Positions 1 through 64,000 of a DNA stretch of 64,000 nt are shown here, piece by piece (the stretch's first letter is position 1; each line of letters starts with the position of its first letter). The translations under genes and the position numbers were made by a program. The DNA is taken from positions 8,370,001 to 8,434,000 of the forward strand of contig NZ_CP107960.1 in NCBI RefSeq assembly GCF_036077095.1, read 5' to 3'. The DNA comes from Streptomyces sp. NBC_00376. Lineage in GTDB: Bacteria; Actinomycetota; Actinomycetes; Streptomycetales; Streptomycetaceae. The notes under the pieces were generated by a model, which saw only the letters and a list, made by a program, of their open reading frames with translations, was not told the origin of the DNA and made no database searches.

Positions 1-153
1 CTGCTGGCGGGGATCTCCGACCGGCGCGCGGCTTCGCAGCTAGGTGTCTCCATCCGGACCGTGGAGCGGCGGACGCGCCGTCTGATGGACCTTGCGGGAG
101 CCGATTCCCGCCTGCAGCTCGGCTGGCACGCTGCCCGCGCGGGCTGGCTGTGA
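1..153 (+). CDS. C-terminal end of LuxR-type HTH regulator (partial)
   Basis: The open frame runs in from the left edge and stops with TGA at 151-153, giving 50 residues. It contains a helix-turn-helix of the LuxR/GerE kind: AASQLGVSIRTVERRTRRLMD reads as turn plus recognition helix, followed by LQLGWHAARAGWL, the tail often seen in Streptomyces helix-turn-helix proteins that sit beside subtilisin-like proteases. The N-terminal effector part lies outside the window, so the signal it senses cannot be told. It lies 138 bp before the secreted protease on the same strand and may regulate it, which is inference. Confidence 0.7.
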   Translation: MLAGISDRRAASQLGVSIRTVERRTRRLMDLAGADSRLQLGWHAARAGWL

Positions 154-290
154 CCGGCTCTCCCTCGTGACCGTCTGGCGGAAACCCGACATGCGGGGAA
201 CCCGTCACGCGCAGGCATCCCTATGTCATCTGCATGTCTGCCAGGCTGCAGCCGCACCACGGCATTTCATTGCACCAAGTAGGGAGATTC

Positions 291-3200
291 ATGCGCCCCA
301 TCACACGTATAGCCATGGGAGCGGCGTCCGCCGCGGCCCTGGCCTTCACGGCAGTCACGCCGTCCGGGGCGGCGGATGCACCGCATGACGCCGCCCCGGG
401 TTCGGGGAAGAGATCCGTCGTCGGCAGCGAGACCGCGCAGGACCGCGGCAAGCAGACGGCGGTCACGCTCGTCACCGGAGACAAGGTCCTCGTGACCACG
501 GACAAGTCGGGCCGCAGCTCCGCGGCGGTGCTGCCGCGCGAGGACGGCACGCAGTCGATGTTCCAGACCTACCAGTCGGGCAAGGACCTCTACGTCTACC
601 CCGAGGGCGCCTCCCAGGCGGTCGCCGAGGGCAGGGTCGATGAGCAGCTGTTCAACGTCACCGGGCTCATCCGCCAGGGATATGACGACGCGCACACCGA
701 CTCGCTCCCGCTGATCGCCACCTACGGCAACAGCGTGAACGTCGCCAAGAACGCGCCGGAGGCACCTCGCGGCTCCGAACGGAGCCTGTCGCTTCCCGCC
801 GTGGGCGGCGTCGCGCTCAAGGCGGACAAGGACACCGCCGCCACGTTCTGGCGGGACGTCACCGACTCCCGCTCGCGTTCCGCCTCCGCGTTGAAGAAGC
901 TGTGGCTGGACGGCAAGGTCGAGGCCACGCTGGACCGGTCCACCAAGCAGGTCCACGCGCCGGAGGCCTGGGCGGCCGGCTACGACGGCAAGAACACCAA
1001 GGTCGCCGTGCTGGACACGGGCGTGGACGCCGAGCACCCGGACCTCGTGGACCGGGTCGCCACCTCCAAGAACTTCACGGACTCCAAGACCACCGACGAC
1101 CATGTCGGGCACGGCACCCACACCGCTTCCACGGTCGGCGGGTCCGGAGCCGCCAGCGAAGGCCGCAAGAAGGGCGTGGCCCCAGGCGCCTCCCTGCTCA
1201 TCGGCAAGGTGCTCAACGACGGTGGCTACGGCCTGGACTCCTGGGTCATCGCCGGCATGCAGTGGGCCGTCGACCAGCAGGCCGACGTCGTCTCCATGAG
1301 CCTTGGCAGCCCGGCGATCGGGGACTGCGCCGACCCGGTGGCCCAGGCCGCGGAGCAGCTCGCGCAGAACACGCACACCCTGTTCGTCGTCGCCGCGGGC
1401 AACGCCGGCCCGGGCACCGAGACCGTCTCCTCGCCCGGGTGCGTGCCCAGTGTGCTGACCGTCGGCGCCGTGGACCGGGACGACAGCACCGCGCAGTTCT
1501 CCAGCCGCGGCCCCGTCGCCGTCACGCACACCCTCAAGCCCGAGATCGCCGCGCCCGGCGTCGACATCTCGGCGGCGAGCGCGGGCGGCCGCGGCGTCTA
1601 CGCCTACCGGTCGATGTCCGGCACCTCGATGGCGACCCCGCACGTTGCGGGTGCCGCGGCCGTCGTCCGCCAGGCCCACCCGGACTGGACCGCTCAGCAG
1701 ATCAAGGCCGCGCTCGTCTCCTCGGCCCGCACCGGCGGGAAGGTGGCGGGCGCCGACCAGACCGGCGCCGGCGTCCTCGACGTGTTCGCCGCGGTGAACC
1801 AGAAGGTGGTCTCCGCGCCCGCCGTCCAGGCCGGCAACTACAACTGGCCGCAGGACGCGTCGGACCGCACATCCGTGAAGGTGCCCTTCACCAACACCAG
1901 CGGCAACGACCTGACCCTGAACCTGAGGGTCAGCGGCGTACACGGCAACGACGGCAGCGATGTCCACTCCGACATCGTCAAGCTGGGGCAGCGCAAGGTG
2001 ACGATCCCCGCCGGGACCACCGCTCAGGTGCCGGTGCAGATCGACCCCACCGCCCGTCTCCAGGACTCGCAGTACGGTGCGGTCACCGGCCGGATCCTCG
2101 CCACCGGCGGCGACGTGCACGTCTCCGTGCCGGTCACGCTGTACGTCCAGGCGGAGACGGTCACCCTCCGGGTCAAGACCGTGGACCGCAACGGCAAGCC
2201 CGCGACCGGCAGCTCCTCCTTGGATCTCGTCAGCCTGGACACCGACAAGGGAGAGCGCCGCAAAAACTCCGGGGCGTCCGACCAGACGTACCGTGTCCGT
2301 CCTGGCAGCTACTCCATCAGCGGCTTCGTGACGACGTACGACGCGAACGGCGCCGCCGAATCGGTCAGTTACCTCGCGCGGCCGCAGCTCCGGATCACCC
2401 GGGACACCACGGTCGTCCTCGACGCCCGGCAGGCCCACCGGCTGAGCCTGGAGACCGACCGCCCGGCGACGGTGGACCTGACCACGATCAGCTACGCCCG
2501 CACCTGGGACGACACCTGGCTGCTCTCCGGCTCGGTCTCGGCGAACGCCACCGTCCAGAAGTTCTACGCGGACATCGACGGACGCGCCACGAACGGTACC
2601 TTCGAGTTCCGGCCCACCTGGCGCGCGAGCGGATCCGAGGGCGGCTCGCCGTACGTCTACAACCTGACGTTCCCGACCACGGGACCGCTCCACTCCGACC
2701 AGGTCTACCGGCCCAAGGACTCCCGGCTGGCGCAGGTCACCGAGACCTGGAACGCCGTGGGCAAGGAAGCCGACTACCTCGATGCGATGTTCGTCCGCCG
2801 CCCCGAGAGCGGCAGCGACTACATCCCCGTGAGCCCGTACGGCGTGGTGCACGTGCCCACGACCCGCACCGCCTACTACACGACCGGCGACGACGTCTGG
2901 TACCACGGTGCGATGACCAGCTTCCCGTTCGCCGCGTTCATGGGCGACCAGGAGCGCACCTACCGGACCGGACAGCGACGAGCCGAGGAGTGGTACCGCG
3001 GCCTGCTGCGGCCGGCCGCCCCGCGTGACACCAACGGCAAGCCCGTGCTCGCCGCCGAGCGGCAGGGCGACCTGATGGGCATCCAGACCGCGTTCTGGCT
3101 CGACGGGTCCGGCGACCACTGGTCCTTCGGCGGATCGTTCGGCGACATCGGCAACCTGCTGCTGAAGCGCAATGGTGAAGAGATCGGCCGGAGCATCTAT

Positions 3201-3686
3201 CCGTACGACGTGTTCGAGGTGCCGGACGAGGACTCCGCCTACGAACTCACCCAGAACCTGCAGAAGATTGACACCTCGGACCGGAACTGGCTGCGCTCCA
3301 GCGCCGTCACCACCACGTGGAGCTTCCGCTCCCACCGGGAGCCGGACGTCTTCTCGCGCGGCCTGCCGCTCCTCTTCCCGGCGTACGACGCGCCGGTGGA
3401 CGGCATGAACACCCTTCCCGCGGAGAAGGGACTGAAGGTCGGCCTGTCGGTCGAGGGACACGCCGGATACGCCCCGGGCGCGATCACGGCGGCCACGCTG
3501 TCCTACTCCTACGACGGCGGCACCACCTGGACCCAGGCGCCGACCGAACAGCATGACGGCCGCTGGACGGCCCTTCTCGACCACACCGGAGCCTCCGGCA
3601 AGCAGGTCACGATGAAGGCAACCCTCACCGACGCCAACGGCAACGCGGTCACCCAGACGATCACCCGCGCCTACGACGTCCGGTAA
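291..3686 (+). CDS. Secreted S8 (subtilisin-like) serine protease, large
   Basis: A 1131-residue exported protease. The start at 291 is preferred over an upstream ATG at 234 because a GGGAG ribosome site lies just before it and the protein then begins with a clean Sec signal peptide (MRPITRIAMG, an Ala-rich core, and cleavage near AADA). The peptidase S8 triad is visible: Asp242 in VLDTGVD, His274 in GHGTHTAS and Ser446 in GTSMATPHVAG, with the oxyanion Asn in AAGNAGPG. A propeptide of roughly 190 residues precedes the catalytic domain. The remaining 600 residues are beta-rich accessory domains without a recognised motif. This build is common in Streptomyces exoproteases that feed on proteins. 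The gene stands alone and ends in a strong hairpin. Confidence 0.93.
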   Translation: MRPITRIAMGAASAAALAFTAVTPSGAADAPHDAAPGSGKRSVVGSETAQDRGKQTAVTLVTGDKVLVTTDKSGRSSAAVLPREDGTQSMFQTYQSGKDLYVYPEGASQAVAEGRVDEQLFNVTGLIRQGYDDAHTDSLPLIATYGNSVNVAKNAPEAPRGSERSLSLPAVGGVALKADKDTAATFWRDVTDSRSRSASALKKLWLDGKVEATLDRSTKQVHAPEAWAAGYDGKNTKVAVLDTGVDAEHPDLVDRVATSKNFTDSKTTDDHVGHGTHTASTVGGSGAASEGRKKGVAPGASLLIGKVLNDGGYGLDSWVIAGMQWAVDQQADVVSMSLGSPAIGDCADPVAQAAEQLAQNTHTLFVVAAGNAGPGTETVSSPGCVPSVLTVGAVDRDDSTAQFSSRGPVAVTHTLKPEIAAPGVDISAASAGGRGVYAYRSMSGTSMATPHVAGAAAVVRQAHPDWTAQQIKAALVSSARTGGKVAGADQTGAGVLDVFAAVNQKVVSAPAVQAGNYNWPQDASDRTSVKVPFTNTSGNDLTLNLRVSGVHGNDGSDVHSDIVKLGQRKVTIPAGTTAQVPVQIDPTARLQDSQYGAVTGRILATGGDVHVSVPVTLYVQAETVTLRVKTVDRNGKPATGSSSLDLVSLDTDKGERRKNSGASDQTYRVRPGSYSISGFVTTYDANGAAESVSYLARPQLRITRDTTVVLDARQAHRLSLETDRPATVDLTTISYARTWDDTWLLSGSVSANATVQKFYADIDGRATNGTFEFRPTWRASGSEGGSPYVYNLTFPTTGPLHSDQVYRPKDSRLAQVTETWNAVGKEADYLDAMFVRRPESGSDYIPVSPYGVVHVPTTRTAYYTTGDDVWYHGAMTSFPFAAFMGDQERTYRTGQRRAEEWYRGLLRPAAPRDTNGKPVLAAERQGDLMGIQTAFWLDGSGDHWSFGGSFGDIGNLLLKRNGEEIGRSIYPYDVFEVPDEDSAYELTQNLQKIDTSDRNWLRSSAVTTTWSFRSHREPDVFSRGLPLLFPAYDAPVDGMNTLPAEKGLKVGLSVEGHAGYAPGAITAATLSYSYDGGTTWTQAPTEQHDGRWTALLDHTGASGKQVTMKATLTDANGNAVTQTITRAYDVR

Positions 3687-3697
3687 TCACCTGGTCC

Positions 3698-3732
3698 GGG
3701 CCGCGTGGGTCAGTACGTCGACCACGCGGCCC
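3698..3732 (+). terminator. Rho-independent-like hairpin after the S8 protease
   Basis: An 11-bp perfect stem (GGGCCGCGTGG and its complement) with a 13-nt loop starts 12 bp after the protease stop codon. There is no long T tract, as is usual in Streptomyces. Confidence 0.75.
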
Positions 3733-4021
3733 TTCCGGGCGCAACCGTGCAAGAGATGAATGCGGTTTGCGGCAACACAACCCGATCCCACCTGATTCCC
3801 GGTCAGATCCGGGCGTCTGGTGGGATCGGCCATGAGTGGTGGACCTTCTCGGCGACGGGCCTCTCAGGCAGCGGCGTCGAGGCAGAGGCCGAGGCAGATT
3901 CCGTCGACGGTGACGCCGTGCGGTCGATCGGGCAGGACGGGCCGGGGCGGACTCCTGAGTGAGAGGCGTACGCGGGACGTCAGCACCGCGCACGCGCATC
4001 CCCAGCCGGTCGACGGGGCGG
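3733..4021. other. Intergenic stretch with a nested hairpin
   Basis: No gene is supported here. It contains a second inverted repeat, CCGATCCCACC at 3782-3792 paired with GGTGGGATCGG at 3819-3829. Inside its loop is a smaller CCCGG/CCGGG stem. It lies between convergent genes, so it may be a second terminator serving the minus-strand racemase gene, or the relic of a mobile-element end. Confidence 0.5.
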
Positions 4022-5041
4022 TTACCGCAGGACGAAGCCGGTGCCGAGTTCGTCCGCGGGATCGAGGTCGAAGCGGTGCTCGCCGGTCCGGTATGCCATC
4101 CCCGTGACCTCTGGAATGACAGCGGCGTAGCCGTCGGCGGCCGACTCCGCGACAACCCGTGCGTGGAAGCGGGTGCCGACGATCGAGTCGTGGACGAGAA
4201 TCCGGCCCGGCTCGAGGTGGCCGGTCGCTGCGAGTACGGCGACGCGGGAGCAGGTGCCGGAGCCGCACGGGGAACGGTCGACCTGGCCGTCGGCGAAGAC
4301 GGTGACGTTGCGCTGGTGCGGGTTGCCGTTCTCGTCGGTGCCGAGGTCGTCGTACAGGATGGTTCCGTAGATGCCGCTGAGGCGGCCGTCGGCAGGGTGA
4401 CGCGCGTACTCGCTGTCGTTCAGCGCCCATTTGACCTCGCGTCCGATCGCGATGAGGTCGGAGTAGTGCTCGGGGGTGACTGCCAGTCCTGCGTCGGCCG
4501 CTTCCAGATGAGCGTAGATGGCGCCGCCGTAGGCGACATCGACGGCGACGTCCCCGCGGGACGTGGCGACGGTGACGCGTTCGGCGAGCCGGTAGCTGGG
4601 GACATTGACGAAGTCGACTCCGGTGACCTGTTCGCCGGCGGTGTGCACGCGCAGGGTGACCCGGCCCGAGGGGACGTCGATGACGACCGTGGTGATGCCG
4701 GAGGGGTCGCGGGCGACGCGGCCGGTCTGCACGGCCCAGACGGCGAGCGCGATGGAACCGTGGCCGCAGGCTGTCGAGAAGCCGTCCTTGTGCCAGAACA
4801 GCACGCCGAAGTGAGCACCCTCGTCATCGGGCGGCGTGATGAACCCGCCGTACATGTCGGCGTGTCCGCGCGGTTCGAAGCACAACAGCTTACGCAGGTT
4901 GTCCACGTCGGCGTTGCCGATGGCGAACATACGGCGTTCGGCGACGGTGGCGCCTTCGATGGCGACCGGCGGTTCGGGGACGATGCGGAACGGTTCACCA
5001 CCGGTGTGGTAGTCGGTGGTGAATACCTGGTGGATGGTCAT
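4022..5041 (-). CDS. Proline racemase / 4-hydroxyproline epimerase family protein
   Basis: A 339-residue cytoplasmic enzyme of the proline racemase family (PF05544). The start is the ATG at 5041, which has GGAGG 5 nt upstream; a longer frame to 5188 has no such support. Both catalytic cysteines are present: Cys92 in STACGHGSIAL and Cys259 in SPCGSGTCSR. The related trans-3-hydroxyproline dehydratases lack one or both of these thiols, so an epimerase or racemase is the better reading. 4-Hydroxyproline 2-epimerase interconverts trans-4-hydroxy-L-proline and cis-4-hydroxy-D-proline during collagen-derived hydroxyproline catabolism, which would suit a protease neighbour. No other hydroxyproline genes are next to it, so the exact substrate is open. 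Confidence 0.88.
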   Translation of the reverse strand: MTIHQVFTTDYHTGGEPFRIVPEPPVAIEGATVAERRMFAIGNADVDNLRKLLCFEPRGHADMYGGFITPPDDEGAHFGVLFWHKDGFSTACGHGSIALAVWAVQTGRVARDPSGITTVVIDVPSGRVTLRVHTAGEQVTGVDFVNVPSYRLAERVTVATSRGDVAVDVAYGGAIYAHLEAADAGLAVTPEHYSDLIAIGREVKWALNDSEYARHPADGRLSGIYGTILYDDLGTDENGNPHQRNVTVFADGQVDRSPCGSGTCSRVAVLAATGHLEPGRILVHDSIVGTRFHARVVAESAADGYAAVIPEVTGMAYRTGEHRFDLDPADELGTGFVLR

Positions 5042-5189
5042 GAGGTCCTCCACGGAGCTGGTTAGGGCAGGGTGTGAGCCGGCCGGATCCGAGCGGCGTC
5101 GACGAACTCGTCCGGTTCGGGATCGCGTGAGTCGAGAGCCGAGGCGAGCGCGGCGGGAAAACCCCGGTGAACCTGGCATCGGTGACATG

Positions 5190-5844
5190 TTGTCAGCCGG
5201 CGAACCGCGCCATCCACGCCTCGGCCCAGGCCCTCGTGACCGTCCTCGGTGACGACCGGGCCGTCCTCGGTCCGGACACCGACGCCGCGTCGCTCCTCGG
5301 GCGTGGTGAGGTCGTCCGGACGGGCCGGCGCCGCTCCCTCGCCGAGTCGGAACTCATGCTTGAGTCCGGTCCGCCCTGCGACGGGGCGTTCGCACGCGGG
5401 CCGATGACCTGGCTGCAGTCTCCCGTGTCGTCTCCCGTGTGCCGACCGGGATCATCCACGGTCTCGACCCGTCGGTGAATCCGCGCACCGTGGATTCACC
5501 GGCCTTGCGGAGTTCGGCGACCTCCCGGTCGGCCATGACGAGGCGGAGAGCGCTGAACGCCTCTTCGAACTCGGCGTCACGTTCCTCCTCGGTGGTGACG
5601 GTGGCCTCCCGGCACGGCTCGGGTAACCTCGCCGCCGCCGTTCGGCGGCTCCCGGACGGTATCCCGCACCGCGCCCGCTCGGTGCCCAGGAGCGTCACTG
5701 GCACGGATCGGCCACGGTAGACGGCCGCTTCATCCCTCGGCAGCTGCGGTCACCAGCCCCGCCTGCCGTGCGGCGAGCCGGGTCCAGGCGGGGCTGTGAC
5801 AATGCTCTTGATCGTTCCGTCGTCGTACGCACACAGACAATGAG
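5190..5844. other. Gene-poor stretch with a hairpin
   Basis: No convincing complete gene. A minus-strand frame around 5440-5600 with a charged helical stretch (VTTEEERDAEFEEAFSALR) may be the remains of a small protein, but nothing around it supports this. An inverted repeat at 5473-5501 (CGGTGAATCC paired with GGATTCACCG, 9-nt loop) is A/T-richer than the surroundings and could be a regulator site or a hairpin. Confidence 0.4.
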
Positions 5845-6153
5845 GTCGTCACGTCCAAGGTCCGGCTGGCCACCAACCACGGTGACATCATCCTGCCGCT
5901 CGATGCCGAGAAGGCTCCGAAGACGGTCGAGAACTTCGTCCAGTACGTCGAGGACGGCTTCTACGACGGCACGGTCTTCCACCGGGTCATCAACAACTTC
6001 ATGATCCAGGCTGGCGGTTTCGAGCCCGGCATGAAGAAGAAGGAGACCCGTTCCCCCGTCCGGAACGAGGCGGACAACGGGCTGAAGAACCACAGGTACA
6101 GCGTGGCGATGGCCCGCACGATGGAGCCGCACTCGGCAACGTCCCAGTTCTAA
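5845..6153 (+). pseudogene. Truncated peptidyl-prolyl cis-trans isomerase (cyclophilin, PpiB-like)
   Basis: The frame encodes a clear cyclophilin N-terminal two thirds: KVRLATNHGDIILPLD, then KAPKTVENFVQYVEDGFYDGT, FHRVINNFMIQAGGFEPGM and HSATSQF, where it hits TAA. Complete proteins of this type run to about 165 residues, and the segment after SQF (FINV and the Trp/His part of the active site) is missing. No ATG, GTG or TTG start is found in frame between the previous stop at 5809 and the homology, so the 5' end is damaged too. The sequence resembles the short PpiB type known from proteobacteria. It meets the minus-strand SDR gene tail to tail, 10 bp away. Confidence 0.8.
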
Positions 6154-6163
6154 GGCCGGAGGA

Positions 6164-7123
6164 TCAGCGGTAGCCGTCCGCGGGGCTGTCCTTCCCGCCG
6201 TGCCGGATGGCCTCGAAGTACGCCCAGGCGTCCGGCTGGCTGCCGTCGATGTCCCGGACGTTGTAGGTCCTGGCGAGTTCGGCGCTGGAGGTGGACTTGC
6301 CGTTCCAGCGGGCGGCGCGGTCCGGGTCGGCGGCGAGCGCGGCTACCGCGCGGGCGAGGTAGTGCGGTGATTCGGCGATCGCGAAGCCCGGTTCCTGGGC
6401 GACGGCGTCGCGCCAGTTGTCCTCGTTCACGCCGAAGTGGGTGAGCATCTGTTCCGAGCGCAGGAAGCCCGGTGTGACGGCGACCGCCGTGCCCCCGTAC
6501 CCTGCCAGTTCCTCTCCCAGCCCGAAGGCGATCCGGATCGGGGCGTTCTTCGCGAGGTCGTAGTAGAGGTTCTCGCGGTATCGGCGGTTGGAGACCGCGG
6601 TGCCGTCGGTGACCTCCACGTGCAGGGGAGCGGTGGAGCGGACCAGGAGGGGGAGGGCGAGTGCTGCGGTGATCACGTGCGAGCGCACCCCGAGTTCCAG
6701 GATGCGCAGGCCGTCGGCGAGCGGTGTCTCCCAGCTCTTCTTGCCGAAGACGGAGCCGATGAGCAGGTGTTCGCCGCCCCAGAGGTCGTTGACCAGGATG
6801 TCGAGCCGTCCTTGCTCGCGGTCGATCCGTTCGACGAGGGCGCGTACCCGGTCCTCGTCCAGGTGATCGGTGGGGACGGCGATGCCGGTGCCGCCGGCCG
6901 CTGTGACCAGTTCCGCGGTCTCCTCGATGGTTTCCGTGGTCCGGCCGACCTCGCTGATGTGCTCGCGGGTGGTGCGGCCGGTGACGTAGACGGTGGCGCC
7001 GGCGCGGCCGAGTTCGACGGCGAGGGCGCGTCCGGCGCCGCGGGTGGCCCCGGCGACGAGTGCGATCCGGCCGGCGAGCGGGCCAGCCTGATCGGTGTAC
7101 TGGGTGTTCCTGTCCTTGTTCAT
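6164..7123 (-). CDS. SDR-family NAD(P)-dependent oxidoreductase
   Basis: A 319-residue short-chain dehydrogenase. It shows the Rossmann glycine motif GATRGAGRALA near residue 25, the NAG-equivalent region VNDLWGGE, and the catalytic YYDLAKNA (YxxxK). The ATG at 7123 was chosen over one 15 bp upstream because homologous proteins begin shortly before the Rossmann fold. Long members of this kind are annotated as SDR oxidoreductases of unknown substrate. It lies 112 bp downstream of the epimerase gene of sugar locus 1 on the same strand and might be read from the same transcript, but a separate role is equally possible. Confidence 0.85.
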   Translation of the reverse strand: MNKDRNTQYTDQAGPLAGRIALVAGATRGAGRALAVELGRAGATVYVTGRTTREHISEVGRTTETIEETAELVTAAGGTGIAVPTDHLDEDRVRALVERIDREQGRLDILVNDLWGGEHLLIGSVFGKKSWETPLADGLRILELGVRSHVITAALALPLLVRSTAPLHVEVTDGTAVSNRRYRENLYYDLAKNAPIRIAFGLGEELAGYGGTAVAVTPGFLRSEQMLTHFGVNEDNWRDAVAQEPGFAIAESPHYLARAVAALAADPDRAARWNGKSTSSAELARTYNVRDIDGSQPDAWAYFEAIRHGGKDSPADGYR

Positions 7124-7234
7124 GCCACCACCGTGCACGTTAAAGGCGACAGTTCATGGCGTCTTTTCTCCTTGGGTTGTCCTCGCCCGGAATTGTTCTC
7201 TCCCATCTGCGGTGGACCGGCGGCCGTCGTGATC

Positions 7235-8101
7235 TCAACCCGGCAACACCGCCCCGTGACCGAGGAGATTCTGTGCCGTGAACCCCAGCAGCCTGTGCGC
7301 GGCCGAGGTGTCGACGGGTGCCGCGCGCCCCGGCAGCGGGCGCCGGAGCACGGTCGTGGGGTGAAAGCGGCGCAGCAGCTCCTCCGTCGGGTACGGCACG
7401 ACTATCTCGGGGGCGCAGAGGTGTACCGCGTGCGCCGCACGGCCGGGCACGTCCAGGGCCAGCAGCGCGGCCCTCGCCGCGTCGTGGACCTCCAGGTACG
7501 TCCACAGCTCCCTTGCCCCCGCGGCCGGGTCGGCCGTGAGCCGGGCGGCGTGTGCGTACAGCCGTTCCTCGAATCCGCCCACGTACGGATAGCGCAGGCA
7601 CACCACGCTCATCCCGTGCCGCCGCGCCATCATCTGCGCTGTCAGCTCGTCGACCTGCTTGGACAGGCCGTAGGGGTCGGCGACCTGGGAGGCCATCTCC
7701 TCATCGACCGGTGCGTACGGCGGATGGGGATCCTCGGCGTCCGTCCAGGGCAGGCCCGTGACACCCCAGGAGCTCGCCACCGCCGCGTGCCGGATCCCGG
7801 CCCGGCCGGCCTCCTCCAGGACGGTGAAGGTGGTGAGGCTGTTGCCCGCGAAGACCTCGAACGCGGTGTTGCGCTCGGGAGTCGGGATCGCCGCCAGGTG
7901 GATGACCGCGTCGGCACCCTCCAGAGCCGCCCGCACGGTCTTCGCGTCGGCCGCGTCACCGGTCACGACCAGGCGCGCCGCCAGATCACCGGGATCATCG
8001 AGGACCAGGGCGTTCGCCTCGATCCCGCGCTCGGCGAGCAGCGCGAGGACCGCCCGCCCGATCCGCCCGGCGGCCCCGGTGACCATCGCTCTTCTGACCA
8101 T
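7235..8101 (-). CDS. NAD-dependent epimerase/dehydratase (uronate dehydrogenase-like)
   Basis: A 288-residue extended SDR. The N-terminal MVTGAAGRIGRAVLALL binds NAD, ADAVIHLAAIP is the second conserved strand, SSWG carries the catalytic Ser region, and PYGLSKQ supplies the YxxxK pair. The start at 8101 has GGGAG 9 nt upstream. Short proteins of this build include uronate dehydrogenases, which oxidise hexuronates to aldarolactones, as well as sugar-nucleotide epimerases. The neighbours (binding-protein importer, secreted glycosidase, FAD oxidoreductase and sugar-acid dehydratase) favour a catabolic dehydrogenase. This assignment rests on context and is not proven by a unique motif. It is the last gene of the minus-strand cluster, 26 bp after the FAD enzyme. 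Confidence 0.78.
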   Translation of the reverse strand: MVRRAMVTGAAGRIGRAVLALLAERGIEANALVLDDPGDLAARLVVTGDAADAKTVRAALEGADAVIHLAAIPTPERNTAFEVFAGNSLTTFTVLEEAGRAGIRHAAVASSWGVTGLPWTDAEDPHPPYAPVDEEMASQVADPYGLSKQVDELTAQMMARRHGMSVVCLRYPYVGGFEERLYAHAARLTADPAAGARELWTYLEVHDAARAALLALDVPGRAAHAVHLCAPEIVVPYPTEELLRRFHPTTVLRRPLPGRAAPVDTSAAHRLLGFTAQNLLGHGAVLPG

Positions 8102-8127
8102 CCAGTCACTCTCCCGCGTCGGTGTTT

Positions 8128-10362
8128 CTACTCGTAGGCGCGCACGGCGACGACATGCGCCGACGCTGCCCCGTTGGTGGCCTCGACGACGACCCGGATC
8201 GCCGATGCGGTGACCGGCTCCGCCGGCGTGTGCGTCACGCGGCGCCGCCGATTCTGCGCCGAACGGGCGATCACGCGCCAGGTGCCGTCGGTATCCAGTG
8301 CCTCGACGCGGTAGTCGCGAAGGAGGGTGGGGAGGGTGTCGAAGGGCGTGCGGTGGTGGTGCAGGTTGATCAGGTCCTCGTTGACGTCGTCGTCGGCGAT
8401 GACCTCGATCCGGCCCAGGGCGACCGGTTCGGGCCAGGCCAACTCGAGCCAGGGGGACGGGTCGTCCGCCAGTGGTGCGGAGACCCACATGTGGGGTCCC
8501 GCGTACGGGCGGGCATAGCCGTCGGTGGCCCTGGCGGGGGAGTAGGCCGCGGTCTCTCCCGTACGGAGGCAGAAGGTGCGGCGCAGCAGGCCCGTGTCCG
8601 TCCACTCGCGCAGCGGCTGCGGCGATTCGTCCGACGGGCGCAGCGGGACGCGCGTGAAGCACAGGACGCCGGGGGTCGGGCGGTCGGAGCGGTGCAGGGC
8701 GAGGGCGTCGTTGGCGCGGACCACCAGGAAGGCGTTGCGGGGGGTTTCGGGAGACCAGTCCAGGCCCGTCCTGATCCACTGCCGGGCCCCGGCGGCGACG
8801 GACACGGTGGTGGAGGCGACGAGGCGGCGCGGGACGTAGTTCTGGCCGAGTTCGGGGTCGTACAGATCGATCACGATCTCGGTGTCGCGGTCGGCGTCGA
8901 CGAGCAGCTCCACCCCGGAGAGGCCCGGGTCCGCGGGGAGGACGAGTCCGGCGTCCGCCGCGAGCGGCCATGGCTCGTCGGATTCCTCGACCGCCAAGCT
9001 GCTCAAGGCGGACGATGCGCTGACCGTCGCCCGCAGGGCCAGGTCCTCCGGGTCCGTCGAGGCGAGGCCGATGAGTGAGGCATCCTGGCGCAGCAGCGCC
9101 CGGTGCAGCTCGGGCACGGGGAGTCCGCGCGGAGTGACATCCCCGGTGGCGCAGAGCGCCGCCGCCGTGCCGGCCGCCTGGCCGATCGTGGCGCAGGTCG
9201 CCATGACCCGGGTCGAGCCGAAGGCGACATGGCTGGCGGAGATGTTGCGCCCGGCGAAGAGCAGGTTCTCGGTGTTCACCGAGTAGAGGCTGCGGTACGG
9301 AATGTGGTAAATGCCGTCCGCGTAGAGCTGTCTGGCACCTGCCCCGTCGGAGTACATGCCCTGCGGCGGGTGCAGGTCGATCGACCAGCCGCCGAAAGCG
9401 ACCCGGTCGGCGAACTCGGTCTGGCCGAGGATGTCGCCCTGGTGCAGTACGTAGTCGCCGAGGAAGCGCCGGTACTCCCGCTTGCCCGGGACCGAGCCCA
9501 CCCACTCCAGGGTCATGTTCGCCGCGTCGAACTCGCCGGAGTTCTTGATGTGGTCCCAGATGCCGTGGATCACCGACCACAGCTCGTCGCGGATGCGTTC
9601 GTTGTCGTGGACGGTGTCGAGCTCGCCGCCGAACTCGATCCACCAGTACGCGCAACCGTTGTCGCCCGCCTTGATGATGCGGCGCTGCGGGATGGAGGTC
9701 CCGGTGATGTCCTTGGCGAAGTTCGGCGGCACGAACTTGACCGGGTGACCGGCATCCTTCGTATAGAAGAGGAGCGTGGAGCCCAGGGTGATGTCGTCGG
9801 CCGTCTCCGGAGCCCATGCCTCGTCGTACTCGGCGCGCGATTCCCGGCCGATGCGGTGGTGGGCGCCCGCCAGGTGGCCGATCAGGCCGTCCCCCGTGCA
9901 GTCGAGGAAGAGGGGGCTCTCGAAACGTATCCGCCGCTCCGAGCCCATCATCCATCCGGTGACCGAGGTGATCCGCCGGGCCTCGTCCGGACCTTCGGCG
10001 TCGACCTCGCGCACGTCGGTGTTGAGATAGAGCGTGATGCCCGGCTCGGCGCGTACGGCGTCCAGGACCACGGCATCCCAGTAGTAGGGGTTCCCGTCCG
10101 GGTTGCGGAACTGGTTCTCCACGAGCAACTCGCCCATGATGCCGCCCTCACGGGCATGGTGATTCCTGCCGTGGCCGGTCGCGCCGCACACCCAGACCCG
10201 GACCTCGCTGCTCGCGTTGCCGCCGAGCACCGGCCTGTTGTTGATCAGCGCGACGCTCCGGCCGAGCCGGGCGGCGGCGATCGCCGCGCAGACCCCGGCC
10301 AGGCCGCCGCCGACGACGGTGATGTCGTGCCGTGCGGTTTCATTCCTCATGTCGTGCGTCAC
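8128..10362 (-). CDS. FAD-dependent oxidoreductase, PF12831 type, with C-terminal beta domain
   Basis: A 744-residue flavoprotein. The dinucleotide motif VVGGGLAGVCAAIAAARLG lies at residues 16-34. LGGNASSEVRVWVCGATG follows at about residue 50, and LFAGRNISASHVAFGSTRVMAT near 375 is the second FAD-contact region typical of the FAD_oxidored family. The last 250 residues are beta-rich and resemble a carbohydrate-binding or discoidin-like sandwich. The start is taken as the GTG directly after the upstream stop, with GGAAG just before it; an ATG 12 bp later is the alternative. No signal peptide is visible, so it should act inside the cell. Members of this family occur in glycan utilisation clusters and are often annotated only by fold. 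Oxidation of the imported sugar is a reasonable guess. Confidence 0.85.
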   Translation of the reverse strand: MTHDMRNETARHDITVVGGGLAGVCAAIAAARLGRSVALINNRPVLGGNASSEVRVWVCGATGHGRNHHAREGGIMGELLVENQFRNPDGNPYYWDAVVLDAVRAEPGITLYLNTDVREVDAEGPDEARRITSVTGWMMGSERRIRFESPLFLDCTGDGLIGHLAGAHHRIGRESRAEYDEAWAPETADDITLGSTLLFYTKDAGHPVKFVPPNFAKDITGTSIPQRRIIKAGDNGCAYWWIEFGGELDTVHDNERIRDELWSVIHGIWDHIKNSGEFDAANMTLEWVGSVPGKREYRRFLGDYVLHQGDILGQTEFADRVAFGGWSIDLHPPQGMYSDGAGARQLYADGIYHIPYRSLYSVNTENLLFAGRNISASHVAFGSTRVMATCATIGQAAGTAAALCATGDVTPRGLPVPELHRALLRQDASLIGLASTDPEDLALRATVSASSALSSLAVEESDEPWPLAADAGLVLPADPGLSGVELLVDADRDTEIVIDLYDPELGQNYVPRRLVASTTVSVAAGARQWIRTGLDWSPETPRNAFLVVRANDALALHRSDRPTPGVLCFTRVPLRPSDESPQPLREWTDTGLLRRTFCLRTGETAAYSPARATDGYARPYAGPHMWVSAPLADDPSPWLELAWPEPVALGRIEVIADDDVNEDLINLHHHRTPFDTLPTLLRDYRVEALDTDGTWRVIARSAQNRRRRVTHTPAEPVTASAIRVVVEATNGAASAHVVAVRAYE

Positions 10363-12654
10363 TTACTTCCAGTCGGGATTGGCGGAGAGGCCGTAGTAGA
10401 TGCGCGGGGCACCGTCGAGGGTGAGGGTGACCTTGCCGTTCGAAGCTTTCAGAGAGCGTTCCTGGCCGATGCAGTTGAGCTCCCGCACCTTGCCGTCGAC
10501 CGTGCCCGAGTGGGCCACGGCCTTGGTCCTGGTCGTCCAGGTGTCGATCCATGGCTCGGGCGATGCGTACCAGGGGTCCTCGCCGTGCTCGGCGTTGAGG
10601 ACGTACCCGTCCTTGCGGCTCCAGATGATCGACACCGGTCCGTCGGGGGTGGTGAAGAGGAGCCCCTTGATGTCCTGGTCCGCGAAGGCGAGATGCCGGA
10701 CGAACTCGGCCTCGTCCAGGACCCGGGCTGCGGTCGCGAAGGCGAGGAGCGAGGGCTTGGCGCTGGTGTCGCGGTTCATCAGGCCGTAGTGGTACTCGGG
10801 GTTGGCCGGGTCGGCCTCCTGCGGGTGGTGGATCACCGAGTCGTGCAGCTGATACCAGTTGACGGCGCGCACCTTCTCGGACTTGGCAAGAGCGAGCGTG
10901 AGCAGTGTGTTCTCGGCGGCGTGCCGGTAGGTGTCGCTCCACCAGGCGTTGGGCCGGGTCGGAGCGTACGCCTCGGTGAGCCACAGCTCCTTGTCGCCGC
11001 CGTACTCCTGAAGCACCTGGTTCGCCTTGCGCAGTGCGCCGAGGAAGTTCCAGTACGAGCCGGACGACCCCTGCGTCCACTCCTCGGGCGGCGGCGCGAA
11101 GTCGGGCGTGAAGTTGCCTCGGCCGGGGTGGAAGGCGAAGGCGTCGATGAGGTCCCAGCCGCCCGCGTCATGGAAGTTCTTGGTCCATACGTAGTCCATG
11201 CCGCCGAGGCCGGCGTTCATGACCTTCATCCGCGAGCCCGCCGCGTCGAGGCGCGTGGTGACCTGGCGCAGACCGTCCCGGACGTAGGCATCGGCGCCGC
11301 GGCCCGACATCCAGGGCTGGTTGACCTCGTTGCTCACCTCGAAGTACGCGGCCTCGGCGTCCAGGGCCTTGGCGACATTGGTGTCGGCCCAGGCCGCGAT
11401 CTGCTCCGGGCTGCCGCCCACGGGGATGCCGCTCAGCTCCACGTTGTGCCCGATGCCGTTCGCGTCCAGGGTCGCGGTGTCGATGCCCGGGGCACCCGCG
11501 TAGGCGATGCGGATCCACTTGATGCCGAGCGTCCTGACCAGCCCGAGCACTGCCTCCTTGCCAGGCTTGAGCAGCCAGGGGTAGTTGGCGAGGCCGAACA
11601 TCGACTCCTTGCCCGCCTTGTACGTGAACTCCGGGAGCACACTCAGATTCGTGCGGGCCAGCGCCCTGTCGTTGCCGCTGACCACCTCCACCTCGGTGAA
11701 CACGATGTTCTGCGAGGGCGAGGTCAGGGGAAAGGAGGCGTTCCAGGCGGCGCCCGCCGCGAGGCTCCTGGAGAGCGTTCCACCGCCGATCCGCTTGCCG
11801 CCGAAGTCCCGCGCCCACCATGTGAGCGTCACCTTCCTGGTCGCGGCCGAGCCGTTGACGACCTGCGCCTTGAGCGTCATCGTCTGCCCTGCCGCCTTGT
11901 AGAGGTTGAACGGCTGGTCGGTCCACACCTCCACGCCGAGGGGCCTCCTGGCGGCGAGCGCTCCCGCCCCGCGAGGCCGCAGATCGCCGAGGACCAGATC
12001 GGCCTCGGTGACCGCGGTGCCCGCACCGGTCGAGGTGCCGGGGGAATGGATCCATGTGGCGTTCGTGCTCGCCGGGACGGTGGACGAGAGGCAGAAGAAG
12101 CCCTTCGAGCCCGCCCACGTCTCCACGTACGCGCCGCCCGCGTTCACCTCGTACGGAATGCCGCCCCGGGCGTCCCGCTCCCAGACGGTCAGCGCTTCGT
12201 ACGACTCCGGCGCGCTCGCTCCGTACACCGTGCGGGAGAACATGAAGCCGGCCGGTGTGAGCGTGCTGGAGCCGCCTACCTCCCACTTCATGTGCGCCTT
12301 GTGAGCGGTGACGTCGAAGGTGCCGCGCACCGTGACTCCGGACGCGCCGCTCGCCATCGTGTACGTGACCTGAATCGCGGGCCGCCCGTCGGCGAGCGTT
12401 ATCCGGGCGGGCGTGCCGCCGAAGGTGCGCTGCTGGCCGAGCGCGGTGTCCTTGATCATGAAGTGGCTGAGCAGGATGCGGTCGGCGCCCGTACCGTCCT
12501 GCACGAGGACGCTGCCGTCGACACGGCCGACGAGGGTGATGCCGTCGGCCTCGATGGTGACCGGGTCTGCGGCGTGCGCGGGAACGGCCGGCAGCAGTGC
12601 GGCGCCGGTGGCGACGGCCGTGCCCTGGATGAATCTGCGGCGGGCGACTGACAT
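10363..12654 (-). CDS. Tat-exported glycosidase, clan GH-A TIM barrel
   Basis: A 763-residue secreted enzyme. It begins with a twin-arginine signal (RRRFIQG, a hydrophobic run and AHAAD). A beta-sandwich region of about 330 residues comes first, followed by a TIM barrel. The barrel has the clan GH-A pair: Glu443 in VSNEVNQPW as acid/base and Glu561 in LWLTEAYAP as nucleophile, 118 residues apart. The family number cannot be fixed by eye; GH39- or GH5-like enzymes are nearest in layout. Its stop codon TAA adjoins the GTG of the FAD enzyme, so the two are translationally coupled. It probably releases the sugar or glycoside that the neighbouring ABC importer brings in. Confidence 0.82.
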   Translation of the reverse strand: MSVARRRFIQGTAVATGAALLPAVPAHAADPVTIEADGITLVGRVDGSVLVQDGTGADRILLSHFMIKDTALGQQRTFGGTPARITLADGRPAIQVTYTMASGASGVTVRGTFDVTAHKAHMKWEVGGSSTLTPAGFMFSRTVYGASAPESYEALTVWERDARGGIPYEVNAGGAYVETWAGSKGFFCLSSTVPASTNATWIHSPGTSTGAGTAVTEADLVLGDLRPRGAGALAARRPLGVEVWTDQPFNLYKAAGQTMTLKAQVVNGSAATRKVTLTWWARDFGGKRIGGGTLSRSLAAGAAWNASFPLTSPSQNIVFTEVEVVSGNDRALARTNLSVLPEFTYKAGKESMFGLANYPWLLKPGKEAVLGLVRTLGIKWIRIAYAGAPGIDTATLDANGIGHNVELSGIPVGGSPEQIAAWADTNVAKALDAEAAYFEVSNEVNQPWMSGRGADAYVRDGLRQVTTRLDAAGSRMKVMNAGLGGMDYVWTKNFHDAGGWDLIDAFAFHPGRGNFTPDFAPPPEEWTQGSSGSYWNFLGALRKANQVLQEYGGDKELWLTEAYAPTRPNAWWSDTYRHAAENTLLTLALAKSEKVRAVNWYQLHDSVIHHPQEADPANPEYHYGLMNRDTSAKPSLLAFATAARVLDEAEFVRHLAFADQDIKGLLFTTPDGPVSIIWSRKDGYVLNAEHGEDPWYASPEPWIDTWTTRTKAVAHSGTVDGKVRELNCIGQERSLKASNGKVTLTLDGAPRIYYGLSANPDWK

Positions 12655-12765
12655 GGAGGTGCCCTTCTCTCGGTCGAGGTGTTCCGGATGCTCCGAAGGC
12701 TGGGAAGGCTCCGAAGCGGAAGGTGTGGTGGGGAGCCGATGGCCCGGCCATCGGCTCCGGTGGAC

Positions 12766-13644
12766 TCAGCCCTTGACTCCGGTGAAGCCGAGCCCGGCGA
12801 CGATGTACTTCTGGCAGACGACGAAGACGAGCACCGGCGGGGCGACGGCGAGCACCATCGCGGCGATCAGCTGGTCCTGCGGGGCCTGCGTGGTGAGCTG
12901 GGCGAGAGCGACGCTGATCGGCTGCTTCTCGGGGTCGGTGATGGCCACCAGCGGCCACAGGAAGTCCTTCCAGGAGTGCATCACCGCGAGCAGACTGATC
13001 ACGGCGAGCACCGGCTTGCTCATGGGCAGCACGATCCTGGTGAGCAGTTGCCGGGTACTCGCACCGTCGACCCGCGCCGCGTCGAACAGCTCCTTGGGCA
13101 GGGCGTCGAAGAACTGCTTGGCGAGCAGCACCGTGAAGGCGTTAGTGCCGGCCGGCAGCCAGATCGCCCAGTAGGTGTCGCCCAGGTTGATGTGGAGGAA
13201 CGGTACATCGGTCACGGTCATGAAGAGGCTGACCATGTTCACCGTGTACGGCACGAACATCGTGGCGAGGATCGCTCCGTAGACGGCCTTGCCGAACCTG
13301 GGCCTGAGCACCGACAGGGCGAAGCCCGCCGTGGCCGAGACGAAGAGCTGCACGAACCACGATCCGCCGACCACCAGGAAGGTGTTCATCAGATAGCGGC
13401 CGACACCCAGATCGGTGTATGCGGCCGAGAAGTTGCCCAGGGCCGGCCGGTCCGGCCAGAGGGCCAGGGGCTGGGTGGTGAGCTCGGTGGGTGTCGATAC
13501 CGCGCCCTTGACCATCCAGTAAAGCGGTCCGATACCGATGAGCAGCAGCAGGAGCAGCGTGAACACCTGGATGGAGCGCACTGCGGCGCGTACGCCGGGG
13601 CGCTGGCGGTCGTTGGTGGAGACGAAGGTGGTGAGCGTGGTCAT
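12766..13644 (-). CDS. Carbohydrate ABC transporter permease, MalG type
   Basis: A 292-residue membrane protein with about six hydrophobic segments and the cytoplasmic EAA loop ELFDAARVDGASTRQLLTRIVLP near residue 190. This motif docks the ATPase in sugar importers. It overlaps the stop of the MalF-type permease by 4 bp (ATGA), so the two are coupled. No ATPase gene is present in the cluster; Streptomyces sugar importers commonly share the MsiK ATPase encoded elsewhere. Confidence 0.93.
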   Translation of the reverse strand: MTTLTTFVSTNDRQRPGVRAAVRSIQVFTLLLLLLIGIGPLYWMVKGAVSTPTELTTQPLALWPDRPALGNFSAAYTDLGVGRYLMNTFLVVGGSWFVQLFVSATAGFALSVLRPRFGKAVYGAILATMFVPYTVNMVSLFMTVTDVPFLHINLGDTYWAIWLPAGTNAFTVLLAKQFFDALPKELFDAARVDGASTRQLLTRIVLPMSKPVLAVISLLAVMHSWKDFLWPLVAITDPEKQPISVALAQLTTQAPQDQLIAAMVLAVAPPVLVFVVCQKYIVAGLGFTGVKG

Positions 13645-14591
13645 GACGTGCTCCAGCTGCGGGTGGCCCGCAGATACACCGCGGAGAGCAGGGCGAGGAC
13701 GAGCACCATCAGGAAGGAGAGTGCGGCGGCCTGGCCGTACGCGCCGTCCTGGAAGGCGTACCGGAAGATCAGCAGCAGGACCGTGAGGGTGGAGTTCTCG
13801 GGTCCGCCGCCGGTGAAGACGTACGGCTCGGTGAAGACCTGCACCGTGTTGATCAGCTGGACGAGCAGCAACAGTCCGATGACAGAACGAAGTTGGGGCA
13901 GCATCACATGCCAGATCCGCCGCCAGATCCCGGCACCGTCCATCTCGGCGGCCTCATAGAGTTCGCCGGGGATGCCGACCATCGCCGCGAGGTAGATCAG
14001 GACGGCGCCGCCCATGCCCGCCCAGGTGGCCTCCAGGATCAGCGAGAGCATGGCGCTGTCGGAGGACTCCAGCCACGAGTACGGGCCGAGCCCGACCTTT
14101 CCGAGGACGTTGTTGAACAGCCCGCTCCCGGGATCGTAGAACCATTTCCAGAGCAGGATCGCCACCACTGGCGGGATGACCACCGGCAGGTACACCAGGA
14201 AGCGGTAGACGCCCGCGCCGCGCCGCACCGTCGACATGATCGCGGCCAGGATCAGCGGCGCCGGGAAGCCGATCAGCAGGCCGAGGACCACGAAGAACAG
14301 GGTGTTCCCGACGGCGGTGCCGAGCAGCGGATCGTCGAACAGGGTACGGAAGTTGTCCAGTCCGACCCAGACCGCGGGCTCGACGAGGTTGGTCTTCTGG
14401 AAGCTGAGCAGCAGGCTGCGCACGATCGGCCACCAGGCGAAGAGCCCGAAGACCAGCAGCGCGGGGACGAGAAACAGCCAGGCCGTGAACTGTTTGCGGG
14501 GGCCGGTGCCACGCTGCCGCTGCGGCAGGGTTCGCGGGACGGGCTCCTTGGCGACAGCGGCCGGGCGCCGGGACGGAGTGAGCAGGGCCAT
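13641..14591 (-). CDS. Carbohydrate ABC transporter permease, MalF type
   Basis: A 316-residue inner-membrane permease with six predicted helices and the EAA motif ELYEAAEMDGAGIWRRIWHVMLPQL. The conserved VFTEPYVFTGGGPENSTLT follows the EAA loop, as in MalF/UgpA proteins. The ATG at 14591 lies 7 nt after the stop of the binding protein gene; an ATG at 14627 would overlap that gene and is less likely. The first 40 residues are a basic cytoplasmic tail. It forms the channel with the MalG-type partner just downstream. Confidence 0.92.
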   Translation of the reverse strand: MALLTPSRRPAAVAKEPVPRTLPQRQRGTGPRKQFTAWLFLVPALLVFGLFAWWPIVRSLLLSFQKTNLVEPAVWVGLDNFRTLFDDPLLGTAVGNTLFFVVLGLLIGFPAPLILAAIMSTVRRGAGVYRFLVYLPVVIPPVVAILLWKWFYDPGSGLFNNVLGKVGLGPYSWLESSDSAMLSLILEATWAGMGGAVLIYLAAMVGIPGELYEAAEMDGAGIWRRIWHVMLPQLRSVIGLLLLVQLINTVQVFTEPYVFTGGGPENSTLTVLLLIFRYAFQDGAYGQAAALSFLMVLVLALLSAVYLRATRSWSTS

Positions 14592-14598
14592 GGGCCGG

Positions 14599-15978
14599 CT
14601 ACTTCTGGTCCGCGGCGAGCTTGGCATTGACGTCCTTCTCGGCCGAGGCCAGCAGGGCGTCGATGTCGGCGTCGCGCTTGGTGAGTACAGCCTGGACCAC
14701 CGGGTCGAGCACGGTGTACAGCTTCTGCGCCTGGTACGGCGGCTCCGGCTTCAGTTTCAGCGTGGAGAGACCGTCGATGTACGGCTTGAAGTTCTGCAGC
14801 TTCACATTGACGTACGGCTTGATCGCTGCGTCGATCTCGGTCTGCCGTTCTCTGTCGAAGACCGGAAGCGTCGGCACGCCCACCGCGGACTTCGGGTCGG
14901 CGGAGAGCGCCTTGGCCTGCTCGGCGGCGATGTCGGTGCTGTACTGCGGCTTGGCGTAGGCGAAGGTCAGCCACTCGACGGCCGCTGCCGCATGCTTCTT
15001 GTCGGCGGACTTCGGGACCATGTAGATGTCGCCGCCGGTGAGCGTCGCATCGCCGCCGGACTGCGGCATCGGGGCCACTCCGAAGGCTTCGGTGTTCTCC
15101 ATGCCGAACTGCATCTTCGCCAGTCGGTACGTCCCCGGGCTGCCCATGAACATGCCGACCTGCCCGGCCGCGAACTGCTTGATCACGTCGTTCTGATTGT
15201 TGAGCAGGGTCTTGCCGAGCGAATCGTCCTTCCAGCGCATGTCCTTGAGCAGCCGCAATGCCTTCTTCGTCGGCTCCCCGGTGAGCGTGGCGGTGTACTT
15301 GCCACCCTGCTCCTTCTCCAGCTCGCCACCGAAGGCGTACGACAGCATCGTCAGCTGCCAGCCGCCCTGGTTGTCCTTGGACTCGTGGACGAAGCCCGCC
15401 TTGCCGGTACTGTCGCTGATCCTCTTGGCGGCTGTGCGGACTTCCGTCCAGGTGGTCGGTGGTCTGTCCGGGTCGAGGCCGGCCTTCTCGAAGAGCTCGC
15501 GGTTGTAGACCAGGCCCTGGGCGTACGGATTCTGCGGTACGCCGTACACGTCGCCGGCGCTGTCAGTGAGCGGCTGGAGGACCTGAGGGTTGAACTCCTT
15601 GAAGTGCTTCCACTCCTTGAGCTGCCCGGTGATCGGCTGCACCTGCTTCTGCTGGATGAGCCGCTGCGGCTCCGTCAGCGGCACCTTGATGACGTCCTCG
15701 ACATTGCCGCCGGACAGCTTCGCGGAGAACGTCAGCGGGTCGAAGACCGTGGTCGAACCCTTGACCTTGATGCCCGGGTTGGCCTTCTCGAAGTCGGCCA
15801 CCTGCTTCTTGAACAGGGCGAGCCCCGGCTTGTCGGTGGCCGGCGGCATGCCCTGCACCCGCAGCACGAGATCGCCGTCCCCGCCGGCACTGCTCGGGGT
15901 GAGGGAGGAACAGCCCGCGAGGGTCGCGGTCAGCGCCATGCAGCCAAGTATGGCCGCACAGCGGGAGTTTCTGGGCAT
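14599..15978 (-). CDS. Extracellular sugar-binding lipoprotein (ABC importer)
   Basis: A 459-residue solute-binding protein of family 1. It starts with a lipoprotein signal, MPRNSRCAAILGCMAL, and the lipobox LAGC, so Cys is lipidated and the protein is tethered outside the membrane. The body has the usual features: VADFEKANPGIKVK, GQVGMFMGSPGTYRL and AVEWLTFAYA. GGAG lies 5 nt before the ATG. It delivers its ligand to the two permeases downstream. The ligand cannot be read from the sequence, but the associated enzymes suggest a glycoside or oligosaccharide. Confidence 0.93.
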   Translation of the reverse strand: MPRNSRCAAILGCMALTATLAGCSSLTPSSAGGDGDLVLRVQGMPPATDKPGLALFKKQVADFEKANPGIKVKGSTTVFDPLTFSAKLSGGNVEDVIKVPLTEPQRLIQQKQVQPITGQLKEWKHFKEFNPQVLQPLTDSAGDVYGVPQNPYAQGLVYNRELFEKAGLDPDRPPTTWTEVRTAAKRISDSTGKAGFVHESKDNQGGWQLTMLSYAFGGELEKEQGGKYTATLTGEPTKKALRLLKDMRWKDDSLGKTLLNNQNDVIKQFAAGQVGMFMGSPGTYRLAKMQFGMENTEAFGVAPMPQSGGDATLTGGDIYMVPKSADKKHAAAAVEWLTFAYAKPQYSTDIAAEQAKALSADPKSAVGVPTLPVFDRERQTEIDAAIKPYVNVKLQNFKPYIDGLSTLKLKPEPPYQAQKLYTVLDPVVQAVLTKRDADIDALLASAEKDVNAKLAADQK

Positions 15979-16052
15979 AACGGCTCCAAGAAGGGCAGGA
16001 GTGGGCTCGGTGCGGGTGTGGTGTGGTGCGATGTAGTGCTGTGCGCCGTGGA

Positions 16053-17057
16053 TCAGTGGGCGGGTGCGGGGCCCGTCGAGGCGCGGGGGATCAGGCGTGA
16101 GCCGATCTCCACGAAGGGGGAATCGACCTCAAGTCCTTGTCCAGTACGTCCTGTTGTGCCAGACGAGATCGTCTTGATCAGGAGGTCCCCCGCCCGCGTG
16201 GCGATCTCTTCGGGGTCGATCCTGATCGTGGTGAGGCTGGGGGTGGAGACGGAGGCGAGCAGTGTGTCGTCGATGCCGATGACACTGACGTCGCGCGGCA
16301 CGTTCACGCCGAGGTTGGCCATCTGGTGCAGCACGCCGAGGGCGACCAGGTCGTTGTGGGCGATCACGGCGGTCGCGTCGTGGGCGGCGACGAGGGTGGC
16401 GGCGTGCACGCCCGTCTCGAACCGCGGCTCGTACGGACCGAGCTCGGACAGGGAGAGGTCGAGCGCTTCGAAGGACTCCTGGATGGACTTCCCACGGCTC
16501 AGCTCGGCGCGGGACGCGTTGATGAAGACGCAGCGCCGATGACCGTACGCCTTCAACTGCTCGGCGGCCTGGGAGATGCCGGCGGACAATGAGATCCGGA
16601 CCTCGGGGATGCCCGGGACGTGACGGTTCACCACCACCAGCGGCATCCGGCCCGCGAGTTCATGGAGCCGGTCCTCGGTCAGGGTGGAGGCCCACAGGAT
16701 CAGGCCGTCGACCCGCTTCGAGACGGCCGCGATGGCGGCCAGCTCGTCCGCCTCGCGCTCGTCGCTGTCGGCGACCAGGACCGTGTAGCCCAGGTGCCGG
16801 GCGCGGGCCTGCATCGCCTTGATGATCGGCGGGAAGAACGGGTTGGCGATGTCCGGGACGATCAGGCCGAGCGTTCCGGTGCCGCCGCCGCGCAGTGAAC
16901 GCGCCGCCGGGTTGGGGGAGTAGCCGAGCTCGGCCGCGGCGTCGAAGATGCGCTGCCGCGTCGTCGGCTGCACCTGGTCGGGTGCGGTGAACGCGCGGGA
17001 CACCGTCGACACCGAGACGCCCGCGACGCTCGCCACCTCCCGGATCGTGACTGCCAC
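16053..17057 (-). CDS. LacI-family transcriptional regulator of sugar locus 1
   Basis: A 334-residue repressor. The start is the GTG at 17057, which has a perfect GAGGAGG 6 nt upstream; an ATG at 17153 would add 32 residues with no homology. The N-terminus TIREVASVAGVSVSTVSRAF is the LacI HTH, with the hinge helix at NPAARSLRGG, followed by a periplasmic-binding-protein-like effector domain (GTLGLIVPDIANPFF). It leads the minus-strand cluster and is divergent from the dehydratase gene. Two AACGTT-centred palindromes in the intergenic region are its likely operators. Confidence 0.93.
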   Translation of the reverse strand: MAVTIREVASVAGVSVSTVSRAFTAPDQVQPTTRQRIFDAAAELGYSPNPAARSLRGGGTGTLGLIVPDIANPFFPPIIKAMQARARHLGYTVLVADSDEREADELAAIAAVSKRVDGLILWASTLTEDRLHELAGRMPLVVVNRHVPGIPEVRISLSAGISQAAEQLKAYGHRRCVFINASRAELSRGKSIQESFEALDLSLSELGPYEPRFETGVHAATLVAAHDATAVIAHNDLVALGVLHQMANLGVNVPRDVSVIGIDDTLLASVSTPSLTTIRIDPEEIATRAGDLLIKTISSGTTGRTGQGLEVDSPFVEIGSRLIPRASTGPAPAH

Positions 17058-17133
17058 GGACGGCCTCCTCGTCGTCTTGAGCCGGGGGACCCCGGTCGTC
17101 TCGCATCTGGATCCTGCGAATGCGGTTGATGTT

Positions 17134-17147
17134 TGCGAACGTTCCCA
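17134..17147. promoter_or_regulatory. LacI-type operator 1
   Basis: TGCGAACGTTCCCA is a near-perfect palindrome centred on AACGTT with TG and CA ends, the form of LacI/GalR-family operators. It lies 77 bp upstream of the lacI-type GTG start, in the shared control region. Confidence 0.6.
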
Positions 17148-17264
17148 CGACATGTCAAGACGTGTGTCAGGACTATTTCATCGAGGAAAACCTTCTGGAT
17201 GCACGGGTCTTGCGCATCAGCTCGACTGCTGCTGATGATGTGTTCTCAAGAACAGTGCTGAAAT

Positions 17265-17280
17265 TGCGGGAACGTTTTCA
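17265..17280. promoter_or_regulatory. LacI-type operator 2
   Basis: TGCGGGAACGTTTTCA carries the same AACGTT centre with GGGAACGTTTTC symmetry. It ends 12 bp before the ATG of the dehydratase gene, beside its ribosome site (GAGGAG at 17284-17289), so bound repressor would block that gene. Its centre is 133 bp from operator 1, which would allow looping. Confidence 0.58.
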
Positions 17281-17292
17281 TAGAGGAGTGGA

Positions 17293-18435
17293 ATGAAGAT
17301 CACCGGCCTGGAAGTGCTGACTCTCCCCGACCACGGCGACAGCATGATGCTGGTCGTGGTCGACACCGACGAGGGCATCCACGGCCTGGGCGAGGTCGGC
17401 ATCAGGTCGCGCCAACGGGCGGTCGCGGGCGGTCTCGAGCACCTCGCGGAGCTGATCGTCGGCGAGGACCCGCGACGGATCGAGCACCTCTGGCAGGTGA
17501 TGTTCCGGCGCGGGTTCTTCCCCGCCGACCGTATACTCGGCGCCGCCATCGCAGCGGTGGACGTGGCGCTCTGGGACATCCGCGGCAAGGCGCTCGGCGT
17601 ACCGGTGCATGAGCTTCTCGGCGGCCGGGTGCGTGATCACGTACCCGCCTATGTGCATGTCGGCGACGGCTACCACGACCGCGCGTGGTTCCTGGACCGC
17701 TGCCGCGACCTGGTCTCCGAGGGCTGGCGTCATCTGCGGTTCGCCGCGCCGCACGACGCCGACGGCACGCTCGACGCCCGCCGCTGCCTGCGCGATTCGG
17801 TGGTCCTCTTCCATCAGGTGCGGGACGCGGTCGGCGACGAAGTGGAGCTGATCCTCGACGTCCATACGCGCCTGGATCCGCCGGAGGCGCTGACCCTGTG
17901 CCGGGAGATCGAGGCGGCCCGCCCGTACTTCGTCGAGGACCCCCTGCGCTGTGAGAACCCGGACAGCTACCGTATGCTGCGGGCCCGCACCGGCGTTCCA
18001 CTGGCCGCAGGTGAGCAGTACGGCTCCAAATGGGAGTTCAGGACACTCATCGAGGACGACCTCATCGATTTCGCGCGCGTGGACGTCGGGGTGGCCGCGG
18101 GCCTGACCGAGGCGAAGAAGATCGCGGCGATGGCGGAGACCCACCACATCAAGCTCGCCACCCACAACCCGCTCGGCCCGGTCACCGCCGCTTCCTCGCT
18201 CCAACTCAACCTGGCCTGCCCCAATGTGGCGATCCAGGAGCACCAGACCGACCCGGATCCAGCCATCGCCGCCCTCTTCACCGCACGGCCGACGATCCTG
18301 CCGGGGCGGGTCGAGCTGAGCGAACTGCCTGGCATCGGCGTCGACATCGACCGGGCGGCGGCGCGTCGGTATCAGGCCGCCGCGGCCGAGCGCCCGCACT
18401 TGCGAACGGCGGACGGGGCGTTCACCAACTGGTAG
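17293..18435 (+). CDS. Enolase-superfamily sugar-acid dehydratase, D-galactonate dehydratase-like
   Basis: A 380-residue mandelate racemase/muconate lactonizing enzyme family protein. Metal ligands are Asp189, Glu215 (VEDPLR) and Glu241 (AGEQYG). The acid/base residues are His191 (DVHT) and His291 (THNPLGP), with Glu316 in QEHQ. The spacing of these six residues matches E. coli D-galactonate dehydratase DgoD as I recall it, shifted by six. It should remove water from an aldonate to give a 2-keto-3-deoxy acid. GAGGAG lies just upstream. It is divergent from the lacI gene and carries its operator, so it belongs to sugar locus 1 and would act after the oxidoreductases there. Gluconate, galactonate or a related acid are all possible substrates. 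Confidence 0.88.
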   Translation: MKITGLEVLTLPDHGDSMMLVVVDTDEGIHGLGEVGIRSRQRAVAGGLEHLAELIVGEDPRRIEHLWQVMFRRGFFPADRILGAAIAAVDVALWDIRGKALGVPVHELLGGRVRDHVPAYVHVGDGYHDRAWFLDRCRDLVSEGWRHLRFAAPHDADGTLDARRCLRDSVVLFHQVRDAVGDEVELILDVHTRLDPPEALTLCREIEAARPYFVEDPLRCENPDSYRMLRARTGVPLAAGEQYGSKWEFRTLIEDDLIDFARVDVGVAAGLTEAKKIAAMAETHHIKLATHNPLGPVTAASSLQLNLACPNVAIQEHQTDPDPAIAALFTARPTILPGRVELSELPGIGVDIDRAAARRYQAAAAERPHLRTADGAFTNW

Positions 18436-18631
18436 CCGCGCCGCGCACGGCCGGAACGCGCAGGCCTTTGACGCGGCCACCGGCGCGGGCCCGGGACCTG
18501 ACTCCCACGACCCGCCGCATCAGCCGCCGGTATCCCGGCGGGACATTCACATCACAGCCCCGGCGGGCCCATGGCCCGCACCCGCACACTGAGCACGATC
18601 TCCGACTCCAGAAAGTGAGGCGAGTTCCGTC

Positions 18632-20782
18632 GTGTCGTTCACAGGAGCCGCCAGGCCGGTCCGACTGGGCCTTGCCGGCATAGCGTTCATGGGCGTGCTG
18701 GTAGGCGCGTCGGCGACGCCGGCCGGCAGCCAGGAACGCGAGAAGCTGCAGGTGACGGCCGTGTCGTCGCGGCCAGGCACGGTGTCGGGAGACGACGCCC
18801 TGATACGTGTCGAGGTGCCCGCCTCCACAGCGGCCGACCAAGTCCGGGTCGAGGTGGAAGGCCGGGACGTGACCTCGAGTTTCCGGCCCTTTGGCAACCA
18901 TGCGCTGATGGGCGTGGTGAAGGGGCTGGCCAAGGGCGACAACAGGCTCACGGCCAGGGCCCAGGGCGCGGACTCCGGACAACTGACCCTGAAGAACCAC
19001 CCCATCACCGGGCCGGTGTTCGCCGGGCCGCACGAGCAGCCGTTCGTCTGTGACACCACCGAGTTCAAGACGGTCACGGGTGGCACCCTCGGCCAGCCGG
19101 TCGACAAGGACTGCTCGGTCAGGACCCGCGTCGACTACATGTACCGCACCACGGCCGGCAAGTTCGCTCCATTGCCCGACGAGAACGTCCGTCCCGCTGA
19201 CCTGGCGACCGCCACGACGAGCGCGGGCGAGAAGGTGCCGTACATCGTCCGCGTGGAGACCGGCACCATCAACCGCGGCATCTACGAGACGGCTGTGCTG
19301 CACGATCCGCAGGCCGCCGCCCCCGACCCGCTGCAACGTGAGCCGGGCTGGAACGGGCGCCTCGTGTACGGCTTCGGCGGGGGCTGCAACGGAGGCTGGT
19401 ACGTCCAGGGCCGAAACACCGTCGGCATCATGAACGACACGTATCTGAGCAAGGGCTACGGCGTCGCCTCGTCCACGCTGAACGTGTTCGGCAACAACTG
19501 CAACGACGTGCTGGCGGCCGAGACCATGAGCATGGTCAAGGAACGCTTCGTGGAGACCTACGGCGAACCGGCCTTCACCATCGGAAACGGCTGCTCCGGC
19601 GGCTCGTACCAGACCCATCAGATCGCCGACAACTACCCGGGTCTGCTGGACGGCATCCTCTCCGGCTGCAGCTTCCCCGACGTCGGCTTCGGGACGATTC
19701 AGACGCTCAGCGACGCCCAGCTCCTGAACCACTACTTCAAGGATGTCGCGCCGGACGCGTTCACCGAGGAGCAGCAGCGGGCGGTCTCCGGGTTCGGCAA
19801 GTGGGAGAGCATCGGCAGCCTGGCCCGCGCCGCCGGCCGAATCGACCCCACGGTGTACTGCCCGTCCCAGCTGCCCACGGGACAGCGCTACGACCCCGGC
19901 ACCAACCCGGACGGTGCCCGCTGTGACGTCTACAGCCACACCGTGAACGTCTACGGCGAGGTACCGGAGACCGGGAAGGCGCGCAGGCCGCTCGACAACA
20001 CCGGTATCCAGTACGGACTTGAGGCCCTGAACAAGGGGGCCATCGACATGGGCCAGTTCATCGACCTGAACCGGCGCATCGGCGGCCTCGACGACGACGC
20101 CAAGCCCGCCGCGGAGCGCACCGTCGCCGATCTCAAGGCGGTACGGCTCGCCTACCGCACGGGCCGCATGCTGAACGGCGGCGGTGGCCTCGCCGACGTC
20201 CCGATCATCGACTACCGCGACTACACGGACGACGCGGCCGCCGGCGACATGCACATGCGCTTCCACTCCTTCTCCACCCGGGCGCGCCTGGACAAGGCCA
20301 ACGGCACCCATGCCAACCAGATCATGCTCACCCGCTCCAACGGGCACGGATTCACACTTGCCGGGATGCTGTCCGACATGGACCAGTGGCTCACCGGCAT
20401 CAAGGCGGACTCCGGCGACGAAGCCCCCATCGAGAAGATCGTCCGCAACAAGCCGCAAGGCCTCACGGACGCCTGCTGGACGCGTGGCATCGGTGCGAAG
20501 AAGATCGCGGAGCCCCAGGTCGAGGGCATCGACAACACCGAGTGCAACACCCTCTACCCGGTGTGGACATCGCCGCGGATGGTCGCCGGAGCCGATGTGG
20601 CCAACGACATCGTCAAGTGCCGCAAGCGTCCCGTGACCCGCTCCGACTACCGAGTGCCGGTGACCGATGGCCAGTTGGAGGATCTGCAGGCGATCTTCCG
20701 GGACGGTGTCTGCGACTGGTCCAAGCCCGGCGCGGGTCAGCAGGACCTCGCCGGTACATGGCTCTCCTTCGACCGGCAGTGA
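18632..20782 (+). CDS. Secreted DUF6351-type protein with hydrolase-like nucleophile elbow
   Basis: A 716-residue exported protein starting at GTG 18632. A Sec signal peptide is clear (RLGLAGIAFMGVLVGASATPAGS). The middle has GNGCSGGSYQTHQIADNYPGLLDG, a GxSxG-like nucleophile elbow in an alpha/beta-hydrolase setting, preceded by GRLVYGFGGGCNGGW. Conserved cysteines are spread along the chain. This matches the DUF6351 group of actinobacterial secreted proteins, whose reaction is not established to my knowledge. It may be a tannase- or esterase-like enzyme, which is inference. It follows the dehydratase gene by 196 bp and is probably a separate unit. Confidence 0.78.
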   Translation: MSFTGAARPVRLGLAGIAFMGVLVGASATPAGSQEREKLQVTAVSSRPGTVSGDDALIRVEVPASTAADQVRVEVEGRDVTSSFRPFGNHALMGVVKGLAKGDNRLTARAQGADSGQLTLKNHPITGPVFAGPHEQPFVCDTTEFKTVTGGTLGQPVDKDCSVRTRVDYMYRTTAGKFAPLPDENVRPADLATATTSAGEKVPYIVRVETGTINRGIYETAVLHDPQAAAPDPLQREPGWNGRLVYGFGGGCNGGWYVQGRNTVGIMNDTYLSKGYGVASSTLNVFGNNCNDVLAAETMSMVKERFVETYGEPAFTIGNGCSGGSYQTHQIADNYPGLLDGILSGCSFPDVGFGTIQTLSDAQLLNHYFKDVAPDAFTEEQQRAVSGFGKWESIGSLARAAGRIDPTVYCPSQLPTGQRYDPGTNPDGARCDVYSHTVNVYGEVPETGKARRPLDNTGIQYGLEALNKGAIDMGQFIDLNRRIGGLDDDAKPAAERTVADLKAVRLAYRTGRMLNGGGGLADVPIIDYRDYTDDAAAGDMHMRFHSFSTRARLDKANGTHANQIMLTRSNGHGFTLAGMLSDMDQWLTGIKADSGDEAPIEKIVRNKPQGLTDACWTRGIGAKKIAEPQVEGIDNTECNTLYPVWTSPRMVAGADVANDIVKCRKRPVTRSDYRVPVTDGQLEDLQAIFRDGVCDWSKPGAGQQDLAGTWLSFDRQ

Positions 20783-21248
20783 AGGGATCGCGGCAGTGGG
20801 CCCGAACTGGGGCAGGTGCGACCCCTCGCTCCGATGCCAGTGGGGATGAGAATGACGGCGTACGGGGCGGCCGACGGCCTTCCCAGCCCTGGCGGGCCGT
20901 GCCCACTGCCCGCCGGGGGACCCGTTGCGGCGGATGGTGGGAGTGCGGGTCAGACGGCCGGAAAGCGGAAGAGCAGCGGGTCGGGATCCTCGGACGAGTT
21001 CGTCCGCGGCTGCGGGACGAGTGCCGGAGACGGCTCGCGCGACGATCGGTCCGACCGGACCGCCTGAGCGCGGTGAGCAAGGGGCGCGAGTCCCCACTCG
21101 CCTCCCTTCTGCCGTCGGCGCAGTGAGCGTACGGGCGGACGCCCGAAGGTGCGGGCCCCGGCATACGGGGCCCGCTCCCTCACGTCTGACCTGCCGACCC
21201 CTCAGCGCGGCTTGCCCGACCCCCACTTCTCGACAGGACAGAGAGCGC
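20783..21248. other. Gene-free spacer with terminator
   Basis: No gene is supported in either strand. The only structure is the hairpin at 21151-21175 described separately. The rest looks like unselected high-GC sequence between two convergent genes. Confidence 0.5.
21151..21175. terminator. Hairpin between convergent genes
   Basis: A 10-bp perfect stem GCGGGCCCCG / CGGGGCCCGC with a 5-nt loop lies about 75 bp beyond the end of the minus-strand hydrolase. It can serve transcripts from either side. Confidence 0.65.
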
Positions 21249-22676
21249 TCAGGGGACGAGAAGCCCCCAGTACATCCCCCACGGCACGAAGACCAGCCCC
21301 GCGGCAAGGAGAAGACCGAGGCGGACACTCTCGGCTCGGCCGAACCTCCCTCGGCCGTGCCACCACGACACCCCCGTCCACACGGTCGCCCCCATCACGG
21401 CGACAGCCAGGAGCTGCAGTGCGAGCCAGGGCAGTGTCCGCCCCAGGAGGACAGGACCTGTGACGCCCGCGGCGGTGAGCGCGAGGAAGAGCAGATAGAC
21501 GGGTGTCCCCACGAACACCGCGAGGCCGGTGCCGGAAAGCCACCGTGCGGCGCGCAGAGACGGAACCCGCCGACCGCGCCCCTTGCCGACGCGGCGAACG
21601 AGCACGCACAGCGGATACCCGACGAATCCGATTGCGAGGACACACAGGGCCGCCAGCTGGACCTGGCCGGCGTCGTACCAGAGAGGCGACGGCAGAGCTC
21701 GGGTCTGCCGCTGCTGGTGCGGTGCCGGGCCGATGGTCCGGGACGGCAGTCCGAGGCTCAGCCGCTCGATCCATGCCGCTTCGAAGCCGGCGTAGTCGGA
21801 CGGCAGTCGGGAGATCCGGTCGAAGCCGTGGTCGAGGGTCCCGTTGAGGTTGTGCCGCACGCCCGGCACGAAGCGGATGGTGCAGTGCCTGTTGCCACCC
21901 CGGTACAGCGCGCGGGCGATGATCCGAGAACTCTCCTGCGGAGCTGCCTCGCGGTCGAGGGTGCCCCATTCGGCCAACACCGGCTGGCGGACGCGCTGCC
22001 ACGTCGGCACCGGGTCGTAGTCGGCCTCCGGGAACAGGCCCGCGCCGACGAGCTGCCGGGTGAAGGACCCCTGCATGGTGTGCGGAAGCGAGCCGGAGAC
22101 ACCCGCATGAGCCAGGTACTCACCATAGGCCCATGCCTGCTGCCGGGCAGGTTCCATGCCGACCGCTCCCGCGGTGATCACGAACGACACGTCCGCCGAC
22201 CGGCTCGCCGCCAAGGACACCGCCCACGCACCCTCGGACAGTCCCCACATCCCGGTCCTGGCCCTGTCGACTCCGGGCCGGTCGCGCAGCAAGCGGAGCG
22301 CAGCGAGCGCGTCACCGGCGAGGAGAGAGTAGTCGCGGTGCAGAGTGGAGTACCCGGTGGTGCGTTTGTCGTAGATCAGGGCCACGATGCCATGCCGAGC
22401 GTACGACTCGGCCGCGTCCCGCAACTCCGACCGGCCGCCGGGACCCGCACCCGGCACCATCACCAGCGCGGGCCGGTCCCCGCCGACTGCCCTGGGGCTG
22501 AACACCGTCCCGTTCAGCCGCACACCGTCCGCGCCTGTGAACGACACCTCGGTCGGGACGGGTCGGTCGTCCGCAGGAGCGGCCGCAGCCGTCGGTGACA
22601 GCAACATCAGGGCGACGCAGGCTGTCGACAGCAGCAACAGTAGTCTGCGAGGGCAGAGCCCACGTGCGAGTTTCAT
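21249..22676 (-). CDS. Alpha/beta hydrolase with C-terminal four-helix membrane domain
   Basis: A 475-residue protein. The N-terminal signal or anchor (RLLLLLSTACVALMLLSP) is followed by an alpha/beta-hydrolase domain of the acyl-peptidase/dienelactone type. It has MVPGAGPGG for the oxyanion loop, the nucleophile elbow GLSEGAWA near residue 144, and a late GVRHNLNG with the catalytic His. From about residue 335 onward there are four strongly hydrophobic stretches, so the enzyme domain is tied to the membrane at both ends. Similar N-terminal domains are found in esterases and peptidases; the attached membrane part is unusual. It stands alone between intergenic spacers. Confidence 0.82.
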   Translation of the reverse strand: MKLARGLCPRRLLLLLSTACVALMLLSPTAAAAPADDRPVPTEVSFTGADGVRLNGTVFSPRAVGGDRPALVMVPGAGPGGRSELRDAAESYARHGIVALIYDKRTTGYSTLHRDYSLLAGDALAALRLLRDRPGVDRARTGMWGLSEGAWAVSLAASRSADVSFVITAGAVGMEPARQQAWAYGEYLAHAGVSGSLPHTMQGSFTRQLVGAGLFPEADYDPVPTWQRVRQPVLAEWGTLDREAAPQESSRIIARALYRGGNRHCTIRFVPGVRHNLNGTLDHGFDRISRLPSDYAGFEAAWIERLSLGLPSRTIGPAPHQQRQTRALPSPLWYDAGQVQLAALCVLAIGFVGYPLCVLVRRVGKGRGRRVPSLRAARWLSGTGLAVFVGTPVYLLFLALTAAGVTGPVLLGRTLPWLALQLLAVAVMGATVWTGVSWWHGRGRFGRAESVRLGLLLAAGLVFVPWGMYWGLLVP

Positions 22677-23136
22677 CTCGATCCCCCAGGTTTTCCGGTC
22701 GGCCGGCAGCCGTGACGTGCGCGTCCTTGGAGATCCAGATCCTTGTTGCTGTCACAACGTGCGTCGAGGTGGGTGGACCCCCTCGCGGGGGTGGGGACAA
22801 CCCCCGGATCTGTGCTGTGTTCGTGTCAGAGTGGGCGCTCTCCGCATTGCGCCGGTCGAGGTGACCGAGGTCAGCCATCAGCCGGAGAATCAACCCGTTC
22901 CGCCGACTGCCCAAAGACAGAACACACCGTGACGGGCAGAGGGTGCGAGAGTGCCCGACTGCGACGCGGGCCGCTGCTGCCGTGGCTGCTCGTAGTCGCC
23001 CGCAACATCCTGCGGGACAGCATCCGGGCGCAGGCCAGGCGCACTTCGTTCGCCGCCGAACTGCGCTCCTGGGCGGAACCCGCCGAGGCGGACATCACCG
23101 AGGAGACATCCGGGCAAAGCGCGCTGCCGGCCGCCG
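22677..23136. other. Spacer with sigma-factor remnant
   Basis: The left half is the likely promoter region of the minus-strand hydrolase. The right half contains the ECF sigma fragment listed separately. Nothing else is recognisable. Confidence 0.45.
22935..23115 (+). pseudogene. ECF sigma-factor fragment (region 2 end)
   Basis: The frame reads RRGPLLPWLLVVARNILRDSIRAQARR, which matches the end of sigma-70 region 2 in ECF factors (the WLL.IARN..RD.LRA motif), and runs on into an acidic linker (AEPAEADITEE). Region 1, the start of region 2 and the DNA-binding region 4 are absent. It is a short remnant squeezed against the convergent lacI-type gene. Confidence 0.5.
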
Positions 23137-24165
23137 CTACCGTCCGGGCGTGCTGTCGCGCACGACCGGCTCCGCAGGGAGCAGCAGCCCGCTCGCCGGG
23201 GTGGCGGCGGGGTCCTCGACGGCGGCGATCAGCCGGTCGACGAGGGCGCGCGCGATGGCGGCCAGGGGCAGGCGCGCACTGGTGAGGGCGGGCTGGAGCA
23301 GCGTGCAGAGCGGGATGTCGTTGAAGCCGGTGACGGCGACGTCGTCGCCGACGGCGAGGCCTGCGGCGCGGACGGCCTGGTAGGCGGTCAGGGCGAGCCA
23401 GTCGCTTGCGCATACCAGGGCGGTCGGGCGGTCGGGGCCGGTGAGCAGGCGCTGGACGGCGTGGGAAAGCGCGGCCGGGTCGTCGCCGGGGACACCGACC
23501 TCGAAGGCGCCGTCGGGTGCGGTGGCCGCGGCCTGAAGGAAGCCGGCCCTGCGGTCGGCGAGCCAGGGCAGGGATGCGGCGGAGTTGAGGTAGCAGATCC
23601 GTCGGTGGCCCTGGTCCAGCAGGAGCCCGACCAGCGCGGCGGTGGCGGCGGTGGAGTCGATGTCCACCCAGTTCTGCGGGCGGCCGGGGGCGGTGCGGCC
23701 GAAGGCGGCGAACGGGAAACCGGCCTCGGTGAGCACGTCGACACGGGGGTCGTCGTGGACGACGTCGGAGAGGACGAACCCGTCGACCTGGCGGGCCGCG
23801 ATCAGTCCGTTGAAGGACCTGGCGACTGCTCCGGCGCCCTGCTGGGGGTCGGAACGGAACACCAGGATGCGGTGGCCGACCGCGTCGGCGGCGGTCACCA
23901 GCGCCTGGAGGAAGCCGCCCATCAGGGGGTTGGGGTCGGCGGGGTTGTCGGCGGGGGCGGGATAGCCGATGATCTTGCGGGTGCCGGTGCGCAGGCTGCG
24001 GGCGGACTGGTCGGGTTGGTAACCGAGTTCGTCGATGGCGGCGGTGACCCGGGCGAGGGTGGCGGCGCGCAGCCGGTGAGGTGCGTTGAGGGCGTTCGAG
24101 ACGGTCTGGCGGGAGACTCCGGCCGCGTGTGCGACGTCCTCGATGGTCACCTGTCGAGCGGTCAT
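23137..24165 (-). CDS. LacI-family transcriptional regulator of sugar locus 2
   Basis: A 342-residue repressor with the LacI HTH TIEDVAHAAGVSRQTVSNALN at the N-terminus, hinge region DQSARSLRTGTRKIIGY, and a sugar-sensing domain with ALVCASDWLAL and VAVTGFNDIPL. It lies 57 bp downstream of the GH36-like gene on the same strand, with a strong hairpin between, so it is either expressed at a lower level by read-through or from its own promoter. A palindrome over the first gene of the cluster (30356-30369) is a candidate operator. Confidence 0.92.
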   Translation of the reverse strand: MTARQVTIEDVAHAAGVSRQTVSNALNAPHRLRAATLARVTAAIDELGYQPDQSARSLRTGTRKIIGYPAPADNPADPNPLMGGFLQALVTAADAVGHRILVFRSDPQQGAGAVARSFNGLIAARQVDGFVLSDVVHDDPRVDVLTEAGFPFAAFGRTAPGRPQNWVDIDSTAATAALVGLLLDQGHRRICYLNSAASLPWLADRRAGFLQAAATAPDGAFEVGVPGDDPAALSHAVQRLLTGPDRPTALVCASDWLALTAYQAVRAAGLAVGDDVAVTGFNDIPLCTLLQPALTSARLPLAAIARALVDRLIAAVEDPAATPASGLLLPAEPVVRDSTPGR

Positions 24166-24181
24166 CGTTCCTCTGTGGTCG

Positions 24182-24217
24182 GCGGGCTGGGGGTGGCGGT
24201 GGCCTCCCCCAGCCCGC
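24182..24217 (-). terminator. Hairpin between the GH36-like gene and lacI
   Basis: A 12-bp perfect stem GCGGGCTGGGGG / CCCCCAGCCCGC with a 12-nt loop starts 5 bp after the GH36-like stop codon. It would end or attenuate the sugar operon before lacI. Confidence 0.7.
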
Positions 24218-24222
24218 GGTTC

Positions 24223-26076
24223 TCAGTGCTCGCGGGTCAGGGTGAGCAGGCCACCGGTCGGCACGGTCACCGAGTTCACCCCGGCGACGAGGTCGAGCAC
24301 GGTCTCGGACAGGATCTCACCACGGCAGTCCTGGACGCGCGCGAGGGCCTGTTCCGGTCGGGGGGAGGTCAGGAGCACCGTGGGGTCGCTGTCCGCGTTG
24401 GCGACGAGCAGGGTCTGCGGGCCGTCCGCGGCGTGCCGGTCCGGGAGGGCGACGGGCAGCGGTGCGTAGCGTGCGACCACGGTGGTGCGGTGGTCGCGGG
24501 CGCGGACCAGGGGGTAGCCCAGGTCGGGCCGGGCGGGTTCCAGGACGCCGAGCTGGAGGACGTCGGCGTACCGGCGCGAGATGCCGAGCCAGAAGCGCAG
24601 GGTGGCGAGCTGGTCGGGGCTCTGGGCGGTGAGGTCGACGGAGATCTGCGGCACCGAGAACAGGGCGTTGACGAGGTGGACGGCGACGGACTCGGGCGTC
24701 TCGGCGGAGTTCCACGTGATCATGTCGGCATGGACGGCGAGCGGGCCCGCGGTGAGGCGGCAGTCGACGGTGCGCTGGCGGTTCTCGGCAGGACTGAGCG
24801 GGCAGTCGGTGGCGCGGACCATGGTGGCGTACGGCCACAGCCCGGGGCTGACGTACGGCTGGCGGTGTTCGACGATCACGTCGGGCCGGGTGCGGCGCAG
24901 GCGGGCGTCGAGGTCGGCGAGCAGCTGGAGCACGCCCGCGTGGACGGCGGTGCGGTCGGCACCGGCCGGGGCGGGCGGGGGGTCGGTGACGGCGAAGCGG
25001 TCGATGAAGTCGAGCTTCAGGCCGTCCATGTCCCACTGCTCGACGGCGCGGGAGACCTTCTCGACCAGGTAGGCGCGGACCTCGGGGTGGCGGGGGTCGA
25101 GCACGGCCGCGTCCAGGTGGGGCTCCTCGCGCAGGATCATTCCCTTGAAGCGGTCCCAGGCATCGTTGTGGCGCCCGATGAATGGCAGTGCGTACCACAG
25201 GAGGTAGGCGAGGCCGATCCGGTGGACCTCGGCGACGTGGGTCGAGGGGTCGGGGAAGGCCGCCGGGTTGGGCTCCCAGTCGCCGCAGTGGCCGTAGCCG
25301 CGGGCACGGTCGGAGGTCTGCCAGCCGTCGTCGACGATGATGCTCTCGCAGCCGACGGCCGCGGCGAGGGCGGCCTGGCGTTCGACGGCGGCGGCGTCGA
25401 CGTTCTGGTGGAGGCTGTACCAGGTGGAGTACGCGGGCATCCGGGCGGCGGGGGAGACACCGGGGTGGTGCAGTCCCTCGGCCCACCAGGCGGTGACGGC
25501 CTGCAGGGTGGCGGCGAAGTGCCGGCCGCTGAGGTCGATCCGCAGCCGCAGCGGCGGCCCGTCAGGGGTGAGGTCCTGTTCCATGGTGAAGGCGAACTCG
25601 CTGCTTTCCTCCACCACTCCGGCGCCGACGCGCACGGGTGCGGAGGTCTCTTCGGCGGCGGCGGTGCACAGGGCGCGGTCGTCGGCGCCGACCAGACTGG
25701 CGACGGGGGCGCCCAGGGCGAGCGAGACGGTCCGGGGGGCGATCCAGGACGGCGGCAGCCAGCGGGAGGCGTTGGTGTCCGGGGTCCAGTAGGCGGTGGC
25801 CCCGAGGCAGGGGACCCGCCATTCGGCGCGGACGGTGGCCGCGGCCGCCGTCGTGACCTCGATCAGGGCCACACCGTCGCCGGCCGGGGTGACGACGGTC
25901 TCCAGTCGGTCGCAGCCGAGCCCGGTGAGGTGGACGTCGAGCGGGGCTCCGGTGGAGTCGGACAGGCCGGTGGCGAGCTGCTGGTGGACGATGGTGTCGG
26001 GGGTCGCGTCGGCCGGCGTGTTGGGGCGCCAGACAGGGGTGCGCTGCTGCGGGACCGCGGGTGTTTCGGTGGTCAC
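24223..26076 (-). CDS. GH36-like alpha-galactosidase family enzyme
   Basis: A 617-residue glycoside hydrolase. The start is set at GTG 26076, with AAGGAG 8 nt upstream; another GTG at 26085 overlaps the permease stop. The TIM barrel has IIVDDGWQT, then GLKLDFIDRF with Asp356 as likely nucleophile, and VRATDCPLS with Asp424 as likely acid/base. Classical GH36 proteins have a longer SDNTDA segment at that place, so this belongs to a divergent branch. It carries no signal peptide and should work on sugar taken up by the importer encoded just upstream. The substrate is probably an alpha-galactoside or a related alpha-glycoside. Confidence 0.82.
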   Translation of the reverse strand: MTTETPAVPQQRTPVWRPNTPADATPDTIVHQQLATGLSDSTGAPLDVHLTGLGCDRLETVVTPAGDGVALIEVTTAAAATVRAEWRVPCLGATAYWTPDTNASRWLPPSWIAPRTVSLALGAPVASLVGADDRALCTAAAEETSAPVRVGAGVVEESSEFAFTMEQDLTPDGPPLRLRIDLSGRHFAATLQAVTAWWAEGLHHPGVSPAARMPAYSTWYSLHQNVDAAAVERQAALAAAVGCESIIVDDGWQTSDRARGYGHCGDWEPNPAAFPDPSTHVAEVHRIGLAYLLWYALPFIGRHNDAWDRFKGMILREEPHLDAAVLDPRHPEVRAYLVEKVSRAVEQWDMDGLKLDFIDRFAVTDPPPAPAGADRTAVHAGVLQLLADLDARLRRTRPDVIVEHRQPYVSPGLWPYATMVRATDCPLSPAENRQRTVDCRLTAGPLAVHADMITWNSAETPESVAVHLVNALFSVPQISVDLTAQSPDQLATLRFWLGISRRYADVLQLGVLEPARPDLGYPLVRARDHRTTVVARYAPLPVALPDRHAADGPQTLLVANADSDPTVLLTSPRPEQALARVQDCRGEILSETVLDLVAGVNSVTVPTGGLLTLTREH

Positions 26077-26081
26077 GGTGG

Positions 26082-26897
26082 TCACTCCTTGGTGGCCCCG
26101 GCCAGCAGGCCGGAGATGAACTGGCGTTGCAGGACGAGGAAGAGGGCCATCACGGGGACGGCGGCGATGGCGGCGGCGAGCAGGACCTGCGCGTAGTTGG
26201 TGGTCGCAAGGCCCTGCAGGGTGGCGGTGGCCACGGGCAGCGTGTACATGTCGGGGCTGCGCAGCGCGATCAGCGGCCAGACGAACTGGTTCCAGCCGCC
26301 GAGAAAGACGAACAGCGCGAGCGCCGCGATGACCGGCCGGTTGACCGGGATGACGATCCGCCACAGCACCCGCAGTTCGCCCGCGCCGTCGACGCGGGCC
26401 GCGTCCAGGAGTTCGTCGGGCATGGAGCGCAGCGCCTGCCGCATCAGGAAGATGCCGAACGGGGTGACCAGGCCCGGGAGGATGACGGACTGGTAGGAGT
26501 CGATCAGGCCCAGTTTCATCATCATCTCGAAGATCGGGATGAGCATCACCGTGTCGGGGAGGACGAGGGTGCTGAGCAGCAGGACGAAGAACAGATTGCG
26601 CCCGCGGAACTCGAACTTGGCGAAGGCGTAGCCCGCAAGGACCGAGACGGCGACCGCGCCTGCCGTCTGGACGCCCGCCACCAGCACGGTGTTGAACAGG
26701 ACGCGGGTGAGCCCGATGGAATCCTGGAGCCCCTGGAGGTTCTCCATGAGGTGACCGCCGGGCAGCAGCTTCGGCGGCCAGGAGAACACGTCGCTGTTCT
26801 CCTGCGTGGCGGCCATGGCGAGCCAGTAGAACGGACCGACGCAGAGCCCGAAGGCGCCCGCGAGGAGCAGGGTGAGGAGGAGGCTGCGGCGCTTCAC
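26082..26897 (-). CDS. Carbohydrate ABC transporter permease, MalG type
   Basis: A 271-residue permease with six hydrophobic segments and the EAA loop ELLDAARVDGAGELRVLWRIVIP. The GTG start overlaps the stop of the MalF-type gene by 4 bp (GTGA), a sign of tight coupling. Its own stop nearly meets the start of the GH36-like gene. As in locus 1, no ATPase gene is present. Confidence 0.93.
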   Translation of the reverse strand: MKRRSLLLTLLLAGAFGLCVGPFYWLAMAATQENSDVFSWPPKLLPGGHLMENLQGLQDSIGLTRVLFNTVLVAGVQTAGAVAVSVLAGYAFAKFEFRGRNLFFVLLLSTLVLPDTVMLIPIFEMMMKLGLIDSYQSVILPGLVTPFGIFLMRQALRSMPDELLDAARVDGAGELRVLWRIVIPVNRPVIAALALFVFLGGWNQFVWPLIALRSPDMYTLPVATATLQGLATTNYAQVLLAAAIAAVPVMALFLVLQRQFISGLLAGATKE

Positions 26898-27850
26898 TTG
26901 CGCTCTCCCATCAGGCGGACCTGCAGGAAGCCGAGCACGGCCACGATCAGCGCGAGCGCGTAGGCGAGAGCCGAGGCGTAGCCGAAGTCGAAGTATTTGA
27001 AGCCGTTGTTGTAGAGGTACATGGTGACCGTCAAGGTGGCGTTGTCGGGGCCGCCGCCGGTGAGGACGTACGGCTCGTCGAAGAGCTGCAGGGTGCCGAT
27101 GGTGGAGAGCACCACGGTGAGGAGCAGGATCGGCCGCAGCTGGGGAAGGGTGATGGAGACGAAGCGGCGGACCGGTCCCGCGCCGTCGACCTTCGCGGCC
27201 TCGTACAGCTCCTGGGGAATGCCCTGGAGGCCGGCGAGGTAGATCACCGCGTTGTAGCCGGTGTAGTGCCAGGTGATGACGAGGACGACGCCGACGCGGG
27301 CCCAGAAGGGGCTGCCGAGCCAGTTCACCCGGTCGATGCCGAACAGGGAGAGGACCCAGTTCAACAGTCCGGCGTCGCGGTTGAGGATCACGGAGAACAT
27401 CACGCCCGCGGCGACCAGACCGGTCAGCGAGGGGACGAAGACGCCGAGCCGCCAGAGCGGGCGCAGCCAGACCTTGGTGGAGTTGAGGCCGAGGGCGACG
27501 AGCAGGGCGAGCCCGAGCATCAGCGGCACCTGGACGACCAGGATCAGCGCGGTGTTCTTCAGCGCGGTCCAGAACAGCGGGTCGCTCAGCAGGCGCTGGT
27601 AGTTGCCGAGCCCGGTGAAGTGCCGACCGGCGCCGTTGCCGGTGGTGAGGCTGATCCAGAGCGAGGCGACGATGGGGTACGCCTTGAAGATCGCGAAGCC
27701 CAGCACGGCGGGCATGATCAGCAGGTACGGGACGGAGGTGCGGGTCAGCAGTCGGCGGCGGCACGGGCGGGTGCGGCGGGTCTGCTTGGTGGTGCCGCGG
27801 CCGGCCGGGGTGGTGGTGGCGGGAGCGTGTTCGGACGGGGCGAGGGACAT
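26894..27850 (-). CDS. Carbohydrate ABC transporter permease, MalF type
   Basis: A 318-residue permease with a basic N-terminal tail, six hydrophobic segments, and the EAA loop ELYEAAKVDGAGPVRRFVSITLPQL followed by LFDEPYVLTGGGPDNATLT. It starts 5 nt after the binding protein stop. It pairs with the MalG-type gene that overlaps its end. Confidence 0.93.
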   Translation of the reverse strand: MSLAPSEHAPATTTPAGRGTTKQTRRTRPCRRRLLTRTSVPYLLIMPAVLGFAIFKAYPIVASLWISLTTGNGAGRHFTGLGNYQRLLSDPLFWTALKNTALILVVQVPLMLGLALLVALGLNSTKVWLRPLWRLGVFVPSLTGLVAAGVMFSVILNRDAGLLNWVLSLFGIDRVNWLGSPFWARVGVVLVITWHYTGYNAVIYLAGLQGIPQELYEAAKVDGAGPVRRFVSITLPQLRPILLLTVVLSTIGTLQLFDEPYVLTGGGPDNATLTVTMYLYNNGFKYFDFGYASALAYALALIVAVLGFLQVRLMGERK

Positions 27851-27855
27851 GGTGG

Positions 27856-29184
27856 TCAGACCGCCTGCTGCCGACCGGTCTGCTGGGCAAGCTGCTCGGC
27901 GGCCTTCTTGAGGGCGTCGGCCGGGTCGGCGCCCTTGAGCAGCACTTGGCTCTGGGCGTCGCTGGCGAACTTGAGGGCGCGGGCGTAGTCGCCGGTGAAG
28001 TTGGTGGCCCGAGCATCGGCGGAGAGCGATTCGACGAAGGGCTTCAGCACCTTCTGGCCGCCGTAGAAGGGGTGCGGCGAGCTGAACTTCGGGTCGTCGT
28101 ACGCCGCCTTGAGGGCGGGGAAGACGCCGCCGGAGGCGAACATCCGGTTGATTCGGGCGGGCTTGGTGAGCGCGTACTCGATGAATCGCCAGGCGGCCTT
28201 GCGACGCGTGCTGGAGCCGGAGACGGCCAGGTAGGTGGAGTTGACGATGGCGTTGCGCTTGCCCCCGGGAACGGCGGCGGGCGGCTGCATGGAGCGCCAC
28301 TTCCCCTTCTGCTCGGGGAACGTGGAGGCCAGATACTCCACGGCCCAGGCCGCCTCCGCGTAGGTGGCGAGCTTCCCTTGGCCGAGCAGGCGCTTCTCGG
28401 TGCCCTGGCCCGCGGTGTCGGCGATCAGACCGGCGTCGTTGAGCCGCTTGATGATGGTGAGGGCCTTGATGGCGGCCGGGGAGGCGAGCGTGATCTTCCC
28501 GTCCTGGTCGAAGTAGAAGACGTCCTGGAGTTGCATCAGGTTCTGGAAGAAGTCCATGTCCTGGGTGGCGCCGGTCTTGTCGAGCCCCAGCAGCCGGACA
28601 CCGGTGGCGTTGAGGATCTTCGACCCTGCGGCGATCATGTCGTTCCAGTCGCCGATGCCGTCGGGGTCGACACCGGCCTTCTCGAAGTGGTCGTGACGGT
28701 AGAAGAGACCGAGTGGGTTGACCTCCCACGGGAGGGCGTGGGCGGCCTTGTTCTCGCCTATGACGGTCGGCCATAGACCCTTGGCGAAGGCGTCCTTGTA
28801 CTTGTCGGCGCCGAGCCTGGACAGGTCGGCGATGCCGTCGGGGAACTTGTCCAGGTAACCGGGCAGGTAGTCGACGCCGATGTGCAGGACGTCCGCGAGG
28901 CCCTTGCCGCCCGAGGCGAGGCCGACGGTGATCTTGTCCCAGATGGCCGGGTTGCCGACATCCTGGACGTCGACCTCGATGCCGGGGTTGTCCCGCTCGA
29001 AGGCGGGGACGACGCTGCGCAGGCCCTCGGCCGGGGTGGTCCAGCTCCAGACGGTGATTTTGCCGCTGTCGCCGTCGCCTCCGGCGCTGCCCGACCCGTT
29101 GTCGCCGCAGGCGGCAAGGCCGAGTCCGGCGACGGAGGCGGTGGCGAGCTGAAGCAGACGGCGGCGGCTCAGTTGGTGGGACAT
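27856..29184 (-). CDS. Extracellular sugar-binding lipoprotein (ABC importer)
   Basis: A 442-residue solute-binding protein. The ATG at 29184 has CAGGAG 5 nt upstream; a longer frame has no such site. The signal peptide combines an RRR start with a lipobox, GLAAC, so the protein is a lipoprotein and possibly Tat-exported. The body has VVPAFERDNPGIEVDVQ, AAWAVEYLASTFPEQKGKW and WRFIEYALTKP, typical of family 1 binding proteins. Its start codon lies inside the end of the PLP enzyme gene, overlapping by 16 bp. Confidence 0.93.
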   Translation of the reverse strand: MSHQLSRRRLLQLATASVAGLGLAACGDNGSGSAGGDGDSGKITVWSWTTPAEGLRSVVPAFERDNPGIEVDVQDVGNPAIWDKITVGLASGGKGLADVLHIGVDYLPGYLDKFPDGIADLSRLGADKYKDAFAKGLWPTVIGENKAAHALPWEVNPLGLFYRHDHFEKAGVDPDGIGDWNDMIAAGSKILNATGVRLLGLDKTGATQDMDFFQNLMQLQDVFYFDQDGKITLASPAAIKALTIIKRLNDAGLIADTAGQGTEKRLLGQGKLATYAEAAWAVEYLASTFPEQKGKWRSMQPPAAVPGGKRNAIVNSTYLAVSGSSTRRKAAWRFIEYALTKPARINRMFASGGVFPALKAAYDDPKFSSPHPFYGGQKVLKPFVESLSADARATNFTGDYARALKFASDAQSQVLLKGADPADALKKAAEQLAQQTGRQQAV

Positions 29185-30368
29185 ATGGGCTCCTGGGAGT
29201 GGGACGTGGGGCGGGTGAAGACGTGCAGCGCCTCGGTGAGCAGGTCCGCCGCGGCGTCGGGGGTCGAAGCGTGGGGAGACAGCCGGATCCACTCGTCGCG
29301 ACGGGTGGTGATGACTCCGCCCGCTTCGAGGGCGCGGTGGACGGCGGCGGGATCATGACCGGGCAGCCGGAAAGCGCCGATGCCGCCGCGCTCCTGGGGC
29401 CCGAGCCCGTCCAGCAGGACCTCGGCACCTGCCTGGCGTGCACGATCGAGCAGTTCGTTGAGGACGGCGCGGATGCGACCGCCGACGACGGCCGGTCCGC
29501 CCTGGCCGGCCAGGGCGTCGATCGCCGCGCCGATGGCAGCGGCGGCCGGGAAGTCCGGGTTGGTGGCGAGATGGGCGGCGGCCCCGGGCAGCGGTGGCGC
29601 CGGATGCCGGGGCGAGAAGGGTTCCGTGACGCCGGCCCAGCCACCGAGCCCGGGAGCCAGGCGCTCGGCGCACCGGTCGCGGATCAGTAGCAGCGCGGCT
29701 CCCCAGCCGGCCCGTAGCCACTTCTGGCCGCCGCTGACGAGGATGTCTGCGGCGTCCACTTCGAGCGGGACGGAGCCCAGGCCCTGGATGGCGTCGACGA
29801 TCAGCAGCCGGCCGGGCCCGAGGACCTCCTTGAGGGCGGCGAGCGGTGCCAGGTGGCCGGTGAGCGAGTCGACGGCACTGACGGCGAGGGCGGTGACGTC
29901 GGGAGTGAGGTGGCGGCGCAGGAGGTCGGGGGTGATGTGTCGCTGCCCGTCCGGGTCGACGAGGCGGACCGCGGGACCGCCGCGGCCGGCGAAGCGAAGC
30001 CAGGGGTAGAGGTTGGCGGGGAACTCGTCGCGGGGCACCAGGACGGTACCGGGGCCGTGGAGTGCGGCGGCCACGGTGAACAGGCCGTTGCTGGTGGACG
30101 GGGCGAGGGCGATCTCGTGCCGACGGGCGTCGAGCAGCCGGGCGGCCGAAGTCTGGGCGGCGTCGCTGAGGGCGAACAGCCGGTCGAGGTCGGTGGGGTC
30201 GAGGCGGGCGGCGAGCGCGGTCGTGGTGGCGAGCGCGGCGGCGGCCGGGCGGGAGAGCGGGCCGATCCTGGCGTAGTCGAGGTAGCCCGCCCTCGGACCG
30301 TGAGCGGGAGCCGGACCGGAGACCGCGGGGGTGACGGATTCGGGTGCCGGACGGATTTGATCGTTCAA
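29169..30368 (-). CDS. Class V aminotransferase-fold PLP enzyme
   Basis: A 399-residue fold-type I PLP enzyme. It shows AGYLDYARIGPLSRPA at the N-terminus, LAPSTSNGLFTVAAAL, VDAIQGLGSVPLEVDAAD with the Asp that holds the pyridine nitrogen, and SGGQKWLRAGWG with the PLP-binding Lys. No catalytic Cys of NifS/SufS desulfurases is apparent, so an aminotransferase, epimerase or lyase of the isopenicillin-N-epimerase-like group is more likely. The only start in reach is TTG at 30368, and the ribosome site is weak. It is the first gene of sugar locus 2 and overlaps the binding protein gene. Such an enzyme at the head of a sugar importer operon is uncommon and hints at an amino-sugar or amino-acid-linked substrate. 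Confidence 0.83.
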   Translation of the reverse strand: MNDQIRPAPESVTPAVSGPAPAHGPRAGYLDYARIGPLSRPAAAALATTTALAARLDPTDLDRLFALSDAAQTSAARLLDARRHEIALAPSTSNGLFTVAAALHGPGTVLVPRDEFPANLYPWLRFAGRGGPAVRLVDPDGQRHITPDLLRRHLTPDVTALAVSAVDSLTGHLAPLAALKEVLGPGRLLIVDAIQGLGSVPLEVDAADILVSGGQKWLRAGWGAALLLIRDRCAERLAPGLGGWAGVTEPFSPRHPAPPLPGAAAHLATNPDFPAAAAIGAAIDALAGQGGPAVVGGRIRAVLNELLDRARQAGAEVLLDGLGPQERGGIGAFRLPGHDPAAVHRALEAGGVITTRRDEWIRLSPHASTPDAAADLLTEALHVFTRPTSHSQEPICPTN

Positions 30369-30369
30369 A
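30356..30369. promoter_or_regulatory. Palindrome over the first gene of locus 2 (candidate LacI operator)
   Basis: TTTGA and TCAAA flank a TCGT centre, a perfect inverted repeat in an otherwise very GC-rich region. It covers the TTG start of the PLP enzyme gene, so the locus 2 LacI protein may bind here. If so, either the transcript is nearly leaderless or the true start lies further in. Confidence 0.45.
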
Positions 30370-31278
30370 AAACTGACCTAACAGAGCTCGATACACGCAC
30401 GTTCAGGAATTTGAAGGTTCACAATAGGGAGATCGAGACGACCCGGCAAGACGTTCAGCGCAACTACTTTCCAGCGAGACGGCCGACAGGCCCCCGCGCA
30501 GGCGGGCGGTATGCGCAGGCCCGTCCCGGTCACGTGGATCCGGTGCGGCGCCGCCCGCGCGTCGGCGTGGAACCGCATCCACCACCGACCGCCACCCGCT
30601 CGGCATGGACCGGCCGCACCGGTGAACTCCCCGGTTCGCAACAACGTCAGCTGGTACCGACCGGCACCGATGCCAGTGGCATCGGCCCTGGAGGAGTGGT
30701 CGCGGGCCGGACCCACGGGCAAGAATCCGTACGTACTCTGACGATGTTGTCGTCCCCGGGAGTGAATCGATGTCGCGGTGAGGGCATCGTCGTATCGCGG
30801 GCGAGGACGCTTCCGTCGGCGGCCGGAAATTCGGCTCCCGGTCGTCGGATCACCTCTCCGGTGAACTCCGGGACCCGGTGTCGCGAACACGCTCTGCGGG
30901 TCGGCAGGAGCTCGCGGTGCACGGGACGGGGCGCCTTGTCGGTAACCCGGGGCGGCGGTTCCTCGCGGCGGGGTGGACGAACTCCTGTCCGCCGCCCGTG
31001 AATCGGGAACGAATGAACGTCTGCGGCAGCCCGGAGAAGCGGCTGCGTACGACGAAGGTGACGCCCGCGCCCACGGAACGGAAGCCGGTCCGAAGGCAGT
31101 GGAATGGGACTTGTGGGACGATCTGCGGCCATGCGCAGACGTCCCGCGCACTATCCACCCATATTTTGCGTGACTGTCACCTCGGCCCACCTTCCATAAG
31201 CCCGGGTTCTCTTGAATACTCCCTCTGCCACTCATCGTGGACGGAAATCACTGAAGCAACAGGAGGATCCCCACAGCC
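30370..31278. other. Long intergenic region before phospholipase C
   Basis: About 0.9 kb with no supported gene; the frames present have no recognisable protein features. It should hold the promoter of locus 2 (left end) and of the phospholipase gene (right end). A 19-bp palindrome at 30665-30683 (CCGATGCCA and TGGCATCGG around one base) could bind a regulator. Two similar stretches (CCGGTGAACTCC near 30617 and 30855) form a loose direct repeat. Confidence 0.45.
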
Positions 31279-33333
31279 ATGACCGAAATCAACCGGCGTC
31301 GCTTCCTTCAAATCGCGGGAGCTACCGCGGGGTTCACCGCTCTGTCCGGATCCATCGACCGCGCCGCAGCCATCCCCGCGGCGCGCCGCAGTGGAACCGT
31401 CCAGGACGTCGAACACATCGTCGTCCTCATGCAGGAGAACCGTTCCTTCGATCATTACTTCGGGTCGATGAAGGGCGTCCGGGGCTTCGGCGACCCCCGC
31501 CCGGTGACACTGCCCAGCGGCAAGCCGGTATGGCACCAGACCAGCTTTTTCGGCAAGGAAACGCTGCCGTACCACCCGGACGCCGACGACCTGGGCATGC
31601 AGTTCATCGCAGGCCTCGATCACGACTGGGCCGGTGGGCACAGCGCGTTCAACAACGGTAAGTACGACAACTGGATCCCCGCCAAGGGCACCGGCACCAT
31701 GGCGTACCTGACACGGGAAGACATCCCGTTCCATTACGCCCTCGCCGACAAATTCACCGTCTGCGACGACTACCACTGCTCGTTCATGGGTGCGACCGAC
31801 CCGAACCGCTACTACATGCTTTCCGGACACGTCGGCAACGACGGTACCGGCGGCGGCCCGGTCCTCGGTAATCAGGAAGCGGGCTACGGCTGGACGACGT
31901 ACGCCGAGCGCCTTGAGAAGGCAGGAATTTCCTGGAAGGTGTACCAGGACATCGGCGACGGCCTCGATGCGGCCGGCGGCTGGGGCTGGATCAACGACGC
32001 ATACCGCGGCAACTACGGCGACAATTCCCTGCTGTACTTCAACAACTACCGCAATGCCAAGCCCGGCGACCCCCTTTACGAAAAGGCCCGCACCGGCACG
32101 AACGCCAAGGCGGGAGACGGATACTTCGACATCCTCAAAGCCGACGTCAAGGCCGGCAGATTGCCGCAGATCTCCTGGATCGCCGCCCCCGAAGCGTTCT
32201 CCGAACACCCCAACTGGCCTGCAAACTACGGCGCTTGGTACATCTCGCACGTCCTTGACGCGCTCACCTCGAACCCCGAGGTATGGAGCAGGACCGCCCT
32301 GTTCATCACCTACGACGAGAACGACGGCTACTTCGACCACGTCGTACCGCCCTATCCGCCGGCCTCCGCCGGCCAGGGCCTGTCCACCGTCGACACCACG
32401 CTCGACCACTACAAGGGCAGTATCGGATACGCCGCAGGTCCGTACGGCCTCGGGCAGCGTGTCCCGATGATCGTTGTCTCGCCGTGGTCCACCGGCGGAT
32501 ACGTCTGCTCCGAGACCTTCGACCACACCTCGATCCTGCGCTTCATGGAGAACCGGTTCGGGGTGAAGGAGACCAACATCTCGCCATGGCGGCGCGCCAT
32601 CTGTGGTGACCTCACATCCGCCTTCGACTTCTCCCTCAAGAACACGAACCCGGCCGACCTGCCGGACACCGCGGGCTACGCCCCGCCGGACCGCGACCGC
32701 CACAACAGCTACGTACCGAGGCCACCTGCCCAGGGCGCCCTGCCCCGGCAGGAGGCCGGGGCGCGGCCGAGCCGCCCGCTCTCCTACGCCCCGTATGTCG
32801 ATGGGGCCGCAGACCTCTCGACCGGCAAGTACAAGCTGACGTTCAGCGCAGGGGACCAGGCGGGCGCCGCCTTCCAGGTGCGCTCCCAGAATCGCTCCGA
32901 CGGCCCGTGGACGTACACGGCGGCAGCCGGGAAGCCCGTCTCCGACAGCTGGAACTCGTATTATTCCAGCGGCAGTTACGACCTCACGGCCCACGGCCCG
33001 AACGGCTTCCTGCGCGCTTTCAAGGGCAACAACAAGGCCGCCGAGCCGGAGGTGACGGCACGCCACGACGCCGGCAACCTGAAGCTCACCCTGACCAACC
33101 CGTCGACCGTCGACGCACACCTCACCGTGACCAACGCGTACGGCGGCCGGCGCCAGACCTATACGGTCCGCGCCGGCGCCACCGTCGAGCAGAGCATCGA
33201 CCTGCGCGCGACCAAGCGCTGGTACGACCTGACGATCGTCGTCGAGGGCAACGCCGGATATCTGCGGCGCCTGGCCGGGCACGTCGAGAACGGTCGGGCC
33301 GGCGTGAGTGACCCGGGCATCGCGACCGTGTGA
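31279..33333 (+). CDS. Secreted phosphocholine-type phospholipase C
   Basis: A 684-residue exported enzyme of the phosphoesterase (PF04185) group. A twin-arginine signal NRRRFLQIAGATAG opens the protein. The catalytic domain shows VVLMQENRSFDHYFGSM near residue 50, HDWAGGHSAFNNGKYDNW and ITYDENDGYFDHVVPP, which hold metal-binding and active-site residues. The last 190 residues form two repeats of the bacterial phospholipase C C-terminal domain (for example YKLTFSAGD and LKLTLTNPS). It should cleave phosphatidylcholine or sphingomyelin outside the cell, often as a phosphate-scavenging enzyme. AGGAGG lies 10 nt before the ATG. It stands alone and ends in a strong terminator. Confidence 0.92.
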   Translation: MTEINRRRFLQIAGATAGFTALSGSIDRAAAIPAARRSGTVQDVEHIVVLMQENRSFDHYFGSMKGVRGFGDPRPVTLPSGKPVWHQTSFFGKETLPYHPDADDLGMQFIAGLDHDWAGGHSAFNNGKYDNWIPAKGTGTMAYLTREDIPFHYALADKFTVCDDYHCSFMGATDPNRYYMLSGHVGNDGTGGGPVLGNQEAGYGWTTYAERLEKAGISWKVYQDIGDGLDAAGGWGWINDAYRGNYGDNSLLYFNNYRNAKPGDPLYEKARTGTNAKAGDGYFDILKADVKAGRLPQISWIAAPEAFSEHPNWPANYGAWYISHVLDALTSNPEVWSRTALFITYDENDGYFDHVVPPYPPASAGQGLSTVDTTLDHYKGSIGYAAGPYGLGQRVPMIVVSPWSTGGYVCSETFDHTSILRFMENRFGVKETNISPWRRAICGDLTSAFDFSLKNTNPADLPDTAGYAPPDRDRHNSYVPRPPAQGALPRQEAGARPSRPLSYAPYVDGAADLSTGKYKLTFSAGDQAGAAFQVRSQNRSDGPWTYTAAAGKPVSDSWNSYYSSGSYDLTAHGPNGFLRAFKGNNKAAEPEVTARHDAGNLKLTLTNPSTVDAHLTVTNAYGGRRQTYTVRAGATVEQSIDLRATKRWYDLTIVVEGNAGYLRRLAGHVENGRAGVSDPGIATV

Positions 33334-33337
33334 CACC

Positions 33338-33370
33338 TGTGCCCCTCCGCCCGGTGGACGGAGGGGCACA
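33338..33370 (+). terminator. Terminator hairpin after phospholipase C
   Basis: A 12-bp perfect stem (TGTGCCCCTCCG and its complement) with a 9-nt loop starts 4 bp after the stop codon. Confidence 0.82.
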
Positions 33371-33635
33371 CACCCGAAGGGTGACGAGGCGTCAGCGTGC
33401 CGTGCCGGAGCTCACCACCCCGCGAGCCCGGCCCGTCGGGCCGGGACCTGATCGAGGGGACGACCGCGCTGCGGCCCGGCCGTCCAGGCGCCTCGTCGGC
33501 CCGGGCCCCGACGTCGTACGACTCGGGGCAGAAGGATGCGAAGCGCCTGCTTGCCTGTCCGGCTCGGGTGCGAGTCCGGCACCCGGGATCCGCCGGAGCG
33601 CGTACGGAATCCGCGACGCGAGCCCGGCGGGCGGC
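33371..33635. other. Spacer between convergent genes
   Basis: No gene. A short hairpin at 33427-33445 (CCCGGCCC, three-base loop, GGGCCGGG) could end transcripts from the minus-strand beta-glucosidase. A tRNA-like stem near 33580 was examined and dismissed. Confidence 0.4.
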
Positions 33636-34970
33636 TCAGCCGCGCTGGGCGCGGATGAGGTCGCGGTACCACGCGAAGGACGCCTTCGGGGTGCGGACCT
33701 GGGTGTCGTGGTCGACGTGGACGAGACCGAAGCGCTGGTGGAAGCCCTCGGCCCATTCGAAGTTGTCGATCAGGGTCCAGGTGAAGTAGCCGCGCACGTC
33801 CACGCCCTGGGCCACGGCGGTGTCGACGGCCTGGAGATGGGTGTCCAAGTAGTCGATGCGGTCGGGGTCGAGGACGGCCCCGTCCGCATCGACGACGTCC
33901 TCGGCCGAGCAGCCGTTCTCCGTGATGTAGACCGGCGGGAGTGCCGGGTAACGCTCCTTGAGGCCGACGAGCAGTTCCCGCAGGCCGTCGGGGACGACGG
34001 GCCAGTCGAAGGAGGTGCGGCGGTAGCCCTCGATGGGGGCCTCTTCGAACGGCAGCCCCTCGGACGCCGGCGCCTGGATCCGGGTCGGGTTGTAGTAGTT
34101 GATGCCGAGCGCGCTCAAGGGGGCCGAGATCAGTTCGAGATCGCCGTCCCGGACGGAGCCGTCGAGGGTCACGTCCGCGCCGAAGTCCGACAGGTCCGGG
34201 TAGGCGCCCTTGAAGATCGGGTCGTTGAACAGGCGGTTGTGCAGGTTGTCATAGGCTCGCGCGGCGGCCCGGTCGGCGGGGGAGTCCGAGGCGGGCCAGA
34301 CCGGGGTGCAGTTGTTGGCGATCATCACCTGGAGGCCGCGCGCCCGCAGCTCCCTGAGCGCCAGGCCGTGGCCGAGCAGCTGATGGTGGGCGACCGGCAG
34401 GCAGTCCAGGAACAGGGTGCGGCCCGGTGCGTGAGTGCCGAGACCGTAGCCCCAGACCATGTGGATGAACGGCTCGTTGAGCGTGATCCACTTCTGGACG
34501 CGGTCGCCCAGCCGGTCGGCCATGATGGCGGCGTACTCGGCGAAGCGGTGTGCTGTGTCGCGGTTCAGCCAGCCGCCGTCGTCCTCGAGGGCCTGCGGAA
34601 GGTCCCAGTGGAACAGGGTGGGGACGGGTTCGATGCCGCGGGTGAGCAGGCCGTCGACCAGCCGGTCGTAGAAGTCCAGGCCCTTGGGGTTGACCTCGCC
34701 CTTGCCGGTCGGCTGGATCCGGGGCCAGGCGATGGAGAAGCGGTAGCCGGTGAGGCCCGCCTCGGCCATCAGTGCGATGTCCTGCTCGTACCGGTGGTAG
34801 TGGTCGCAGGCCACGTCACCGGTGTGCCCGTCGCGGATCGTGCCGGGCCGCGCGGTGAAGGTGTCCCATACCGAGGGTCCGCGGCCGTCCTCCTTGGTGG
34901 CGCCCTCGATCTGATACGACGCCGTCGAGGCGCCCCAGATGAAGTCCGCAGGGAGATGGTCCAGTGTCAC
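33636..34970 (-). CDS. GH1 beta-glucosidase
   Basis: A 444-residue family 1 glycoside hydrolase of normal length. The acid/base Glu166 sits in KWITLNEPF and the nucleophile Glu351 in VYITENGCS. The N-terminal FIWGASTASYQIEG signature is present, as is FTWTLIDNFEWAEGF near the C-terminus. There is no signal peptide, so it cleaves imported beta-glucosides or beta-galactosides in the cytoplasm. The start is GTG 34970 with GAGG upstream. A TetR-type operator (34985-35005) lies directly before it, shared with the divergent tetR gene. Confidence 0.95.
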   Translation of the reverse strand: MTLDHLPADFIWGASTASYQIEGATKEDGRGPSVWDTFTARPGTIRDGHTGDVACDHYHRYEQDIALMAEAGLTGYRFSIAWPRIQPTGKGEVNPKGLDFYDRLVDGLLTRGIEPVPTLFHWDLPQALEDDGGWLNRDTAHRFAEYAAIMADRLGDRVQKWITLNEPFIHMVWGYGLGTHAPGRTLFLDCLPVAHHQLLGHGLALRELRARGLQVMIANNCTPVWPASDSPADRAAARAYDNLHNRLFNDPIFKGAYPDLSDFGADVTLDGSVRDGDLELISAPLSALGINYYNPTRIQAPASEGLPFEEAPIEGYRRTSFDWPVVPDGLRELLVGLKERYPALPPVYITENGCSAEDVVDADGAVLDPDRIDYLDTHLQAVDTAVAQGVDVRGYFTWTLIDNFEWAEGFHQRFGLVHVDHDTQVRTPKASFAWYRDLIRAQRG

Positions 34971-34984
34971 GTCTAACCTCCTGA

Positions 34985-35005
34985 AACATGAGCAGGGCTC
35001 ACGTT
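34985..35005. promoter_or_regulatory. TetR operator copy A (glucosidase / tetR)
   Basis: AACATGAG, five bases, CTCACGTT: a 21-bp inverted repeat. It overlaps a candidate -10 (TAACGT on the minus strand, 35001-35006) for the beta-glucosidase and lies 27 bp before the tetR start, so it can control both genes. Confidence 0.8.
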
Positions 35006-35031
35006 AACCCGCTCGATGGGATGATGGAAGC

Positions 35032-35655
35032 GTGAATCAAGATCGCACCGCAGGGACGCTGCGCCGGCTGCCGGTCCAGAAGCGCAGCGCCGAACGCTTC
35101 GAACGGCTGCTGGACGCTTGCGCCGAACTCCTGGACGAGGTCGGCTACGCAGGGCTGACCACCAAGGAGGTGGCCCGCAGGGCCGAGGTGCCCATCGGCA
35201 CCCTCTACCAGTTCTTCTCCGACAGGGAGGGGCTGATCGGAGCGCTCGCCGCCCGCAATCTGGAGTCCTTCCTGGGGCGGGTCGCGGACCGGCTGGAGCA
35301 GGAGGAGCCCGAGGGCATCTCGGGCATCGTGGATGTGACCGTCGACGAATTCGTCACCATGCGCCGGACGATCACCGGTTTCGGCGTGGTCGACTTCGGC
35401 GCGGTGGGACAGGACCACACCCTGGAGCCGACCCTGGACAACAACACCGCGGTCGCCGGAAGGCTGCGCTCACTGACCGCCTCCCTGATCGGGGTCCAGG
35501 ACGACGCCGAATTCGAGATCGCGGTGCGGGTTGCCCTGGAGTGCGCGGACAGTGTGCTGCAACTCGCCTTCCGTATCGATCCGCAGGGCGACGCCCAGCT
35601 GATCGCTGAGTGCAAACGAGTCCTCAACAGCTATCTGAACGATCGACGCCGGTGA
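35032..35655 (+). CDS. TetR-family regulator of sugar locus 3
   Basis: A 207-residue repressor. The HTH is at residues 20-62: RSAERFERLLDACAELLDEVGYAGLTTKEVARRAEVPIGTLYQFFSDREGL split over helices 1-4, with GTLYQFF the classic recognition segment. The C-terminal ligand domain is all-helical and not assignable. It is divergent from the beta-glucosidase gene. The 21-bp palindrome in the shared region, repeated before the alpha-galactosidase and the secreted hydrolase genes, is its probable binding site, which makes it a local regulator of three promoters and of itself. The start is GTG 35032 with only a weak ribosome site. Confidence 0.9.
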   Translation: MNQDRTAGTLRRLPVQKRSAERFERLLDACAELLDEVGYAGLTTKEVARRAEVPIGTLYQFFSDREGLIGALAARNLESFLGRVADRLEQEEPEGISGIVDVTVDEFVTMRRTITGFGVVDFGAVGQDHTLEPTLDNNTAVAGRLRSLTASLIGVQDDAEFEIAVRVALECADSVLQLAFRIDPQGDAQLIAECKRVLNSYLNDRRR

Positions 35656-35791
35656 CCGGCAACCAGCAGTGCCCAACGCGTGCTTCGCGGCCGGAGGCAC
35701 GAATGGCCGGAGCCACCCGGGCGCTGTCGCGAGCCACGCCGGGTGATGCCCTGGATCTGCCGCAGGACGACGCCGCCGCCCTGCCCGGTAC
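35656..35791. other. Spacer between convergent tetR and MFS genes
   Basis: No gene. CACCCGG at 35714 pairs with CCGGGTG at 35739, a weak candidate bidirectional terminator. Confidence 0.35.
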
Positions 35792-37090
35792 TCAACGGAC
35801 GGCTTTGACCTTCCAGACCAGTACCGCGCCCAGCGCGGACATGGCCGCCGAGCAGAGAAACAGCGAGCTGTAGCCCCCCGGACCGCTGAGCACGACCGAG
35901 GCGACCGCGGGAACGAGAACGTAGGGCAGGGAGGTCATCAGGTTGGCCAGGGCCATGTCCTTGCCGCGGTCGGCCGAGGCGGGGAGCACCTCGGTGACCA
36001 GGGCGGTGTCGACGGCCAGATACACGCCGTAGCCCAGGCCCAGGATGACGGCCGCGACCAGCGTCATGGTCCACGTGGGCGACAGCGCGAGCGGGACCGC
36101 GGCGACGGCCATCGTGACGCCGCCGAGGAAGACCAGCATGCGCCGCTTGCCCAGCTTGTCGGAGAGCCAGCCGCTGAGGACGACCGTCGAGATCGTGGCC
36201 AGGCAGTTGATGCCGATCACGATGAGCAGGCCGTCCTCGGTGGACCGGCCGGGGAACAACTTCTCGTAGTGCAGGACGTCGTCCAGGAAGTACGGCAGGT
36301 AGAGCGTGCCCATGCCGTAGCCGAGACCCATGATGAAGCGGGAGCTCATCGCCCAGACGAAGTCGGGGTGCGCGCGCGGACTGATCCGGTAGCCGTCCAG
36401 GAAGGTGCGCAGCGAGAACGGCTCGCGGTGCAGGCGGGGCAGCGGCGGATCCTTCATGGTGGTCGCGAACAGCAGGATCAGGAGCGGCAGTACGGCCATC
36501 AGCAGGTACTGCGAGGCGAAGCCCGTGACCAGACCGATCAGCAGCCCGCCCGCGATCAGGGCGCCCGCCTGCGGGACCATGGCCCAGCCCAGCACGGCGC
36601 CGCGTTGGGCGACCGGGACCTGGTCGGGCACCACCGGCGAGAGTCCGGCACCGATGATCATGAACGAGGCGGACAGCACGAGGGAGCCGAGCGCGACCCC
36701 GACGACCGTCGTCTGGAGGCCGGTGAAGACCAGCGTCGCCATGCAGACCAGCGAGCCCACGAGCATCCACGGCCGGCGGCGGCCGAACCGGCTGGTGGTG
36801 CGGTCGCTGAGCGCGCCGGCCAGCGGTGCGATGACGATGCCCGAGATCGCGCCCATCATGCTGACCCAGGCGTAGCTGCCGACCTTCCCCGCCGGGTCGA
36901 TCTGGGCGATCTGCTCGGGCATCAGGAACGTGGTCGGCACCTGCATCGGGATGAACACCCCGACGTTGGCCAGGACGTACAGGGCGACCCAGCCGGGGCC
37001 GACCCGGCGGACGGGCTCGGCGAGGGCCTCGGGGCGCTCGGACAGCCGGCTGCGCTCGGGGCGCTCGGGCAGCTCGGGGGCAAGGCTCAT
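35792..37090 (-). CDS. MFS sugar transporter
   Basis: A 432-residue transporter with about twelve hydrophobic segments. The loop 2-3 motif GALSDRTTSRFGRRRPWM is characteristic of major-facilitator and glycoside-pentoside-hexuronide type sugar carriers, and the second-half counterpart GWLSDKLGKRRM is present. The ATG overlaps the stop of the GH36 gene by 4 bp (ATGA), so both are made together. It should import the galactoside or glucoside that the two cytoplasmic glycosidases split. It is an alternative to the ABC importers of loci 1 and 2. Confidence 0.9.
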   Translation of the reverse strand: MSLAPELPERPERSRLSERPEALAEPVRRVGPGWVALYVLANVGVFIPMQVPTTFLMPEQIAQIDPAGKVGSYAWVSMMGAISGIVIAPLAGALSDRTTSRFGRRRPWMLVGSLVCMATLVFTGLQTTVVGVALGSLVLSASFMIIGAGLSPVVPDQVPVAQRGAVLGWAMVPQAGALIAGGLLIGLVTGFASQYLLMAVLPLLILLFATTMKDPPLPRLHREPFSLRTFLDGYRISPRAHPDFVWAMSSRFIMGLGYGMGTLYLPYFLDDVLHYEKLFPGRSTEDGLLIVIGINCLATISTVVLSGWLSDKLGKRRMLVFLGGVTMAVAAVPLALSPTWTMTLVAAVILGLGYGVYLAVDTALVTEVLPASADRGKDMALANLMTSLPYVLVPAVASVVLSGPGGYSSLFLCSAAMSALGAVLVWKVKAVR

Positions 37091-39147
37091 CGGGACACTC
37101 TCTTGAGGTGGACGAGCTCGCTCGTCCAGTCGAAGGACAGCAGCGGCGGGAGGCCGTGGCTGAGCAGGACGGCGCCCTCGTGGACGGCGCCGGTGGTCTC
37201 GTCCCGGTAGCGGGCGTCGGGGTCGAGGCCCTTCAGCCGGGTGCGGGCGACCGAGCGGGTCAGCGCGGACGGCTGGAACTGGAAGACGACGACCTCGTTC
37301 TCGGTGAGGTACTGCACGGCGTCGTGCTCCAGGCGGTACTGGACGCCGCCGTGCACCACGGGCCGGATCCGCTTGTACTGCTCGACCAGCATCCGGGCCC
37401 AGGCCAGATCCTCCTCGCTCCAGTTCCGCAGGTTGCCGCCGATGCCCATCGCCCCGGCCATCGAGACATGGAAGCGGTACCGGATCGAGGTCGGGCGGGC
37501 GGTGAAGCTGTGCGGGCTGTCGGTGACCCAGGCGCCCATGGTCCGGGCGGGCAGCAGCTGGCAGTGGCCGTGCTGGATCGCGACCCGGTCGGCGGCGTCG
37601 GTGTTGTCGGACGTCCAGACCTGGTCGGCGCGGGCCAGCACGCCCAGGTCGGCCCGGCCGCCGCCGCCCGCGCACGATTCCAGGTACAGGCCGGGACGGG
37701 CGGCGCGCAGCCGGTCCATCACCTCGTAGACCCCGCGCGTGTGCTCGATCCAGACCCGGTCGGGGTCGGCGGCACCGGGCTGCCCCGCCTCGCTGAAGGG
37801 CCGGTTCATGTCCCATTTGAGGAAGACCACGTCCAGCTCGGTGACGGTCCTGACCAGCCAGTCGACCGCCCATTCCCGGACGTCGCGGCGGGCGAAGTTC
37901 AGCACGTGCTGGTGGCGGCGCCGGGTGCGGGTACGGCCGTCCTGGCACAGGATCCAGTCGGGGTGCGCACGGAAGAGGTCGCTGTCGGGGTTGACCGCCT
38001 CGGGCTCGACCCACAGGCCGAAGCCCATGCCCAGTGCGCGGACGTGGTCGGCGAGCGGGCCCAGGCCGTTCGGGAAGCGGTCGGGGTTGGGCCACCAGTC
38101 GCCGAGCCCGGCCATGTCGCTGGTGCGCGCGCCGAACCAGGCGTCGTCCACGACGAAGACCTCGACGCCGAGACCCGCGGCCAGGTCGGCCAGCTCGGTC
38201 TGCTGCTTCTCGCTGATGTCGAACTCGGTCGCCTCCCACGAGTTGAAGATCAACGGGCGTTCGGCAGGGCGGGCGGGCAGCACCTCACGTTCGATGTAGG
38301 CGTGCCAGCGGCGGCTGGTGCCGCCGAAGCCGTCGGGGGCATACAGCCCGGTGAAGACGGGGGTCTCCAGACGCTCGCCGGCGGCCAGCTTCCAGACCAG
38401 GCCCTCGTGGCCGAACCCGCCCGTCCAGGAGGCGCGGCCGTAGGAGTCGCGGCGCAGGGTGATCCGGCGGCTGCCGCTCCAGGCCAGGGCCGCGCTCCAG
38501 ACCTCGCCGTGCTCCTCGGCGGCGTCCTGCGCGTCGAGCATCAGCCACGGCCCGGCATGCTGTCCCGTGATGCCGAGCCGGCTGGTGAACACGGTCTCCC
38601 CGACGGGCACCCGGTCGCGCTGGAGCTGGAACTCCCGGCCCCATTCCCCCACCACATGGCTGACGCGGTAGTCGTCGCGGGCGGGCAGCGTCCAGGCGGC
38701 GGAGTCGAACCGCAGGACGTCCACCGGCTCGTCCGCGGTGAGGACGGCCCAGCGCTCGATCTGGTCATGGCCGTCCCGGAGCCGGTAGTGCAGGTCGAGA
38801 CCGAGGGAGCGGACACGGTCGGTGAAGGAGAGCGTGAGCAGGCCGTCCTCGACCGTGTGCGAGAGGAACCGCCACTCGAAGCCGCGGACACCGTCGTCGA
38901 ACCGGACGGTCAGCGACTGCGCCCCGAACCGCAGGCCGCCCTCGACCACGTACTCCTCACTGCCGGGGTCGTCGCCGCCGGGGTCCTCGTCGGGCAGGTC
39001 GGCCGCGATCACGACGGCCTGCTCCAGGGTCAGCGGCCGGCCCCAGTGCACATGCCGGGGGGTGTCGTCGGCGTCCAGCCGGAAGGCGTAGGAGGTGCCA
39101 GGGGTACTCAGGAGCCAGAGGCGGGCTTCGGAGTGGTGAGTGATCAC
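37087..39147 (-). CDS. GH36 alpha-galactosidase
   Basis: A 686-residue cytoplasmic enzyme with a complete GH36 signature. VVDDAWFG opens the barrel region, Asp446 in FLKWDMNRPF is the nucleophile, LESCAGGGGRADLG contains the substrate-binding loop, and Asp514 in WTSDNTDAADR is the acid/base. The GTG at 39147 was chosen because AAGGA lies 6 nt upstream; the longer frame to 39186 would run through the operator. It releases alpha-linked galactose from melibiose- or raffinose-type sugars. It is cotranscribed with the MFS gene and preceded by promoter and TetR operator copy B. Confidence 0.95.
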   Translation of the reverse strand: MITHHSEARLWLLSTPGTSYAFRLDADDTPRHVHWGRPLTLEQAVVIAADLPDEDPGGDDPGSEEYVVEGGLRFGAQSLTVRFDDGVRGFEWRFLSHTVEDGLLTLSFTDRVRSLGLDLHYRLRDGHDQIERWAVLTADEPVDVLRFDSAAWTLPARDDYRVSHVVGEWGREFQLQRDRVPVGETVFTSRLGITGQHAGPWLMLDAQDAAEEHGEVWSAALAWSGSRRITLRRDSYGRASWTGGFGHEGLVWKLAAGERLETPVFTGLYAPDGFGGTSRRWHAYIEREVLPARPAERPLIFNSWEATEFDISEKQQTELADLAAGLGVEVFVVDDAWFGARTSDMAGLGDWWPNPDRFPNGLGPLADHVRALGMGFGLWVEPEAVNPDSDLFRAHPDWILCQDGRTRTRRRHQHVLNFARRDVREWAVDWLVRTVTELDVVFLKWDMNRPFSEAGQPGAADPDRVWIEHTRGVYEVMDRLRAARPGLYLESCAGGGGRADLGVLARADQVWTSDNTDAADRVAIQHGHCQLLPARTMGAWVTDSPHSFTARPTSIRYRFHVSMAGAMGIGGNLRNWSEEDLAWARMLVEQYKRIRPVVHGGVQYRLEHDAVQYLTENEVVVFQFQPSALTRSVARTRLKGLDPDARYRDETTGAVHEGAVLLSHGLPPLLSFDWTSELVHLKRVSR

Positions 39148-39158
39148 GCAAGTCCTTA

Positions 39159-39179
39159 AACGTGAGTAGGGCTCATGTT
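39159..39179. promoter_or_regulatory. TetR operator copy B (alpha-galactosidase)
   Basis: AACGTGAG, five bases, CTCATGTT. It lies between the -10 element and the ribosome site of the alpha-galactosidase gene, starting about where transcription should begin. Confidence 0.82.
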
Positions 39180-39186
39180 TGGTCAT

Positions 39187-39215
39187 ACGTTAGGCACGCG
39201 AGCCCGCTGCGCCAA
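39187..39215 (-). promoter_or_regulatory. Promoter of the GH36-MFS operon
   Basis: On the minus strand, -35 TTGGCG, a 17-nt spacer and -10 TAACGT. The spacer and the bases after the -10 match the promoter at 41479-41507 closely (GCGGGCTCG in the spacer, TATGA after the -10). Confidence 0.65.
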
Positions 39216-39301
39216 GCCCCCTGACGGTGGCTGTCGAAATTCGCGGCAGGTGGTTCCCCGCGCTCCGCGTGGACCGCGGGCGGCGAACGCGCCGGAAAGT
39301 C

Positions 39302-39348
39302 AGCCGGGGCCGGCCGGATCAGGAGAGCTGATCCGGCCGGCCCCGGCT
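39302..39348 (-). terminator. Very strong hairpin after the secreted hydrolase
   Basis: A perfect 21-bp stem with a 5-nt loop (GAGAG), about 25 bp beyond the stop codon at 39372. It isolates this gene from the GH36 promoter that follows. Confidence 0.88.
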
Positions 39349-39371
39349 CCGGGCACCGCCTCGTGGGTGGG

Positions 39372-41435
39372 TCAGTCGGCGTAGACGCCGACCTCGCGAA
39401 GCGAGTAGCCCCACTGGGTGCCGCGCTCCAGCCCGGTGATTCGTACGTAGCGCGCCCGGGTTCCGGCGAAACGTGCCGTGTCCAGGCCGCCGTCACCGGC
39501 GGTCGTGGACCAGGCCGTCTTCCAGGTCGTGCCGTCCTCCGACAGCTCGACGCGGTACGACTTCCCGTACGCCTCCTCCCAGTCGAGGGTGACGCGGTCG
39601 ACCGGCTTCGAGGATCCGAGGTCGATCCGCAGCCACTGGTCGTTGTTCCACTCGCTGGCCCAGCGGGTGGAGGTGTCGCCGTCCACGGCCTTGCCGGGCG
39701 CGAAGCTGACGAACGGGTTCCACCATTCCGACGAGGACGCCGAGGCGGTGGCACCCGAGGCCAGGTTCGCCCCGGACTTGTGCTGCTCGGTGTTGCCCCA
39801 GGTGTGGAGGTAGGACTCGGCGCCCGAGAAGAGGTCGTCCACGACCCCCTGGCCGCCGACGATCCGGATGTCCTCGATCCAGTCCGGGACCATGCCGTAG
39901 TGCGAGGCACCATCGGTGTTGAAGTCCCATGTGCGCTCGCCGGCGGTCTGCTTGTCGATCACCGAGCCGCCGTCCGTGCTGCGGAAGGGGTACTTGACTG
40001 GGTTCGGGGTGTCCCCGCCCCGCGGGGCCGGCCAGCCGCCGACTCCGTTCATGTCGGTGCCGTATCCGTAGCCGACCTTGTACTTCTCACGCAGCGCGTC
40101 CGTGCGCTTGGCCTCCGCGCTGAACGCCTCGGAGCCGCTCATGTACTGGGCGGCGAACCCGCCGAGCTTGTAGAGCCGCTCGGTCCAGCCCAGGTCCATC
40201 CAGCTGTGCGAGGAGATGGCGCCCGGGTACGACTCCGACTCCATGATGTCGAAGGCCTGACCCGCGGCCTTGACGCTCATGTGGTCGAGTTCCAGCATCA
40301 TGTGACGTTGCATCATGCCGCGCACCGCGTACGCGCCGAGGTCGGTCAGCCCGCGGGTGTTGCACTGCGCGTCCGAGGCGTACGAGGGGACGGCCACCCC
40401 CTCCGGCAGCTGCTTCTCCGCCTCGGGTGCCCTCGCGTTGCCGATGGGGTTGTCGTGCTGCGGGCCGCGGCAGGTCTCCGTCTTCCAGAAGGTGCCGGTC
40501 GACAGGAACTGGCCCACGTTGATGGCCGTACCGAGGGCGCCGGAGTCGTAGCGCACCCCGCACAGTGCGTTGTCGAACTTGTGGCACAGGAACATGCTGC
40601 GCACGCCCAGTTTGTACAGCTCGTCGAGGCCGCGGTCGATGTCCTCCTTGCTGCACTGCGCGATGTCCAGGATCTGCTTGCAGCCGAACGGCTCGGAGGT
40701 CTCGACCCCCAGGACGACGGCCAGTTTGCCCTGCTTGATGACCTCGCGGGCCTGCGCACTGTCGGTGACGATACGGAACCAGCCCTTGCCCGGGCCGCCG
40801 TACATCTTGTCGATGAAGGCCTGCATGTCGTACGACTTCTGCGCCTCGAGACGGATGGCGGTCATCTCGTCGCAGCTGCGGTCCTTGAAGAAGTAGACCG
40901 AGCAGATCACGCCGTTGGTGACCAGGTCGTTGACCAGCACCCGCTGGCCGCCGCGCCATGCCCGCTCGATCCAGGCGTAGTAGTTCTGCTGGTGGGTCAG
41001 CGAGTCATGGGCGGGCCAGTCCTTGAACGTGGGCCACCCGTTGGGGTCGTGCTTCCCGTCCCCCTTGGTGATGAAGTCGAAGACGGCGCCCGTGCCGTCG
41101 GGGTAGTGCTCGGGGCAGTCCTTGAGCGCGTCGGTGACACCCTGCTCCGAGAACGGCTTGCCGCAGATCAGCCGGCCGCCGAAGCCCTCGTTGGACATGA
41201 TGTGGTCGTGGGCGTCGACGAAGCCCCTTACACGCCCCTGGGCGTCGGTGCCCTTGAAGGGCTCGCCCGTGACGTTTGTCTGCGAGTCGGGTGTGGGCCG
41301 GGCGGTCGGATCCCACCAGTTGGGCTCCGCCGCGGAGCTGGGCACCGGGCCGAGTACCAGGGTCATCACGGCGAGGAGCAGTGACACCACTGTGAGGGAT
41401 CTGAATCTGTGGCGCGGAGGTTGAACCATGGTCAT
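39372..41435 (-). CDS. Secreted metal-dependent hydrolase with C-terminal CBM32/discoidin domain
   Basis: A 687-residue exported protein. The signal peptide (RFRSLTVVSLLLAVMTLVLGPVPSSAAE) is clear. The N-terminal domain carries an HxH metal motif in GFVDAHDHIMSN and later LELDHMS and ISSHSWMDLG, which points to the amidohydrolase/membrane-dipeptidase fold. The last 140 residues read as an F5/8-type C domain (SASSSEWWNPFVSFAPGKAVDGDTSTRW, then LRIDLGSSKPVDRV), which usually binds galactosides or other glycans. AAGGA lies 8 nt before the ATG. The gene has its own TetR operator and promoter, so it is a member of the galactoside/glucoside regulon. The reaction is not known; a dipeptidase reading fits the fold but not the regulon. 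Confidence 0.82.
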   Translation of the reverse strand: MTMVQPPRHRFRSLTVVSLLLAVMTLVLGPVPSSAAEPNWWDPTARPTPDSQTNVTGEPFKGTDAQGRVRGFVDAHDHIMSNEGFGGRLICGKPFSEQGVTDALKDCPEHYPDGTGAVFDFITKGDGKHDPNGWPTFKDWPAHDSLTHQQNYYAWIERAWRGGQRVLVNDLVTNGVICSVYFFKDRSCDEMTAIRLEAQKSYDMQAFIDKMYGGPGKGWFRIVTDSAQAREVIKQGKLAVVLGVETSEPFGCKQILDIAQCSKEDIDRGLDELYKLGVRSMFLCHKFDNALCGVRYDSGALGTAINVGQFLSTGTFWKTETCRGPQHDNPIGNARAPEAEKQLPEGVAVPSYASDAQCNTRGLTDLGAYAVRGMMQRHMMLELDHMSVKAAGQAFDIMESESYPGAISSHSWMDLGWTERLYKLGGFAAQYMSGSEAFSAEAKRTDALREKYKVGYGYGTDMNGVGGWPAPRGGDTPNPVKYPFRSTDGGSVIDKQTAGERTWDFNTDGASHYGMVPDWIEDIRIVGGQGVVDDLFSGAESYLHTWGNTEQHKSGANLASGATASASSSEWWNPFVSFAPGKAVDGDTSTRWASEWNNDQWLRIDLGSSKPVDRVTLDWEEAYGKSYRVELSEDGTTWKTAWSTTAGDGGLDTARFAGTRARYVRITGLERGTQWGYSLREVGVYAD

Positions 41436-41449
41436 CGCGTAGATCCTTA

Positions 41450-41470
41450 AATGTGAGCGGGACTCATGTT
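41450..41470. promoter_or_regulatory. TetR operator copy C (secreted hydrolase)
   Basis: AATGTGAG, five bases, CTCATGTT. It lies 15 bp before the start codon and just after the -10 element. Confidence 0.8.
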
Positions 41471-41478
41471 CTGCTCAT

Positions 41479-41507
41479 AACTTAGGGATACGAGCCCGCG
41501 ACGCCAA
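41479..41507 (-). promoter_or_regulatory. Promoter of the secreted hydrolase gene
   Basis: On the minus strand, -35 TTGGCG, a 17-nt spacer and -10 TAAGTT, with the start of transcription expected near 41472, one or two bases before the operator. It is closely similar to the promoter at 39187-39215. Confidence 0.65.
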
Positions 41508-41937
41508 GTCCCTGTCGGGGCCATCCCCGGGAATTGAGGAAGAGCACCCCACTGGAAACGGGGTGTTCGCACCCCTGCGGTCGAGATCACGGAGCGCATG
41601 GGCGCCTCGGACATGACGGATGCGAGCGCGGCGGTGGCGGCCGGCAGGGGAGGACGTGGGCGGGGGCGGCCAGGGCTGCGGCGGCGGTCGGCGAGGTTCC
41701 GGCGACGCGGCGGGCCTGTTCGGCCAGGCCCGCCGCGGCCGTGGGGGAGTTGAAGTCCAGCCCTCAGCATCGCCTCACGGGCGGTCACGCATGCGTGCAG
41801 TTGCCGGTCGTGAGTGAGTCGACCAACAGCGCGGCCGATAGCCCTTGATGCCGAGGTGCTCTCCGGCGCACCGGCCCTGCCGGCGGACAACAGCAGCCAA
41901 TTGGAAGGTCGTTGGCGCCGCCTGGCACGATGCGATC
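41508..41937. other. Intergenic region between divergent genes
   Basis: The left part is upstream of the secreted hydrolase promoter. The rest is high-GC sequence up to the Sel1-repeat gene with no recognisable gene. Confidence 0.4.
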
Positions 41938-43608
41938 ATGACGCAGGACATAAGGGCCCACGGCGAGGCGCTCGTCGCCGCCGCCCGCGCGGGTGACACC
42001 AAGACCGCCCGCAGGCACACCGACTTCTTCGTGCTGCGCAAGCACGTGGACGAAGGCATCCCGTACTGGGAGCAGGCCGTGGCGGCCGGTGACGCCTTCT
42101 CGCACTACACCCTTGCGCGGTACCGCAAGATCCGGGGCGATCGGCAGGCCGCGGACGCGCTCTACCGTGCCGTCGCCGAACGGCATGCCGGGTGCGCCTA
42201 CGGACTCGGTGTACTGCTCCGAGAGGATGGTGATCCGGAGGCGGCCGACTGGTTCCGCCGTGGCTGGGAGGGAGGGCGCAACCTCGACTGCAAGATCGAG
42301 CTCGGCAAGCTGCTCGCAGCCGAGGGAAGACTCGACGAGGCGGCGAAGTTCCTGATGAGCGACATCGAATTGGGCGACATCGCGGTCTTTCGTTGGGTGC
42401 AGCTCTTCGAGTCGATCCGAGAGGACTTCGACCGCGTAGCGGCGGGTCTCGATGCAGCCGAGGCCGCCGGGGACGGGGCCGCCGCCGCAGAGGCGCTGAG
42501 GCCGCTCTTCGCCCTGGAACAGCGCTTCCGCGAATACCCGGGCTTGACGGCCGAGGCCGCCGGCTACTACCGCAGGGCTTCCGCTCTCAGCGCCTCCGCC
42601 CGCGTGGACCACGCCGTGTTCCTGACGGAGACCGGCGGCGAGGCGTCCTGGCCCGAGGCCCGCAGCCTGCTGCTCCAAGCCCACGAGGAGGGTTACGCAG
42701 GCGCCGCCTATGTAATCGGCATCCTGCACGAGCGGCGCGGCGACCTCGGCGAAGCCGAGCACTGGTACGGCCTCGCGGCCGACCGCGGGCATCAGTCGGC
42801 CCAATGGAACCTTGGGATCCTGTGCAAGCGGCAGCGCCGGTACGAGGAGGCCGAACGTTGGTTCCGGGAGGTCGGCGAGGACGACGAGGACGTCGTCGAG
42901 CAGCTTGCCCGGATCGCCGCGATCCGGGCGAGCGGCGCCGTCGCACCAGGCAAAGACCTGCGCCGACTGCCAGGGCTGCGCGAGCGGGCCGAAGCGGGCG
43001 ACGTGCACGCCTCGTACGCGTACGGGAAGATCCTCGGCGACTGGGGTGGCGCGGACGACCGCCACCTGGTCCGCTGGATCGAACCCGCCGCGCTGGCCGG
43101 GGACCCACAGGCGGCTTACGACCTCGCGGAGTTGCACGGCGCTCTGCGCAGGCCCGCGCTGCGCGACCAGTGGTACCGGACGGCCGCCGAGGCGGGCCAC
43201 GATGACGCGTGCAATCAGATGGGATGGCTCTCCGAGCACCACCGGGACTACCAGGAGGCCGAGCGCTGGTATGTGCTCGCAGCCGGTGACGGGTCCCCGC
43301 TGAACAACATGCTCGCGGGCAAACTGAAGGCGCAGCGCGGCGCGTACGCCGAGGCGGAGCCGTTTCTCCGGATGGCCTGGGAACAAGGCGGCGACTCCGC
43401 GTACAGGACGGAGGCCGCCGGGTACTACGGACTCGTCCTGCACCGGCTGGGCCGCCTGGCCGAAGCCACCGAGCCGCTGCGGACCGCCGCCGCACGCTGG
43501 GACGACGATGTGAGTGCCCGCTACAGCCGGGACGACCTGGACGTACTGTCCCGGACGGTCGCCCCGGAGAAAGAGCTTGCGGAGGTGGAGGCGGCACTGA
43601 GGGCGTGA
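41938..43608 (+). CDS. Sel1/TPR-like repeat protein
   Basis: A 556-residue soluble protein made of alpha-helical repeats. Units such as EAEHWYGLAADRGHQSAQW, LRDQWYRTAAEAGHDDACN and EAERWYVLAAGDGSPLNN match the Sel1 consensus (A..WY..AA..G...A), about 36 residues each, over most of the chain. There is no signal peptide or catalytic motif, so it is a scaffold or protein-binding factor of unknown partner. The ATG at 41938 was chosen because coding character begins there, although no good ribosome site is visible. It stands alone. Confidence 0.8.
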   Translation: MTQDIRAHGEALVAAARAGDTKTARRHTDFFVLRKHVDEGIPYWEQAVAAGDAFSHYTLARYRKIRGDRQAADALYRAVAERHAGCAYGLGVLLREDGDPEAADWFRRGWEGGRNLDCKIELGKLLAAEGRLDEAAKFLMSDIELGDIAVFRWVQLFESIREDFDRVAAGLDAAEAAGDGAAAAEALRPLFALEQRFREYPGLTAEAAGYYRRASALSASARVDHAVFLTETGGEASWPEARSLLLQAHEEGYAGAAYVIGILHERRGDLGEAEHWYGLAADRGHQSAQWNLGILCKRQRRYEEAERWFREVGEDDEDVVEQLARIAAIRASGAVAPGKDLRRLPGLRERAEAGDVHASYAYGKILGDWGGADDRHLVRWIEPAALAGDPQAAYDLAELHGALRRPALRDQWYRTAAEAGHDDACNQMGWLSEHHRDYQEAERWYVLAAGDGSPLNNMLAGKLKAQRGAYAEAEPFLRMAWEQGGDSAYRTEAAGYYGLVLHRLGRLAEATEPLRTAAARWDDDVSARYSRDDLDVLSRTVAPEKELAEVEAALRA

Positions 43609-44058
43609 CGCCGCCGGCCGGCGGCATGGGGGCAAACCCGAGTGGGACGGCCCATGAGCGTCGTCCTGCCAGGGCACCCATGTCAGACCGTACGAGCCGC
43701 CGGTTTCGTTCACTTTCAGCAGCGGCGTCTGTCCAGCACTTCGGACAGCAGACGTAGAGCGACAGGCTCGGGTGTGTTCACGCAGAAATGGTTCCGGCAG
43801 TGAGCCTTCGCCAAACTTGAAGTCGCAGGTCAACGGGCTGGCGTGATGGACTCCTGGGGTGCTCACGCCGGTCGAGCGCGGCAGTCCGCGCAGTAGACCG
43901 TCCGTCTGGTTCGGCAGAGGCGACTGCTGGAGATCAGCGCGTGTCAGTACGGTTCCGCCATGGAAGATCAGGGTCGTCAGGATGGGACCAGTGTCCGACC
44001 GGGCAGCGAGCAGGCAGCCGTACCTGACTCCGTCATGGTCGACCGGGCCGCGGCGGAG
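43609..44058. other. Gene-free stretch with a hairpin
   Basis: No supported gene. A hairpin near 43725-43755 (CGTCTGTCC and GGACAGCAGACG, imperfect) may be the relic of an IS end. The last 100 bp may hold the promoter of the zinc-ribbon gene. Confidence 0.4.
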
Positions 44059-44547
44059 ATGACCGTGTTCGCGTGCGCCGCCTGCGGCGCTGCGCTGACC
44101 GGCCCGCTGAAGCGATTGCCGGCAGTGCCCGAGGCTCCCCACCACGCGTGGTGGGAGGCGGAGGAAATGGGGCCGTCGCCGGCAACCGTGCCGTCGGGCT
44201 GCTACGCGATCGAGACGGAACCGTACGGCCCGCCTCTTGTCATTGCCGAGGCGCCGGGCCCTGTGATGCCCCGCCGTGGGACTCTCCACAACATCGACGG
44301 GCAGCCGTTGGTCTCCCAGGGGCTGCGAGGCAATATCGTCGTAAACCCGGATGACTCCAATGGACTGACGACGCGGCACGCCTCCGCCGCATGCTGCGGG
44401 GCGACTCCTGACGGGGGAATGAACCAGGTCTGCGCCTGCGGAACACTGGTCGCGACCCTCTGCTCCGACTGCTGCCTGCCGTATGAGCTTCACCTCTCAC
44501 CCGACCACGTCCGGGCCCTGCCACCCACTCACTCGGCCCCGACCTGA
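44059..44547 (+). CDS. Zinc-ribbon-like hypothetical protein
   Basis: About 162 residues. It starts MTVFACAACGAALTGPL, a start shared by a group of Streptomyces hypothetical proteins as far as I recall. Cysteine pairs CAAC at the front, a later CC, and CACG with CSDCC near the end suggest zinc binding. The open frame extends to an ATG at 43960, but that extension has no family resemblance; the ribosome site for 44059 is also poor (GGAG touches the ATG), so the start is uncertain. The function is unknown. Confidence 0.6.
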   Translation: MTVFACAACGAALTGPLKRLPAVPEAPHHAWWEAEEMGPSPATVPSGCYAIETEPYGPPLVIAEAPGPVMPRRGTLHNIDGQPLVSQGLRGNIVVNPDDSNGLTTRHASAACCGATPDGGMNQVCACGTLVATLCSDCCLPYELHLSPDHVRALPPTHSAPT

Positions 44548-44616
44548 ACGCGCGAGCCCGCACAATGCGACTTGAGCCGGAAGCGTCCCTCGCCTCCGAG
44601 TCATCCGCCGGCGGTT

Positions 44617-44760
44617 GTCAGGACCACCTTTCCGCCCTGCTTGGCGATCTGCCTCAGGCTCGGTCCAGGCGCGGTGCCTTGGCGGCGAGCAGTCCGATCA
44701 GCTCGTCGCGCCAGCGGCGGACGGCGGACTCGGACACGTCGTTGCCGCCGGATGCGCTCG
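44617..44760 (-). pseudogene. IS5-type transposase fragment
   Basis: On the minus strand one frame reads VSESAVRRWRDELIGLLAAKAPRLDRA then stops, and the next frame continues RQIAKQGGKVVLTTAGG. Together they match the HTH-plus-first-strand region of IS5-group transposases (RWRDELI followed by QGG.VVL.DG). A frameshift separates them and the catalytic part is missing. There is no terminal repeat. Confidence 0.5.
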
Positions 44761-44855
44761 GACCGTGGCCCCGCGCCACGACGGCGACCGCGTACGGAGC
44801 GTGCGGTCATCGCTGCGAAAGCCTGTTGTGATGAGGCCGTACGTCGGAGAAGGTC

Positions 44856-45413
44856 ATGGGCATGGAGTTCTTCTGCTACCACCGCGACCGGCCCGACTCC
44901 CTCGCCCTGCGCAACGAGCTGCTGCAAGAGCACTGGTCGTACATGGACCGGTACGCCGAGGAGATGATCGCTCGCGGCCCGGTTTTTGCCGCCGACGGCG
45001 AAACGCCCGTCGGCAGCGTGCACATCGTCGACCTGCCGGATTCCGTCGCTGCCCGCGCGTTCGCCTTCAACGAACCCAACTACCAGGCCGGCGCGTACCG
45101 TGATGTGATGCTGCGCCGGTGGCGCAACATGCTCGGACGAACCATGTGGGACTTCCCAGGCGGCCCGACCGGTGACAACCGGTACCTGGTACTCGGCCTC
45201 GGCTCGGGGCAGCCCGCCGATCTCGTCCTGCCGCCCGACCGGGACGAACTGATTGCGTTCGGGCCGCTGCTGTCCGACGACGGTGACACCTGGCTGGGTA
45301 CAGCGGTGCTGCTCAGTGCTCCGAACCCGGACACGGCACGCGCCGTCCTTGCCCCGGACGCGTACGCCGAAATCGAGGTGCACCACTGGGAGTTCGGCGG
45401 GCGAAGGTCCTGA
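44856..45413 (+). CDS. YCII-related domain protein
   Basis: A 185-residue protein holding two YciI-like alpha/beta units. The first is MEFFCYHRDRPDSLALRNELLQEHWSYMDRY with the His-Asp type active-site area and GSVHIVDLPDSVAARAFAFNEPNYQAGAY. The second is LPPDRDELIAFGPLLSDDGDTWLGTAVLLSAPN. GGAG lies 6 nt before the ATG at 44856. YCII domains are dimeric and of uncertain chemistry; some are near to muconolactone isomerase in fold. No operon partner is visible. Confidence 0.8.
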   Translation: MGMEFFCYHRDRPDSLALRNELLQEHWSYMDRYAEEMIARGPVFAADGETPVGSVHIVDLPDSVAARAFAFNEPNYQAGAYRDVMLRRWRNMLGRTMWDFPGGPTGDNRYLVLGLGSGQPADLVLPPDRDELIAFGPLLSDDGDTWLGTAVLLSAPNPDTARAVLAPDAYAEIEVHHWEFGGRRS

Positions 45414-45584
45414 AGCAGCAGGGGAGCACCACGCTGCCGACGCCTGCCGGTTGACGTCAGCAGCCTCACGGAAGCACGGTTCCAGCCACTCCCAGAGATC
45501 CTGAACGGATGACCGGCGGCACAGGGGACGGCCTTTCCCCACCTCGCAGCGCTCACCACGAGTTGGTCGCTCCTGCGCAACGAA

Positions 45585-45640
45585 GAAGCTCCTGGTAGAC
45601 AGTCTCTCGACCGAGTTCACCCGCTTCCACCAGGAGCTTC
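45585..45640. repeat. Inverted repeat before an IS5 transposase remnant
   Basis: GAAGCTCCTGGT at 45585-45596 and ACCAGGAGCTTC at 45629-45640 are exact complements separated by 32 bases. They sit just ahead of the transposase start codon, so they may be the element end or a structure limiting its translation. Confidence 0.5.
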
Positions 45641-45642
45641 AC

Positions 45643-45810
45643 GTGCCGGTCCAACCGTCCTCGATTGATCTGTCCAGCCGCACCCTACGGTTCCCGATCG
45701 GGCAACTGAACGGCCGGACGGCAGGACATCGGGACACGGTGGAGACGCCGTCCCGCCTTGCGCCAGACCCTGCTCGCCCTGGCCCACCTGCGGTGCGTCC
45801 GCAGGGCGAC
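45643..45810 (+). pseudogene. IS5-family transposase N-terminal fragment
   Basis: GTG at 45643 begins VPVQPSSIDLSSRTLRFPIGQL, which matches the start of a common Streptomyces IS5-type transposase (YPSSIDLSSRTLRFL). A shift of frame near 45735 leads into TRWRRRPALRQTLLALAHLRC, the next conserved block. Everything beyond, including the catalytic residues, is gone. Confidence 0.62.
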
Positions 45811-46045
45811 GGGACGCGGGAAATCCCTGATCACCCATGGCATCGCGTGGTCAACCAGGACACTTCACCTGAACGGTGGCGCTCTGGGCGCCACCCCGAA
45901 TCGATATACGGCGATATCCGGGACGGCGCCGACGCCGTGATCGCACCAGCCATACCGGGATCACCACATCAGATCGCCCCGGCGCCGAGACGATCGTTGC
46001 AACCAGACTTCCACGACGCAGCCAATGCTGAGCAAAGGTGAGACC

Positions 46046-46588
46046 ATGAACCGACCACTGCTGTTCCTCGATGTGGACGGGCCGCTCAACCCCTACGCGG
46101 CCAAGCCACAGAAGCGCCCCGACGACTACACCACACTCAGAGTGCCGCTGGGCAGCGGGACCCTGATGGAAGACAGAGTATTCCCGGTCCGGAGGCGGCA
46201 CCTGAGGGTCTGGCTCAACCCTGAGCACGGGCGAGCCTTGCTCGGGCTCGACTACGAGTTGTGCTGGGCCACCTCGTGGATGGACGACGCCAATCGGTGG
46301 ATCGCCCCGGTGCTCGGCCTTCCCGAACTCCCCTTCGTCGACTTCGGCGACGCCCTGTTCCAGGAGCGCCCGGACGGGGTCCACTGGAAGACTGCGCCCC
46401 TTGTGCGCTACGCCAACGGCCGTCCCTTCGCCTGGGTGGACGACGAGCAGAGCGACCTCGACGAGGTCTACGTAACCGCCCACCACCGGGCTCCTGGGCT
46501 TCTGCACCACGTCAACCCGCGAATCGGTCTACGCGAGGACGACTTCCGGACGCTCGCTGATTTCGCTCGATCGCTGGGGACCCCTTGA
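46046..46588 (+). CDS. HAD-superfamily-like hypothetical protein
   Basis: A 180-residue protein starting MNRPLLFLDVDGPLNPY, the HAD motif I DxDG with its two aspartates. Later AWVDDEQSDLDE is a plausible motif IV with acidic metal ligands. AAAGGTGAG precedes the ATG at 46046. Short proteins of this kind are common in Streptomyces and annotated as hypothetical or HAD-like phosphatase. No substrate can be inferred, and it stands alone. Confidence 0.72.
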   Translation: MNRPLLFLDVDGPLNPYAAKPQKRPDDYTTLRVPLGSGTLMEDRVFPVRRRHLRVWLNPEHGRALLGLDYELCWATSWMDDANRWIAPVLGLPELPFVDFGDALFQERPDGVHWKTAPLVRYANGRPFAWVDDEQSDLDEVYVTAHHRAPGLLHHVNPRIGLREDDFRTLADFARSLGTP

Positions 46589-46983
46589 GCCACCGGCTGA
46601 GAGGGCACCATGCCATCAGGCAGCCCTGTGCCCGCCGCCGCCAGCCATGCACGAGCTCGTGAGGCGCGGCCATCCAGACAGTTGACAGTCGCAGAAATAG
46701 TGGACCCGGCCCATCAAGGGACGCACACCCTTGGCGATCTCCGTGGTGTTTCCGACGCTTCGTCGGCAAGCGCCTGGCCATCCGTGGGACGGCGGCAGTG
46801 TTTCCCTCCGCGTTGATGACGACTCGCGACTGGCGACAGGACAATCCACTCAGTGCTGCTGAAGAATCTGCGCACTCCAGGTGTCCACCGGCGGCGGAAT
46901 GCCCTCCCCACGCGGCAGAACAGGCCGGGGATCAGTAGCCGACGGCCGACGGCTGCCACCATTTGGGAGGGAAGAAGCGGCCG
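46589..46983. other. Spacer with no recognised gene
   Basis: Nothing identifiable in either strand. It is followed by a terminator that belongs to the minus-strand DinB gene. Confidence 0.4.
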
Positions 46984-47009
46984 CTTGCGCGGCCTTGTGG
47001 CCGCGCAAG
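46984..47009 (-). terminator. Terminator of the DinB-like gene
   Basis: An 11-bp perfect stem CTTGCGCGGCC / GGCCGCGCAAG with a 4-nt loop, starting 8 bp after the stop codon on the minus strand. Confidence 0.8.
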
Positions 47010-47017
47010 GGCTTCTC

Positions 47018-47545
47018 TCACGCGCCGGTACCCCCGTCGATCCGCTCGCGGATGAGATCGGCATGACCGTTGTGGCGTGCGTATTCCTCGATCATGTGCA
47101 CCAAGATCCAGCGCAGCGAGACTCCCTGGTCACCGACGTGACCCGCTTCCTGTTCGGACAGGCGGCCGGAGTCGTCCAGCGACGCGTCGGCGATCAGTTC
47201 ACGGCCACGGGCGACCTCCGCCTGCCAAGCAGCCATCACCTCGTCCAGTCCCCGGTCCGGGCGAAGGGCAAAGCCGTCGCCATTGCTCTGTCCGAAGACC
47301 GGTGGCAGGTCCTGGCCTGCGAATACACGCTGGAACCAGTTGCGTTCCACCTCAGCCAGGTGCTGGACGAGGCCGAGCAGTGTCATCGACGACGGTGCCG
47401 CCGAGGCCAGCCGCAACTGATCATCTTTCAGGCCGGAACACTTCAGGGCGAGAGTCGCACGGTGAAAGTCCAGCCACGCTTCCAGCATGGCGCGCTCGTC
47501 AGCATGTGCAGGTGGGACAGGTCGTCCATCCGGTGTCGTGTTCAT
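47018..47545 (-). CDS. Mini-DinB / DUF664 family protein
   Basis: A 175-residue four-helix protein. [19 protein letters not shown] holds the first metal-ligand His, and [28 protein letters not shown] near the C-terminus holds the paired histidines ([12 protein letters not shown]) typical of the DinB/DUF664 metal site. GAGGG lies 7 nt before the ATG at 47545. Members include thiol-dependent transferases and stress proteins in actinobacteria; the substrate here is unknown. It ends in a strong terminator. Confidence 0.88.
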
Positions 47546-47928
47546 GGACACACCCTCGCAGGAACGGTCGTGGATTTACGACCCTCCTTCACCGACGACG
47601 AACGTACGTAATCGGCGCCTCCCGCGCCCAATCAGTGACATCGAAGCTCGTTGCGTGGACATCTCCGATCCCATCGACCTCCAACTGCTGCCCAAAGTGC
47701 CGCACAGACACTGCTGCTGAAAGGATGGCCGGGTGGTTCGGACACATCCGGTGGCGCGACCGGATGTCCCGAAGGGCACCGTGTGCGTCTTGGGCGCTGG
47801 AGGAGGTGAGCGCGTGCAACCGGTCGGGGTTCGGACAGGCTGGCCGGCGAGGCGGAACGCCGGTGATCGGAGCAAGGCGTGCCGGTGAGCGACCCGTTCC
47901 GGCGCAGCAGCACTTCGTACGCTCGTGG
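47546..47928. other. Spacer between DinB-like and DUF6461-like genes
   Basis: The first part is the promoter region of the DinB-like gene. The remainder has open frames on both strands but no recognisable protein. Confidence 0.35.
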
Positions 47929-48573
47929 TCACCAGGACGACGGAGGTGACGTGCGGGTGACCACTGCAGGAAGCCGCCCGTTCTCGATCACCTTCCGGGG
48001 TAGTGACAGCCCGAAATGCTCACCGGCGACCTTCAACACTCGACGCTTCTCTTCGAGAGGCGACAGCTCCTCGTCATCGCCGAGCAGGACATCGACGCGG
48101 TCTTCCTGCGGGATGACTCCGGCCGCTTCCAGCGCTGGGCGCAGCAGGTCAGGCCGGGTTCCGGTGGGGTCGTAGCCGAAGCCCAACTCGAGGTGCATTC
48201 GCAGCTCACCGTCGGCGAGGTACCTGAAGAAGGAGGGCGGATCGTCCGGCCGTGGGTCGAGTATCAGCACTTCGGCGCCGCCGCGGGACACTGCCGGGTC
48301 GAGGGACCAGCCTTCGCTGCCTCCGCACTCCACGATGAATGACCAGTCGCCGCTTCGGCCGATGCGGCCGACGCAGTAGATCTGCGTGAGGTCGACCACG
48401 CGGGATGCTTCCTGGAGGGTGAGGGAAGGTCCGACCTCGACAGGTTCATGGTCGGCCATGCGTTCGGCCAGCTGCTGAGGGCTGAGGCCGCGGGCGCAGG
48501 TGATGTACAGGTCGGAGGCGCTCGGGTTCGCGCTCTGCCAGGCATCGGCGATCCATGCGAGATGGTCGGTCAT
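47929..48573 (-). CDS. DUF6461-like hypothetical protein
   Basis: A 214-residue protein. The N-terminus HLAWIADAWQSANPSASDLYITCARGLSPQQLAERM and the central DWSFIVECGGSEGW with FFRYLADGELRMHLELGFGYDPTG fit the DUF6461 group of Streptomyces proteins, which have no known function. AAGGAG lies 8 nt before the ATG at 48573; the frame is open to 48648 but without a site. It may act in contact-dependent or toxin-related settings like other small cytoplasmic Streptomyces proteins, but nothing here shows this. Confidence 0.68.
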   Translation of the reverse strand: MTDHLAWIADAWQSANPSASDLYITCARGLSPQQLAERMADHEPVEVGPSLTLQEASRVVDLTQIYCVGRIGRSGDWSFIVECGGSEGWSLDPAVSRGGAEVLILDPRPDDPPSFFRYLADGELRMHLELGFGYDPTGTRPDLLRPALEAAGVIPQEDRVDVLLGDDEELSPLEEKRRVLKVAGEHFGLSLPRKVIENGRLPAVVTRTSPPSSW

Positions 48574-48699
48574 TGCCGATTTCTCCTTCTCCTTCCGAAC
48601 ACAACGTGGGACCGGTGAGGCACAGCGGGACCTGGTGCTGTGCCCCACAAGCGGTCAGTAGCTTGTCACGGCTGGGGAACAGTGAAGGCCACGGTCACC

Positions 48700-49135
48700 T
48701 TGGACGCATCGCAGTCCATCCATGTCGCTGCGGGCGGCCAGGCAGATGACGCGCCGGCTTGCGAGGCGGTCATGGCCGGAATCCGGATCCAGCGAAGCGG
48801 CCTCGGCAGGCCAACGACCCGCTCTGCGGTCGTCCTTGCGGATCGGGCCTGCTCTTCCCGCGCGATCCGTGGGGACCTCCGTCGACGCGGCATCCGTGCT
48901 GGCATCCCGCATCCCGCAGCTCGCCGACCAGATCGGCCACTGTCTGCGGCGAGGCCGCGTGGGAGGCCGCCCGCCCGGTTTCGTCGCTGAGACGTACAAG
49001 GAGCGCGATGCCGTCGAGCGGTGCACCGCTCGACGTATGCAGTGGCGCGGCCTTGCTATGCCGACGGCCAAGCTTGCCATCGCTTACCAGGCAGCTTTGT
49101 ACCTTGCTGCCATCCTCACCTGGACCCGGCGCTGA
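48700..49135 (+). pseudogene. IS5-family transposase C-terminal half, frameshifted
   Basis: One frame reads MAGIRIQRSGLGRPTTRSAVVLADRACSSRAIRGDLRRRGIRAGIP, which matches the GRPRTRPDxVLADKAY..R..R..LRRRGI block with its catalytic Asp. A frameshift near 48905 leads to ADQIGHCLRRGRVGGRPPGF, then ETYKERDAVERC with the catalytic Glu, and MQWRGLA to the natural C-terminus TWTRR. The N-terminal half is missing. It is the largest of several dead IS5 copies in this area. Confidence 0.72.
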
Positions 49136-49365
49136 GCAAGGTGCTCGAAGGGCCCGTCAGGCCGGTGCATGGACGACGAGCCGGCTCTGCTCTCCTCAAA
49201 GATGCCTGCCGACCACGCATCCGGTGGACTACTGCAAGAGCATGTCCATCATGACAGGTCAGCGGCGTTTTTCGTAGGACGGAACGCACAGTTCGCGAGC
49301 CTTGTCCGGTCCGCTCCCCGACTCCCAGAATCTCCTTCGTGCATCACCCGGAGACAGGGGGGAAC
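49136..49365. other. Spacer before the TPR-like gene
   Basis: Nothing recognisable; it should hold the promoter of the next gene. Confidence 0.35.
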
Positions 49366-50538
49366 ATGGGGAAGATCGATCACGACGCGGTGCTGCGGGC
49401 CCGAGTGCTGTTGTTGGGTTCCGGCCGACTGAGCCTGCTCGAACAGGTCCACGCGTACCGGGTTCTGGCGGAGGTGAGCCCGAAGGCGTATCTCCCGAAG
49501 CTGGTCGACGCGCTCCTCTCGATGAGCTACCACAACCGGGACCCGGAGGTGGACCTGGTGCTGGCCGCCGAGGCGGTCGAGGCCTGCCGGAGGATCGAGG
49601 CCGGGGCGCCGGCCCGGGAAGAAAGGCTGTGCAGGGCGCTGAACGTCTACCAGTCGGCCCTGTTCGCCCTCGGACGCCGAGCAGAGGGACGCGCGGCCTG
49701 CGAGGAAATGGCCGAGGCTGGAAAGAGCGGGCGGCTGGCGAACATCCTGGCCGAGGAGGGGCGCTTCCGGGAGGCCGCAGAGCTCAACGAGAAGGCAGTC
49801 CGCAACGGCAGATCGGAGCACTCCTTCTGGAACATGGTCGAGTGGGCGGCGAACCTGGAGGGCGCCGGCCTGGACGACGCGGCATCAGGCGTCTTCCGCG
49901 AGCTCCTTGACGAGACCCGGCGCAAGGTCGCCGGCCAGCGCACTGCCCTGGCCATACTCACCTGGGAGCTGGTGCACCTCTCCCGGATGCGCGAGGCCGC
50001 CGGGCACGGGGCGGACGCCGCGGCCACCCGGTGGGAGGCCCTGACCGTCCTTGAGGAGCTGGCGACGACGGGCGAGCCGAAGGACTGGAGCTGCATTCTC
50101 GCGTGGTGGGTCACCCTGTTCGCCCTCTCGGGACGGGGCGACGAACGAGCTGCGAGCGCTGAGTCCCCAATGCCGCCGTTCGGCACCGACTTCGGATGGT
50201 CGAGAGACACGCGGGATGCCTTTCTCGGCACTCTGCCAGAGCTCGAAACGGAGGCGGCGGGCCTACGCGAGGCCGACCGACTGCCTGAGCTGGTCGACGT
50301 CCAGCGCAGAATCAGCATCCGCGTGGCCCTCCGCGAGGGCAACCACCCCTACCGGTTCGAGGAGCGGTTCAAGCCGTACTTCGACGAAAGCGTGGCGCTC
50401 GCCCGCCGCCTGCCCGACGACCCTGCACGCCTCGCCCGGGCCTTGACGGACCGCTCGATGTTCCTCGTCGCCGCGCGGACCTTTGAGCCCGCTCATGCCG
50501 ACTTTGCCGAGGCCGTTGCCCTCCTCGAAATCCGGTAG
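49366..50538 (+). CDS. TPR-like helical hypothetical protein
   Basis: A 390-residue soluble, mainly alpha-helical protein with TPR-like stretches (ACEEMAEAGKSGRLANILAEEGRFREAAELNEKAVRNG, and an ALAILTWELVHLSRMREAAG helix pair). It starts at ATG 49366 behind a run of G that serves as ribosome site. The C-terminal part (ARALTDRSMFLVAARTFEPAHADFAEAVALLE) repeats the same helix-turn-helix layout. No catalytic residues stand out. Proteins of this kind are frequent orphans in Streptomyces arms. Confidence 0.72.
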   Translation: MGKIDHDAVLRARVLLLGSGRLSLLEQVHAYRVLAEVSPKAYLPKLVDALLSMSYHNRDPEVDLVLAAEAVEACRRIEAGAPAREERLCRALNVYQSALFALGRRAEGRAACEEMAEAGKSGRLANILAEEGRFREAAELNEKAVRNGRSEHSFWNMVEWAANLEGAGLDDAASGVFRELLDETRRKVAGQRTALAILTWELVHLSRMREAAGHGADAAATRWEALTVLEELATTGEPKDWSCILAWWVTLFALSGRGDERAASAESPMPPFGTDFGWSRDTRDAFLGTLPELETEAAGLREADRLPELVDVQRRISIRVALREGNHPYRFEERFKPYFDESVALARRLPDDPARLARALTDRSMFLVAARTFEPAHADFAEAVALLEIR

Positions 50539-50799
50539 TCCCGCTCCGGGCCGGGCGCCTTCCCGCCCGCGGTTCCGCTCCCGTCTCTCTGATCGGGCAC
50601 CGCCAAGCCGTCCGGTGCATGGGAAGTGCCATCCATGACGGGGCGGGTCCGTCACGTTCCCTTGGGACGGCATGAGAGCGTCAGCAGGCCGAGCGCGTGG
50701 GGGAGAAGCCCCCGCTCACAACGCGGCCCCGCCGCGGCGGGGCCCGCCAGCCACTGGCCATGGTTGCGTGAGAGGCGGGTGGGAGCCGGTTCGGCCTGC

Positions 50800-50893
50800 T
50801 GCACACTCGCGATGCGACGGTCCGCGTCGGGGACGATCCCGGCCTTGGCGTCGTGCTGTTGGCGTACCCACGTACGCAGACCCTCGGTCGAAC
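50800..50893 (-). pseudogene. Possible IS3-family OrfA fragment
   Basis: The minus strand reads GSTEGLRTWVRQQHDAKAGIVPDADRRI, similar to the ETLRxWVRQ..DAG block of IS3 OrfA proteins. Only about 30 residues are left, so the call is tentative. Confidence 0.35.
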
Positions 50894-50896
50894 CGC

Positions 50897-50929
50897 GCGG
50901 GAGGGGCGAACGAGTTTCGCCCCTCCCGC
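50897..50929 (-). terminator. Hairpin beyond the FtsX-type fragment
   Basis: A 14-bp perfect stem (GCGGGAGGGGCGAA and its complement) with a 5-nt loop, 36 bp beyond the stop of the permease fragment. Confidence 0.75.
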
Positions 50930-50964
50930 ACTTGCGGTGGAGGTGTGGGGTGAGGTCCGCCTTC

Positions 50965-51105
50965 CTACGTCTGCGCGACCGCTTCCAGCGGGCTGAGCGC
51001 GGCGGCCCGCCGGGCGGGCAGGGTGGCCGCGAGCGCGCCGACGGCGAGGGAGAGCAGGACCACGAGGGCGAGGATGCCCCCAGGGGAGGGAGACAGTTCG
51101 ACCCG
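50965..51105 (-). pseudogene. ABC exporter permease (FtsX/MacB-type) C-terminal fragment
   Basis: The last 40 residues of the frame read GGILALVVLLSLAVGALAATLPARRAAALSPLEAVAQT, the typical final helix and PARRAA...P.EAV tail of FtsX-like permeases. The upstream part of the frame (51106-51489) has no related sequence, so only the very end of the gene survives, together with its terminator. Confidence 0.7.
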
Positions 51106-51595
51106 CTCGCGTGCGGCAGATGCCACAGCCGCTGGGCGGCCGCGAACAGACACAAGGCGGCAATGGCCACACCGGCCGTCTCCACGACATCCTGGCCGCC
51201 CCAGCCCGGGACGCGCTGGAGCGTCCGGCCAGGGGCGGCCGACACGACGGAAACAGCTGATGACGGGCATGCCAACCAGTATTGGTCGCCACGGACGCGC
51301 GGGCATGGACCTCAAGACGGATCCGGGCTCCGCCTTTCGGCAGAGCCGGCGCACTCCGCGCCACTCGGACCCGGAGCGGGCATAGCTGCCCGCGTTCGCC
51401 GCCGACCCGGTAGGGGGATCGGAAGGCTGAATACGGCGGCGCTTGGCGTCACTTGCCCGATCGAGAGGCGACCGCGCCGCGCTGTTCACCTCAGTGGCAG
51501 GACGTGAGGGAGCTCGATGGCCGGGGTGCCCGGCGTAGCCCCGGTCCGGCCGTCACCGACCTCCGGAAGCCGAGCCGCGCGAGATGCATCCGGTT

Positions 51596-52291
51596 TCAGT
51601 TGCCGGGCGGCAGCAGGTTCCTGGTCAGGTTGAAGGCGGAACTCGCAGTTGCGAGAAAGGCATTGACGCGGCCGAGGACGCGGCCGGCCCGGTCGGTGTC
51701 CTGCGCACCGGCCGCGTCCGTCAGGTCTTCGGCATACTCCCGCGCCCTGACCGCCTCCTCGGGCGGGGCACCTTCCGAGTCGGCCCTGAGAGCGGTGGCC
51801 AGCTGGTGGTACGAGATGACGGACAGGTCGGCCCTGCTGTCACGCCCGCTGCTCTGGGCCAACCCGTGAGGGCTGTTGACGTTGACTGCGGCGAGACCGC
51901 CCTCAGAGGCAGTTATATGCATGGACTCGTCACTGATCCCTGTCCACATGAAGTGCTTCCGGTATTCGCGCCAGCCCTTGCGGGTGAGGGCATAGGACCC
52001 GAACTTCCATCCCTCGATACGCACGAGTTTGTGTTTGACGGGTTCGGCGAGGACGAGCAGGGCATCGGCGCGGTTCCACTGCTGCTCGTCGAAGTACGGT
52101 GCCAGGCGGACTCGGGTGCCGAGGCTCGGGGACCTTCGACAGATCTCCTGGAACGCCTGCTTCTGGTAGATGTCCAGCCGATCCATGCTGATGGACAGGG
52201 CGGGGAGCCGCCAGGTGTGTAGCACGGTCCGGGCCTTCAGGAAAAGTCCGTACACGGCCAGAGCGCACAACGCCAGGACGACAATCTCCAT
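51596..52291 (-). CDS. Membrane-anchored hypothetical protein
   Basis: A 231-residue protein. The N-terminus MEIVVLALCALAVYGLFL is a single membrane anchor, followed by a soluble domain without recognised motifs (QKQAFQEICRRSPSLG, IEGWKFGSYALTRKGWREYRKHF) and an acidic, Ala-rich C-terminus. GAGGGA precedes the ATG by 5 nt. No family could be named. Codon use is normal for the window, so it is probably expressed. Confidence 0.65.
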   Translation of the reverse strand: MEIVVLALCALAVYGLFLKARTVLHTWRLPALSISMDRLDIYQKQAFQEICRRSPSLGTRVRLAPYFDEQQWNRADALLVLAEPVKHKLVRIEGWKFGSYALTRKGWREYRKHFMWTGISDESMHITASEGGLAAVNVNSPHGLAQSSGRDSRADLSVISYHQLATALRADSEGAPPEEAVRAREYAEDLTDAAGAQDTDRAGRVLGRVNAFLATASSAFNLTRNLLPPGN

Positions 52292-52889
52292 GCGGGTCCC
52301 TCACTCTCCCAGGTTGTGCAAGTCATCTGATTTCAAGTCGAGTTGACCTTCGGGGCGATGGTGCATGACGTATGTGGCGGGTGCCCCGTGACTCTTGCGT
52401 AGCACCTTCGTCCTCGATCACGTCCCCGGCCGGCCCTTCGCCGACCGCTACGGACTCGACACCGCACACCCCATCTGTGACGGTTGTGCAAGAGGGACAT
52501 CCGTCACCCCATCGCCCGCAAGCGCGCCGACTCCTCCGCACGGTCGGGTCGCCACCGCTGGGCCGTGGAGAGGACGGCGCCCTGGCTCGCCGAATGCCCC
52601 GCCTGCACCGCCACTACGAACGCAAACTCCAGGGAAGGACGGTCACGCGCAGAAGGAACCGCAGGAGAGGACCACTCATGGGCGTGCCTCCAATGCCCGT
52701 GCACGCCATGACGTTGCGATCGTGTGCCGCCGGCAGCTCACTTCCCCTTTGCCACGGAAGATTGACAACTGCAACGGGTGAGGACGAGCTGGGCTCTGCC
52801 TCGTGGCGGAGCCCGGTGCCCCCCGTCCCTGACATCGTGGCGTGCGGTGGCATCCGCGAGTTGGCGATACATGCACCGCTACTTGTGGC
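52292..52889. other. Decayed stretch with IS5 remnant
   Basis: Apart from the transposase tail at 52484-52645, nothing is recognisable. Its last part lies beyond the stop of the minus-strand araC-type gene. Confidence 0.4.
52484..52645 (+). pseudogene. IS5-family transposase C-terminal fragment
   Basis: The frame reads IARKRADSSARSGRHRWAVERTAPWLAEC, matching the conserved SSxRLGRHRWxVERTxAWL end of IS5-type transposases with the catalytic Glu. A second frame then supplies RLHRHYERKLQG, the usual next block. The gene is cut on both sides and shifted between the blocks. Confidence 0.65.
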
Positions 52890-53885
52890 TCAGCGCGGCC
52901 CTTCCGTATCGGGCACGCTGCCCAGTGCCGTCTGCCTGAGCTCTCTGGGCGGCACACCGTATTTCGCGCGGAACGCCCTGCTGAATTCCGGCGGGCGCAG
53001 GAAACCCCACCGGGCGGCGATGGCGCTGATCGGGCGTCGTCGCAGGCGGGGATCGGTGAGGTCGGCGTGGCAGTGTTCCAGCCGACGCCGGCGTATTGAG
53101 GCCGCCACGGTCTCCTCCTGCTGCCGGAAGAGGGTGTGCAGGGAGCGCAGAGAGATGTGATGGTGCGCCGCGATGTCCGCCGGGCTCAGTTCCGGATCAC
53201 CGAGGTTGCGGTCGATGAAGGCATTGACGCGGGCCAGAAGGGCCTGCCGGCGGGTCTCGGCCGGGAGGTCGCCGTAACCATCGATGTGCTGCGCCAGGCA
53301 GGCGCCTGCCAGGTCGAGCGCCATTGCCCCCAGTCGGCTCAGATCGTGCGGGTCGCAGTCGGGGCCGTAGGCATCCAGAGTTGTCACGAACCGGGCGAGG
53401 ATCGCTCCCATCCCGGTACGGGCGGACAGGGGCCGGGCGAGGAGCCGGTCGACCTTGTCGGGTGGGAGCGGCAGCTCCTCGCGCGGCAGTTGCAGAATGT
53501 GCGACTGAATGTGACGGCCCCGGTCGGGCACCTCACCCTCGAACGGGTGAGAGCTGTTCCAGAGCACCATGTCGCCGCACACCAGCCCGGAGTCCTGGCG
53601 CCGCTGGCTGATCCTCAGGGGCGTGCCGGAGACGAAAGTGAGCTGGTACGTGGCCGGGTCGGCCTGCCGGACGTCGGCCCAGGTGCGTTTCAGGCGCGCA
53701 GGCGGGCTGTCGAACGCGGCGACCCGTACGGGACCGAGGTTCAGCAGGCAGCCCCTTGCGGGGAAGTCGACATCGGCTCTTGCGCTGCTCACGGTGAGAG
53801 GGGCCAGTTCGCGGGAGAGCATGTCGGCCCAGAAGGGCAACCGCTCCCGCGCGGGAAGTTCCTCGTTCGACACGTTCAGCCACAT
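52890..53885 (-). CDS. AraC-family transcriptional regulator
   Basis: A 331-residue regulator. The N-terminal two thirds form an AraC-binding-like sensor (LPFWADMLSRELAPLTV, RGRHIQSHILQLPREELPLP). The C-terminal domain has two HTH units: LSPADIAAHHHISLRSLHTLFRQQ, then RRPISAIAARWGFLRPPEFSRAFRAKYGVPPREL, which is the AraC signature. The start is set at ATG 53885 (GGGGGCGG upstream); an ATG at 53918 is possible. Such NimR/FeaR-like proteins regulate catabolic genes; no target is adjacent. Confidence 0.9.
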   Translation of the reverse strand: MWLNVSNEELPARERLPFWADMLSRELAPLTVSSARADVDFPARGCLLNLGPVRVAAFDSPPARLKRTWADVRQADPATYQLTFVSGTPLRISQRRQDSGLVCGDMVLWNSSHPFEGEVPDRGRHIQSHILQLPREELPLPPDKVDRLLARPLSARTGMGAILARFVTTLDAYGPDCDPHDLSRLGAMALDLAGACLAQHIDGYGDLPAETRRQALLARVNAFIDRNLGDPELSPADIAAHHHISLRSLHTLFRQQEETVAASIRRRRLEHCHADLTDPRLRRRPISAIAARWGFLRPPEFSRAFRAKYGVPPRELRQTALGSVPDTEGPR

Positions 53886-54869
53886 GTCCGCCCCCGGTAT
53901 CGCCGCTCTGATGATCACCCATCGGTTCGCCGAGACAGCTCGGCCCTCCGAGGCTATTCCCGGCCTTGTCCAGTCGATACCGCCGAAGCGTACTCAGAAG
54001 GTCGCTCGTGAACGGTCCAGCCATGCGACGGCCCACCTGCGGCGGCCATGGGGGCGGTCGTAGGGGCCATTTCCTCACCGCACTGAGTCTCGCGCGTCCC
54101 GCGGCCGATCTCGGCACGCCCCCGCTCGACGAACTGGTCGCCCGGTGAATGATTCCCGCCCGTGTGCCGCCCTCGCCTTGACCAGTGCATGCCGAGAAGC
54201 ATCCAGGTCCGCGCGGCTCTGCTCGATGAGCTTGTGGGCGCGTTTACGGAAGTTGTCGAGTCAGGTGCTCGACCACCACAGCCCTTCCAGCACCTGCCTG
54301 ACGGCCTGCCGGGACCGCCGCACCTCCGCCCGCGTCCTCCAGGCGTTCGACGTGCTTCCGTGGCACTTGGAGGGTGTCCTTCACACAAGTGCCCGTGCAC
54401 GGCCGCCGCCCAGGCGCGGGCAGCCGCCCGGCCGTGTGGGATTTCGCTGGTCGGTGAGCAATGCCCCGAGCGGGGAACCTTGCCCGGGTCCGGTCGTCGG
54501 GGGAATGCAGTCGTACGGCACCCGCAACTGATCCGTCCCGGTCTCGCTCACTGACCGCACGCACACCTGGATGCCGCGCCGCCAGAACGCGCTCTCCGGC
54601 TCGATCACCCGCAACTTCTCATACCGCCTGCAGTGCTCGCCCGCCCTGAGCCTGTTCGGCCAACTCGTCCACCCCGTCGCCGGGCTGAGGATCACCGCCC
54701 GGACGGACCCGGCCCTGGCCATGTTGTCACTGGTCATCAATGCAAGTTCCTTGATCAGGAGTTGCACCGGTCGCTATGGAGTCCCGGCCGTCGGAGAACG
54801 GTGAGCGGGCTGCGGTTCAATGGTGGGATCAAGGGGATCTGGTCTGCGAGGACAGGTGACGGGGGAAGC
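53886..54869. other. 0.98-kb stretch without a convincing gene
   Basis: The minus-strand frame 54381-54767 encodes a stretch (HCRRYEKLRVIEPESAFWRRGIQVCVRSV) that could be part of a small exported protein, but it lacks a signal peptide and a ribosome site. The rest has only shadow frames. The right end holds the kinase promoter. Confidence 0.35.
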
Positions 54870-57015
54870 ATGACTGATCGGGTACTTGCGGGCCGGTACG
54901 AGCTGGCGTCGCTCGTGGGCCGGGGCGGCATGGGTGAGGTCTGGGAAGGCCGCGACCGTGTCATCGGACGCCGCGTCGCAGTCAAACTCCTCTCCCATCA
55001 GCAAGGCGAGAGCGGCGGTGCGGAGCTCTTCTTCCGTGAAGCACGCACCGCCGGCCGACTCAACCACCGCAGCGTGGTCACGGTCTTCGACATGGGTGAA
55101 GACCCTGCCGACGGAACCCTCTATCTAGTCATGGAGTACATAGCCGGACACGACCTTGCCGCACCCCTGCGACGAGACGGTCCACCCCCCATCCACCGGG
55201 CGGCGGACTGGGCCGCGCAAACCGCCGCGGCCCAGTCCGCCGCCCACGCCGCCGATGTTGTCCACCGGGACCTCAAACCGGGCAACCTCATGCTCACCAC
55301 CGACAGTGAGATCAAAGTCCTCGACTTCGGCATCGCCCGTCTCATGGCCTCCGCCACCAAATCCAGCCAGGTCATGGGCACCCTCGCCTACATGCCGCCG
55401 GAACGCTTCAACGAACACCCTGGTGACGCCCGGTCCGACCTCTACGCGCTGGGCTGCGTCCTGCACGAACTCCTCACCGGTCACACGCCCTTCCAGCCCA
55501 CCGGGCCCGTCGCCGTGATGACCGCTCACCTCACCACTCCGCCCACACCGCCCAGCCACCACCGCTCCGGCATCCCCACCACCCTCGACACCCTCGTCCT
55601 ACGACTCCTCGCCAAAGATCCCGCCGACCGCCCTGCCACTGCCGCCGAAGTTCACGACACCCTTCACAGGTTCCTCCACACCACGGTCCCCGCCCGCACC
55701 GAGATACCCGCTTCCAACGCCACACCCACAGTTGCGGACCCACCCCAGCCGCCCCGCGAAGCAGGCATGGCCGAGCGGCCCGCGCACCGTGGTCCGCACG
55801 CCCTGCCCACCCAGACGGCGCCTGCGTCTCTGCCCGGTCGGCGGCCGGTCACCCCCGGCCAGGTGACGCCCCAATCGCCCACGCGTCGCCGGGTCCTGCA
55901 GCTCGGGCTCGGAGCCGGAGCGGTGGCCGCCGCGGCCACGGGCGTCGCCGCGCTGCTGCGTTCCGGCCACGAGGCGGGAAGCGGACGGACCGGTCCCAGC
56001 GATTCCACCACCAGATCCCGTCCCCCAGCCGCCGACTCGGGATGGGCGATCCCGCTGGACGCCACCATCTCCACCACCCCCGTGGTGGCCGGAGAGGTGC
56101 TCTATGCCATCGACTACGAAGGGCTCCACGCGGTGGAGCCGGCGAGCGGCAAGAGGTTGTGGACCGGGTCCCTCAAGCAGGCCGGTTCCTTGGCGGCGTC
56201 CGGCTCCCAGGTGTTCGTGGGGTGCGACGACGGAACGGTGCACGCATTCGACGGCGGCGCGCGGCCAAGTGGAGGTTCAGGTCGGGCAAGGACCGCAGCA
56301 CGACGGTCCGGGCGCATGGCGAGGCAGTGTGTTTCGTCACCGATGGGGTCCTGTACTGCCTGGACGCCGCCACCGGTGCCAAGAGGTGGAAGTCCGAGAG
56401 GGAGTGGCGGGACCACACGCTGAGGGTGAGCGGCGACACCGCCTATCTGAGCAGCTGGGACGACAAGCTGTATACGCTCCGCCTGGACGACGGCGGCCAG
56501 CGGTGGACGCGTCCCGCGAATGGCTTCCTGCCCGGACCACCCGCGGTGGACGCGTCCAAGAGGCTCTTGTACCTCGTGGCCCAGGACAAGGCCATGGCCC
56601 TCGGCATGGACGACGGCAGGGCGAGGTGGACGTCCCCGGTCCAGGACGATGGACTGGAGAGCGCACACCGGCCGTGTTGGCCGGCGACACGGTCTACGTC
56701 GGCGGGGGCGACCGGCTGGTGTACGCGCTGAACGCGGCCGGCGGCAAGCGGAAGTGGGCCGCCGGAGACCGGGAGGGGACCATCCCGGCCGTCGCCGACG
56801 GACGGGTCTACGTCGCCGTCCGCGAAGAATTCTCCCCCACCGTCCTGGCACTGGACGCCAAGGACGGCTCCGAAGTGTGGAGCGCCAGTTCCAGCGAACG
56901 GGTGGGGCTCACCGCGGACGGCAACCACCCCATCGTCCACGGCCGCTTGGTGTACGTGGCCACGTCGGCCCAACTGCTCGCCTTCGACGCGGCCACCGGC
57001 ACGCACCCGACATAG
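54870..57015 (+). pseudogene. Ser/Thr protein kinase with PQQ-like beta-propeller, two frameshifts
   Basis: The first 463 codons are intact. The kinase domain has GRGGMGEVWEG (P-loop), VAVKLL (Lys), HRDLKPGN (catalytic Asp) and DFGIARL, then a Pro-rich linker, one membrane helix (RVLQLGLGAGAVAAAATGVAAL near residue 345) and an extracellular PQQ-like propeller (VVAGEVLYAID, GSQVFVGCDDGTVHAFDG). Near 56265 a missing base throws the frame off, and it resumes as AKWRFRSGKD to LESAH; near 56660 a second missing base leads to TPAVLAGDTVYVGGGDRLVYALN and the natural end at 57015. Repaired, the protein is about 715 residues, usual for this kinase class. Either the gene is recently dead or the two sites are sequencing errors in GC-rich runs. 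Confidence 0.8.
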
Positions 57016-57133
57016 GTCCGTCACCATTCGGCACCTGCTCAGCCCGCTACGGAACCTGAACGGGCGTTGTCTGGGGCGGGCGTGGGGGTACCCCGAGCAG
57101 CTCCGTGTGTGGCTGTCACGTCAGGATGAGGGC

Positions 57134-57628
57134 ATGCCCGGGCGCGAAGCGGATCTGCTGGCGCTGCTGCGTGGGCTCGATGATCCGGAGTGGCTGGAGT
57201 GGCCGCAGCACTACAACCGCGGTGTGGCGGCAGCCCTCTTCGGCGGTCTGGTGACCCGGCTCGAAGGTGACTTCGGGGCTCGTTGCACGGCCGAGCAGGA
57301 CACCCAGGACTCCAGCGAGTACGGACGCGTCGTCGTGCCCGGGGACGCGGCCGTGTGCGGTGCCCGGATCGTTGTCTGTGTGAGCAAGTTCGGCTCGCTG
57401 GCTCTGGTCTGCGCGGACAACCCCGGCGCCTTCCTCGGGACGGGGGATGCCCAGGCCGAGGGCGAGCTGGACGGCGCCGACCTTGACAAGGTCAATCGAG
57501 CGTTGGCCGAGCTCGGCTATGTGGTGGTTGCCGAAGAACTCCTGGAGCTCGACTACGACGGACCGAGCCGGCTCCCGCAGCACGTTGGGCGGCCCAGTTG
57601 GTGGCATCGCTTCTTCGGCATCTTCTGA
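57134..57628 (+). CDS. Hypothetical protein
   Basis: A 164-residue soluble protein with an alpha/beta pattern (CGARIVVCVSKFGSLALVCADNPGAF, LDKVNRALAELGYVVVAEELLELDYDG) and a basic, aromatic C-terminus PSWWHRFFGIF. GATGAGGG precedes the ATG at 57134. No family was recognised. It follows the kinase gene by 118 bp and may be read with it. Confidence 0.68.
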   Translation: MPGREADLLALLRGLDDPEWLEWPQHYNRGVAAALFGGLVTRLEGDFGARCTAEQDTQDSSEYGRVVVPGDAAVCGARIVVCVSKFGSLALVCADNPGAFLGTGDAQAEGELDGADLDKVNRALAELGYVVVAEELLELDYDGPSRLPQHVGRPSWWHRFFGIF

Positions 57629-58139
57629 CGATCACGCCGAGAGGGGCAGGCCGGTGCCCGCCATGCAGTCGTCGCTCACCTCCGACCGGTACCCCAGCAC
57701 CTTGAGCCTGCGGCTTCACGGCGCGGGCAACCCGGCCGAGACCAGCGGCAGCAAGGTTGCCGATGGCGCGTTCGGCCAGTGGCTTCGTTGATCTCCAGGG
57801 GTTCTGGCTCACTTTCCGTGATGCGTGCACGGTGAGTGATCTCCGTGGGGAGACCAGTGGGACCGAAGGTGTCTCAATGGTCGGTTCCGGAAGTCCTTCG
57901 GGGGTTGATCACGTTGCCAGTCCGGCGGAGGATTCTTCGTGGTGATCGGCGGTGCGCCGGTCGAGCCTGGTCGGCAGGTCGTCCCGGTGGAGGTGGTGAA
58001 CCTCCACCGGGACGGCTGTGCCGTGGCGTTGTAGCGGTCGGGAGGCGGGTGACATGCGCGTTCCGGGCAGCGACTGCGCGCATTCGAGGGTCTCGTCGTG
58101 ATCCGCGCCTCGTCCTCGACGGATACCAGGTAGTACGCC
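57629..58139. other. Spacer with a terminator
   Basis: No gene is supported. TGGCTCACTTTCCGTGATGC near 57806-57825 resembles the kind of end sequence seen in ISL3 elements, which would suit the ISL3 transposase pieces further right, but this is a weak reading. Confidence 0.35.
57981..58013 (-). terminator. Hairpin downstream of the amidase gene
   Basis: A 14-bp perfect stem (GTCCCGGTGGAGGT and its complement) with a 5-nt loop, about 127 bp beyond the amidase stop. Confidence 0.65.
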
Positions 58140-59591
58140 CTACTTCGGCGCCTGGAAGCCGCCGATCTTCTGTTCGAGCAGTTCGGCCAGTCGCAGCGGG
58201 GTGCGGTCCTCGAACATCGGACCGATGAGCTGCACTCCCACCGGCAGACCCTCGGGGGACCGGCCCGCTGGTATGGCAGTGGCGGGCAGGCCGGGCATGG
58301 TGGCCAGACCGGCCCAGACGAGCTGGTCGAAGTACGGGTAACCGACGCCGTCGATGTCGAGCCGGCGTTGCATCGGATCGGGGTTGTGGTCGTGCGGGAA
58401 CGCGGGAGTGGGCGTGATGGGACACACCAGGGCGTCGAACTCGGCGAAGAGCTGCCGCCAGCCGTGGCGGTGGAGCTCACGACGACTGTTCGCCTCGATC
58501 CAGTCGCGGTGGCTGAACACCATGCCACGAAGCCGCGCCGCATCGAGACTCCGGTCGTCCGCGCTGAGTCCGGCGGCGCGGGTCTGCAACTGCTCGTACG
58601 CTTCGACGGGAAAATGTGCAACGGAGCTCGAGAACAGCAACTGCGTGTAGAGCGTCGCGGTTTCGGCCAGATCGGGCAGCAACCGGCTGTGCCGTTCGAC
58701 GTGGGCGCCGCCGTCGACAAGGGCGTCGGCCACCCGGTTCACGCCTGCCCGCACAGCGGACCCGGTCGGAATGAGCGGATGCTCGTCGACGACCAGGACC
58801 CGGAAGTCGCCGAGCCGCTCGTGGCGCGCGGGCGGCAGCGTCAAGTCGTGCGCCTTGCCGAGCGTCAGCGGGTCCGGTCCGGCCATGACGTCGAGCAGGA
58901 GCGTGAGGTCGCGGGCAGTGCGCGCCATCGGACCGACGACGGCGAGGTCGAGGTCGACCGGCAATGGCGGTGCCTGCGGCGCGACCATGCCGCGGGTTGC
59001 CGCCAGTCCGAGTGTCGGCTTGTGCGCATAGATGCCGCAGAAATGCGCGGGGGTGCGCAGCGAACCGGCGAGGTCGGAGCCGATGGACAGCGCGCAGAAT
59101 CCGGACGCCAGGGCCGCCGCTGATCCGCCGGAGGATCCGCCCGACGTGCGATCGTGATCCCACGGATTTTTGGTGGTGCCGTAGATCTCGTTGAAGCTCT
59201 GGATATCTTGCAGCCCCAAGGGCACATTGGTCTTGCCGAGCACCACCGCGCCTGCGGCCTTGAGCCGCGACACCTGTACCGCGTCCTGGGCCGGCATGTA
59301 GTCCCGGTGTTGCGGCATGCCCCAGGTCGTGGGCAGCCCAGCCATGTTGTATGACTCTTTGACCGTCACCGGAATACCGAGCAGTGGACGGTCCTCACCA
59401 CGGGCGCGAGCCTGGTCGGCACCGCGCGCGGCGGCCCGTGCACGGTCGAAGTCCGGCACACAGATTGCGTTGATCGCCTTGTCGTCCCGCTCGATACGGG
59501 CGATCGCTTCGTCAGTCAGTTCAGCCGAGGTCACTTCACCGGCACGCAAAGCAGCCGCGAGTTCTTCGGCCGTCTGAAAATTCCACTCCAT
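58140..59591 (-). CDS. Amidase (amidase signature family)
   Basis: A 483-residue amidase. The Ser-cisSer-Lys triad is visible: Lys in GIPVTVKESYN, the cis-Ser in RTSGGSSGGSAAALA, and the nucleophile Ser in GSDLAGSLRTPA. The rest is typical, including LPVGVQLIGPMFEDRTPLRLAELLEQ at the C-terminus. The ATG at 59591 starts MEWNFQTAEELAAALRAGEVTS; the frame runs further upstream but into an integrase relic. It hydrolyses a carboxamide of unknown identity in the cytoplasm. Codon use fits its neighbours, and it is one of few intact genes in this IS-rich section. Confidence 0.92.
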   Translation of the reverse strand: MEWNFQTAEELAAALRAGEVTSAELTDEAIARIERDDKAINAICVPDFDRARAAARGADQARARGEDRPLLGIPVTVKESYNMAGLPTTWGMPQHRDYMPAQDAVQVSRLKAAGAVVLGKTNVPLGLQDIQSFNEIYGTTKNPWDHDRTSGGSSGGSAAALASGFCALSIGSDLAGSLRTPAHFCGIYAHKPTLGLAATRGMVAPQAPPLPVDLDLAVVGPMARTARDLTLLLDVMAGPDPLTLGKAHDLTLPPARHERLGDFRVLVVDEHPLIPTGSAVRAGVNRVADALVDGGAHVERHSRLLPDLAETATLYTQLLFSSSVAHFPVEAYEQLQTRAAGLSADDRSLDAARLRGMVFSHRDWIEANSRRELHRHGWRQLFAEFDALVCPITPTPAFPHDHNPDPMQRRLDIDGVGYPYFDQLVWAGLATMPGLPATAIPAGRSPEGLPVGVQLIGPMFEDRTPLRLAELLEQKIGGFQAPK

Positions 59592-59701
59592 GAAACCGAC
59601 CGTATTGGCCTCTGGAGCAGGGCACGAAATGCCGCTTCGCGCAACGGGATGGATGTCTCCGTACTCATCATTTTCTTCTCCGGCCACAGACACTCCACCC
59701 G

Positions 59702-59906
59702 ATCGCCGGCGATGTCGACGCGCGGCGGGATCGGTGTCGGCCTGGGAGTTCAGGAGACCATCATTGGACACCTGCACGTACTTCGCGAGGCTGCGGACCG
59801 ACGTATGCCCGGACAGCTTCACCAGCACCGGCGTGGACGCGTCCTTCTCCGCAGCATGGGTCAACCGCGAGTGGCCGAACTGGACGACGGCGAACGGGTC
59901 TGACAT
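59702..59906 (-). pseudogene. Tyrosine integrase C-terminal fragment
   Basis: The frame reads VQFGHSRLTHAAEKDASTPVLVKLSGHTSVRSLAKYVQV, the HxxR-to-Tyr region of XerD-like recombinases (HSxLTHxAE, GHxSVRSLxKY). The Arg before the first His is replaced by Gly. It is separated from its N-terminal part by an ISL3 fragment. Confidence 0.65.
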
Positions 59907-59909
59907 CGA

Positions 59910-60084
59910 TCAGTGAGCCAAGCGGACTCGCTTGCGTAAGAGAACGAAGCCGGCCCGGCCGAACCTCTGTCTCTTGAGCATCTTGATGCGGCTGACGTGT
60001 CCTTCTACGACGCCGACGCCGAGAGCGCTGGGTCCGTGCTCGCCGAGCTTGGCTTGCTGCTGCTGCAGGCGATCGGCTTGCTTC
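59910..60084 (-). mobile_element. ISL3-family transposase C-terminal fragment
   Basis: The frame reads VGVVEGHVSRIKMLKRQRFGRAGFVLLRKRVRLAH then stops; this is the conserved end of ISL3 transposases (GVVEGHVNRIKxIKRQMYGRAGFxLLRxR). It is only about 57 codons long and sits exactly between the two integrase pieces, which suggests an insertion followed by loss of the rest. Confidence 0.65.
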
Positions 60085-60340
60085 TTCCACTGCCAGGAAA
60101 CGGAACCAGCGCAGCAGGTCATAGGCGTAGGAACGGCAGGATGCTGCTGTGTTCCCCACGGGCCACGAGCTCATGCATGAACTCGCTCACCGGCACGATC
60201 GGCAACCTGGAGCCATCCAACTCCCGCCACGGCAGCGCGACATCCCCGGTCGAGACATCCCTTCCGACCCGCGGCACCATCAGCACGGACCGGCCGTGCT
60301 CCAGCCGGGAGGCATTCTGATCCAGCACATCTCCGTCCAC
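60085..60340 (-). pseudogene. Tyrosine integrase N-terminal fragment
   Basis: One frame gives [17 protein letters not shown] and the next gives [21 protein letters not shown], the SAM-like core-binding domain of Streptomyces integrases ([14 protein letters not shown]). A one-base shift separates them. The gene is cut at its 3' side by the ISL3 fragment. Confidence 0.6.
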
Positions 60341-60349
60341 GCGGTTACT

Positions 60350-60600
60350 CCGAACGGAGACTTCTCCGAGGTTGCGCCACAGGTGCCGGTCGGCGACCCG
60401 GACGGCGGCGGACGCCCCGATACTGGCGCCCTCGGCGAAGAACGGGGCACGGTCACGACAGACAACCTCGATCCCGGGCGCTGGGTCAGCCGGGCCGCGA
60501 GCCTGCCCGCCTCGCGATCCGGAGGTAGGTCCACCGGCCTACGTCGTAGTTGGTGACCCACCTGGCTGGCGTCACCTCCGGCCCGGTAAGGCAACTGACA
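60350..60600 (-). mobile_element. ISL3-family transposase middle fragment
   Basis: Across three frames the minus strand reads [27 protein letters not shown] and [16 protein letters not shown] blocks, matching the ISL3 transposase core (VDLLPDREAxTxAxWL, ADRWHLxxNL). It is fragmented beyond repair. Confidence 0.5.
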
Positions 60601-60602
60601 GC

Positions 60603-61016
60603 ATGACGGTGACGATCACGCCCGCCGCAGAAGTGAATTCGGTGTTCGGCGGAGTGGACTCCCACGCGGACACGATTCACGTTGCTGTCATCACCGACCG
60701 GGGGTGGCCACGTTGCCGACGCCGAGTTCCCAACCACGACGACCGGATATGCCGCGGCGATCGCGTTCCTGAACGCCCGTGGCACGGTGAGCGCTGTCGG
60801 CGTCGAGGAGGGGACCTCCTCCTGCAGCCTGGGATTCACGTGTGCTGCTCGCCAAGCGGCCCTACCGTGATCGAGGTCAATCGACCCGACAAGGTCGAAC
60901 GGTGCTGGATCGGCAAGTCCGATTGCGTCAACGCCTACGCAGCCGTCCGCGCCGCACTGTCCGGCTGGGCATCGGCCATACCCAAGGACAACACCGTCAG
61001 GAGGCATGAGCCATTG
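60603..61016 (+). mobile_element. IS110-family transposase 5' part
   Basis: ATG at 60603 begins MTVTITPAAEVNSVFGGVDSHADTIHVAVI, with the DEDD-type first Asp in GVDSH. Shifted frames continue as ADAEFPTTTTGYAAAIAFLNARGTVSAVGVE and VIEVNRPDKVERCWIGKSDCVNAYAAVRAALSG, which carries the later acidic residues. The match stops at about 61010, just where an inverted repeat begins. A following part of the same protein reappears at 63809. Confidence 0.7.
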
Positions 61017-61034
61017 TCAAGATCTGTGGATCGG
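61017..61034 (+). repeat. Left inverted repeat of the 2.8-kb insert
   Basis: TCAAGATCTGTGGATCGG, matched in 16 of 18 bases by the complement of 63791-63808. The CATTG directly before it recurs directly after the right repeat. Confidence 0.55.
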
Positions 61035-61210
61035 GCCGGGCTGAGACGGCTTGGGGGACACCCTGATCTTCTCGCCGTGCCAGGTGACCTCGTGCAGGCC
61101 CAGTCGCCGGTAGAGGGCCTGGGCTCTCTGGTTGACGGCAAGGACGTCAGAGCGAGGTTCGGGCCCTGCCGGCGGGCATGCTGCAGGAGTACGCGTCGCT
61201 CGGAAAACCC
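61017..61210 (-). pseudogene. GNAT acetyltransferase C-terminal fragment
   Basis: The minus strand reads DVLAVNQRAQALYRRLGLHEVTWHGEKIRV, the typical last strand-helix of GNAT enzymes (N.RA..LY.R.GF). The acetyl-CoA loop is missing, and a frameshift lies just upstream. Confidence 0.6.
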
Positions 61211-61232
61211 CGAGCGGCCGGTCACCGCCACC

Positions 61233-61460
61233 ATGCCGGATGTCATCGGCGGCAACGCCGGGCGTGCATACGAGCAGATGAGTTCCGAACTCGACATGAC
61301 CTTCCAGGACGCGAGCGGACAGGACCGTCCGGTGGACGACCCGGCTGAGTGGAAGATCTGCAACTCCCAGCCGGGCCCGAACCAGCAGATCACCGATTTC
61401 CCCGTTGTCTTCGGCGTGGTGAGAGCTTCGGAGAGTTGCAAGGACAAGACGCCGAAGTGA
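61233..61460 (+). CDS. PASTA-like domain fragment or small protein
   Basis: 75 residues starting MPDVIGGNAGRAYEQMSSELDMTFQDASGQDR, followed by WKICNSQPGPNQQ and VVFGVVRASESC. It follows the PASTA pattern (P.vvG....A...l...g, then W.V..Q.P.aG). Similar domains end many Streptomyces secreted proteins with a signal peptide, which is lacking here. It is therefore most likely the 3' end of a larger gene. Confidence 0.5.
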   Translation: MPDVIGGNAGRAYEQMSSELDMTFQDASGQDRPVDDPAEWKICNSQPGPNQQITDFPVVFGVVRASESCKDKTPK

Positions 61461-61582
61461 TGTGTCCAAGGACGCCAGCGTTCCACCACGGTCTTTCATG
61501 CTGAGCATCGCGGGACTGGTGGGACGACCCACAACGATAGAGGACACGGCATCTGAACTGGTCAGACTTTCCACCGTGCGCG

Positions 61583-62206
61583 TCAGGGGAGGTTGTAGGT
61601 GACCACGGCGCGGGCCGGGAAGCGGAAGTAGTCGTTGACCGTGGGAGAGCGCTCGACCATGACGTTGACGCTGGACCCGGTGGCGCTTGTGGAGTGATAG
61701 ATCCAGACAGGGCCACGCAGGGGAGAGCCGCACAGACCATCCGGGAGCTCGATCTCGTCGTCGGCGACCGCTTTGGTGCCGTACTTCTCATCGAACAGGG
61801 GCTCGCCATCCGGGAGGATGCCGGCACGGTGAAGGTAGTCCGGTATCTGGCCGCTCACGAAGGTGACCTCAGCGCTGCCGTTCCGGGTGAAGTAGTGGAC
61901 GTCGGAGGCGCCGGATGGGATCGACGCGCCCCCGGCGTGGATCACGCCTGGCAACTGTACGTCGCTTCCCTCGCATGCCCGGACGTCGCCGAACGGGTGG
62001 AACAGTTCATCCTGGAACAGCCAGATGATCCCTCCAGCCAGCACCGCCAGGACGAGTACGACGATCCCCAGGCACGACAGCATGCGCCACAGCCCGGCCC
62101 CGCCGTCAGGCGCACCGCTCACGTTTTCTGGAAACGGCGTCCCTCCCTCCTCGCCCACCCAGTCCCCGCCCCTGGTCTCCGAACCGGCACTCCAGGAATC
62201 ACTCAT
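61583..62206 (-). CDS. Single-pass membrane hypothetical protein
   Basis: A 207-residue protein. A polar N-terminus of about 40 residues is followed by one strong helix (MLSCLGIVVLVLAVLAGGIIWLF), and then by an outside domain with two Cys residues (VRACEGSD and DGLCGSP) that may form a disulfide. A G-rich ribosome site lies before ATG 62206. No family was recognised. Its position inside the candidate mobile segment makes it a possible passenger gene. Confidence 0.65.
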   Translation of the reverse strand: MSDSWSAGSETRGGDWVGEEGGTPFPENVSGAPDGGAGLWRMLSCLGIVVLVLAVLAGGIIWLFQDELFHPFGDVRACEGSDVQLPGVIHAGGASIPSGASDVHYFTRNGSAEVTFVSGQIPDYLHRAGILPDGEPLFDEKYGTKAVADDEIELPDGLCGSPLRGPVWIYHSTSATGSSVNVMVERSPTVNDYFRFPARAVVTYNLP

Positions 62207-62428
62207 GAATGCCCCCTCGGTCTGCCTTGCATGCCGGCACGGGGAGCATATGCCAGTGATCAACCAGACCGGCACTGGAGTATGCGCCACGTCGAGGAGA
62301 CACCGTGCCCAAGGCGCGCCCGAAGGGGCCGTCTTCGACATGTCCACTTGCGCCCCTCCCAGGCGATCACCCCACCCGGTCCGACCAGGGCCTTGGCCTC
62401 GGTGGGAGGCTTCCGCTCTTCCTTCCAG

Positions 62429-63683
62429 TCAGGCCGCGTGACCTTCCGGGCGTTCGACGAGGTGTCCGCGTTCGAAGCGGGATCCGGCGCGGACGAGAGC
62501 GACGAGGTGGGGTGCGGTGATGGCGCGCCAGCGCGCCTGGGCGGACTCGACGAGTTTGAACACCATCGCCAGGGCCGCGGCTGGGCTGCCAGCCCCGCGG
62601 GTGACTTTGGTCCTCAGCTTCACGGTGCTGAAAGTGCTCTCGATGGGATTTGTCGTGCGCAGGTGCACCCAGTGCTCGGCGGGGAAGTCGTAGGAACGCG
62701 AGGAGCTCGTCGGCCTCGGCGGTGACCTTCTTGGCCGCTTTCGGCCACTTCGCTCCGTAGGCGCGCTCGAAGTCCTTGATCGCCTTCTCGGCGTGGTCGC
62801 GGCCCTCGGCGTTGTAGATCTGCTGCAGGGCCCTCTTCGCGCCGGGCTGAGCCGACTTCGTTAGCGCGTTCATGACATTGCGGACCTTGTGAACCCAGCA
62901 CCTCTGGTGCCTGGCCTGCGGAAATACCTCTGCGAGCGCCCTCCACAGGCCCATCGCGCCGTCACCGACCACGAGTTCGGGATCAAGCATGCCGCGTCGG
63001 CGGCAGTCCCGCAGCAGATCCGCCCACGATTCGCTCGATTCACGCAGCCCCTCGGCCAGCGCAATGAGTTCCTTGCGGCCGTCGGGGCGCACGCCCATAA
63101 GGACCAGGACGCAGGAATGGGCCTGGCCGAGGCGGACCTTGGGGTGGACACCGTCGGCCCACACGTAGACGTAGTCGGAATCCGACAGGTCGCGGGCCTG
63201 GAAGGCAGCGTGGTCGTCGGTCCACTGCTTCGTCAGCCGGGTCACCGTCGCCGACGAGAGGCCGGCCGAGGAACCCAGGAACTGCTCCATCGCGGGCACG
63301 AAATCCCCGGAGGACAGTCCGTGGAGGTAGAGCAGGGGCAGGACCTCGCTGATCTTCGGGGACTTGCGGCACCACGGCGCGAGGATCTTCGACGAGAACC
63401 GCTTGCGCTCACCGGTCTCCACGTCGACGCGCTTGTCGTTCACGCGGGGCGCCTTCACCGCGACCGGCCCGGCGGCGGTGGTCACCGTCCGTTCACGATG
63501 ATGACCGTTGCGGACCACCAGACGGCGGCCGACCTCGTCCCGCTCACCAGCCAACTCCGCTATGTACTGGTTGACTTCGGCCTCCAGGGCCGCGGCGAGC
63601 ATCCGCCGGGCACCCTCGCGGACGATGTCGTCCATCAAGGATCCGGTCTCCGTGGTTCCATCGTTGTTGACTACGCTGAGCAC
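62429..63683 (-). mobile_element. IS256-family transposase, frameshifted
   Basis: The first 330 residues are complete and have the mutator-type features: MDDIVREGARRMLAAALEAEVNQYI, VWADGVHPKVRLG with the first Asp, LVVGDGAMGLWRAL with the second, and RCWVHKVRNVMNAL. Near 62690 an extra base breaks the frame at LLAFL, and the next frame resumes as DFPAEHWVHLRTTNPIESTFSTVKLRTK to the normal end at 62429. A complete copy would have about 415 residues. The gene is dead as read, but by a single base, so the inactivation is recent or a base-call error. Confidence 0.88.
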
Positions 63684-63790
63684 GGGCGTGCCTTCCCAAC
63701 CTGCGGTGCAACGCAGGTCTACTCGGTGACCATCAATCGATCACTCGGGAAGGTACGCCCTCCGCGTTTCGCGAGGCACCTCTCCCAAGA

Positions 63791-63808
63791 CCGATCCACA
63801 GGTCCTGA
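63791..63808 (-). repeat. Right inverted repeat of the 2.8-kb insert
   Basis: CCGATCCACAGGTCCTGA, complement of 61017-61034 with two mismatches. It lies about 108 bp upstream of the IS256 start codon, a plausible distance for an element end. Confidence 0.55.
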
Positions 63809-63927
63809 GCATTGCTCCAGAGGCCGTACGCGCCCTCCACAACGCCACCCGGCCCGCCGTCAAGGTCCGCACCGGCACCCTGAACCAGACCGCGCACATC
63901 CTCATCACCGTGCGGATTCACTCATAG
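63809..63927 (+). mobile_element. IS110-family transposase middle fragment
   Basis: The frame reads SIAPEAVRALHNATRPAVKVRTGTLNQTAHILI and then runs to a stop, matching the A.RALR.AR.SAVK.RT...NQ...L block that follows directly on the part ending near 61010 in intact IS110 transposases. It is taken as the same copy. Confidence 0.55.
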
Positions 63928-64000
63928 ACGGTGGCGGCTTCAAGGGCTCTGGCCAGGAAGGTCCAGTCCCCTTCCGCGGGGAGCTGCTTCCCGAAGTTTC
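63922..64000 (-). CDS. C-terminal end of an unidentified protein (partial)
   Basis: The minus-strand frame entering from the right edge reads NFGKQLPAEGDWTFLARALEAATVYE and stops at TGA 63922-63924. It has the look of a real C-terminus, but 25 residues are too few to name it. Confidence 0.45.

Follow-up and report, generated by a model that had tools for sequence, protein, structure and literature searches.

A predicted three-operator TetR regulon on a glycoside-use cassette of Streptomyces

In the genome of Streptomyces sp. NBC_00376, within a stretch of 64,000 nucleotides (the window), one inverted repeat of 21 bp stands before three minus-strand transcription units, and a tetR gene lies divergently beside the first. 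Are these units governed together by that TetR protein, and how would the arrangement have come about? The sequence comparisons make it very probable that the locus is a local TetR regulon with three operators, working by repression with ligand release, on a horizontally spread glycoside-use cassette.

Three palindromes and the genes behind them

The features concerned are, in order along the window:

33636..34970, minus strand: GH1 beta-glucosidase gene, 444 aa, GTG start (Pfam Glyco_hydro_1, 9e-155)
34985..35005, no strand: candidate operator O1, common to GH1 (minus) and tetR (plus), AACATGAGCAGGGCTCACGTT (genome and window scans)
35032..35655, plus strand: tetR, presumed regulator gene, 207 aa, GTG start (Pfam TetR_N 1e-11, TetR_C_22 4e-17)
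35792..37090, minus strand: MFS transporter gene (Pfam MFS_1 2e-31, MFS_2 3e-15)
37087..39147, minus strand: GH36 alpha-galactosidase gene, 686 aa (Pfam Melibiase 2e-104, 350 bits)
39159..39179, no strand: candidate operator O2, before GH36-MFS, AACGTGAGTAGGGCTCATGTT (genome and window scans, upstream alignment)
39187..39215, minus strand: putative GH36 promoter, TTGGCG-N17-TAACGT, -10 ending 7 bp before O2 (conservation)
39372..41435, minus strand: gene for a Peptidase_M19-like protein with a C-terminal F5/8C (CBM32-like) domain, 687 aa (Pfam)
41450..41470, no strand: candidate operator O3, before the M19-like gene, AATGTGAGCGGGACTCATGTT (genome and window scans)
41479..41507, minus strand: putative M19 promoter, TTGGCG-N17-TAAGTT, -10 ending 8 bp before O3 (conservation)

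A pattern scan of the window confirmed the three copies of the palindrome that an earlier note had read from the DNA. O1 and O2 match AACRTGAG-N5-CTCAYGTT exactly, and O3 (AATGTGAG...) is one base off. As had been stated, each copy lies directly before a minus-strand gene, the distance to the start codon being 14 bp for GH1, 11 bp for GH36 and 14 bp for the M19-like gene, and the first is shared with the divergent tetR. When the window was shuffled 100 times, matches with up to 3 mismatches averaged 0.25, with a maximum of 2, and three were reached in 0 of 100; the inner core TGAG-N5-CTCA by itself stands out less (0.9 matches expected, three reached in 5 of 100 shuffles). For a scan of the whole 10.04-Mb genome the consensus was widened to AAYRTGAG-N5-CTCAYRTT. 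With 0–1 mismatch only the three cassette sites were found, which extends to the genome the earlier remark that no other copy was noticed in the window, and a reversed control pattern gave 0 matches. Two extra sites appear at 2 mismatches (C1:5218305 and C1:6301801), one between predicted ORFs and the other 12 bp before the gene of an HTH-like protein. The stretches around them contain no relative of the cassette genes, and they are taken as chance or as another regulator's site. The motif is therefore not scattered through unrelated promoters of its own genome, the pattern that the earlier note had named as speaking against a regulon. Rfam gave no match within the window.

The GH1 protein scores above the curated cut-off of the NCBIfam BGL equivalog (597.5 versus 478.5 bits), and the TetR_N and TetR_C_22 matches of the presumed regulator (45.0 and 62.9 bits) exceed the Pfam cut-offs of 24 and 26.4. 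GH36 could be aligned with AgaB (4fnq) through KWDMNR and SDNTDA, and in part with 6jhp; we take its KWDMNR and SDNTD motifs to be catalytic. Its start is likely the GTG at 39147, the longer ORF beginning inside the operator. The MFS gene and the end of GH36 share 4 bases (ATG at 37090, GH36 stop at 37087) and the two presumably form one operon. By eye, no signal peptide was seen in GH1 or GH36.

The third gene had been called a secreted hydrolase. A Sec-type signal peptide is recognisable, by eye only, at about residues 1–36, and the protein is presumably secreted; by its domains it is an M19-dipeptidase-like protein with a discoidin/CBM32-like domain and no recognised glycosidase (Pfam Peptidase_M19 2e-9, F5_F8_type_C 3e-24). 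The best M19 stretch (E 2e-9) covers only positions 86–147 of the 319 in the profile, a profile comparison matched dipeptidase 1 weakly (E 0.04), and the C-terminal domain matches the discoidin domains of the glucanase/chitosanase entries 4zxe and 2rv9. An AlphaFold model from a 16-row alignment was too poor for use (pLDDT 43.6). Relatives of the protein are present in 70 of 150 sampled Streptomyces genomes. The proposed role in glucoside and galactoside use is only partly grounded, since the GH36-MFS pair is dispensable and no action on sugars is known for the M19-like protein.

The palindrome and the adjacent TetR protein across genomes

The exact motif occurs in 10 of 392 Streptomyces genomes, at 20 places, all of which precede GH1/tetR, GH36 or M19. 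TetR relatives were searched in the 392 genomes at E<=1e-45, the places being those listed, and orthologues of 82–100% identity were found at this threshold in exactly the same 10 genomes (hypergeometric 5e-20 if the genomes were independent, which they are not). At each of the 19 named orthologous loci GH1 stands divergently beside tetR, and O1 is present without mismatch in these 19 and in all 10 Streptomyces genome loci with an orthologue, two sets that overlap.

The association reaches TetR relatives of 55–65% identity in other genera and in a second family. There the palindrome (0–2 mismatches, up to 400 bp upstream of tetR) was found in 38 of the 47 loci examined, 13 of 15 in family f17 and 25 of 32 in family f1; these counts leave out two loci (L128 and L129) of the clade with at least 79% identity. 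An adjacent and divergent GH1 gene is present at 14 f17 and 17 f1 loci, 13 and 17 of which carry the site, or 30 of 31. The remaining figures are less uniform: 9 of the 47 loci are without the palindrome at 0–2 mismatches, at 15 of the 32 f1 loci tetR has no GH1 neighbour, and 10 of the 13 f17 sites carry 2 mismatches. At two of the loci with no GH1 beside tetR (L171 and L178), an exact site precedes a more remote GH1 gene, at distances of 2.3 and about 8 kb. The distant-clade consensus was drawn from 28 sites chosen at 0–2 mismatches, so that its likeness is partly by construction, and the evidence lies in the presence and place of the sites. Taken together, the uniqueness of the motif in the genome, its co-occurrence with the orthologue in 10 of 392 genomes and its presence at relatives of 55–65% identity lend strong support, at the level of sequence, to the three-site TetR regulon first suggested from the window.

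Putative promoters, proposed repression and competing explanations

The two promoters were called from conservation only; a generic consensus promoter scan gave no match and did not call that of GH36. The M19 promoter aligns with the GH36 promoter at a score of 24, against a shuffled maximum of 11, and its pattern recurs in all 16 non-redundant regions upstream of M19 in the cassette, each of which also keeps O3 at 0–1 mismatch. Promoter and operator occur in 5 of 5 cassette copies of M19; of 25 M19 genes that do not belong to a cassette, none has the promoter. Among 15 GH36 upstream regions, promoter and intact operator are present together in nine, each with O2 at 0 mismatch, and both are missing or degraded in six; these six GH36 copies lie 93–146 bp behind M19. 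No such pattern was found for GH1 (0 of 22 upstream regions). Judged from this likeness, the GH36 and M19 upstream regions belong to one copied promoter–operator unit. Because both lie in that unit, O2 and O3 are not independent, and the three sites, on the same grounds, are not three independent inventions.

Some observations on M19 speak against the proposal. In one carrier (G038) the M19 gene lies elsewhere and is without the site, and S. atratus and genome G070 each have an M19 gene apart from this cassette that shows a different promoter and a palindrome with 2 or 1 mismatches. In S. atratus NBC_00041 one plasmid carries both the cassette and this M19 gene (2-mismatch palindrome, other promoter), with about 540 kb between them, a case in which the regulon is neither supported nor refuted.

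We propose that TetR (35032–35655) binds the palindrome AAYRTGAG-N5-CTCAYRTT as a dimer. From O1 it would repress GH1 and tetR itself; O2 would serve for the GH36-MFS operon and O3 for the secreted M19-like hydrolase. With the operator 7–8 bp behind the -10 at O2 and O3, a position that fits repression, bound TetR would cover the start point of transcription and keep RNA polymerase out. TetR would be released by a small ligand, probably a glycoside that has been taken up, the aglycone of this glycoside or a cleavage product; the MFS protein would import the substrate, and GH36 and GH1, acting inside the cell, would cleave off terminal alpha-galactose and beta-glucose.

TetR might instead be an activator, or respond to a non-sugar signal (e.g., an aglycone or an antibiotic), the glycosidases then serving detoxification and not feeding. 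TetR pockets often bind hydrophobic ligands, one presumed target is the M19-like protein, which is no glycosidase, and the sporadic, partly plasmid-borne distribution of the cassette would suit an accessory trait. Nevertheless, an operator located on the presumed transcription start or immediately behind it fits repression, and GH36 with an MFS transporter resembles uptake and use, so that we regard this as unlikely, though by no means far-fetched. Another explanation confines TetR control to GH1 and tetR through O1, O2 and O3 being relics of promoter copying that are not regulatory in practice. The common origin of the two promoters, the several loci with GH36-MFS absent or broken and the tie of the distant clades mostly to GH1 alone would all accord with it. 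The constancy of O3 in all 16 regions and of O2 wherever the GH36 promoter is kept makes it decidedly improbable, and the sites before GH1 genes away from tetR at L171 and L178 suggest multi-site use elsewhere.

The genome also encodes a TetR paralogue of 47% identity (C1:6873135), and of the 382 genomes that lack the motif, 236 encode a paralogue at E<=1e-45. The 20 best-scoring paralogues from these 236 genomes, which have a paralogue and no orthologue, were examined (46–51% identity), and 20 of 20 were without the site and without an adjacent GH1; in five stretches inspected, molybdopterin oxidoreductase or ABC-transporter genes stood beside the paralogue. The recognition-helix region reads VPIGTLYQFF in 17 rows of two clades versus VPIGSVYRFF in two aligned paralogues. 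That the palindromes are read by this paralogue, or by a LacI or ROK protein, with the divergent tetR a bystander, is thus most improbable, as motif and orthologue share the same 10 genomes and the palindrome follows the tetR–GH1 pair across genera.

Known systems and the possible growth of the regulon

UidR is a TetR protein over beta-glucuronidase, a glycosidase, and a transporter in E. coli. Its solved structure (6ayi) is similar to the present TetR only in the N-terminal region (residues 23–112, E 3.5e-5), and the nearest solved structure by sequence is 3bni_A, a putative TetR-family regulator that aligns along nearly the full length (residues 9–203, E 4e-48). Control of sugar genes by a TetR protein, which the earlier note considered less usual, is so, but a predicted precedent exists in the BgrT group of Bifidobacterium. 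This group, a single branch of the TetR tree with 23 proteins, comprises predicted local regulons over beta-glucoside/beta-galactoside hydrolase and MFS or ABC transporter genes, with sites that are palindromes of 18–22 nt found by comparative genomics, and it is reported in other Actinobacteria too (PMC4746261). By that description the present locus is similar in having tetR beside GH1 and MFS (and GH36) and a 21-bp palindrome before all three units, a likeness of length and place. It differs in that the enzyme named for BgrT1 and BgrT2 is bglX, as against GH1, GH36 and the M19-like protein here, and in its location on an apparently horizontally spread cassette of Streptomyces and relatives. 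The Bifidobacterium BgrT sequence was not found in 15 small genomes of the class (9 stretches; 8 proteins from 4 were scanned, with no glycosidase).

A parallel TetR-GH1-MFS-M19 cluster is present in G070 (L157), where GH1, MFS and M19 are 65, 43 and 88% identical to those described here. Its TetR likewise contains TetR_C_22 and its palindrome has the outer half-sites AACATGA/TCATGTT, but the TetR is only 32% identical, the palindrome (AACATGAACAAAAGTTCATGTT) is 22 bp long, and gene order and M19 promoter differ.

SGR_2426 of S. griseus is described as a sophorose-preferring GH1 (PMC12369401). This specificity was not carried over, the SGR_2426 structures 8KAP and 9U98 being absent from the best 60 PDB matches of the present GH1. 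The best match among those listed is 8znv; the open-licence PMC literature yielded no paper on that structure, nor on this TetR, its operator or a Streptomyces TetR-GH1 regulon.

The cassette, sporadic and partly plasmid-borne in its distribution, has probably spread horizontally. GH1-TetR is the part that stays constant, GH36-MFS is often disrupted or absent, and in the more distant clades the linkage of TetR is mostly with GH1 alone. TetR, operator and GH1 may be the old core, to which GH36-MFS and M19 would have been added later, sharing one copied promoter–operator unit. The fuller history, about evenly poised between right and wrong, is that an old switch of TetR, operator and GH1, which was retained in several genera and in two families of Actinomycetes, grew within a spreading cassette by the copying of one promoter–operator unit before GH36-MFS and the M19-like hydrolase, the GH36 copy decaying where it lay close behind M19. 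Such decay would be expected if GH36 were then read through from M19.

If this history is true, the cassettes would show, as a natural series, how a regulon grows and shrinks through the copying and pasting of promoters, and the TetR-GH1 operators would form a family that, outside the BgrT prediction, was found described nowhere in the literature searched. A subgroup of TetR proteins gains a predicted operator and a predicted target, GH1, both of which could be transferred to dozens of genomes of actinomycetes. The control of glycoside genes by TetR proteins, as predicted in Bifidobacterium and some relatives, would be extended to Streptomyces, sister genera and family f17, and an uncharacterised M19-like protein would be linked to glycoside use in the cassette carriers. 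Closely related cassettes also show regulatory sites gained and lost together with their promoters.

Three putative operator sites and the genes behind them

The three palindromes claimed in the earlier note are present at its coordinates, namely O1 (34985–35005, before the GH1 gene and common with the divergent tetR), O2 (39159–39179, before GH36-MFS) and O3 (41450–41470, before the M19-like gene). The consensus proposed there, AACRTGAG-N5-CTCAYGTT, is exact at O1 and O2 and fails at one left-half base of O3. Dinucleotide shuffles of the window gave a mean of 0.25 matches at three mismatches or fewer and never reached three; for the inner core of the palindrome alone, three matches were reached in 5 of 100 window shuffles. 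Each site lies upstream of a start codon, at a distance of 14 bp for GH1, 11 bp for GH36 and 14 bp for the M19-like gene.

Genes of the cassette and its borders
31279–33333, plus strand: phosphocholine-specific phospholipase C, adjoining the cassette, without operator
33636–34970: GH1 (Pfam; NCBIfam, beta-glucosidase)
35032–35655: TetR (Pfam)
35792–37090: MFS (Pfam)
37087–39147: GH36 (Pfam)
39372–41435: M19-like protein (Pfam; Peptidase_M19 matched in part, F5/8C domain at the C-terminus)
41938–43608: neighbouring gene, without operator

The reading of GH1 as a beta-glucosidase holds, its NCBIfam match exceeding the cut-off. The GH36 and MFS genes overlap by four bases. Neither the phospholipase C nor the 41938–43608 gene has relatives above 100 bits in the named loci L006–L025, which sets the limits of the shared cassette at GH1 and the M19-like gene and leaves the phospholipase C gene outside it.

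That no further copy exists was confirmed well beyond the window: AAYRTGAG-N5-CTCAYRTT at 0–1 mismatch occurs only at these three sites in the whole 10.04-Mb genome (3 contigs; the window is 8370001–8434000 of an 8.94-Mb contig, C1), with two further matches at 2 mismatches. One of these two, at C1:6301801–6301821, precedes the gene of a helix-turn-helix-like protein by 12 bp, a start-codon distance about as for O1–O3.

Distribution of the motif, the TetR and the cassette

Of 392 Streptomyces genomes (our own included), 10 carry the exact motif, at 20 places, all upstream of GH1/tetR, GH36 or M19 (the last one in NBC_01237, stretch L162). Two of the carriers were recognised as NBC_01237 and NBC_01276 from identical coordinates. 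Eight carriers have two or three places, which in seven lie on one contig, 2–7 kb apart. A TetR at 82–100% identity occurs in exactly these 10 genomes; the next-best level among the matches listed is that of paralogues (44–51%), and 246 genomes have some TetR match at E≤1e-45, of which 236 are without an orthologue. The 20 paralogue loci examined (62.5 kb) contained neither a palindrome at 0–2 mismatches nor an adjacent GH1. Such a paralogue, common in Streptomyces, lies at C1:6873135–6873716 of our genome, and in three paralogue stretches (L093, L094, L097) a molybdopterin oxidoreductase gene follows it.

Six peptide patterns, which reach close relatives only, gave 19 named stretches with an orthologous tetR locus (83–94% identity); they come from Streptomyces, Embleya and Saccharopolyspora. 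A twentieth match, in Devosia, covered residues 16–75 alone. GH1-operator-TetR is kept in 19/19. GH36 was not seen in L010, L013, L018 and L019 and is fragmentary in L008, L009, L011 and L022, and M19 was not found within the available stretch of L006 and L023; the stretches of L007, L008 and L015 stop inside the cassette. Streptomyces sp. NEAU-Y11 (L018, L019) carries two similar TetR-GH1-M19 copies on two scaffolds, both lacking GH36. The two Saccharopolyspora TetR copies nest within Streptomyces copies (17-row group, support 93/95). The TetR is matched in nine plasmid records at E≤1e-50; in eight of them the identity is 81–97% and the replicon, of Streptomyces or Embleya, measures 0.58–5.7 Mb. 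Since MOB-suite classed two of these nine records as mobilizable and the other seven as non-mobilizable, we infer horizontal spread from the distribution, not from mobility genes.

The class sample (394 genomes) yielded 15 with a more distant TetR relative at 55–60% identity, every one from family f17; in the f1 family sample (121 genomes), 51 have one at 55–65%, besides our own and two at 79–83%. All 15 f17 loci and 32 of the 51 f1 loci were examined for a palindrome with 0–2 mismatches within 400 bp upstream of tetR. It is present in 13/15 f17 loci (3 exact, 10 with two mismatches) and 25/32 f1 loci (6 exact, 14 with one, 5 with two). A divergent GH1 is adjacent in 14 f17 loci, 13 of them with the site, and in 17 f1 loci, all with the site. 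The remaining sequence of these loci holds few such matches, none over 48 kb in f17 and three over 174 kb in f1, the latter count taking in two extra loci. Against conservation count the 9 of 47 loci without a recognisable palindrome and the 15 of 32 f1 loci without GH1 beside tetR; in two of the stretches lacking that adjacency (L171, L178), an exact site precedes a GH1 gene elsewhere. The TetR tree, midpoint-rooted and with one very long row (L157), separates the cassette clade (96/99), f1 (99/94), f17 (90/98) and paralogues (94/92). The recognition-helix region reads VPIGTLYQFF in 17 alignment rows of two clades versus VPIGSVYRFF in two paralogues; 16 of the 17 are database rows, compared by sequence alone.

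L178 (genome G787) has four palindromes with 0–2 mismatches in 17 kb (at 732, 7178, 8333 and 9152), one of them upstream of a GH1 gene and another upstream of the gene for a MerR-type regulator, and its regulon is possibly larger. In L168 and L171 (G845, G802), the TetR relative without adjacent GH1 adjoins an alpha-1,3-glucanase-like gene with an F5/8C domain.

Promoters and the M19-like gene

The presumed promoter pattern TTGGC[GC]-N16–18-TANNNT followed by an operator at 0–1 mismatch was found in all 16 non-redundant upstream copies of cassette M19, with the operator 7–8 bp after the promoter, and in 9/15 GH36 upstream regions (gap 6–8 bp). None of 22 GH1 upstream regions contains the promoter pattern. 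The other six GH36 regions have no such promoter, and their operator is absent or degraded (2–7 mismatches). There GH36 lies 93–146 bp behind M19, against 226–320 bp in the five of nine promoter-bearing loci where M19 was seen, a short distance consistent with transcription continuing from the M19 promoter into GH36. Two of these six loci have a broken GH36 gene. Aligned with each other, the 75-bp stretches preceding O2 and O3 score 24 (maximum of 1000 shuffles, 11), and the stretch preceding O1 aligns with neither; judged by this alignment, O2 and O3 are copies of a single promoter-operator unit.

Of 150 Streptomyces genomes, 70 carry a relative of the M19-like gene. Among 30 of these relatives, all five in the cassette have promoter and operator (0–1 mismatch). 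None of the 25 outside it, including that of carrier NBC_01276, where M19 is located away from the cassette, has the cassette-type promoter, and one (G070) has a palindrome at ≤3 mismatches. A BetI-type (TetR_C_6) TetR gene follows M19 in three of four non-cassette stretches (L159–L161, not L158), suggesting another regulator there. G070 (L157, 3568–9429) holds a parallel cluster of an M19-like gene with another TetR (32%), GH1 (65%) and MFS (43%); the palindrome before its GH1, AACATGAACAAAAGTTCATGTT, has the outer half-sites AACATGA/TCATGTT in common with that of the cassette, and a 1-mismatch palindrome precedes its M19.

A putative local repressor

O2 and O3 lie just downstream of the presumed −10 element, a placement that supports repression. 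The TetR would bind the three sites as a local repressor with autoregulation, and may be released by a ligand from the pathway of a presumably imported glycoside. A literature search on TetR and glycoside genes found no description of this TetR or its operator. TetR regulators of the BgrT group, with palindromic sites of 18–22 nt, are predicted over beta-glucoside/beta-galactoside genes of Bifidobacterium (PMC4746261); the present system would work in a similar way. The three-site TetR observation is well supported as real and informative.
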